Part shown: in pieces, positions 1 through 34,286 of the stretch
Position numbering within the stretch: the first letter of the stretch is position 1
How the letters are laid out: each line of letters begins with the position of its first letter
DNA from: Polaromonas sp.
GTDB lineage: Bacteria; Pseudomonadota; Gammaproteobacteria; Burkholderiales; Burkholderiaceae_C
DNA length: 34,286 bases
Direction of reading: 5' to 3'
Assembly (NCBI GenBank): GCA_021153985.1
Contig: JAJKJM010000200.1
Span: 1 to 34,286, forward strand
Made by a program: the position numbers and the translations under genes
Notes under the pieces: model-generated
The model's input: the letters and a program-made list of their open reading frames with translations, nothing else
What the model was told of the DNA's origin: nothing
Database searches by the model: none

Positions 1-699
1 GGCCTTGCCCTGCAGGCGTATGCCGCGCGTGGCATAGCCGGGAAGCGCAAACTCCTCGGCGACCACCGGCACAATTTCACCGGCATGAAAGCCCGCCTCC
101 CGCGCCGCCACCGCTTTGGCAAATGAGCTGGAGGCAAATCCATCCACCGCTTCCCGCGTGATGCCGTATTTCTTCGCGAGGTTTTCCGCCGTCTGGATCA
201 TGTCGATACCGGCGGCCGAGTCCTTCAAAGCCTCCCACATGAAGTCCTTGAAGCCGACCGGCGCGCCCAGCTTGAAGCCGGTGCGGTGCTCAAAGGCGGC
301 GATCGGGTTGCGCGTCATGCTTTCGGCGCCGACGACCAGCGCCACATTCGCCGCGCCGCTCTGGATCTGCTCGCCGGCCTGGCGGAACAGCTCGAAGCCG
401 GTGCCGCAGATGCGCTGCACCATGATGGCCGGCACTTCCACCGGCACCCCGGCGTACAGGCCGATGTGGCGCGGCAACATGAATTGCTCAAAGTCTCCCG
501 GGGCCATGTTGCCGGCGATCACCGAGTCGACATGGCCGGCGCTGACACCCGAGCGCTGCAGCACGGCGCGTGCGGCCTTGATGCCGAGGTCGGTGGGCGA
601 TACGTGGCCGATGGCGCCGCAGTAATCGACCATGGGCGTGCGCACGCCGTCGAGCATCCAGACGTCCTGGAAGGCGGAGAAAAATCCTTTGTGTTGCAT
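1..699 (-). CDS. Acetyl-CoA acetyltransferase / thiolase family, N-terminal part (cut by window edge)
   Basis: This is the N-terminal 233 residues of a thiolase; the rest lies left of the window. Thiolases cleave a 3-ketoacyl-CoA with CoA, or run the reverse condensation. The start is the ATG at 699, preceded by CAGGA at good spacing. The nucleophilic cysteine is visible in the motif QRICGTGFE (Cys98), and the following GAESMTRNP stretch is typical of the family. The frame is open to base 1 with no stop. It is the third gene of a leftward operon after a crotonase and a feruloyl-CoA-synthase-like ligase, 61 bases downstream of the ligase. The context suggests the thiolytic step of side-chain beta-oxidation of an aromatic or branched acyl-CoA. 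Substrate is inferred from context only; a biosynthetic acetoacetyl-CoA thiolase cannot be excluded. Confidence 0.9.
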   Translation of the reverse strand, partial: MQHKGFFSAFQDVWMLDGVRTPMVDYCGAIGHVSPTDLGIKAARAVLQRSGVSAGHVDSVIAGNMAPGDFEQFMLPRHIGLYAGVPVEVPAIMVQRICGTGFELFRQAGEQIQSGAANVALVVGAESMTRNPIAAFEHRTGFKLGAPVGFKDFMWEALKDSAAGIDMIQTAENLAKKYGITREAVDGFASSSFAKAVAAREAGFHAGEIVPVVAEEFALPGYATRGIRLQGKA

Positions 700-760
700 G
701 CAAATCCTGCTGTGTCTGGATGGTAGGTACGTAGGTAGGAGGTGTCGGCGCGCCGGGCCG

Positions 761-2620
761 TCAACGCGCGCGGGGTTTCAATGTCGGATGGGCCGTGTCG
801 CCGTGCAGGGCCTCCACAAGCTCTGCGCGATGCGTCAGCACGGCGCGCTGGTTGATGGAGCCTTTGTCGGTGACCTCGCCTTTGTCGAAGGAAGGCGGCT
901 CATGCATCAGATGCAGGCGCGCAATGCAGCCGGCGCTGCCGGTGGCGCAGAGCGCGAGCTGGTCCAGCACCTCCTGGAAATGCGCCAGCACCGGCGCGCT
1001 GTCGAGCACCTGCCGCCAGGGCGCATCCGGCGGCAGCCCGGCCAGCGCGCGTACGGCCGGCGTCGGAAACACCAGCGCGCCCACCTCTTTGAGGTTGATG
1101 CCGGTGAGTACCGCATCCTGCACATAGGGCGCGCAGGCTGCGACGATCTTGGCGCGCAGAGGCCCGACGCTGACAAAGGTGCCGGTGGCAAGCTTGAAGT
1201 CCTCGGCAATGCGGCCGTCGAACTTCAGGCCCCGGTGGATGTCTGCGTCGTCTATCCACTTCACCGCGTCGCCGGTGCAGAAGAAACCTTCTTCATCGAA
1301 GGCCTGCGCCGTATCCTGCGGCGCGCGCCAGTACCCCGGGGAGACGTTGGGGCCCTTGTAGCGCACCTCGGTTTTGCCCTGTATGTCGGCCAGCTTGAGT
1401 TCCATGCCGGGTGCGGGCACGCCCAGGTCGCCGGACTTCACTTCAGGGCTGGTCACGAAGATGGCAAACGGCGCAGACTCGGTCATGCCCAGGCCGGTCA
1501 CCATGACAATGCGCTCGCCGATTTCTTTTTCCTGCGACTCGTAGAGGCTGTCCCACACCGGCTGGGCCAGCGCGGCTCCCGCGTAGAAAAACATCTTCAC
1601 GCGCGACAGCAGCTTGCGCCGCAGCTGTGCATCCGTCTGCATGGCCTGGGCGATCGCCTCAAAGCCGGTCGGCACATTGAAGTACACCGTGGGGGCGATC
1701 TCGCGCAGGTTGCGCAGGGTCTCTTGCATCAGCGCCGGCGTGGGCTTTCCGTCATCGATGTAAAGCGTTCCGCCGTGGAACAGCACCATGCCGAAGTTGT
1801 GGTTGCCGCCGAAGGTGTGGTTCCACGGCAGCCAGTCGACCAGCACCAGCGGCTCTTCCTCCAGCACCGGCATGGACTGCGCCATCTGCTGCTGGTTGGC
1901 GCACCACATGCGCTGGGTGTTGATCACCGCCTTGGGCATCTTGGTCGAGCCGCTGGTGAACAGGAATTTCACGATGGTGTCCGGCCCGGTGGCCTGCATG
2001 GCCCGCTCCACCGCGGCCGTCGCGGGTGTCGCGGCCAATTCCGCGAACCGTGTGCTGGCGCGCCCCTCGATTTGCCCGGCGGCCAGCACCACCTCGACCC
2101 CGGCCTCCACCGTGGCCTGGATGGCTTTGGCATACCGTTCGGCGTCGGCGGCAAACACCAGGCCCGGCGTCACGGTCTTGAGCACGTGGCGCAGCTTGTC
2201 GTAGTCCTGGCTGACCAGGGAATAAGGCGGCGAAACCGGCACGAAGGGCACGCCGGCCACGAGGCAACCCAGGGCCAGCTGCGCGTGCTCCAGGCTGTTC
2301 TCGGAAAGGATCACCACCGGCCGTTCGGCGCTCAGGCCGCGGTCCAGCAAGCCCTGGGCGATGCTGCGCGCCACCGCCCAGGCCTGGGCGTAGCTGAGGT
2401 GGCGCCATTCGCCCGTCGAGCCATCCGCCCGTTTTTCGCGCCGCGCCATGAAGCTGCGTTCGGGCGCGGCCTGCGCCCAATGCTGCAGCCGGTCAGTGAT
2501 GCGGTCGGGGTAGCCTTTCAGCGCCTGGTCGGCACGAAGGTAGCGCACGCCGGGTGAGCCTTCGCGCATGACGGCGCGGGTCACGCCAAAGCGCAGGGGA
2601 CGAAATTTGAGGGCGCTCAT
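761..2620 (-). CDS. Feruloyl-CoA synthase-like acyl-CoA ligase
   Basis: A 619-residue ANL-superfamily adenylating enzyme that would activate a carboxylic acid with ATP and CoA. The P-loop-like motif FTSGSTKMPK is at 221-230, GLGMTES at 376-382 and CTGD at 448-451. The stretch FDGRIAEDFKLATGTFV (467-483) replaces the usual YRTGD/hinge region and is characteristic of feruloyl-CoA synthases. The C-terminal lysine motif appears as GEVTDKGSINQR. The ATG at 2620 starts MSALKFRPLR, the usual beginning of the family. The longer reading to 2716 translates a purine-rich repeat (KKPKSQELKSQRAEK...) and is rejected. The gene sits between crotonase and thiolase genes transcribed the same way, fitting CoA-dependent degradation of ferulate or a related phenylpropanoid. 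The exact substrate is inferred. Confidence 0.88.
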   Translation of the reverse strand: MSALKFRPLRFGVTRAVMREGSPGVRYLRADQALKGYPDRITDRLQHWAQAAPERSFMARREKRADGSTGEWRHLSYAQAWAVARSIAQGLLDRGLSAERPVVILSENSLEHAQLALGCLVAGVPFVPVSPPYSLVSQDYDKLRHVLKTVTPGLVFAADAERYAKAIQATVEAGVEVVLAAGQIEGRASTRFAELAATPATAAVERAMQATGPDTIVKFLFTSGSTKMPKAVINTQRMWCANQQQMAQSMPVLEEEPLVLVDWLPWNHTFGGNHNFGMVLFHGGTLYIDDGKPTPALMQETLRNLREIAPTVYFNVPTGFEAIAQAMQTDAQLRRKLLSRVKMFFYAGAALAQPVWDSLYESQEKEIGERIVMVTGLGMTESAPFAIFVTSPEVKSGDLGVPAPGMELKLADIQGKTEVRYKGPNVSPGYWRAPQDTAQAFDEEGFFCTGDAVKWIDDADIHRGLKFDGRIAEDFKLATGTFVSVGPLRAKIVAACAPYVQDAVLTGINLKEVGALVFPTPAVRALAGLPPDAPWRQVLDSAPVLAHFQEVLDQLALCATGSAGCIARLHLMHEPPSFDKGEVTDKGSINQRAVLTHRAELVEALHGDTAHPTLKPRAR

Positions 2621-2703
2621 GTCGGTTTGTCTCTTCTGTCTCTTTGTCTTTTCGGCTCTTTGGCTCTTTAGCTCTTGGCTCTTCGGCTTTTTGTCTCTTT
2701 CCC
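2621..2703 (-). repeat. Purine-rich imperfect tandem repeat in the ligase leader
   Basis: Read on the minus strand, the 83 bases before the ligase start are about ten imperfect copies of a 7-9 base unit resembling AAGAGCC / AAGAGAC. No obvious hairpin is present. The last units (AGAAGAG) lie where a ribosome binding site would be, so the array may supply an A/G-rich ribosome-loading leader. It separates the crotonase stop from the ligase start within the operon. Confidence 0.7.
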
Positions 2704-2704
2704 A

Positions 2705-2726
2705 ACGGGCCCTCATGCGGGCCCGT
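2705..2726. other. Hairpin just after the crotonase stop codon
   Basis: A perfect 8-base inverted repeat, ACGGGCCC / GGGCCCGT, with a 6-base loop begins 7 bases after the crotonase stop (2734). On the minus strand it is followed by TTGGGAAAG rather than a T run, so it does not look like a full intrinsic terminator. It may stabilise the upstream mRNA 3' end or cause partial polarity before the ligase gene. Confidence 0.6.
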
Positions 2727-2733
2727 CGGCAGC

Positions 2734-3507
2734 TCAGGCTTTTTTCACCTTGGCGGCCTTGCCGTCCAGGAAGTCCCTCACGCGGCCCTTGGCCTCGGGC
2801 GCGCTTTGTGCGATCGCCGCCATCAGTGCTTCAGTGAAGAAGCCCTGGTCGGCGGGCTGCTCCGCGATGCGCGGCAAAGCATGCATCAGCGCATAGTTGG
2901 TCAAGGGCGCATTGGTCGCCACGCGGGCGGCCAGTTCAAGCGCCTTGTCGAGTGCCTGCCCCTGCGGCACCAGGTACTGCGCCAGGCCTATGCGCTCGCC
3001 GTCCTGGGCGTTGTAGACACGGCCGGTCAGCATCATGTCGGTCATGCGGGCCGCACCTATCAGGCGCGGGATGCGCACCGCGCCGCCACCGCCAACGAAG
3101 ATGCCGCGCGAGCCTTCGGGCAGGGCGTAAAAAGTGCTCTCGTCGGCCACCCGGATGTGGCAGGCGCTCGCCAGCTCCAGGCCGCCGCCGACCACGGCGC
3201 CGTGCAGCGCGGCAATCACGGGCACCGGCCCGTACTGCAGGCGGTCCAGCGCAGCATGCCACATGCGCGAATGGTGCAGGCCCTGGCTGGCGTCGCGTTC
3301 CTGGAGTTCACCGAGGTCAAGCCCGGCGCAGAAGTGGTCTCCCTCGCCGTGCAGCACGGCGGCGCGGGCGCCAGCGGGCAGGTTTTCAAACAGGTCGCGC
3401 AGGGCCAGCACCTGGGCGTCGCCCAATGCATTGCGTTTGGCGGGGCGCGCCAGGCGGATCACGGCAACGTCGCCGCGCATTTCGAGTTGGAGGTGTTTTT
3501 GGGTCAT
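2734..3507 (-). CDS. Enoyl-CoA hydratase/isomerase (crotonase) family protein
   Basis: A 257-residue crotonase-fold enzyme, normal length for the family. The two oxyanion-hole segments are visible: HFCAGLDLGE near 59-68 and HGAVVGGGLELA near 102-113. Both catalytic glutamates of true hydratases are present and 20 residues apart, as in mitochondrial enoyl-CoA hydratase: Glu111 in GGGLELA and Glu131 in LPEGSRG. The sequence does not resemble the classical hydroxycinnamoyl-CoA hydratase-lyase, so a plain hydratase feeding beta-oxidation is more likely. It is the first gene of the operon, with a sigma-70 promoter directly upstream. The start is the ATG at 3507; there is no strong Shine-Dalgarno, which is odd for a first gene with a leader of only about 16 bases. 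Confidence 0.88.
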   Translation of the reverse strand: MTQKHLQLEMRGDVAVIRLARPAKRNALGDAQVLALRDLFENLPAGARAAVLHGEGDHFCAGLDLGELQERDASQGLHHSRMWHAALDRLQYGPVPVIAALHGAVVGGGLELASACHIRVADESTFYALPEGSRGIFVGGGGAVRIPRLIGAARMTDMMLTGRVYNAQDGERIGLAQYLVPQGQALDKALELAARVATNAPLTNYALMHALPRIAEQPADQGFFTEALMAAIAQSAPEAKGRVRDFLDGKAAKVKKA

Positions 3508-3529
3508 TTGGAGGTTTTCAGTGAGGTCG

Positions 3530-3558
3530 ATTATGGTTATGAATAATAACTAATGCAA
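3530..3558 (-). promoter_or_regulatory. Sigma-70 promoter of the crotonase-ligase-thiolase operon
   Basis: On the minus strand a -35 TTGCAT (3558-3553) and a -10 CATAAT (3535-3530) are separated by exactly 17 bases. Transcription would start near 3523, leaving a leader of about 16 bases. The match is 4/6 and 5/6 to consensus in otherwise GC-rich surroundings. Confidence 0.65.
3536..3550. promoter_or_regulatory. Palindromic operator candidate inside the promoter spacer
   Basis: GTTAT-GAATA-ATAAC is a perfect 5-base inverted repeat filling most of the spacer between the -35 and -10 boxes. This is a classic site for a dimeric repressor, such as a MarR-type regulator; several hydroxycinnamate operons are controlled by MarR-family repressors. 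No regulator gene lies next to it in the window. Confidence 0.5.
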
Positions 3559-3667
3559 CGAAGCGGCGCCGTTTTTTTGCAGTGAAAACCCTAGGGTTTG
3601 AGCGGAGCCGGCCAGCGGCGCGGCTGGCGCCGGCGCGCAGCGCAGGAGGTTGGCGGAAGAAGAAGGC

Positions 3668-3682
3668 GGCCCGCATCGGGCC
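3668..3682 (-). terminator. Possible weak terminator of the phnD-like gene
   Basis: GGCCC / GGGCC with a 5-base loop lies about 55 bases past the stop of the binding-protein gene. On the minus strand it is followed by GCCTTCTTCTTCC, which is pyrimidine-rich but not a T run. Weak call. Confidence 0.3.
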
Positions 3683-3736
3683 GGGAAGACAGCCGCGGCA
3701 ACGGGGTGCCGGGCCAAAAAACTGGACTGGGCTAGG

Positions 3737-4603
3737 CTAAATGTTCAGCCACTTCAGCAGTTCGCGCATGCGCGGCTCCGAACTGGTGTCGAACTGCTCG
3801 ACGCCGATGCGCTTGAGCACTTCCTTGCCGGTGTCGCTGCCCGGCAAGGCCAGCAATTCCTCCTGGATGGCCTTGAGCTGCTCGGGCTTGATGCGCTTGT
3901 GGGCGACCAGCGGAAAGTAAGGCTGCGGCACGCTCTTGTGCAGGATGCGGCCGCCGTCTTTTTCCCATTTCTTGGCAATGCCTGAATAAGACGCCACGCC
4001 GCCGACGTCGGCGAACTTGTTGTCCAGGTAAAAGCCCACGGCGGCCTGCTCGCGCACGAACTGCACGTTTTCCTTGTCGACCAGGATGCCCTTGTCGCGC
4101 AACTCGGCGGCGCAAAAACGGGACATGAACGCGATCTGCTCGGGAAGCGCAATCCGTTTGCCCTTGACGTCGTTAATCGTCTTCAGCTCGGAACCCTTGG
4201 GCGCGATGATGAAGCACTGGCCGTCGGGCTTGGTGCTGGCGATATAGCTGTAGCCGTAGTCGCGCATGCCGCGCGCCGGGTAGTCGCTGGGGCGGGCCAT
4301 CACCAGGTCGAAGCGGCCGGTCTGCATGCCCTCTTCGAGCTGTTTGAATTCGCGCGCGAACACGACGCTGACCTTGGCTTTTATGGCCTTGCCGATCACC
4401 TCGGCCAGGCCCTGGTATTTGGCGATCACCTGGGCGTGGTCCAGCCCGCCCGACGTGCCTTCACTGATGCCCAGCACCAGTTGCTGAGCCGGAGCCGGAG
4501 CCTGGGCTTGGGCCGGGCCCGCCAGTGCCGCGAAGGCCAGCGGCAGCGCCCTCAGGAGATAGCCAAAGAATCCAGGTTTTCCCTCGTGTCTCGTCGATTT
4601 CAT
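3737..4603 (-). CDS. PhnD-like phosphate/phosphite/phosphonate ABC transporter substrate-binding protein
   Basis: A 288-residue periplasmic binding protein. Residues 1-34 form a signal peptide: basic start, a hydrophobic stretch YLLRALPLAFAALAG, and a cleavage site after AQA. The mature part has the PhnD-family layout: LVLGISEGTSGG, then FAREFKQLEEGMQTGRFDL, MARPSDY, and NDVKGKRIALPEQ near 135-150. The family captures oxyanions such as phosphonate or phosphite for an ABC importer, but many members in these bacteria are orphan binding proteins with unknown ligand. No permease or ATPase gene is nearby, so this one is stand-alone here. The ATG at 4603 is preceded by AAGGGGA with 5-base spacing. 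A separate sigma-70 promoter is visible upstream. Confidence 0.85.
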   Translation of the reverse strand: MKSTRHEGKPGFFGYLLRALPLAFAALAGPAQAQAPAPAQQLVLGISEGTSGGLDHAQVIAKYQGLAEVIGKAIKAKVSVVFAREFKQLEEGMQTGRFDLVMARPSDYPARGMRDYGYSYIASTKPDGQCFIIAPKGSELKTINDVKGKRIALPEQIAFMSRFCAAELRDKGILVDKENVQFVREQAAVGFYLDNKFADVGGVASYSGIAKKWEKDGGRILHKSVPQPYFPLVAHKRIKPEQLKAIQEELLALPGSDTGKEVLKRIGVEQFDTSSEPRMRELLKWLNI

Positions 4604-4632
4604 CAGCGTCCCCTTATATTAAAAAAGAGCCC

Positions 4633-4661
4633 ATGCTAAGAGCGGTTTGCGGGCTTGTCAT
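4633..4661 (-). promoter_or_regulatory. Sigma-70 promoter of the phnD-like gene
   Basis: On the minus strand ATGACA (4661-4656) and TAGCAT (4638-4633) are spaced by 17 bases. The start codon is 30 bases beyond the -10 box. The -35 matches 5/6 and the -10 4/6 of consensus. Confidence 0.5.
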
Positions 4662-4795
4662 CCGGCAATTTGTCACCCCTTGTTACCCAAACCAACCTTT
4701 GCAGACACTCCGACAGAGGACGTGCCACGAAACGAAACCATACCGGCATGTGACGAGATGTAGTCCGTGAAAAGCCAGCGTTCGGAGCAAGAACA

Positions 4796-4863
4796 CCGCA
4801 GAACCGGCTTTGCCGCTGCAGGTGTTGCCCCCTGAGGGGGGTTCCGGCTACACGCAGTGAGCC
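4796..4863 (-). repeat. Family I palindromic repeat, copy A
   Basis: Read on the minus strand: GGCTCACTGCGTGTAGCC, then a CCCCC-TCA-GGGGG hairpin (4828-4840), then GGCAAAGCCGG and TTCTGCGG. The same series of modules is found near 9.7, 18.45, 18.6 and 30.45 kb. It begins 20 bases after the stop of the amtB-operon gene and so probably acts as a transcript-end hairpin there. The rest of the 280-base gap (4604-4883) holds the phnD-like promoter; I see nothing else in it. Confidence 0.85.
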
Positions 4864-4883
4864 GAGACAGGGGGCTAAAAAAG

Positions 4884-5348
4884 CTAGCGCAAGCCCTTCA
4901 CATAGCGCGGCGCGTTCGGGTCGCGGTACTTGCGGTCGCGGTGGGATTCGCTGTCGCCAAAAATCGCACCGAAGGTGGACTCGATGAAGCCCGATTCGGG
5001 ATAGACCTCTTCCTCGGTATCGATTGAGCGGGCGGGGGTTTGCCGGTCCGGCGGCGGCGCCTCGCTGGGGGTGGGCACCGCTCGCTCTTTCACCGCGTCA
5101 GTCACCATTTTGACCAGGGGCACACGCGGCTTGGGGTCGGGCGTGGCCATGATCTCTTCAAGCCTGTCGGCCCAGACGGCAAGATCCGGGTGGTTGTCTT
5201 CCACCGACTTTTCGCGGGCAAAGCGCGCCACTTCCGCCGCGTACTCAAGGTTGCTGGCCATCCACTCGGTGTCGGTCACCCGGCCGGTCTTGCGGCGCAG
5301 CAGTACATGCAGGTGAGCGGCGATGGCGATTTTTTCGTTGGAGGGCAT
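4884..5348 (-). CDS. Conserved small protein of unknown function, amtB operon
   Basis: A 154-residue soluble protein with no signal peptide or membrane segment; I do not recognise a named domain. The N-terminal half (MPSNEKIAIAAHLHVLLRRK, then YAAEVARFAREKSVEDNHPD) looks helical. The middle is Pro/Glu-rich and probably disordered (about residues 75-115). The C-terminus is charged (SESHRDRKYRDPNAPRYVKG). It starts 23 bases after the amtB stop with a good AAGGA site, so it is almost surely co-transcribed with amtB. A longer reading to 5468 would overlap amtB and is not needed. The context suggests a role tied to ammonium uptake or nitrogen state, but that is inference only. Confidence 0.8.
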   Translation of the reverse strand: MPSNEKIAIAAHLHVLLRRKTGRVTDTEWMASNLEYAAEVARFAREKSVEDNHPDLAVWADRLEEIMATPDPKPRVPLVKMVTDAVKERAVPTPSEAPPPDRQTPARSIDTEEEVYPESGFIESTFGAIFGDSESHRDRKYRDPNAPRYVKGLR

Positions 5349-5371
5349 GGTGTGCTGTCCTTCAAAGCGGC

Positions 5372-6904
5372 TCACGTGCCCAGGCGTTCGGCATGCTGCG
5401 TGATGTCCAGGCCGTCGCTTTCCGAGGCCTCGCTCACACGCAGGCTCACCAGCAGCGAGGTGACCCAAAGCGCCACGGCCGTCATGAAGAGGCTGTAGAG
5501 CATGACCGAGCCCGCGCCTATGGCCTGGGTCAGCAGGTCGCCCTCCACGCCCGAAATGGCCTTGCTGGCGAACACACCGGTGAGCAGCGAGCCCACGATG
5601 CCGCCGACACCGTGCACGCCGAACACGTCGAGCGAATCATCGGCATTGAGCAGGCGTTTGAGGCCCGTGGCGCCCCAGTAGCAGGCCAGGCCGGCCACGA
5701 GGCCGAACACCAGGGCCGAGCGCGGCGAGACAAAGCCCGCTGCCGGCGTGATGGCGACCAGCCCGGCCACCAGGCCCGAGCACAGGCCCAGCAGTGAAGG
5801 CCGGCCGCGCACCGTCCATTCGGCCGCCATCCATGAGAGCGCGCCTGCGGCTGCCGCGATATGCGTCACGGCCATGGCGAGCCCCGCCCGGCCGTCGGAG
5901 GCCACGGCCGAGCCGGCGTTGAAACCGAACCAGCCCACCCACAGCATGCCCGCACCGGCCATGGTCAGGCCCAGGTTAAAGGGCGTGAAGGGCTCGCGGC
6001 CGTACCCGCGGCGCGGGCCGAGCACGTAGGCGCAGACCAGCCCGGCAATGCCGGCGTTGATGTGCACCACCGAGCCGCCGGCAAAATCCAGCGCGCCCAT
6101 GCGCGCCAGCCAGCCATTGGGCTCCCAGACCCAGTGGGCGATGGGGGCGTAAACGATCAGCGTCCACAGCGACATGAAGATCAGCATGGCGGAGAAACGC
6201 ATGCGCTCCACAAACGAGCCGACCACCAGCGCCGCCGTGATGATGGCAAAGGTCAGCTGGAACATCGCGTAGACAGATTCAGGGATGTTGGGCGCGATGT
6301 GGCTCACGGCGACCTTCTGCGCGTCTTTCACATAGTCAAGCCCGGTGAACCAGAGCCGCTCGGTGCCGCCCAGGTAATGCCCTATCGCCCCCGAGCCGGG
6401 CGTAAAGGCGATGGAGTAACCGACAGCGAACCACAGCAGGCTCACGACCGCACAGATCGCGACGACGCAGGCCATGACGTTGAGCACGCTTTTCCTGCGC
6501 ACCATGCCGCCGTAAAACAGGGCGATGCCCGGGAGCGTCATCAGCAGCACCAGCGCGGTGGAGGTCATCATCCAGGCGGTATCGGCGCCGCTCAGGGTTT
6601 CCGCGCCGACCAGGCCCGGATGCGTGAGGGGCACCGGGGCCGACGCGGCTGGTGCGGGTGCGGCCGCCGCCGGTGGGGGTGCGACAGCAGGCGGTGCGGC
6701 TGCGGGTGCGGGTGGAGGCGTAGCTGCGGGGGCGGCTTCGGGGGCGCTCGCGGTGGCTGCCGGCGCCGCGGCTGCGGCGGGTGCGGCAGCCGTGGCAGGC
6801 GGGGCCGATGGGGCAGGTGCCGCAGGCGCCTGGGCCAGGGACAACTGGCTCGCAAAGCTCAGGCAGAAAAACATGACCCACGCCAAAAAGCTCTTCATAT
6901 GCAT
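5372..6904 (-). CDS. amtB: Ammonium transporter AmtB
   Basis: A 510-residue Amt-family channel for ammonium/ammonia in the inner membrane. A signal peptide (MHMKSFLAWVMFFCLSF...SLAQA) is followed by an Ala/Pro-rich linker of about 70 residues, then eleven predicted membrane helices. The pore features are visible: the Asp in ALDFAGG, the first pore His in SVVHINAGIAGL and the second in DVFGVHGVGG. The C-terminal tail GLDITQHAE matches the region through which PII proteins gate the channel. No glnK is adjacent, which is unusual because glnK-amtB is the common pair. The ATG at 6904 has GAAAGG 8 bases upstream; a second in-frame ATG lies at 6898. It is the first gene of an operon with a sigma-54-type promoter. 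Confidence 0.95.
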   Translation of the reverse strand: MHMKSFLAWVMFFCLSFASQLSLAQAPAAPAPSAPPATAAAPAAAAAPAATASAPEAAPAATPPPAPAAAPPAVAPPPAAAAPAPAASAPVPLTHPGLVGAETLSGADTAWMMTSTALVLLMTLPGIALFYGGMVRRKSVLNVMACVVAICAVVSLLWFAVGYSIAFTPGSGAIGHYLGGTERLWFTGLDYVKDAQKVAVSHIAPNIPESVYAMFQLTFAIITAALVVGSFVERMRFSAMLIFMSLWTLIVYAPIAHWVWEPNGWLARMGALDFAGGSVVHINAGIAGLVCAYVLGPRRGYGREPFTPFNLGLTMAGAGMLWVGWFGFNAGSAVASDGRAGLAMAVTHIAAAAGALSWMAAEWTVRGRPSLLGLCSGLVAGLVAITPAAGFVSPRSALVFGLVAGLACYWGATGLKRLLNADDSLDVFGVHGVGGIVGSLLTGVFASKAISGVEGDLLTQAIGAGSVMLYSLFMTAVALWVTSLLVSLRVSEASESDGLDITQHAERLGT

Positions 6905-6949
6905 ACCGCTTGCCTTTCGTCCAATCAGTCCACAATTTGGTAACAACAG

Positions 6950-6964
6950 GCATAAGTCGTGCCA
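6950..6964 (-). promoter_or_regulatory. Sigma-54 (-24/-12) promoter of amtB
   Basis: The minus strand reads TGGCACG-ACTT-ATGC, one mismatch from the RpoN consensus TGGCACG-N4-TTGC, with exactly 10 bases between the GG and GC pairs. Transcription would start near 6938, giving a leader of about 34 bases. Confidence 0.75.
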
Positions 6965-7089
6965 ACGTGTTTCAGCGGGGTTTTGAGTGCAAATGCGTGC
7001 AGAAGACCACCTGGAGAGCCCTTGTGTGGCGCACGCCCCGGCGCCAGGACTGGCAAATTCGGGAATTTCCGGGGGCGGGAAACCCCCAA

Positions 7090-7106
7090 TGCACTATGTG
7101 AGTGCG
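7090..7106. promoter_or_regulatory. NtrC-type enhancer site upstream of amtB
   Basis: TGCACTATGTGAGTGCG has the palindromic core GCAC-N7-GTGC, the half-site spacing of the enteric NtrC consensus (TGCACCA...GGTGCA). It lies about 160 bases upstream of the predicted amtB start, the normal distance for an enhancer acting on a sigma-54 promoter. Confidence 0.65.
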
Positions 7107-7231
7107 CACGCTACATTGGACGACTTGCTGACGAGCCTTGCTGCTCGCAACGCGAGGAGCCGAGGAGACACGAGAGAGAGAGATCACTACAAGTACACAG
7201 GCAAAGCGCATCCCACAAGGTGCCGTTTTGC

Positions 7232-7262
7232 AAAAAGCGCTGGCAACCCCGGCGCTTTTTTT
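7232..7262. terminator. Strong bidirectional intrinsic terminator
   Basis: AAAAAGCGC / GCGCTTTTT is a perfect 9-base stem with an 11-base loop; T runs flank it on both strands (7 Ts on the plus strand). On the minus strand it would end the mreB-mreC-mreD-mrdA transcript, 250 bases past mrdA. On the plus strand it would end any transcript starting in 7100-7230. The 607-base gap 6905-7511 otherwise holds the amtB promoter, the NtrC site and two Family II repeats. Confidence 0.8.
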
Positions 7263-7330
7263 ATGCCCGTGTTCTTTTCAGCGGTTTGGTATCAAATCAG
7301 CCGCATCCCCTTTATTGGCCTAGGGAGTCA

Positions 7331-7366
7331 GCTATGAATTTTATAGCTGCGGGCTGTTTCGGCGCC
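7331..7366 (+). repeat. Family II AT-cored repeat, copy 1
   Basis: Begins GCTATGAATTTTATAGCTGC, an inverted AGCTAT/ATAGCT core, followed by GC-rich sequence. It is related to the copies at 7443, 13759, 16046 and 26110. Confidence 0.6.
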
Positions 7367-7442
7367 GCTGCCGCCGCCGGCCTGGCGCGGCCGCGAACAT
7401 GGCCGCCGAGGCTGGCCACGCTCGGGGGTTTATAACGAATTA

Positions 7443-7491
7443 GGCCTCCAGCTCAGGCGGGGTATTGGCCGACAGCTATCAATTCAGTAGC
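7443..7491 (-). repeat. Family II AT-cored repeat, copy 2
   Basis: The reverse complement reads GCTACTGAATTGATAGCTG, then about 16 variable bases, then GAGCTGGAGGCC. It lies 20 bases past the mrdA stop, facing copy 1. Confidence 0.7.
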
Positions 7492-7511
7492 AAAGAGGCT
7501 GCTTTCGCCGG

Positions 7512-9596
7512 CTAGTCAGGGTTGATGCCCGCCGCGGCCATGGGTGGCGGCAGCTTGCTGATCGCTTCAGCGATGGCTGCCGCCTTGGCCTTGGCGGCCG
7601 CTGCCGCCGCTACCGTGGTGGGCCCGGGCGTAGCCCCCGCGCCGCCCGGAGCCAGCAGGTTGGCCACGTCGGCGGCCGGGCGCGGTTTGCCGATGGGCGC
7701 CGCGGCCAGGCCTTTTTGCACGGCCACCATGTCCTCTTCGCTGGGGTACTGGCCCAGCAGCACGTAGTCAAACACCCGGCGGGCAATCGGGGCCGCCACA
7801 CCGGCGCCCCAGCCGGCGTTCTCGACGATCACGGCCAGCGCGATCTTGGGGTCTTCGGCCGGCGCGAAGGCCATGTACACGGCGTGGTCGCGCTGGTATT
7901 CCTCCATCTTGGCGCTGTTGTATTTGTCTTTCTGGCCGATGGTGACGGCCTGCGCTGTGCCGGTCTTGCCGCCGCTGAGGTATCCCGCGCCGGCAAACAC
8001 CCGCGCCGAGGTGCCTTCCTGCGTCACACCCACCAGCGCCTTGCGCACGATGGCGATGTTCTCCGGTTTGTAGCCCAGGTCTTCGGGGGGCTCGGCCGGC
8101 AGCGGGTGCATCACGCGCGTCACCGGGTCCTGCGTGCCGATCACCAGGCGCGGGCGGTGCTTCACGCCGTTGTTGGCCAGCGCCGCGGTGGCCTGCGCCA
8201 ACTGCAGCATGGTGAAGGTGTTGTAGCCCTGCCCGATGCCCAGCGAGATGGTTTCACCGGGGTACCACTTTTGCTGCGCCGCCCCTCTTTTTTTGTAGGC
8301 CTCGCGCTTCCACTCCTGGCTGGGCAGCACGCCCGGCAGTTCGCCGCCGATGTCGATGCCCGTGATCTGCCCGAAACCCAGCGGCTTCATGAAGTCGTGC
8401 ATGGCGTCCACACCGAGCTCGTTGGCCAGCGAGTAGTAATACACATTGCTGGATTTGACGATGGAGCGGTACATGTCGACCGCGCCCAGCGCGATGTCGC
8501 CGTGGCTGCGGAACACGTGGCCGCCGAAACTCCAGGAGGCGTTGTCGTTGATGATGAAGCTGGGCGAGCGTTTTCCGGTTTCCAGCGCCGCCATCGCCAT
8601 GAAGGGCTTGTAGGTCGAGCCCGGCGGATAGGTGCCTCGCAGCGCGCGGTTCAGCAGCGGTTTGTCGAGCGAGTCGCGCAGGTACTGCCAGCTCTCCGCG
8701 TCGATGCCGTCGACGAACAGGTTGGGGTCAAAGGTCGGCTTGCTGACAAAGGCCAGCACGTCGCCGGTTTTCGGGTCCAGCGCCACCAGTGCGCCGCGCC
8801 GGTCGCCGAACATGTCTTCGACCAGCTTTTGCAGGCGGATGTCCAGCGACAGCCGCACGGTGTTGCCGGGCGTGGCCGGGTTGCTGGCCAGCTTGCGCAT
8901 GGCGCGCCCGCCGGCCGAGGTCTCGACCTGCTCGACGCCGGTGATGCCGTGCAGCTGCTGCTCAAAGCTTTGCTCTACGCCGAGCTTGCCGATGTAGTCG
9001 GTGCCGCGGTAATTGCCTTCGTTCTCGCTGCCCTCGATGTTCTCTTTTTCGGCCTGGTTGATGCGGCCTATATAGCCCACCACGTGGCTGCCCAGCTCGC
9101 CATAGGGATAGCTGCGAAACAGCCGGGCCTTGATGTCGACACCGGGAAAACGAAAGCGCTGCGCCGCGAAGCGCGCCACTTCCTCGTCCGTGAGGCGTGT
9201 GCGGATGGGCAGCGACTCGAAGTTTTTCGATTCTTCGCGCAGACGCTTGAAGCGCCGCTTGTCGCGCAGCTGGATGTCAACCACCTTCTCCAGCGCGGCA
9301 ATGGTTTCCTCGAGGTTTTCAACCTTGGAAGGCGTGATTTCCAGTGTGTAGGCTGAATAGTTGGTCGCCAGCACGATGCCATTGCGGTCCAGTATCAGGC
9401 CACGGTTCGGCACGATAGGCACGATCGCCGTGCGGTTGCTTTCCGCCTGCTCATTCAGGTCGGCATGCCGATACACCTGCAAATACACCAGCCGCGAAGC
9501 CAGCAAGGCAAACGCACACAACACGATCAGACTTGCCGCCAGCACCCGCGCGCGGAACCGCGACAGGTCGGCTTCAACGTTTCTCAACTCAGTCAT
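7512..9596 (-). CDS. mrdA: Penicillin-binding protein 2 (elongasome transpeptidase)
   Basis: A 694-residue class B penicillin-binding protein that cross-links peptidoglycan during lateral wall growth with MreBCD and RodA. One N-terminal membrane anchor is at about residues 16-38. The periplasmic pedestal region follows, with NRGLILDRNG near 64-73. The transpeptidase domain has all three active-site motifs: STYK at 327-330 (nucleophile Ser327), SSN at 382-384 and KTGT at 544-547. After about residue 640 there is an Ala/Pro-rich tail of about 50 residues that is not part of the catalytic fold. It is the last gene of the leftward mreB-mreC-mreD-mrdA series, separated from mreD by 249 bases that carry a Family I repeat. 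rodA, often the next gene, is not here. Confidence 0.95.
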   Translation of the reverse strand: MTELRNVEADLSRFRARVLAASLIVLCAFALLASRLVYLQVYRHADLNEQAESNRTAIVPIVPNRGLILDRNGIVLATNYSAYTLEITPSKVENLEETIAALEKVVDIQLRDKRRFKRLREESKNFESLPIRTRLTDEEVARFAAQRFRFPGVDIKARLFRSYPYGELGSHVVGYIGRINQAEKENIEGSENEGNYRGTDYIGKLGVEQSFEQQLHGITGVEQVETSAGGRAMRKLASNPATPGNTVRLSLDIRLQKLVEDMFGDRRGALVALDPKTGDVLAFVSKPTFDPNLFVDGIDAESWQYLRDSLDKPLLNRALRGTYPPGSTYKPFMAMAALETGKRSPSFIINDNASWSFGGHVFRSHGDIALGAVDMYRSIVKSSNVYYYSLANELGVDAMHDFMKPLGFGQITGIDIGGELPGVLPSQEWKREAYKKRGAAQQKWYPGETISLGIGQGYNTFTMLQLAQATAALANNGVKHRPRLVIGTQDPVTRVMHPLPAEPPEDLGYKPENIAIVRKALVGVTQEGTSARVFAGAGYLSGGKTGTAQAVTIGQKDKYNSAKMEEYQRDHAVYMAFAPAEDPKIALAVIVENAGWGAGVAAPIARRVFDYVLLGQYPSEEDMVAVQKGLAAAPIGKPRPAADVANLLAPGGAGATPGPTTVAAAAAAKAKAAAIAEAISKLPPPMAAAGINPD

Positions 9597-9644
9597 GGTG
9601 ATCCGACTCTACTGCCGCCACAAAGTGCCCGCAATAAGCAAAAG

Positions 9645-9780
9645 GCCAGCATGAGCCGAGGAACCGCTTTGCCGGGCAAAACTATAGGCACCCCTGTCCA
9701 GGCTCACTGCGTGTAGCCTGTTCCCCCCTCGAGGGGGCGGGGCCTGCGGTCTGGCAAAGCCAGTCCCGCGGCCCCTGCTG
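9645..9780. repeat. Family I palindromic repeat, copy B (with an inverted partial unit)
   Basis: 9645-9676 is a partial unit in minus orientation (GCCAGCATGAGCCGAGGAACC, then GCTTTGCCGGG). 9701-9780 is a full unit in plus orientation: GGCTCACTGCGTGTAGCC, a CCCCC-TCGA-GGGGG-type hairpin at 9723-9737, then GGCAAAGCCAG and CCCGCGGCCCC. It fills most of the mreD-mrdA gap (9597-9845) and may modulate readthrough into mrdA. Confidence 0.85.
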
Positions 9781-9845
9781 ACTTGGGAGCAGGGGGAGCA
9801 GTGCGGCACTTTGGCACAGATATAAAACAACTACAGCACCCCCAT

Positions 9846-10364
9846 CTACAGAGGCCGATTCTGGTCAGGATCGGGTGCGCGGCGTTGCGGCACCAGCAGC
9901 AGCACGCTCACCACCGGCCACAAGAACGCCTCGATCAGCGGCGCCAGCAGCATGATCCAGCCCGGGAAAATTCCACCGCCTATCATGCGGATGATGAGCT
10001 CAACGCCATGCGCCACGGCAAACAGCGGCAGCACTTGCAGGGCTTGCGACGGCACCGTGAACCACAGTAGGCGGCGGTGGATCATGGTGGCGAAAAAGCT
10101 CAGCGCCGTGTACGACAGCGCATGCTGGCCGAGCAGCGACGACTGGTGCACATCCATGCCCAGGCCGAACATGAAGGCCACGCCAATGCCGACGCGCAGC
10201 GGCTGGTGCACGTTCCAGAACACCAGCACCAGCGCCAGAAAATCGGGCATCCAGGGCACGCGGCCCAGCGGCAGCATGTCCAGCAGCAGCGCGGCGATCA
10301 GGCTGCACCAGATAAAAACGGGGTTGGCCGGCAGCAGCAGTTGCTGGCCCGATGGCATGATCAT
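9846..10364 (-). CDS. mreD: Rod shape-determining protein MreD
   Basis: A 172-residue, highly hydrophobic inner-membrane protein with about five membrane helices (first at roughly 15-35) and a short C-terminal cytoplasmic end. It is part of the Mre elongation complex linking MreB filaments to wall synthesis. Sequences such as FLALVLVFWNVHQPLRVGIG and the motif GLGMDVHQSSLLGQHALSY are typical of proteobacterial MreD. Its ATG overlaps the mreC stop in an ATGA, so translation is probably coupled. The gene is followed by a Family I repeat before mrdA. Confidence 0.93.
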   Translation of the reverse strand: MIMPSGQQLLLPANPVFIWCSLIAALLLDMLPLGRVPWMPDFLALVLVFWNVHQPLRVGIGVAFMFGLGMDVHQSSLLGQHALSYTALSFFATMIHRRLLWFTVPSQALQVLPLFAVAHGVELIIRMIGGGIFPGWIMLLAPLIEAFLWPVVSVLLLVPQRRAPDPDQNRPL

Positions 10365-11284
10365 TTGGCGGCGCCCTTCTTCTTCGGTGCGGTTTCAGGC
10401 GCGTCGGGCTCAGGCCGCGGCGGGATCTGGCCGGTGCCGGGCTTGACGACGATGACGTGCCGCGCGCCCGTCACGAGCGCCTGCGGTGTGCAGAAAATTT
10501 TGGCAAAGGCCGATTCGGCGCGCCGCTCGATGCGGCTGATCTTGGCCACCGGCAGGCCAGCCGGGTAAACGCCATCGACGCCGCTGGTGGTCAGCAGGTC
10601 GCCTTGCTGCACGTCCGAGTTGCTGCCCATGAAGCGCAGCTCCAGCCCGCTACCAGAAACCGTCGGGTCGCCGTAAGCCACGCTGCGCGCGCCGGTGCGC
10701 ACATTGAGCACGGGAATGGCCAGGTCGCGGTCGATCAGCAAGGTGACTTCGCTCACCAGCGGGTGCACGCGCGTGACCTGCCCCAGCACGCCGGACTCGT
10801 CCAGCACGGGCGAGCCCAGGTCCACACCCTGCGCCATGCCTTTGTCGATGATCACCTTGCGGGTGTACGGGTCGGCCGCGTCATACAGCACTTCGGCCGC
10901 CATGACCGGCGTGGCGAGCTGCTCGCGCAGGCCCAGCAGCTTGCGCAGGCGGGCGTTTTCCTGGCTGAGCTGCTCGACCTGGCCGGCGCGCAGCGACTGC
11001 AGCGCCAGCTTGCGGCCGGCGTCATCGCTGGCGGTCTTGGCCTGGTTGAGCGTCGTGAAGTATTCGCCGCTGCCCTGCACCGCCCGCACCGGCTGCAAGG
11101 CCAGCCATTGCACCGGGTAGAGCGCGGTCGCCAGCGCGGCGCGCACCGGCTGGGTGATGCGAAAACGGGTGTCTGCGACCATCAGGAACAGCGACAGCGC
11201 GCTGAAAAACATCAGCTTGGACAGCGCCGACGGCCCCTGTTTAAAAAAGGGCGGCGGGGATCTGTCTAGGGTTCCTAAAGGCAT
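10361..11284 (-). CDS. mreC: Rod shape-determining protein MreC
   Basis: A 307-residue bitopic membrane protein of the elongasome. A short cytoplasmic N-terminus is followed by one membrane segment (about 22-37). A coiled coil lies at about 75-118 (EQLSQENARLRKLLGL), and the periplasmic beta-domain region follows, with AEVLYDAADPYTRKVIIDKG and TRVHPLVSEVTLLIDRDLAIP. The C-terminus is a Pro/Lys-rich tail (about 280-307), probably disordered. The gene lies 65 bases after mreB and overlaps mreD by 4 bases. Start choice: the ATG at 11284 gives the expected short cytoplasmic end. Confidence 0.93.
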   Translation of the reverse strand: MPLGTLDRSPPPFFKQGPSALSKLMFFSALSLFLMVADTRFRITQPVRAALATALYPVQWLALQPVRAVQGSGEYFTTLNQAKTASDDAGRKLALQSLRAGQVEQLSQENARLRKLLGLREQLATPVMAAEVLYDAADPYTRKVIIDKGMAQGVDLGSPVLDESGVLGQVTRVHPLVSEVTLLIDRDLAIPVLNVRTGARSVAYGDPTVSGSGLELRFMGSNSDVQQGDLLTTSGVDGVYPAGLPVAKISRIERRAESAFAKIFCTPQALVTGARHVIVVKPGTGQIPPRPEPDAPETAPKKKGAAK

Positions 11285-11349
11285 GGTTCGCTGTCAGGCT
11301 GGCCCCGCTTCATGCCCGTCGTGCAGCATGAAGTACGGCATGTAGACGC

Positions 11350-12697
<1,348 letters not shown>

Positions 12698-12993
12698 ATG
12701 GCATTGACACCCCAAGACATCGCCCGCGTCGCCAACCTGGCGCGGCTGGAATTGCGCCCCGACGAAACCGAGCACACGCTGGCCCAGCTCAACGGCTTTT
12801 TCGCCCTGGTCGAGCAGATGGATGCCGTCAATACCGAAGGCGTGGAGCCCCTGGCCCACCCGGCTGCGGTGATCGGTGACATCGCGCTGCGCCTGCGCGA
12901 AGACATCGCCAGCGAGCCCAACCAGCGCGAAGCCAGCCAGGTGAGCGCACCGGCCGTTGAGCGCGGCCTGTTCCTTGTGCCCAAGGTGATTGA

Positions 12994-12997
<4 letters not shown>
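12698..12997 (+). CDS. gatC: Asp-tRNA(Asn)/Glu-tRNA(Gln) amidotransferase subunit C
   Basis: A 99-residue subunit that wraps around and stabilises GatA-GatB. The sequence [20 protein letters not shown] and the later [10 protein letters not shown] are typical. Translation starts at the ATG at 12698; no clear Shine-Dalgarno precedes it (the upstream bases are CATACCTACCC). The stop overlaps the gatA start as ATGA, indicating coupling. The order gatC-gatA-gatB is the usual one. Presence of the operon means the organism probably makes Gln-tRNA and/or Asn-tRNA by amidation. Confidence 0.95.
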
Positions 12998-14505
<1,508 letters not shown>

Positions 14506-14514
14506 GTGATTGAC

Positions 14515-16011
14515 ATGAGCCAGACCCAACCCATCAACCCCTTCGCTGAAATGCAGGCCGGCCGCCCCACTGGGCCGCTGGTGCAGGGCTACGAAGTCAT
14601 CATCGGCTTTGAGACCCACACGCAGCTCACCACGCAATCGAAAATTTTCAGCCGCGCATCGACCGCATTCGGCGCAGAGCCGAACACGCAGGCCTCCGCC
14701 GTGGACTTCGCCCTGCCCGGGGCATTGCCGGTGATGAACAAAGGCGCCGTGCAACGCGCCATCGAGTTCGGCCTGGCTGTCAATGCGCACATCGCCGAGC
14801 ATAGCGTGTTCGCGCGCAAAAACTACTTCTACCCCGACCTGCCCAAGGGCTACCAGATCAGCCAGTTCGAGATTCCGGTGGTGCAAGGCGGCAGTGTCGA
14901 ATTTTTCCTCGATGGCGAAAAGCGCGCGGTGCGGCTGGTGCGCGCCCACCTCGAGGAAGATGCGGGCAAATCGCTGCACGAAGACTTCATCGGCATGAGC
15001 GGCATCGACCTGAACCGCGCCGGCACGCCGCTGCTGGAAATCGTGACCGAGCCCGACATGCGTTCGTCGGCCGAGGCGGTGGCCTATGCCAAAGAGTTGC
15101 ACAAGATCGTCACCTGGATCGGCATCTGCGACGGCAACATGCAGGAAGGCAGCTTCCGCTGCGACGCCAATGTGTCGGTGCGCAAGCCCGGCGAGCCGCT
15201 GGGCACGCGCCGCGAGATCAAGAACCTGAACAGCTTCAAGTTCATGCAGCAGGCGATCGACTTCGAGGTGCGCTGGCAGATCGAACAGATCGAAGACGGC
15301 CACACCATCCAGCAAGCCACCGTGCTGTTTGACCCGGACACGGGCGAGACGCGCAGCATGCGCACCAAGGAAGATGCAGCGGATTACCGCTACTTCCCGG
15401 ATCCGGATTTGCCGCCGCTGGTGATTGGGCGCGACTGGGTGGAGAAGACCCGGGCCGAGATGAGCGAACTGCCGCGTGTGATGGCGGCGCGCTTTGTCGC
15501 CGACTACGGCTTGCCCGAGTACGACGCCGGCCAGCTCACGCAAAGCAAGGCAACGGCCGCCTACTTCGAGGCCGTAGCCGCTGCGAGCAAGCAAGCCAAA
15601 CTGGCCAGCAACTGGGTGATGGGCGAGTTGTCGCGGCGCCTGAACAGCGAAGAAAAGCCGATTGAAGCCTCCACTGTCAGCGCGATTCAGCTGGCCGCCC
15701 TGATAGGCCGGATTTCCGATGGCACGATTTCCAACAATGCTGCCAGGCAGGTGTTTGACGCGCTATGGACAGGCGAAAGCCAGGACGTGGACGCCATCAT
15801 CGAAGCCAAAGGCCTCAAGCAGATGAGTGACACCGGTGAGCTGGAAAAAATCATCGACGACGTGCTCGCCGCCAACGCCAAAAACGTCGAGGAAGTCCGC
15901 GCCGGCAATGCCAAGGCCATGAACGCGCTGGTGGGCCAGGCCATGAAAGCCACCAAGGGCAAGGCCAACCCGGCGCAGGTCAATGAGTTGCTGAAGAAGA
16001 AGCTGGGTTAA
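14515..16011 (+). CDS. gatB: Asp-tRNA(Asn)/Glu-tRNA(Gln) amidotransferase subunit B
   Basis: A 498-residue subunit that phosphorylates the misacylated Glu- or Asp-tRNA and amidates it with ammonia from GatA. Family landmarks include [13 protein letters not shown], the Tyr/Phe-rich [40 protein letters not shown] and [12 protein letters not shown]. The C-terminal tRNA-binding YqeY-like region ends in [17 protein letters not shown] chose the ATG at 14515; a GTG at 14506, immediately after the gatA stop, is in frame and also possible. No strong ribosome binding site is visible, so translation is probably coupled to gatA. Confidence 0.96.
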
Positions 16012-16045
16012 GGCGGGACCGGCTGCTGAAAACGCGGCCACCCTT

Positions 16046-16092
16046 GCTACAAAAAAAGTAGCAGGCCACCCAGGTATTTATTGGGCTGCAAC
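16046..16092 (+). repeat. Family II AT-cored repeat, copy 4
   Basis: TGCTAC-AAAAAAA-GTAGCA forms a 6-base stem, followed by GGCCACCCAGG and a second hairpin, ATTGGG-CTGCAA-CCCAAT (16080-16097). It lies in the 109-base gap between the convergent gatB and DUF4124-like genes and may serve as a weak transcript end; no T run follows. Confidence 0.5.
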
Positions 16093-16120
16093 CCAATTCG
16101 GCCCTGAACCAGCGCTGCAA

Positions 16121-16786
16121 TCAGTTCTTGGCGACCGGCTTGGCAGCGGCGGCGGCTGGCGGGCTCTCTCTCATCGCCCAGAGCTGCTTGAGCTTGACCA
16201 GCTCTTCGTCAAAGCGCGCGTTGACGCGCTTTTTCTCTTGCTCCTGTTCGGCGATAAATCTCTTTTGCACCGCCGAGCTGTTGTCGTTCTCTTCCACTTT
16301 GCGCTTGAGCGCCTGCGGGGCTTTGGCGGGGTCTTTCGCGTAGAACTCGAACTCGGCCTGTATGGACTTGCGCTGCTCGGCCAGCTCCAGGGTTCTTTTG
16401 TTGGACGCCTTGATAACCTCGTCAATTTGCGCGATCGCGGCCACACGCTCCTGGTCATGCACGGCGCGGGTCGGGTAGCGCAGCAGCAGCGCGCGGTCGC
16501 GGCGTTTTTCTTCGGCTTCGCGGGCGCGCACTTCGGCGGCGGCTTTGTCTTTCTCCTCCTGCACGGCACGCTCTTCAGCGGTCAGTGAAGGCCCGACCTG
16601 GCGCCTGACGGTGCCAGTGCGGTTGAGCTCTTGCTGGGTCCGGTCCATGCACTCCGCAATCGGGCGGTCAGCGGTGATTTTCCGGCCCTTGCCGTCGACG
16701 CAGGTGTAGATATTCTGGGCCGAAGCGTTTCCTGCCACGCAAGCAAGCGAAATGCAGATGACAGTAAGCGCTGTGTGTAAAGGCAA
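16121..16786 (-). CDS. Secreted coiled-coil protein with DUF4124-like N-terminus
   Basis: A 221-residue envelope protein of unknown function. The signal peptide MPLHTALTVICISLACVAG ends at NASA. It is followed by a short DUF4124-like beta motif (NIYTCVDGKGRKITADRPI), found at the start of many periplasmic proteins in beta- and gammaproteobacteria. Residues of about 70-205 are highly charged and helical, probably a long coiled coil, and the end is Ala-rich. The start is a TTG at 16786, supported by AAGGA 7 bases upstream; that site overlaps the pyrE stop codon. No ATG would keep the signal peptide. It is co-transcribed with pyrE, but a link to pyrimidine synthesis is not implied. Confidence 0.82.
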   Translation of the reverse strand: MPLHTALTVICISLACVAGNASAQNIYTCVDGKGRKITADRPIAECMDRTQQELNRTGTVRRQVGPSLTAEERAVQEEKDKAAAEVRAREAEEKRRDRALLLRYPTRAVHDQERVAAIAQIDEVIKASNKRTLELAEQRKSIQAEFEFYAKDPAKAPQALKRKVEENDNSSAVQKRFIAEQEQEKKRVNARFDEELVKLKQLWAMRESPPAAAAAKPVAKN

Positions 16787-16796
16787 TTTTCAATCC

Positions 16797-17546
16797 TTAA
16801 TCCACGCCGTAGCGTTCCCGGTAGGCCAACACGGCCTGGTAGTGCGTCTTCAAGGACAGTGCGTCGGGGGTGTCCGACGATGTGGCGCCTTGTACCGATA
16901 GATACTGCAGCAAGTCCGTGAGCCGCGCAATCGCGCAAACCTGAAGGCCCAGCTGATTCGTAACATATTGCACGGCACTATGGCTCACATCCACGCCGTT
17001 TTCGGTGGCCTTTTCCTGACGGTCCAGCGCCAGCGCCACCGCATGCGGAACGGCGCCCGCCGCCTTGATGATGGCAATCGATTCGCGTGCTGCCGTGCCG
17101 GCGGACATCACGTCGTCAATGATCAGCACGCGGCCCTTGACCGGCGCGCCCACCAGCGTGCCGCCTTCGCCGTGGTCTTTGGCTTCCTTGCGGTTGTAGG
17201 CAAACGGGAAATTGCGGCCCAGCCGGGCCAGCTCGATGGCCACCGCGGCGGCCAGGGGGATGCCCTTGTAGGCCGGCCCGAAAATCATGTCGAACTCAAG
17301 CCCCGTGCGCTGCTCTTCGGCCAGCAGGTGGCGCGCATAGAATTGCGCCAGCCGTCCCAGCTTGGCCCCGTCGTCAAACAGGCCGGCGTTGAAAAAATAG
17401 GGGCTCATGCGCCCGGCCTTGGTCTTGAATTGCCCGAAGCGCAGCACGCCCGACTCGAGGGCAAACTGCACGAATTCCTGTGCCAATGCGCCGTCCTTGT
17501 TGTCGCCCTGATCGCCCTTGTTGCCTTGTTCGCGTGCCGTGCTCAT
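16797..17546 (-). CDS. pyrE: Orotate phosphoribosyltransferase
   Basis: A 249-residue enzyme that joins orotate to PRPP to make OMP in pyrimidine synthesis. The PRPP-binding motif RVLIIDDVMSAGTA is at 139-152, the flexible loop AYNRKEAKDHGEGG at 116-129, and KTKAGRMSPYFFNAG at 41-55. I chose the ATG at 17546; it gives a Gly/Asp/Lys-rich, probably disordered first 20 residues before the conserved LAQEFVQFAL. An in-frame ATG at 17558 would overlap the exonuclease start on the other strand. The two divergent start codons are only 10 bases apart. It is followed closely by the DUF4124-like gene. Confidence 0.95.
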   Translation of the reverse strand: MSTAREQGNKGDQGDNKDGALAQEFVQFALESGVLRFGQFKTKAGRMSPYFFNAGLFDDGAKLGRLAQFYARHLLAEEQRTGLEFDMIFGPAYKGIPLAAAVAIELARLGRNFPFAYNRKEAKDHGEGGTLVGAPVKGRVLIIDDVMSAGTAARESIAIIKAAGAVPHAVALALDRQEKATENGVDVSHSAVQYVTNQLGLQVCAIARLTDLLQYLSVQGATSSDTPDALSLKTHYQAVLAYRERYGVD

Positions 17547-17556
17547 TGAAAGTCCC

Positions 17557-18423
17557 ATGTTTAAATTGACCAGCCTCAACCTCAACGGTATCCGCTCCGC
17601 AGCCAGCAAGGGCCTGCAGGACTGGGTCGCCCAGTCCATGCCGGATTGTATTTGTGTGCAGGAGCTCAAAGCCCAGGCCGCCGACATGAGCGGCCGGTTT
17701 GAAGAAATCGCCGGCCTGAAGGGCCACTTCCATTTCGCCGAGAAAAAAGGGTACTCGGGCGTGGGCGTCTACACGCGCCATGAGCCCAGCGATGTGATCG
17801 TAGGCTACGGCTCGACCGAATTCGACGCCGAAGGACGCTATGTGGAGCTGCGCTTTGACCGGCCAGGCCGCAAGCAAAGCCCCAAGCTCTCCATCATCAG
17901 CTGCTATTTTCCGAGTGGCTCGTCGGGCGAAGAACGGCAGGCCGCCAAGTTCCGCTTCCTGGCCGAGTTCTACCCGCGCCTGCTGGGCCTGAAGGAAACG
18001 CGCGACTTCGTGCTGTGCGGCGACATCAACATCGCGCACCAGGAAATCGATCTGAAGAACTTCAAAGGCAACAAGAAGAACAGCGGCTTCTTGCCGGAAG
18101 AACGCGCCTGGATGACGGAGCTGCTGCGCGATGCGGAACTGGTAAACGAAGCGGCAGAAGAACTGACCCAACGCACAAGCCCCTCGGTCAAGGGCGGCGG
18201 CATGGTGGACGTGTACCGCAAGCTGAAGCCCACCACGACCGACGAGGCCTACACCTGGTGGAGCAACCGCGGCCAGGCCTACGCCAAGAACGTAGGCTGG
18301 CGGCTGGACTATCACCTGGCTACGCCCGCCTTTGCGGCGCTGGCGCGCAGCGAGCACATCTACAAAGAGCAGCGTTTTTCGGACCACGCCCCAATGAGTG
18401 TGGACTATGAGTTTCAGCTCTGA
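17557..18423 (+). CDS. xth: Exodeoxyribonuclease III (AP endonuclease)
   Basis: A 288-residue exonuclease III-family enzyme that incises abasic sites and removes blocked 3' ends in base-excision repair. Metal and catalytic residues are visible: SLNLNGIRSA at the start, Glu36 in CVQELKAQ, Asp156/Asn158 in LCGDINIAH, the RLDYHLATP motif and Asp276-His277 in FSDHAPMS. The ATG at 17557 matches the normal family start (MFKLTSLNLNG). It diverges from pyrE with only 10 bases between the starts, so each gene's promoter must lie inside the other's coding sequence. Confidence 0.95.
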   Translation: MFKLTSLNLNGIRSAASKGLQDWVAQSMPDCICVQELKAQAADMSGRFEEIAGLKGHFHFAEKKGYSGVGVYTRHEPSDVIVGYGSTEFDAEGRYVELRFDRPGRKQSPKLSIISCYFPSGSSGEERQAAKFRFLAEFYPRLLGLKETRDFVLCGDINIAHQEIDLKNFKGNKKNSGFLPEERAWMTELLRDAELVNEAAEELTQRTSPSVKGGGMVDVYRKLKPTTTDEAYTWWSNRGQAYAKNVGWRLDYHLATPAFAALARSEHIYKEQRFSDHAPMSVDYEFQL

Positions 18424-18432
18424 CCCCCGTTC

Positions 18433-18511
18433 AGCCTCACTGCGTGTAGTCTGCTCCCCCCTTCCAGGGGACGGCGCCTGGGGCCGGCAAAGCCGGACCC
18501 GCGGCCCCCAC
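18433..18511 (+). repeat. Family I palindromic repeat, copy C
   Basis: GCCTCACTGCGTGTAGTCTG, a CCCC-rich/GGGG hairpin, then GGCCGGCAAAGCCGG and CCCGCGGCCCC. It starts 10 bases after the exonuclease stop, between convergent genes. Confidence 0.85.
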
Positions 18512-18550
18512 TGGTGAATACCTCGTTAGTTACGCCCTGAACTCTTCATG

Positions 18551-18644
18551 CCAGCATGAGCCGCGGAACCGGCTTTGCCGGGCCGCAGGGCGGGCGGCCC
18601 CTCGGGGGGCAGGAAGTTACGCGAAGCGAACGACCGTGGGGGCC
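18551..18644 (-). repeat. Family I palindromic repeat, copy D
   Basis: The plus strand reads CCAGCATGAGCCGCGGAACC, then GGCTTTGCCGGGCCGC, a GGCCCCTCGGGGGG block and GCGAAGCGAACGACCGTGGG. It is inverted relative to copy C, so the pair forms a compound element that fills the gap between the convergent xth and receiver genes and probably ends both transcripts. Confidence 0.85.
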
Positions 18645-18648
18645 ATAT

Positions 18649-19035
18649 TCAGCCCCTTTCAGCCCAGATGCGTTGGATCTGGGCAGACAGCTCCATCGGG
18701 TCAAAGGGTTTGGGAATGACTTCGATCGCGCCCAGCCCCTTGTAAACCGCCACTTCCGCGGCCTGTACCTTGGCGGTCATGAAGATCACCGGTGTATTGG
18801 CGGTGGCCGGCAGCTCGCGCAGGCCTTTGAGTGTGCTGGGGCCGTCCATGCCGGGCATCATGACGTCCAGCAGCAGCAGGTCGGCTCCGGCGCCCGGCGC
18901 GGCATTCAAGGCTTCCTGGCCCGAAGCGCAGGCGATCACCTTGAAGCCGCCCACGGCTTCCAGCGCCATTTGCGCCACGACGCGGATGTCGGGTTCGTCT
19001 TCAACGTAGAGGATGCAGTTCAGTGGTTTGGTCAT
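18649..19035 (-). CDS. Single-domain response regulator (CheY-like receiver)
   Basis: A 128-residue receiver domain with no output domain. Acidic pocket Glu12-Asp13 (YVEDEPD), phosphoacceptor Asp57 (LLLDVMMPG), Thr87 (FMTAK) and Lys109 (PKPFD) are all present. It starts 3 bases after the stop of the hybrid kinase and is third in an Hpt-kinase-receiver operon. It is the natural final acceptor, or a phosphate sink, of that phosphorelay. The output partner is not visible; such proteins act by protein contact, for example on motility or other kinases. Confidence 0.93.
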   Translation of the reverse strand: MTKPLNCILYVEDEPDIRVVAQMALEAVGGFKVIACASGQEALNAAPGAGADLLLLDVMMPGMDGPSTLKGLRELPATANTPVIFMTAKVQAAEVAVYKGLGAIEVIPKPFDPMELSAQIQRIWAERG

Positions 19036-19038
19036 GGT

Positions 19039-21966
19039 TCAACTCAATTCTTGGGAACGGGTCGGGCCGGGATCGCCGGGAATCTGGAGTACACGCTGGA
19101 TTGTATTGAGCAGTTCGCTGTTGGAGGTATGGGCCTTCACCAGCACCGCGTCGGCCTGCCGGCCATCCGCCGGATCCACGTCGCCGGCTGAAAAAACAAT
19201 CACCGGCGGGCGCGGGTCGAGGTTGTCGATATCCTCGAACAGGTCCCAGCCCGAATGGCTGCCCAGGGACAGGTCCAGCAGCACCAGGTCAAACGAATGC
19301 TCGCGCAGCAGGGCCCTGGCCTCGTCCAGCGTGGTGGCGAATTCAAAGCTGGCGAAGTCCTGCGCGATGGCGGCGGTGATGCGCTGGATGTCCAGGTCGT
19401 CTTCGACGTGCAGGATGCGCGGCTTGCCGGAGTCCATGCTGGAGACGGCACGGCGCAGGCTGTGGATGAGCAGGCTTTCGTCGATCGGTTTTTTCAGCCA
19501 GTCCGACACGGTGTGCGGCTTGCGGTTGAACTGCAGCTGGCCCTGCTCGGCCATGGCCGAGATCACCACGACGGGCAGGTTGCGCGTGCGCTCGTCCTCG
19601 CGCAGCTGGCCGATGAAGGCCACGCCGTTCTGGCCGGGCAGTTTCAGGTCCACCGTCACCGCGTCATAGGCGTTGCTCGCCAGACAGGCCAGCGCCTGCT
19701 CGGCGCTGAAGGTCATGTCGGAGTCAAAGCCGGCCTTGCCCAGCATCATGCTGATCAGCTTGGCCACGTCGGCATCGCCCTCGCAGATGAGGATGCGCGG
19801 ACGCGAGGACACGGCCGGCGGCCGCAGGGGCTTTAGCAGAGGCACCGGGTTTGTCCATTCGGGCATTTCAAAAAAGAACGTGGTGCCCGCCCCTGCCGCG
19901 CTGGTAAAGCCGATGTTGCCGTCCATCTTCTCGACCAGGGCCCGGGAGATATTGAGGCCCAGGCCGGTGCCGCCCTTCTGGCGTGTGTCGGAAGAATCAG
20001 CCTGTGAGAATTTCTGGAAGATGCGCCCGTGAAACTCCTGCGGAATGCCGGGGCCGGTATCGACCACTTCGACCCGCACCTTTTGCCCCGTGCGGGACAG
20101 CCGCACCTCCACCGGGCTGCCGGCGGGCGAAAACTTCACCGCATTGGACAAAAGGTTGGTCAGCACCTGGGTCATGCGGTCGCTGTCGATGCGCACATGC
20201 AAAGGCGTTTCGGGGGCTCGCATCACCAGGCTCACGCCGTGCTGGCCGGCAAAGCCCTCATTGGCGGCCAGCGCCTGCTGCACCAGTTGCCGGATGTCGA
20301 CGACCTGCAGGTCCAGGCGCAGTTTGCCGGACTCGATTTTTTCGCTGTCCAGGATGTCGTTGATCAGGCGGATCAGCCGCTCGCAGTTGCTTTTGGCGAT
20401 GCCCACCAGGCTCTTCACGGCTTCGGGCAGTTCACCGGCCACGCCGCCCGAGATGAGGCCCAGCGAGCCGCGTATAGAGGTAAGCGGCGTGCGCAATTCA
20501 TGGCTGACGGTCGACACGAACTCGGTTTTCATGCGGTCGATGCGCCTGAGTTCGGTGATGTCGGTGCCCAGCGAGAAAAAGCCGATCACTTTGTCTTTGG
20601 CCGCACCCTCTCCATAGCGGGGGAAGTACTGCATCGCGTAATGTTTGCGCTCGCCCTGGGGAGTGACCTGCGTGCGTTCATAGCGCACCGTGTGCCCGCT
20701 CAGCACCTCCTGCACTTTCTCTCGCACTGTTTCATAGATCTGCGGACCCAGCACGTCGACCAGCGGCCGCCTGTCGATCTGCTCGAAGCTCAGGCCAAAG
20801 GCTTCTTCATAGGCCCGGTTGTGGAAGCGAAAGCACTCCTCGGTGTCGAGGTAGGCAATCAGGGCCGGCACGGTGTCGGTGACCTGGCGCAGCTGCGACT
20901 CGCTGGCACGCAAGGCGCGGGTGACGCGTTTGCTCTCGGTGATGTCGTACATCAGCGCGGTGAAAAGCCGGCGGCCGGCCACCTGCACATCGCTGAAGGA
21001 CACGCTGACGATGAATTCCGTGCCGTCCTTGCGCAAGGCGAGCACTTCCCGCCCCGCGATTTTGAATGCGCCCGGGCTCTCCCGCATCATGGTGGTGAAA
21101 TCCTTGTACTGGCCGCGCAGGCGCTCAGGCACAAGCTCAGAGACGTCGCGGCCTATCAGCTCGCTTTTTTCGTAGCCAAAGAGCTGCAGTGCGGCGCCGT
21201 TCACTTCCAGAACGATGTCATCGGGCGTGGTAGTGATCACGGCCTCGACCATGCCCTCGGTGATGCTGCGGCTCATGGCCTCGCTGTCGCGCAGTTGGGC
21301 CTCGCCGCGTTTTCGCACTTCCTCGTAGTGCTTCACCACATAGACCACCCAGGCCAGCATGGCGAAAAACAGCAGGCTGGCCGCGATGATGAAGCCCTGC
21401 GCCCATTGGGCGCTGCGCTCGGCCAAGGCCTGCGCGTCGCGCCACTTGTAGACCTCGCGGTTGCGCGCGTTTTCCAGCAGCCCGTCGGTGCGCAGCCTCA
21501 GTTGCCGGCTGGCGTCGCTGCCCAGAACGGCTGCGGCGGCCTCGGGGCCGGAGGCCTTGCGCGCCGCGATCGACTGGTTGGCGATCTGGGCGCGCTGGTT
21601 GATTAATTCGTCGAACTCCGCTGCCTCCTCCAGGATGTTGGCGCTGCGTATGCGAGCCCTGATGGCGCGCAGCTCGACACGCGCGCGCTCAAATCCTTCC
21701 AGGTCCTGAGGGCTGCCGCTCAAAAGGTATTGCCGCAGCGTGGATTCCGCCATTCGCAGGCTGGCGTCAACGCGCTCCAGCATCACCAGCGTGTCTTCCG
21801 TGCGCACCCGGGACTGGGCGGTTTCAATCAGGCGGCTGATGGCGACATGCGATGCAGTGCCGACAACCGCTATCAACACCAGCCCGGCCGCCAGTGCGAT
21901 TTTGATTTTCAGGAGGAAGGCGGCGGAGGGCGGCATAGGCATGAGCAAACCCTTCAGCGGTGACAT
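19039..21966 (-). CDS. Hybrid sensor histidine kinase with two receiver domains
   Basis: A 975-residue inner-membrane kinase. Two membrane segments (about 18-40 and 189-211) enclose a helical periplasmic region of about 150 residues resembling CHASE3. PAS domains follow at about 228-345 and 352-472. The HisKA domain carries His489 in STVSHELRTPL, and the ATPase domain shows NLLSNAVKF (603-611), DTGPG (636-640) and GGTGLGL (665-671). Two C-terminal receivers follow: about 722-840 (Asp773, VDLKLPG) and about 848-960 (Asp898, LLDLSLG; Lys944). The start overlaps the Hpt stop as TGATG, so the two are coupled. With Hpt and a free receiver next to it, a multistep phosphorelay is strongly suggested. 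The signal is unknown. Confidence 0.93.
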   Translation of the reverse strand: MSPLKGLLMPMPPSAAFLLKIKIALAAGLVLIAVVGTASHVAISRLIETAQSRVRTEDTLVMLERVDASLRMAESTLRQYLLSGSPQDLEGFERARVELRAIRARIRSANILEEAAEFDELINQRAQIANQSIAARKASGPEAAAAVLGSDASRQLRLRTDGLLENARNREVYKWRDAQALAERSAQWAQGFIIAASLLFFAMLAWVVYVVKHYEEVRKRGEAQLRDSEAMSRSITEGMVEAVITTTPDDIVLEVNGAALQLFGYEKSELIGRDVSELVPERLRGQYKDFTTMMRESPGAFKIAGREVLALRKDGTEFIVSVSFSDVQVAGRRLFTALMYDITESKRVTRALRASESQLRQVTDTVPALIAYLDTEECFRFHNRAYEEAFGLSFEQIDRRPLVDVLGPQIYETVREKVQEVLSGHTVRYERTQVTPQGERKHYAMQYFPRYGEGAAKDKVIGFFSLGTDITELRRIDRMKTEFVSTVSHELRTPLTSIRGSLGLISGGVAGELPEAVKSLVGIAKSNCERLIRLINDILDSEKIESGKLRLDLQVVDIRQLVQQALAANEGFAGQHGVSLVMRAPETPLHVRIDSDRMTQVLTNLLSNAVKFSPAGSPVEVRLSRTGQKVRVEVVDTGPGIPQEFHGRIFQKFSQADSSDTRQKGGTGLGLNISRALVEKMDGNIGFTSAAGAGTTFFFEMPEWTNPVPLLKPLRPPAVSSRPRILICEGDADVAKLISMMLGKAGFDSDMTFSAEQALACLASNAYDAVTVDLKLPGQNGVAFIGQLREDERTRNLPVVVISAMAEQGQLQFNRKPHTVSDWLKKPIDESLLIHSLRRAVSSMDSGKPRILHVEDDLDIQRITAAIAQDFASFEFATTLDEARALLREHSFDLVLLDLSLGSHSGWDLFEDIDNLDPRPPVIVFSAGDVDPADGRQADAVLVKAHTSNSELLNTIQRVLQIPGDPGPTRSQELS

Positions 21967-22307
21967 CAGGCCGCGCTTTGAAAGCGCCGCTGCAATTCTT
22001 CAACGGCCCGTCCCACTTCGGCCTGGACCTCCGGCGCCAGCGGCTGGCCGGCGCTCACATGGGGTTCGATGGCCAGCTCCACCGCCTGTGCCGCCAGCCC
22101 CAGTTCGGCCCAGCCGAAGGTGGCGGCCGAGCCCGCCAGGCTGTGCGCGTGGCGCTCAAACGCCGGCAGGGCTTCAGCAAGGGACTCGCCTTTGAGAATT
22201 TGCTGCCAGAGCGATGCGACCTGCTCCAGGCGGCGCGGCAATGAACGGGTGTACTCGGCGCGCTGCTCTTCCAGGAATGCCAGCAGGGCCGGGTCGTTGT
22301 TCGTCAT
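21966..22307 (-). CDS. Hpt domain phosphotransfer protein
   Basis: A 113-residue four-helix phosphotransfer protein. The active histidine is His55 in HAHSLAGSAATFGW, matching the HSLxGSA-type Hpt motif. The rest is helical and charged. It is the first gene of the operon and overlaps the hybrid kinase start by one base (TGATG). It would shuttle phosphate between receivers of the kinase and the free receiver downstream. Confidence 0.92.
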   Translation of the reverse strand: MTNNDPALLAFLEEQRAEYTRSLPRRLEQVASLWQQILKGESLAEALPAFERHAHSLAGSAATFGWAELGLAAQAVELAIEPHVSAGQPLAPEVQAEVGRAVEELQRRFQSAA

Positions 22308-22346
22308 GAAAGCGCGGTGAGGACAGGACTCATGCGGCCCATCTTA

Positions 22347-22360
22347 CGGTGCAGGCACCG
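22347..22360. promoter_or_regulatory. Palindrome upstream of the phosphorelay operon
   Basis: CGGTGC-AG-GCACCG is a perfect 6-base inverted repeat 40-53 bases before the Hpt start. It could be an operator or a leader hairpin. I see no clear promoter boxes in 22308-22546. Near the other end of that gap, CCTCTT / AAGAGG (22519-22537) is a weak hairpin after the HPP gene. Confidence 0.35.
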
Positions 22361-22546
22361 AAAAACAGAGTAGGACAAGTACGAGGATTGCGCGCGCGCC
22401 ACAGGTGGTTACCGGGACACGGAAAGCCGGGCATCAACGCCGGTCACGCGCACTAAACCTTATGACCTGTTATGCGGCGATTGATGGTTCAAATCGCGGC
22501 ACAAATGAATACGTTTGACCTCTTTGCCTGCAAGAGGCTGCGCGTA

Positions 22547-23740
22547 TCAGGACGCCGGATCGATGGCTTTCCCAAGCGTGGCGACCAGATCCGACTGGGT
22601 AATAATGCCCACCAGCCTCCCGCCATCGCCAATGATGGGAATGTGATGGTGGCCTGTGCTACCAAAGAGCGGCACCAGCTCGACCAGCCGGCGCTCCATG
22701 CTGGCCACGCGCACATTGCGGGTCATGATCTGCCCGACCACCTCCGGTTTTTCCGAATAGACGCTGCGCGTGCTGCGCACCAGCTTGCGCAGCTTTTCGT
22801 CAAAGCCGGTGTACACGTCGAGTTCGGCCGCGCGCATGAAGTCGGCGTGCGTCACGATGCCGGCAATGCGAAAGTGGCGGTCCACCACCGGCAACGCCTT
22901 GATGCGGCGCTCACGCAGCAGCGCCCAAGCCTCCTCAAGAGAAGTGCCGAACTCCACCGTCACCAGGTCGCGCGACATGATGTCGGCGCAGCGCACTTCG
23001 GCCAGCTTGCGGTCGTAGGCCCGCAGCCGGGTTTCAGCCAGCAGCGTTTTGAGGTCATCACGGCTGACGTCAAGCACCTGGTTGTAGCGCGCCAGTACGG
23101 CGTCCAGGTCGGCGTCGAGTTGCCGGTCCGCGGCCGAGGCGGCGGGACTCGGCGCGGCCAGCTGGGTGTGGGGGTAGGTCCTGCGCGTCGCGTTGTTGTA
23201 GGCGATGCCGACGGCTACCAGCAGCGCCGAGTTGATCATCACCGGGAAGAAGGCGTGCATCGGGTCGGAAACGCCGCCCAGCACCATCATCAATGCGGTG
23301 GCCCCGCCCGGCGGATGCAGGCAGCGCAGCGCCAGCATGAGCGCGATGGCCGTGCCCACGCCCAGCGCCGCCGCAAGCTCGGGGGAACCCAACAGGTGCA
23401 CGCCGTGCACGCCCGCAATGCCGACAAGGGCTGACAGGGTATTGCCGCCCACCACGTTCCAGGGCTGCGCCATCGGGCTGGCCGGCACGGCATACACCAG
23501 CACGGCGCTGGCGCCCAGCGGCGCCACCAGCCACGGCAGGCCGGGAGCGATCTGCTCGCCCAGGTGGCACAACAGCGCCGTCACGAAAATGCCGAGCAGC
23601 GAGCCGGCGATGATGCGCAGGCGCTCGCGGCTGTTGATGCGCGTGCGCGCAGGGCGGAAGCCCCGCCACCAGTCACGCGTGAAGAAAAACGCAGCGGCCT
23701 TGGGTGCCGTGGAAACGTTGCGCGGGCGAGTAAGGGTCAT
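22547..23740 (-). CDS. HPP family membrane protein with two CBS domains
   Basis: A 397-residue protein. The N-terminal HPP domain (about 35-190) has four hydrophobic segments and the signature ALRCLHPPGGATALM. HPP proteins are membrane proteins; a plant chloroplast and a cyanobacterial member have been linked to nitrite transport. A linker of about 50 residues leads to two CBS motifs (about 255-320 and 340-395; IMSRDLVTVEFGTSLEEAW and IMTRNVRVASMERRLVELV), which usually sense adenosine nucleotides. The start is the ATG at 23740; the longer frame to 23824 would run into the inverted repeat upstream and is rejected. Substrate is unknown. Confidence 0.88.
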   Translation of the reverse strand: MTLTRPRNVSTAPKAAAFFFTRDWWRGFRPARTRINSRERLRIIAGSLLGIFVTALLCHLGEQIAPGLPWLVAPLGASAVLVYAVPASPMAQPWNVVGGNTLSALVGIAGVHGVHLLGSPELAAALGVGTAIALMLALRCLHPPGGATALMMVLGGVSDPMHAFFPVMINSALLVAVGIAYNNATRRTYPHTQLAAPSPAASAADRQLDADLDAVLARYNQVLDVSRDDLKTLLAETRLRAYDRKLAEVRCADIMSRDLVTVEFGTSLEEAWALLRERRIKALPVVDRHFRIAGIVTHADFMRAAELDVYTGFDEKLRKLVRSTRSVYSEKPEVVGQIMTRNVRVASMERRLVELVPLFGSTGHHHIPIIGDGGRLVGIITQSDLVATLGKAIDPAS

Positions 23741-23800
23741 GGGCACACCGTGATCAGGACGGGGAAGGGAGTAAGGGCAGGACTGCGAAGATGCCCCGGA

Positions 23801-23909
23801 GTTGAGCTGCTCCCATTGGCCCACTGGCTAGGCGTGCCGCCGCAGACAGTGCTGAAGGCACGGCAAGGCGGCCACAACAACGCCAGCGGGCCAATGGGAG
23901 CAGCTCAAC
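23801..23909. repeat. Large near-perfect inverted repeat between the M48 and HPP genes
   Basis: Left arm 23801-23828 (GTTGAGCTGCTCCCATTGGC plus 8 bases) and right arm 23882-23909 are reverse complements at 27 of 28 positions, with a 53-base spacer. The right arm contains the stop codon of the M48 gene. The left arm ends 60 bases before the HPP start. As RNA it would form a 28-base-pair stem across the gene junction. Confidence 0.9.
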
Positions 23910-24747
23910 CGCGGGCGCGTTGGTAGAGGCCCTGCACCTTGGGCACGTTGGCCTGCAGTTGCTGGATGCGTTCAGGGCCGGAGGGATGCGTGGAAAGAAA
24001 ACTCGGGCCACCCGCGCCGCCGCCGGCCTGGCCCATCTTTTCCCAGAGGCTGACGGCCGCCTGCGGGTTATAGCCGCCGCGCGCGGCGAGTTCCAGGCCC
24101 ACCAGGTCGGCATCGGTTTCGTCTTCGCGGCTGAAGCGCAGGGTCAGCAATTGCGTGCCGATGTTGGCGGCCAGGTCGCCCATCTGGCCCAAGCCCAGCA
24201 GCTGCGCGCCCAGCGAGAGCAGCGTGCCGGTGCCCTGGCTTTTGGCGATGCGGGCGCGGGCATGCTCACGCAGCGCGTGCGCCATTTCGTGACCCATGAT
24301 CATGGCGGCTTCGTCGTCGGTGAGCTTGAGCTGGTCGAGGATGCCGGTGTAAAAGGCAATCTTGCCCCCGGGCATGCAGAACGCGTTGATCTGCTTGCTG
24401 CCCAGCAAATTCACTTCCCAGCGCCACTGTTTGGAACGGTCGTTCCATTGCGCGGTTTGCGGCACCAGCCTGGTGGCGATGGTGCGCAGGCGCTGCAGCT
24501 GGGGGTTGCCTGGCTGGGCAAGTGCGCCCTTCGAGCGTGCCTCCGCCAGCAGCTTGCTGTACTCCTGTGTGGCGGCGGTTTCAATCTCTTCGGCGGGCAC
24601 CAGGTTGCGCAGTTGGGATGAGGGGCCCACATCCACTTGCGCGCGCAGCGGCGTGGTGGCGGCTGTCGCCGCGGCGCCCGCAGCGGCCAGCAGAAATGCC
24701 CGGCGGCCAGCCCAGGCAGAGTGTTTGGCCTCACATAAAAAGCACAT
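23905..24747 (-). CDS. M48-family zinc metalloprotease, probably Tat-exported
   Basis: A 280-residue M48 peptidase. The N-terminus has a twin-arginine signal, AGRRAFLLAAAGAAA, near 13-27, with cleavage near LRAQ (37). The zinc motif HEMAH is at 153-157 and the third-ligand region EDETDAD at 208-214. NAFCMPGGKIAFYTGIL (121-137) and STHPSGPERIQQL near the end are typical of the periplasmic M48 group related to BepA/YcaL/LoiP. Such proteases process or degrade outer-membrane proteins. The ATG at 24747 leads directly into the Tat signal; the longer frame to 24975 runs back into ampG and is rejected. The stop lies inside the large inverted repeat. It is divergent from ampG, with 25 bases between starts. 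Confidence 0.9.
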   Translation of the reverse strand: MCFLCEAKHSAWAGRRAFLLAAAGAAATAATTPLRAQVDVGPSSQLRNLVPAEEIETAATQEYSKLLAEARSKGALAQPGNPQLQRLRTIATRLVPQTAQWNDRSKQWRWEVNLLGSKQINAFCMPGGKIAFYTGILDQLKLTDDEAAMIMGHEMAHALREHARARIAKSQGTGTLLSLGAQLLGLGQMGDLAANIGTQLLTLRFSREDETDADLVGLELAARGGYNPQAAVSLWEKMGQAGGGAGGPSFLSTHPSGPERIQQLQANVPKVQGLYQRARG

Positions 24748-24772
24748 GAGTGAATAATAGTCACAAATCAAA

Positions 24773-26125
24773 ATGCCCATGTCAGACAAAACCCCCACCC
24801 CCGAACCGGCTTCCTCCCTTTCAAAAAGTTCATGGCGCGATGTCTGGCATGTGTACGCCGAGGCCGCCACGCTGCGCATGCTGTTCCTCGGTTTTTCCGC
24901 CGGGCTGCCGCTGTTGCTGGTGTTCGGCACCCTGAGTTTCTGGTTGCGTGAAGCCGGCATCGACCGCACCACCATCGGCTACCTCAGTTGGGTGGGCCTG
25001 GCCTACGGCTTCAAATGGGTGTGGGCGCCGCTGGTGGACCGCATGCCGATTCCGCTGCTGACGCGGCTGCTCGGGCGCCGCCGCAGCTGGCTGTTGTTGT
25101 CGCAGGCGGTGATCATCGCCGCGCTGGTGGGTATGGCGCTGACCGACCCCAAAGTGGCGCTGCAGCCCGTGGTGTGGTGCGCGCTGGCTGTGGCCTTTGG
25201 CTCGGCCACGCAGGACATCGCGCTGGACGCCTTTCGTATCGAGTCGGCCGACACGCAGCGTCAGGCGGCGCTGGCCGCCGCCTACCAGACCGGCTACCGC
25301 ATTGCGATGATCTGGGCCGGCGCCGGCGCGCTGTGGATTGCCGCACGCGCCGAAATCGGCGATGCCGCTGCCTACCAGCATGGCGCCTGGCAAGTCGCCT
25401 ACCTGGCCATGGCCGCCTCGATGCTGCTGGGCGTGGCCACCGTGCTGCTGTCGCCTGAGCCTGCAGCCCGCGCGTTGCCGCGCGCGCGCAATGCGGCGGA
25501 GTGGCTCAAGACCGCGCTGGTTGATCCCTTTGCCGACTTCCTGCGCCGCTATGGCAAGCAGGCGCTGCTGATCCTGGCGCTGATCGCGATCTACCGCATC
25601 AGCGATGTGGTCATGGGCATCATGGCCAACCCGTTTTACGTGGACATGGGCTACACCAAGGACGAAGTGGCGGCCGTGACCAAGATTTACGGCGTCATCA
25701 TGACGCTGGTGGGCGCCTTTGTGGGCGGCGCGCTGGCCATGCGCTTTGGCGTGATGCGCGTGCTGATGCTGGGCGCTGTGCTCAGCGCCGGCAGCAACCT
25801 GCTGTTTGCCTGGCTGGGCACGCGCGGGCATGACGTCCAAGCGTTGATCTTCGTGATCTCGGCCGACAACCTTTCCAGCGGCATCGCCTCGGCCGCCTTC
25901 ATTGCCTACCTCTCCAGCCTGACCAACGTCAATTACTCCGCCACGCAGTACGCGCTTTTCAGCTCCATGATGCTATTGCTGCCGAAGTTTCTGGCTGGTT
26001 ATTCGGGCAAATATGTAGACGCCTACGGGTACACCAACTTCTTCACCGCGACCGCCCTGCTGGGCCTGCCGGTGCTCGTTCTGGTGGCCCTTGCTTCAAG
26101 GCAAAAATCGCCTCCAGCCCAATAA
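24773..26125 (+). CDS. AmpG-like MFS muropeptide permease
   Basis: A 450-residue major facilitator protein with 12 or more hydrophobic segments. The AmpG/acetyl-CoA-transporter-like signatures are visible: FLGFSAGLPLLLVFGTLSFW near 38-57, KWVWAPLVDRM near 82-92 and GSATQDIALDAFRIES near 142-157. AmpG imports anhydro-muropeptides for cell-wall recycling and affects beta-lactamase induction. Two in-frame ATGs (24773 and 24779) are possible and neither has a ribosome binding site. The last codons (SPPAQ) and the stop lie within a Family II repeat. It diverges from the M48 protease gene. Confidence 0.87.
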   Translation: MPMSDKTPTPEPASSLSKSSWRDVWHVYAEAATLRMLFLGFSAGLPLLLVFGTLSFWLREAGIDRTTIGYLSWVGLAYGFKWVWAPLVDRMPIPLLTRLLGRRRSWLLLSQAVIIAALVGMALTDPKVALQPVVWCALAVAFGSATQDIALDAFRIESADTQRQAALAAAYQTGYRIAMIWAGAGALWIAARAEIGDAAAYQHGAWQVAYLAMAASMLLGVATVLLSPEPAARALPRARNAAEWLKTALVDPFADFLRRYGKQALLILALIAIYRISDVVMGIMANPFYVDMGYTKDEVAAVTKIYGVIMTLVGAFVGGALAMRFGVMRVLMLGAVLSAGSNLLFAWLGTRGHDVQALIFVISADNLSSGIASAAFIAYLSSLTNVNYSATQYALFSSMMLLLPKFLAGYSGKYVDAYGYTNFFTATALLGLPVLVLVALASRQKSPPAQ

Positions 26126-26157
26126 GGGCATGGGTGAGCAGCTATTCATTTAGTAGC
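26110..26157 (-). repeat. Family II AT-cored repeat, copy 5, overlapping the end of ampG
   Basis: The plus strand reads GCCTCCAGCCCAATAAGGGC, then AGCTATTCATTTAGTAGC, in the same order as copy 2 (GCCTCCAGC...AGCTATCAATTCAGTAGC). The ampG stop codon (26123-26125) lies within it. Confidence 0.7.
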
Positions 26158-26216
26158 ATCAAAACAGGCTCACGGCGCGCCGCTTGAGGGAGTATGCTGA
26201 AGGGTTCCCGCCCCGG

Positions 26217-26232
26217 TTTACCGTAACTTTAC
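26217..26232. promoter_or_regulatory. CpxR-like direct repeat upstream of the OmpR-family operon
   Basis: TTTACCGTAAC-TTTAC: two TTTAC units with an 11-base period. On the minus strand this is GTAAA-N6-GTAAA, close to the enterobacterial CpxR box. It ends about 92 bases before the response-regulator start, a likely autoregulatory site. Confidence 0.55.
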
Positions 26233-26323
26233 GATGGCTTCAAGCGGGATTTTTGTGTGCAGCGCACCATGAACTTCATTGTGCCCCGCCCCCGGGGACA
26301 CACCCTGCAACGGAGATCAGCCC

Positions 26324-27040
26324 ATGACCCAACAGCTTTTGATGATCGAAGACGACGCCCGCCTGGCCAATATGGTGGGCGAATACCTGCGCCAGTCGGG
26401 CTATGGTTTTACCCATGCCGCCGACGGCGCGACCGGCCTGGCCGCGCTCGAAGCCGGCACGCCCGACCTGGTCATCCTGGACCTGATGCTGCCCGACATG
26501 GACGGCCTGGAAGTGTGCCGCCGCATCAAGGGCCAGGGCAGCGAAACCGCCAACACCGCCGTGCTGATGCTCACCGCCAAGGGCGACCCGATGGACCGCA
26601 TCGTCGGCCTGGAGATCGGCGCCGACGACTACCTGCCCAAGCCATTTGAGCCGCGCGAGCTGCTGGCACGCATACGCGCGGTGCTGCGCCGCGGCGGTGA
26701 AACCGGCGCCGCCACCGCCAACGGCGGCCACAAGGTCATGCGTTTCGGCTCGCTGGAGATCGACCGTGACGCACGCACTGTCTCGGTGTCGGGCACCCCT
26801 TGCGAACTCACCTCCTACCAGTTCGACCTGTTGGTCGCGCTGGCTGAACGCGCCGGCCGCGTGCTGAGCCGCGACCAGATCATGGAAGCCGTGCGCGGCC
26901 GCGAACTCGAGGCCTTCGACCGCTCCATCGACGTGCACATGGGCCGTATCCGCAGCGCCATCGAGGCCGACGCCAAAGACCCCAAACGCATCCTCACCGT
27001 GCGCGGCGTGGGCTATGTGTTCGCCAAGCAGCAGGACTGA
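26324..27040 (+). CDS. OmpR/CpxR-family DNA-binding response regulator
   Basis: A 238-residue regulator. The receiver domain has Asp10-Asp11 (MIEDDAR), phosphoacceptor Asp53 (VILDLMLPDMDG), the Thr of MLTAKG and the Lys of LPKPFEP. The winged-helix domain (about 140-235) includes LTSYQFDLLVALAERAGRV, RSIDVHMGRIRSAIE and the terminal ILTVRGVGYVFAK. It is most like the CpxR/RstA branch. The start is the ATG at 26324 with CGGAGAT upstream; the longer frame to 26279 is not conserved-looking. It precedes its sensor kinase, with a repeat of about 110 bases between them. The CpxR-like box upstream suggests it controls itself. Confidence 0.93.
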   Translation: MTQQLLMIEDDARLANMVGEYLRQSGYGFTHAADGATGLAALEAGTPDLVILDLMLPDMDGLEVCRRIKGQGSETANTAVLMLTAKGDPMDRIVGLEIGADDYLPKPFEPRELLARIRAVLRRGGETGAATANGGHKVMRFGSLEIDRDARTVSVSGTPCELTSYQFDLLVALAERAGRVLSRDQIMEAVRGRELEAFDRSIDVHMGRIRSAIEADAKDPKRILTVRGVGYVFAKQQD

Positions 27041-27072
27041 AAAGGGAAATGGCTATGGAGCTTCTAGAAATG

Positions 27073-27180
27073 CAATTGTCGGGATGCAGGGCGAGGCGCC
27101 CGGAGCGCAGGACACCGGAATGCACTTGGGTGCATGAGGATTCCGAGCACCGTGCAACGACGCCCTGCGCCCGAAAATTG
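27073..27180. repeat. ERIC-like intergenic inverted repeat between regulator and kinase
   Basis: A 108-base imperfect palindrome. The outer arms CAATTGTCGGGATGCAGGGC and GCCCTGCGCCCGAAAATTG pair. The centre has CGGAAT / ATTCCG enclosing TGCAC-TTGG-GTGCA (27121-27134), then TGAGGATTCCGAGC. The module, a small palindrome followed by GTGCATGAGGATTCCG, is like ERIC-type elements. It lies 32 bases after the regulator stop and ends 18 bases before the kinase ATG, so it is transcribed within the operon. Confidence 0.85.
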
Positions 27181-27198
27181 GATTTATAGGAGTTCCAT

Positions 27199-28419
27199 AT
27201 GTGGAGCCGTTTTACTTCGCACCTCTATGTCCGGATTTGGCTTGCGGTAGTCGCCACGGTCGTGGTGCTGACATTCCTTGTGGGCGCCGCCTGGCGGCTG
27301 AGTGCGGATCCCCCTCAGTTGCCGATCCGTGAAGTGCTGGTGCACAACGACAAGGGCGAAGTCATCGGCACGGCACAGACCAAGCCGGATCGCAAGCTCG
27401 GCGATGACCTCGAGTTTGATGTCGTGACCAAAGACGGCCAGGCCCTGAGCCTGCTGCTCCCCCGGCCCAAGCGCCCACCCGGCAACCCCTGGATGCGCCC
27501 GCCTTTCGGTTTTGGCTTCGGCTGGATGCTGGGCCTGGTGGGCCTGGCTGTGGCGATGGGCGCCTACCCGGTCATGCGCCGGCTGACGCAGCGGCTGGAG
27601 GCTTTGCAGCGCGGGGTCGAACGCTGGGGCGCGGGCGATTTGTCTGCGCGTGTGAATGCCGAGGGCACGGACGAAGTGGCATTCCTGGCCAGGCGCTTTA
27701 ACCATGCGGCTGAACGGATTGAAACGCTGATGGAGTCGCACAAGTCGCTGCTGGCCAATGCCTCGCACGAGTTGCGATCCCCGCTGGCACGCATCCGCAT
27801 GGGGCTGGAGCTCATGGGCCCCGATGCCGCCTCGCCCCAGCGCAAGGAGATCTCGCGCAGCATTACCGAGCTTGACCAGCTGATCGACGAGATTTTGCTG
27901 GCCAGCCGGCTCGATGCCAAACAGGCCGACGCAGAGCCCTTTGAAAGCCTGGACCTGACAGGCCTCGCGGCCGAGGAATGCGCGCGCGTCAATGCCGAGC
28001 TGAGCGCGGAGTTGGGCAAGGGCGCCAGTGCCGGACTGGGCATGGACGCCAGCAGCCACAGCCTCACCGTGCAGGGCTCGCCGCGCCTCTTGCGCCGCCT
28101 CATCCGCAACCTTCTGGAAAACGCCCGCCGTTACAGCACCGGGGAAATCAATCTTGAATTGGCGCAGGCCCGAACCGGCAGCAAGCAACTGGCCGTCGTC
28201 AAGGTGCATGACCGCGGCCCGGGTGTCCCGGCCGACCAGCGCGAGCGCATTTTTGAGCCGTTTTATCGCCTGCCCGGCGCCAGTGAACGCGAAGGCGGTG
28301 TGGGCCTGGGCCTGGCCCTGGTCAAGTCGATCAGCCAGCGCCACGGCGGTAGCGTTCGCTGCGAGGCACGGCCCGGCGGCGGCGCATCTTTTGTGGTTGA
28401 GCTGCCCGTTGCCCATTAA
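27199..28419 (+). CDS. Sensor histidine kinase (CpxA/RstB-like), partner of the OmpR-family regulator
   Basis: A 406-residue membrane kinase. The first membrane segment is at about 12-32 and the second at about 106-125, enclosing a short periplasmic sensor of about 70 residues that ends in a Pro-rich stretch (RPKRPPGNPWMRPPFG). A HAMP linker lies at about 125-178. The HisKA domain has His190 in NASHELRSPLAR; the N box is NLLENARRY, followed by DRGPGVP and GGVGLGLALV. The ATG at 27199 has AGGAG at good spacing. It shares the operon with the regulator despite the ERIC-like repeat between them. The signal is unknown; an envelope-stress role is suggested only by similarity to CpxA and the CpxR-like box. 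Confidence 0.92.
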   Translation: MWSRFTSHLYVRIWLAVVATVVVLTFLVGAAWRLSADPPQLPIREVLVHNDKGEVIGTAQTKPDRKLGDDLEFDVVTKDGQALSLLLPRPKRPPGNPWMRPPFGFGFGWMLGLVGLAVAMGAYPVMRRLTQRLEALQRGVERWGAGDLSARVNAEGTDEVAFLARRFNHAAERIETLMESHKSLLANASHELRSPLARIRMGLELMGPDAASPQRKEISRSITELDQLIDEILLASRLDAKQADAEPFESLDLTGLAAEECARVNAELSAELGKGASAGLGMDASSHSLTVQGSPRLLRRLIRNLLENARRYSTGEINLELAQARTGSKQLAVVKVHDRGPGVPADQRERIFEPFYRLPGASEREGGVGLGLALVKSISQRHGGSVRCEARPGGGASFVVELPVAH

Positions 28420-28485
28420 GAAAAATGTGGCAGCAACCAGCGGCCATGAACAAAAAAGCTTTAAAAACCCATCGTTTGTGTCAAT

Positions 28486-28510
28486 GGCCTCATCTATTTA
28501 GATAGTAGCC
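28486..28510 (-). repeat. Possible decayed Family II repeat, copy 6
   Basis: GGCCTCATCTATTTAGATAG followed by TAGCC resembles a shortened reverse-strand copy with its middle deleted. Weak match. Confidence 0.3.
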
Positions 28511-28559
28511 AAATTGCATGCAATCAGCGATAGTGATGGCGTTGCTGTCACAACACAAA

Positions 28560-28687
28560 GGTCCCTCAAGAAAACCGGGGAAAGGCTCCTCAACAACAAG
28601 CCAACCCGGCAAAAAATTCGTTTGATCTCCCAACGCCGCTCTCCAGCAGGAGAGCTTGTAAAGGCCACCGCAAGGTGGTTTTTTTTT
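28560..28687 (+). ncRNA. Candidate structured small RNA or leader RNA
   Basis: Three consecutive stem-loops end in a strong terminator. First, a nested stem: CCGGG (28575-28579) pairs with CCCGG (28605-28609) around GGCT / AGCC (28584-28587, 28599-28602), leaving an 11-base loop. Second, GCTCTCC-AGCA-GGAGAGC (28638-28655). Third, the terminator at 28665-28687. The region lies in the 374-base gap between the sensor kinase (ends 28419) and the CMD gene (28794). No good open frame covers it. The 5' end is not determined and no convincing promoter is seen. Confidence 0.4.
28665..28687 (+). terminator. Strong intrinsic terminator
   Basis: CCACC-GCAA-GGTGG followed by nine T residues. It lies 375 bases or less past the sensor kinase and about 106 bases before the next gene, so it ends either the two-component operon or a separate small RNA. 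Confidence 0.8.
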
Positions 28688-28793
28688 GCCCGGAGCACAG
28701 CCACCGCAACGCTTTGATACGCTCGTGGCTTCAGCCTTTGAACCTTTCTTTGAACCTTTGACAGCCCCCCTTTACAGCCCCACAGGAAACACC

Positions 28794-29417
28794 ATGAGCA
28801 CAGCCGGCACGCCCACACCCGTCAATCCGCCTCAGGGGTTTTTCCCCTCCACCGAAGAACGGATTCCGCTGCCCGCCCGCGGCGCCATGTCGCCGGCGCA
28901 GCGGGAAGCCGCCGACGCCATCATCGCCGGGCCGCGCAAGGCGGTGTTCGGCCCCTTTATTCCCCTGCTGCGCAGCCCGCAGCTCATGGGCCGTATCGGC
29001 GACGTGGGCGCCTACCTGCGCTTTGAAAGCGCACTGGACGCGCGCATCCGCGAGCTCGCGACCTGCGTGGCGGCCCGCCATACCGCCAACCAGTTCGAGT
29101 GGGTGATGCATGCGCCCCTGGCCGTAGCCGCGGGCGTGGCCCAGGCCACTGTGGATGCGATTGCCGAAGGCAGGCAGCCGCGCGGCATGGCCGACGATGA
29201 AGCCGTGGCGCTGGACCTCACCTTCGAAGTGCTGAGGCAGCACGGCTGCTGTGACGCCACCTATGCCGCAGCGGTGAAAACCTTTGGCGAACATGGTGTG
29301 GTCGAGCTGGTGAGCCTGGTCGGCTATTTTGTGATGGTGTGCTGGGTGATGAATGTGGCGCGCACGCCAGCCCAGGGCAAACCGGGCGTTGCGCCCCTGT
29401 CGGCCTTCCCGGCCTAA
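28794..29417 (+). CDS. Carboxymuconolactone decarboxylase (CMD) family protein
   Basis: A 207-residue soluble protein of the CMD/AhpD-like helical fold. The core RELATCVAARHTANQFEWVMH near 85-105 matches the family pattern of CMD-like proteins. The redox CXXC of AhpD is absent, so an alkylhydroperoxidase role is unlikely; the single Cys is in ATCVA. The start is the ATG at 28794 with AGGAAA 6 bases upstream; the longer frame to 28686 would run over the terminator. Its stop codon overlaps the stop of the convergent waaF by 3 bases. Function beyond the family is unknown. Confidence 0.85.
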   Translation: MSTAGTPTPVNPPQGFFPSTEERIPLPARGAMSPAQREAADAIIAGPRKAVFGPFIPLLRSPQLMGRIGDVGAYLRFESALDARIRELATCVAARHTANQFEWVMHAPLAVAAGVAQATVDAIAEGRQPRGMADDEAVALDLTFEVLRQHGCCDATYAAAVKTFGEHGVVELVSLVGYFVMVCWVMNVARTPAQGKPGVAPLSAFPA

Positions 29418-30514
29418 GACACCGGCGGCAGTGCCGCCAGCACGCGGTCGGCGCCGATGTCGTTAAGGCAACGCGTGTGGCCCAAGGGGCACACGCGCTC
29501 AAAGCAGGGCGCGCAGTCCAGCGGCGGCTGGTAGGTCACATCGGCCTTGAGCCACAGTACCACCGCCCTGTCGCTCAGGGGCGGCGTATGCAGCGGGCTC
29601 GACGATCCAAAAATCGCGGCCTGCGGCACACCGAAAGCGGCGCCCACATGCATCAGGCCTGAGTCGTTGCTGACGGTGCTGTGGCTGGCGGCGATCAGGC
29701 ACAGGGCCTGCACCAGTGAGGTCTTGCCCGCGAAGTTCAGGCATTTTCCAGGCCGCGCCGCATTCACTGGCGCGGCGATTTCGTCGCACAGTGCCGCCTC
29801 TTTGCCCGAGCCGAGCAGCACCACCGGCAAGTCCAGCCGCGAGGCGAGTTCCGAAAAATGGCGGGCGGGCCAGCGCTTGGCCGGGCCGTATTCAGCGCCG
29901 GGCGCGAACACGTGGAAACCGCTGCGCTGCAAGCCCAGCGCCGTCAACGTCTCATCAATTTCAGCCGGCGACATCTGCAATTGGGGCCGGTCTTTGTCGA
30001 GATCCGTATCACCGCTCAGCGCGGAGTAAAACGCCACCATGGGCGGCTTGTTCTTGGGGTTCTTGAGCCGGCGCGTGAGCAGGCCTACGCGCGCCTCGCC
30101 AAAGTAACCGATGCGCTCCGGGATGCTCGCCAGAAACGGCAGCAGCGCGCTTTTCAGCGAATTGGGCAGGACATAGGCCTTGTCGAAGCGGCCTTCGATG
30201 CGCTTGGCGATTGCGCGGCGCTCGCGGAACTGCAGGCCGCCGTGGGCAAAAGGAAATTCAATGACCTCTGCCACCTGCGGCATGGCGCGGTACACCGGCG
30301 CCACCCATGGCAAAGCCCCCACCGTGAGGCGCTCGCCGCGCGCATGCAGCCGGCGCAGCAGCGGTTCGGTCATCACCGCGTCCCCGATCCATTGCGGTGC
30401 GATTATTAACGATTCCCCCCCGATGCGGCCTTCGGCCGCCTCCCCCCCTGGGGGGCGCCGCTTGCGGCCCGGCAAAGCCGGTTCCGCGGCGGCTGCTGGA
30501 AGGGGGCCAGCCAT
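29414..30514 (-). CDS. waaF: ADP-heptose:LPS heptosyltransferase II
   Basis: A 366-residue family 9 glycosyltransferase that adds the second L-glycero-D-manno-heptose to the lipid A-Kdo core at the cytoplasmic face of the inner membrane. Typical segments: SLIIAPQWIGDAVMTEPLL, FAPGAEYGPAKRWP (the substrate-binding loop) and SNDSGLMHVGAAFGVP with the following FGSSSPLHTPPL. Oddity: the family normally starts a few residues before LIIAPQWIGD, but no start codon lies there. The nearest ATG in frame is 30514, and residues 5-34 are translated from a Family I repeat (PAAAAEPALPGRKRRPPGG...). A TTG inside the repeat is an alternative. The ATG lies 1 base after the zinc-finger gene's stop. Confidence 0.92.
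   Translation of the reverse strand: MAGPLPAAAAEPALPGRKRRPPGGEAAEGRIGGESLIIAPQWIGDAVMTEPLLRRLHARGERLTVGALPWVAPVYRAMPQVAEVIEFPFAHGGLQFRERRAIAKRIEGRFDKAYVLPNSLKSALLPFLASIPERIGYFGEARVGLLTRRLKNPKNKPPMVAFYSALSGDTDLDKDRPQLQMSPAEIDETLTALGLQRSGFHVFAPGAEYGPAKRWPARHFSELASRLDLPVVLLGSGKEAALCDEIAAPVNAARPGKCLNFAGKTSLVQALCLIAASHSTVSNDSGLMHVGAAFGVPQAAIFGSSSPLHTPPLSDRAVVLWLKADVTYQPPLDCAPCFERVCPLGHTRCLNDIGADRVLAALPPVS
30414..30500 (+). repeat. Family I palindromic repeat, copy E, forming the start of waaF
   Basis: GCGGCC-TTC-GGCCGC, a CCCCCC-TGGGGGG hairpin, then GCGGCCCGGCAAAGCCGG and TTCCGCGG: the same modules and order as copies B and C. It lies inside the waaF reading frame, upstream of the conserved N-terminal strand. 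Confidence 0.85.
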
Positions 30515-30515
30515 G

Positions 30516-30737
30516 CTAGTGGCCGGCGCCGAAGTGTTCGCCCGCCTTGAGCTGGTAAACAGTGCCGCAATACGGGCAGGTGGCCTTGCCGGCGTCAGCG
30601 ACACCCAGGTAGACCTTGGGATGGCTGTTCCACAGGGCCATGTTGGCCTTGGGGTTGGGACAGTACACCCCTCCCTGGCTGTTCAGTTCGCTGGCAAGCA
30701 GCTCAACCACCGCCCTGGGTTTGACATTGTTGCTCAT
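30516..30737 (-). CDS. CHCC-type zinc-finger domain protein
   Basis: A 73-residue protein with the CHCC zinc-finger pattern: Cys26 (VYCPNPK), His39 (NSHPKVYL), Cys54 and Cys57 (TCPYCGTVY). This small family is common in proteobacteria, often next to ilvE and waaF; a related mitochondrial protein is a complex I subunit. The start is the ATG at 30737, 46 bases after ilvE, and the stop is 1 base before the waaF ATG. It is probably co-transcribed with both. The biochemical role is not known. Confidence 0.9.
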   Translation of the reverse strand: MSNNVKPRAVVELLASELNSQGGVYCPNPKANMALWNSHPKVYLGVADAGKATCPYCGTVYQLKAGEHFGAGH

Positions 30738-30783
30738 GGTGTTCCTCGATGCTGGATGCGTGGTTGCGGCAGCTGGCCGGGCT

Positions 30784-31722
30784 TCAGACTTTTGCCAGCC
30801 AGTGGGCGTACTTGGGATTGCGGCCGTTGACGATGTCAAAGAAGGCGCTCTGGATTTTCTCGGTGATGGGGCCGCGCGAGCCGGCGCCGATTTCAATGCG
30901 GTCGAGTTCGCGGATGGGCGTGACTTCAGCAGCCGTGCCGGTGAAGAAGGCTTCGTCGGAGATATACACCTCGTCACGCGTGATGCGTTTTTGCACGAGC
31001 TCCAGGCCCAGGTCCTTGCAGATGTGCAGGATGGTGTTGCGTGTGATGCCGTTGAGGGCGCCCGCCGACAGGTCGGGCGTATAAACCACGCCGCCCTTGA
31101 CCACAAAAATGTTTTCGCCCGCGCCTTCGCTGACAAAACCCGAGGCGTCCAGCAGCAGCGCTTCGTCGTAGCCGTCGTCCAGCGCTTCCATATTGGCCAG
31201 GATGGAGTTGGTGTAGTTGCTCACCGCCTTGGCTTGCGTCATGGTGATGTTGACGTGGTGGCGGGTGTAGCTGGAGGTCTTCACGCGGATGCCGCGTTTC
31301 ATGCCTTCTTCACCCAGGTAGGCGCCCCAGGCCCAGGCCGCGACCATCAGGTGGATCTGGTTGCCTTTGGGGCTGACGCCGAGTTTTTGCGAGCCGATCC
31401 AGGTCAGCGGACGGATGTAGCAGGACTCCAGCTTGTTCTCGCGCACCACGGCTTTGGTGGCTTCATTGACCTGCTCCTGGCTAAAGGGAATCTTCATGCG
31501 CAGGATCTTGGCGCTGTTGAAGAGGCGCTCGGTGTGCTCTTCAAGCCGGAAGATAGCGGTGCCGCCCTGGGCGTTGTAAGCCCGTACGCCTTCAAAGGCG
31601 CCGCAGCCGTAATGCAAGGTGTGGCTCAGCACGTGGATCTTGGCGTCGCGCCAGTCGACCATCTGGCCGTCCATCCAGATTTTGCCGTCGCGGTCTGCCA
31701 TGGAGGGTGCTACTGGGGACAT
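30784..31722 (-). CDS. ilvE: Branched-chain amino acid aminotransferase
   Basis: A 312-residue class IV (fold type IV) PLP enzyme that interconverts Leu, Ile and Val with their 2-keto acids, using glutamate/2-oxoglutarate. The PLP lysine is Lys165 in MTQAKAVSNYTNS. Other landmarks are HTLHYGCGAFEGVRAY (34-49), GFVSEGAGENIFVVK and EAFFTGTAAEVTPI. The start is the ATG at 31722 with CAGGA upstream. It is the first gene of the leftward ilvE-zinc finger-waaF group; the 99 bases upstream show no clear promoter. Confidence 0.95.
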   Translation of the reverse strand: MSPVAPSMADRDGKIWMDGQMVDWRDAKIHVLSHTLHYGCGAFEGVRAYNAQGGTAIFRLEEHTERLFNSAKILRMKIPFSQEQVNEATKAVVRENKLESCYIRPLTWIGSQKLGVSPKGNQIHLMVAAWAWGAYLGEEGMKRGIRVKTSSYTRHHVNITMTQAKAVSNYTNSILANMEALDDGYDEALLLDASGFVSEGAGENIFVVKGGVVYTPDLSAGALNGITRNTILHICKDLGLELVQKRITRDEVYISDEAFFTGTAAEVTPIRELDRIEIGAGSRGPITEKIQSAFFDIVNGRNPKYAHWLAKV

Positions 31723-31821
31723 GATGGAATCCTGTTATGAGTGGGGTGTGCGGGTAGGGCTGAATAGGCATGAAGGCCGGGCACTGCGAAAGGCGGCGCC
31801 CGGAAACCTGAACCACGGATT

Positions 31822-32256
31822 TTACGGGGCGGGCGGGGAGGACGTCGAAATGGCCTCAGGCGCGTCCTGCGCGGGCCGGAAGAGCTCATGATGCGCCAGT
31901 TTGCCGCCCACAAAGGTGCAGGTGACATGCGACTCGCCGCCGTCGGTCCAGCGGAAAATTTCGGGCTGCTCGTCCTTGGGCGACTTCAGTTCGCCCAGCG
32001 CGCGCGTCATGGCCACCACATGCATCAGTGTCATGCCCGGCTTGAGCTTGGCGTTCAGCATGACGGCGCTGTCGACATAACCGATGGGCCGGTTGGCCGC
32101 GCGTTTGAGGACCTGCATCATCCGGGTGAAGTGCAGCAGCACCCACATCACCAGGCCGGTGGCGATAGCGGCCACGCCGGCCCATCCGTAAAAGCGGTAA
32201 GCCAGCACGATGATCGCAACGCCGGCCACGGGAACAAGGATTTTCTGGAAGTTCAT
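31822..32256 (-). CDS. Conserved membrane protein of unknown function
   Basis: A 144-residue protein with two adjacent membrane segments at about 5-21 and 24-43 (ILVPVAGVAIIVLAY; GVAAIATGLVMWVLLHF), then a cytoplasmic or periplasmic domain of about 95 residues (RPIGYVDSAVMLNAKLKPGM, TRALGELKSPKDEQPEIFRW) and a disordered-looking end. I do not recognise a functional domain. The start is the ATG at 32256; the longer frame to 32310 adds unlikely residues. It is transcribed toward ilvE, with a 99-base gap. Confidence 0.8.
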   Translation of the reverse strand: MNFQKILVPVAGVAIIVLAYRFYGWAGVAAIATGLVMWVLLHFTRMMQVLKRAANRPIGYVDSAVMLNAKLKPGMTLMHVVAMTRALGELKSPKDEQPEIFRWTDGGESHVTCTFVGGKLAHHELFRPAQDAPEAISTSSPPAP

Positions 32257-32387
32257 CCCGCCATTTTCGCAGGCTGGCGGGAAGGCGCCGCCGCGGGCGG
32301 CGGGCAGCACCGCCAGACCTCAGCCACGCATCATCCCGTGGGGTGCCGCCGGCCAGGTTTTGGCCCCTTCTTTCCCTTCCTTACCCC

Positions 32388-33005
32388 CTACCCAGCGGCC
32401 ACGCTACCCTGGCCCGCCGCTGGAATCGAGCCATCCGGGCGCTCATAGGTTCCTATCAGGCAGCCGCTGGCCAAGGCCCGTTCGCGGACAGCCTCAAGCA
32501 CCGCGTCCCGCCCCGGCTTGCCACTGAAGGGTTCGCCGGGCAACAAGGCAAAAACCTGAAAGGCATAACGATGCGGGCCGTGTCCGGGAGGAGGATCTGG
32601 CGGCAACCATCCGGACATCAGGTAAGAATTGCGGCCCACATCGACCTGGCCACCGGCTTCGCTGCCGTTCAGTTCGCCTTCAGCCAGTGCGCCCCTGGAG
32701 GGTGGCACATTCACCGCAATGGCGTGCACCAGCGGGCGTGGGGTAGGGGCATCGGCGTCTTCCACGATCAGCAGGACCGATCCGGCCCCGGCAGGCACCC
32801 CTTGCCATTGCAAGGGCGGGGACACGCCTTCACCATCCGCCGTGTAGCGCGCGGGGATGGGCGCGTGGTCGGCAAACGCCACGCTACTGACCTCAATGGT
32901 GGCCATGCCGGCACGCAGGCCTGCCAGGTTAAACGCGAGCTTGTCGAGCCCGGCGCGCCGTTCGTGCAGCGCATGCCCGACGGCATCAGGTAGTTTTTCC
33001 AGCAT
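32388..33005 (-). CDS. YbhB/YbcL-family phosphatidylethanolamine-binding-like protein
   Basis: A 205-residue PEBP-fold protein. The ligand-pocket motifs DADAPTPRPLVHAIA and GPHRYAFQVFAL are present. Bacterial members have no firmly known function. An extra segment of about 40 residues precedes the fold (MLEKLPDAVGHALHERRAGL...), as in many homologues of these bacteria. The start is the ATG at 33005, with GAGG 9 bases upstream; a TTG at 33026 is possible but has no support. Confidence 0.88.
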   Translation of the reverse strand: MLEKLPDAVGHALHERRAGLDKLAFNLAGLRAGMATIEVSSVAFADHAPIPARYTADGEGVSPPLQWQGVPAGAGSVLLIVEDADAPTPRPLVHAIAVNVPPSRGALAEGELNGSEAGGQVDVGRNSYLMSGWLPPDPPPGHGPHRYAFQVFALLPGEPFSGKPGRDAVLEAVRERALASGCLIGTYERPDGSIPAAGQGSVAAG

Positions 33006-33153
33006 TTGAAGCAGCCTCGTGTGCAAAGTTGGAATGGAAACTCCAAGCTAAACCGCGCCAGCGTGCCCTTGTGTAGGAAAAGACGCCAGCAAGGCCGCAG
33101 CATCTGCCTGCCGGCTTCACGCCGACGGCGCAGTCGCGTACGGAAGCCCGCCT

Positions 33154-33972
33154 TCAGGCCGCAGCGGCAGGAGCTGGGCCAGGCCGGGGCATATAACCGG
33201 TCGCCAGGGCATACGCCCAGTCCGGGCGCTGGCGGCCGGCCGCCACCCGGGACTGCGCCAGGTGGTCATAAGGCACGGCGCGCAGGTCTACGTGCCAGCC
33301 ATGGCCGGCCTTTTCAACGATGGCGTAACGCGCGTGCGGCGCCCCGGTTTCCACCACGTGCGGGTGCGGATGCTCGTCGCCATAGGCCTGCAGGCCCACG
33401 CTGCCGGGGTTGACGATGAGCATGCCGCCGCATTGCACCATGCGCGGCACGTGGGTATGGCCGCACACAATCAGCGAATGCCCGGCCTGTCCCGCCGTGC
33501 CCAACCGTTCGGCTACCTCGTCGGCCGTGGCGGGCCTGATATCTGTTGCACGGCCGGCGCCTCCACCGGTAAAGCCGGGCTCGGTCGTTTCCAGCCAGTA
33601 GACCAAATCGCTCTCTGGCGTACCGTGGCACAGCAGCACGTCACCGCCGGGCAGCGCCAGGCTGGCGGGCAGTGACCTGATCCACTCGCAATGAGCCGCT
33701 GTCAGCTGGCCGGCGGTGTAGCCGTCGGTGCTGAGCGGGTCGAAAGGCTGGCCCTGATCAATCAGGTCCAGCACTTGCCGCTCATGGTTGCCGCGTATGG
33801 TGGTGAAGCTGCGGGCCATCAGCAGGTCGGCCGTTTCGGCCGGTTGCAACGGCCCGCTCAGGATGTCGCCGAGGTTCACGGTCTGGTCAACGCCCTGCGT
33901 GGCGATATCGGCCAGCACGGCCTCAAGCGCCGGCAAGTTGCCGTGGATGTCTGAAATGACGGCGAGCTTCAT
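33154..33972 (-). CDS. Metallophosphoesterase (YfcE/MJ0936-like)
   Basis: A 272-residue calcineurin-like phosphoesterase. All metal-binding motifs are present: SDIHGN (Asp8, His10), LGDILSGP (Asp36), GNHE (Asn62-His63), LLCHGTP and VCGHTHVPR. The family includes phosphodiesterases acting on small nucleotides; the substrate here is unknown. An Ala/Pro-rich tail ends the protein (PRPGPAPAAAA). The ATG at 33972 gives the normal family start MKLAVISDIHGN. It follows radA in the leftward direction by 20 bases, so the two may be co-transcribed. Confidence 0.9.
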   Translation of the reverse strand: MKLAVISDIHGNLPALEAVLADIATQGVDQTVNLGDILSGPLQPAETADLLMARSFTTIRGNHERQVLDLIDQGQPFDPLSTDGYTAGQLTAAHCEWIRSLPASLALPGGDVLLCHGTPESDLVYWLETTEPGFTGGGAGRATDIRPATADEVAERLGTAGQAGHSLIVCGHTHVPRMVQCGGMLIVNPGSVGLQAYGDEHPHPHVVETGAPHARYAIVEKAGHGWHVDLRAVPYDHLAQSRVAAGRQRPDWAYALATGYMPRPGPAPAAAA

Positions 33973-33992
33973 GACATCAATTGTGCAACGTC

Positions 33993-34286
33993 TCAGCTCA
34001 GGCTGCGCACCACATTCATCGCCTCTTCCACGCGCTCGACCGCGTGGATGGTCAGGCCTTCAATGGGTTTTTTGGGCGCATTGGCCTTGGGCACCACGGC
34101 GACGCTGAAGCCGAGCTTGGCGGCCTCCTTCAGGCGCTCCTGGCCGCGCGGGGCTGGGCGCACTTCCCCTGCCAGGCCGACTTCACCAAAGGCCAGAAAA
34201 CCCTTGGGCAGCGGCTTGCCGCGCAGGCTGGAGGTGATGGCCAGCATCACGGCCAGGTCGGCGGCCGGCTCGCTGATGCGCACGCC
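33993..34286 (-). CDS. radA: DNA repair protein RadA, C-terminal part (cut by window edge)
   Basis: The last 97 residues of RadA; the frame continues past base 34286. RadA is a RecA-like ATPase that drives branch migration in recombination. The visible part is the Lon-protease-like C-terminal domain: ISEPAADLAVMLAITSSL, FGEVGLAGEVRP and LKEAAKLGFSVAVVP, all typical. The stop at 33993 is 20 bases before the metallophosphoesterase start. Confidence 0.95.
   Translation of the reverse strand, partial: GVRISEPAADLAVMLAITSSLRGKPLPKGFLAFGEVGLAGEVRPAPRGQERLKEAAKLGFSVAVVPKANAPKKPIEGLTIHAVERVEEAMNVVRSLS

Follow-up and report, generated by a model that had tools for sequence, protein, structure and literature searches.

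An interspersed palindromic repeat in frame at the N-terminus of waaF in Polaromonas and one other genus

Organisation of the waaF locus

The window, by which is meant the whole stretch of 34,286 nucleotides that was analysed, corresponds to contig C200. The draft genome to which it belongs (4.51 Mb in 230 contigs, 88.9% complete) has close relatives that include named members of Polaromonas such as Polaromonas sp. YR568 (locus L031), with a WaaF core that is 91% identical. Its minus strand carries waaF, coding for heptosyltransferase II, with a gene for a zf-CHCC zinc-finger protein immediately upstream, and an ilvE-like gene of the class IV aminotransferases (Table 1). The waaF product matched the TIGR02195 model over residues 36–362 with a score of 316 bits against a cut-off of 134.6 (E = 2.8e-94), and was thereby confirmed as a WaaF. 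Alignment with the structure of Escherichia coli WaaF (1PSW; E = 2.2e-64) placed residue 4 of the latter opposite residue 36 of the present protein, which is the first Leu of the conserved core, a net gain of 32 residues. The core itself consists of 331 amino acids and is both intact and conserved, and since its opening motif, LIIAPQWIGD, is largely invariant across 49 aligned proteins, it must be translated.

As the first-pass annotation had pointed out, this motif has no start codon in its vicinity. Followed upstream on the minus strand from the core Leu codon (30409), the waaF frame meets no ATG, GTG or TTG closer than a TTG at codon −22, and then continues, again as previously read, through a palindromic repeat to an ATG at codon −35, separated from the stop codon of the zf-CHCC gene by the single base 30515. 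A further in-frame GTG at −65 falls inside the zf-CHCC gene, and no good Shine-Dalgarno sequence was seen ahead of the ATG when judged by eye. Because the ATG and about five codons stand outside the repeat, the start itself is not repeat-encoded: of the repeat-derived extension of about 34 residues proposed earlier, the extension is retained but its start is not taken from the repeat, which encodes about 31 of the residues.

Table 1. Coordinates of the features at the waaF locus and the basis on which each was assigned.
Feature	Position in window	Strand	Basis and remarks
Aminotransferase class IV gene, ilvE-like		minus	PF01063
zf-CHCC zinc-finger gene upstream of waaF	30516–30737	minus	PF10276; stop TAG 30518–30516
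waaF (heptosyltransferase II) ORF including N-terminal extension	29414–30514	minus	366 aa; TIGR02195, Glyco_transf_9 PF01075
Conserved WaaF core, first residues LIIAPQWIGD	29417–30409	minus	Protein alignment and homology to 1PSW
Likeliest waaF start, ATG	30512–30514	minus	(A/G/T)TG at the equivalent place in 9/9 in-frame repeat loci
Alternative TTG within repeat	30473–30475	minus	Not conserved among repeat loci
Palindromic repeat, in-frame sense	30415–30499	minus	85 nt, 82% GC; edges approximate, 3' edge possibly to 30410; alignment of own-genome copies, nhmmer
Repeat hairpin 1 (GCCGC.GCGG..CCGGC / GCCGG.CCGC..GCGGC)	30457–30493	minus	RNA fold, pair counting
Repeat hairpin 2 (C-run / G-run)	30442–30455	minus	RNA fold, pair counting
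Repeat hairpin 3 (GCGGCC GAA GGCCGC)	30425–30439	minus	Pair counting
GAA TCG (E-S), matching codons 3–4 of the M-P-E-S start in L002 and L003	30410–30415	minus	Sequence comparison

The repeat and its family

With a GC content of 82% against 64% for the window, the repeat belongs to a family that yielded at least 46 matches in the source genome at E ≤ 0.01, a count that is a lower bound as 40 of the 120 first-look candidates were scored. Pair counting over the proposed hairpins gave 98.3% paired cells, and in hairpin 3 two pairs were altered on both sides among seven waaF copies; since 27 of 500 shuffles reached the same number of both-side changes, covariation is weak evidence for the structure. 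The folding energy of the repeat RNA was not unusual relative to shuffled sequences (z = −1.44 and −1.13), and an Rfam search returned two matches, both far under their gathering scores.

Two further copies in opposite orientation, 37 nt apart, are present elsewhere in the window (18423–18513 and 18551–18613), and similar opposed pairs were recorded on other contigs (L158, L172 and L176). Other copies overlap 43 long ORFs, of which 20 were scanned and 14 found to contain a Pfam domain: in each of these 14 a start codon comes after the repeat, or at its edge (the GTG of L268), so that none needs the repeat to be read within the protein. Among the copies looked at, the in-frame case at waaF is unusual. 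The gene in L268 (minus strand) shares its type of N-terminal sequence with one in L256 (plus strand) from a second genome, a Fer2_4 domain being found in L268, and in both genomes the gene appears to begin at a GTG supplied by the edge of a repeat copy in antisense orientation.

Recurrence in relatives

waaF was matched in 74 of 87 genus genomes, in 80 loci kept from a GTDB scan, and in 159 of the 300 genomes of the family, where a large share of the matches were to distant glycosyltransferases only. Starts were read from part of these matches, the 214 usable loci reducing to 196 distinct ones, with the truncated loci L094 and L108 excluded from the waaF counts. Using nhmmer, the repeat was detected no more than 260 nt upstream of the core in 31 of the 196: in eight it is in sense orientation and in frame, in 22 it is antisense and upstream of waaF's own start, and in one (L018, which has an antisense hit as well) it is in sense orientation but upstream of the gene's own ATG. 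A shortened copy in L125, under the nhmmer threshold, was added by eye, giving nine in-frame loci out of 196, namely L001 (the present locus), L006, L037 (= L116), L042 (= L137), L112, L117, L125, L132 and L191, the last from a genus other than Polaromonas.

All nine loci have a canonical start just before the repeat, ATG in L001, TTG in L006 and GTG in the remaining seven, located at codon −35 relative to the core in seven loci, at −36 in L042 and at −19 in L125. In L006, L037, L112 and L132 it is the sole ATG, GTG or TTG in the whole open frame, while further candidates make the start less certain in three others: L042 has additional GTGs in frame at −45 and −27, L125 has an ATG at −49, and L117 has numerous possible starts higher upstream. 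The waaF frame is kept although the distance from the zf-CHCC stop to the start, counted by eye where that stop was seen (eight loci), lies anywhere between 1 and 10 nt (1, 1, 1, 1, 2, 7, 9 and 10 nt). A further group is represented by three nearly identical loci (L088, L090 and L210), which contain a remnant of the repeat, read as ...ATGRFGGES, with an ATG at −15.

The eight in-frame loci other than L001, together with the constant length of the full waaF copies described below, lend support to the repeat-encoded N-terminal extension suggested by the first-pass annotation. It had been reasoned that relatives free of the repeat but showing the same extension would count against this origin; a search for the extension's peptide motif gave 11 matches among the 196 loci, eight with a full or shortened repeat and three with the repeat remnant, and missed L042, the peptide of which is diverged.

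Length control and selection

The open frame alone is weak evidence of translation, as many copies in the source genome are open in all three sense frames: over about 84 nt, 22, 24 and 19 of the 36 scored copies (of 40) are free of stops in the respective frames, and this line of argument was dropped. The length of the repeat was compared between fixed anchors, and proved to be 66 nt in all seven full waaF copies (the present one and L247–L252). A scan of 52 loci gave 26 other copies that contain these anchors, in which the length runs from 61 to 68 nt, with 8, 12 and 6 copies in the three remainder classes modulo 3. Relative to the seven, the waaF copy of L125 is different in length by 48 nt and that of L137 by 3 nt. 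Nine copy pairs were found at sites common to two genomes as judged by matching flanks, and of the seven that were measurable, four differ by 1–2 nt. A constant length at waaF is what selection for keeping the frame would predict, with the qualification that the waaF copies, being related, do not count as independent cases.

Neither the distribution of variable columns by codon position (5, 7 and 7 of 26 each) nor the substitution rates in the repeat (dN = 0.104, dS = 0.146, dN/dS = 0.71; first 100 core codons, dN = 0.087, dS = 0.803) gave any indication that the peptide itself is under selection. That the repeat DNA is conserved was also considered as a mark of a special role at waaF, and this argument was dropped: elsewhere, at sites common to two genomes, the copies reach about the same level of conservation (85–97% for nine pairs, with flanking matches at 72–91%), so the low dS of the repeat is not special to this gene.

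Probable translation start of waaF and proposed point of insertion

Judged from the sequence comparisons, waaF is very probably translated from the ATG at 30514, with the in-frame repeat adding some 31 residues that are predicted to be disordered and that the enzyme would tolerate. Initiation would probably be by ribosomes finishing the zf-CHCC gene one base upstream, although such coupling would not be general, since in L117 no zf-CHCC gene was seen in the approximately 200 nt read upstream of waaF while the repeat and its GTG start are kept. The three-hairpin repeat, in frame directly behind the start, most likely became inserted after codon 2 of an older start, and the peptide that it adds appears barely constrained residue by residue, what is kept being the reading frame and the repeat DNA. 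In a structural model from 49 aligned proteins, residues 1–29 had pLDDT values below 50, and the confident core began with the strand at residues 33–38; since the tail is of low confidence and 1PSW joins the alignment only at residue 36, the tail is probably a floppy passenger and would leave the enzyme unaffected.

The nearest relatives without a sense repeat, L002 and L003 (91% identical), start with ATG-CCY-GAA-TCR-CTC (M-P-E-S-L), a type of waaF start present in five of the 196 loci (these two and the similar L014, L182 and L139). The repeat loci read (A/G/T)TG-CC[T/A], then the repeat, then GA[A/G] or GCN, TCN and TT[A/G], with exceptions at codon 2 in L001 (ATG-GCT), L117 (GTG-TCT) and L006 (TTG-GCC). 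Because these nearest relatives begin M-P-E-S-LIIAP, a sequence of this kind was probably split by the repeat between its second and third codons, and the ATG would be the old waaF start. No clean empty site was found among the waaF loci read.

It is quite possible, if not the course of events that we favour, that the repeat landed just upstream of the E-S codons and destroyed the original ATG, a start in the spacer being recruited in its place; the extension would then still be translated. Almost every relative that was read has a different zf-CHCC/waaF spacer. In 22 of the 31 loci with the repeat, it is antisense and comes before the start of waaF itself. Two copies elsewhere (L152 and L156) likewise end in the G-run plus GAATC, and E-S may accordingly be repeat-derived. 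Such a displacement of the start is less readily reconciled with the GTG-CC[T/A] (M-P) that precedes the repeat in L112, L116, L132, L125, L137 and L191 and matches the M-P of L002, L003, L014 and L182, all four without an in-frame repeat, an argument limited by the mismatches at codon 2 in L001, L006 and L117.

It is improbable that the repeat is untranslated and that WaaF starts from a non-canonical codon by the G-run (ATC, ATA or ATT at approximately 30424–30401). Relatives may use starts of this kind: a recognisable zf-CHCC end was present in 173 of the 196 loci, 90 of these ends lay within 40 nt of the core, and 14 of the 90 loci lack an ATG, GTG or TTG within 15 codons. An ATC or ATT is also found at the third core codon in all nine repeat loci, as is expected from the conserved Ile. 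Against this, the repeat loci have no upstream candidate codon in common (ATC, CAT, TCC or TTC at −5), starting at core codon 2 or 3 would lose conserved residues, and there would then be no need to keep the length and frame of the repeat. Translation from the ATG through the repeat is accordingly preferred.

The 14 loci in question are L065, L071, L072, L083, L085, L091, L096, L101, L103, L107, L141, L143, L214 and L234, among which L071, L085, L101, L143 and L234 have a canonical start further up, and the other nine none in the open frame. The His codon of the upstream EHF is CAT, which places ATT in the waaF frame, in 10 of 13 of these loci versus 16 of 59 with a canonical start (Fisher p = 0.0013, or 0.005 after grouping of relatives by eye, which controls for relatedness only partly; L234 and the 17 loci where this codon is a different one or is missing were excluded). 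In L091 and L096, CTG is present in place of ATT. There are thus hints, from sequence comparison, that AUU or CUG may serve as the waaF start in some relatives, and as some apparently have no canonical start, finding no other canonical codon in a frame falls short of strict proof.

Translation from the TTG within the repeat at 30475, giving an extension of 22 residues, was put forward in the first-pass annotation as an alternative, and is very unlikely to be the main route: an in-frame TTG occurs at −22 in L001, L117 and L191 (three of the seven with a start at −35), but the same codon is TCG or CCG in L006, L116, L112 and L132, while an upstream (A/G/T)TG is present in each. An assembly or sequencing artefact, or a decaying gene, can hardly be entertained despite the draft state of the genome, since the same in-frame arrangement in nine of 196 loci makes a sequencing accident unlikely, and speaks against the local error near 30410 that had earlier been considered, and the core remains intact and conserved.

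History of the waaF repeat

A C6-N-G7 signature in hairpin 2 is common to the full waaF copies and absent from all 26 other copies, which suggests a single origin of the full waaF repeat allele. On a quick waaF tree (390 nt), the nine loci are scattered, accounting for nine changes of which at least five are forced by well supported branches. Placing all nine in one clade was rejected (AU p = 9.6e-12), while neither {L037, L112, L117, L125, L132} (p = 0.226) nor {L001, L006} (p = 0.858) was rejected when held together; the tree with the latter held even outscored the unconstrained one, which means that the quick tree falls short of the optimum. As the nine loci are not one clade, the arrangement has been acquired or lost repeatedly, or been exchanged, and many losses, exchange by recombination, and repeated insertion of one subfamily are all possible histories.

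Gene conversion with other copies as the source of the similarity was not supported by the best matches in each genome. With a consensus of the waaF copies as the query, which favours those copies, the best match was the waaF copy in six of eight genomes (90–99%, other listed copies there being at about 88–91%); in the exceptions, G052 and G085, the waaF copies are shortened or diverged.

More speculatively, the repeat and its start may form a structured cassette that was captured once in waaF and passed among species and genera by recombination in the conserved zf-CHCC and waaF flanks, the repeat being kept at 84–97% DNA identity while the surrounding gene diverged. Were this so, one stretch of DNA would be under selection twice over, for its hairpins and for its role as the in-frame start of a protein.

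The zf-CHCC/waaF junction

The junction between the zf-CHCC and waaF genes collects this repeat family in both orientations (31 of 196 loci). Other short repeats are also found there: 12 of the 196 loci have a palindrome of the GGGGTCAGA type, which L047 reads as MIKELGSDSNS, and 6 of the 196 have a repeat of the CAAGCTCAGGG type. The junction is a place of repeat accumulation and start-site change, and gene callers that favour a start close to the conserved core may put that of waaF in the wrong place.

Comparison with known repeats

A literature search on WaaF N-terminal extensions, and on REP sequences as in-frame starts, found nothing on point. The nearest described repeat found was the BRE, a GC-rich interspersed element of about 90 bp with its highest count (29) in Polaromonas sp. 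JS666 (Hot et al. 2011, PMC3110155). The section on BREs in that paper describes them as mostly intergenic, with some that overlap gene ends or sit wholly within coding sequences, and it includes no case at waaF and no comparison of an in-frame copy between species. The waaF repeat agrees with the BRE in length (about 85 nt, against 75–91 bp), high GC content (82%) and multiple copies (at least 46), a likeness, by description, of size, composition and copy number.

The RPEs of Rickettsia, small palindromic repeats that are read in frame within conserved protein genes, the product of which is retained (reviewed in PMC2229807 and PMC10969869), offer a second comparison, the RPE-bearing gmk being translated and active with a changed substrate affinity (same sources). 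At the level of sequence, the waaF case likewise presents a genome-wide repeat family read in frame within a conserved gene; the likeness is one of description, in another organism and with a repeat of another size, and unlike the RPEs the waaF repeat follows immediately on the start of a single gene, and does so in several species. Intragenic ERIC, Correia and YPAL/RU elements are also described as small repeats fused in frame with other ORFs (PMC2229807), and resemble the waaF repeat, by description, in that in-frame fusion.

In-frame fusion of small repeats being already known from these accounts of RPEs and of BREs inside genes, the waaF repeat represents a well-supported further instance: a case from the Betaproteobacteria in which a small palindromic repeat joins the N-terminus of a core enzyme in several species, with copies at other sites available as a length control.
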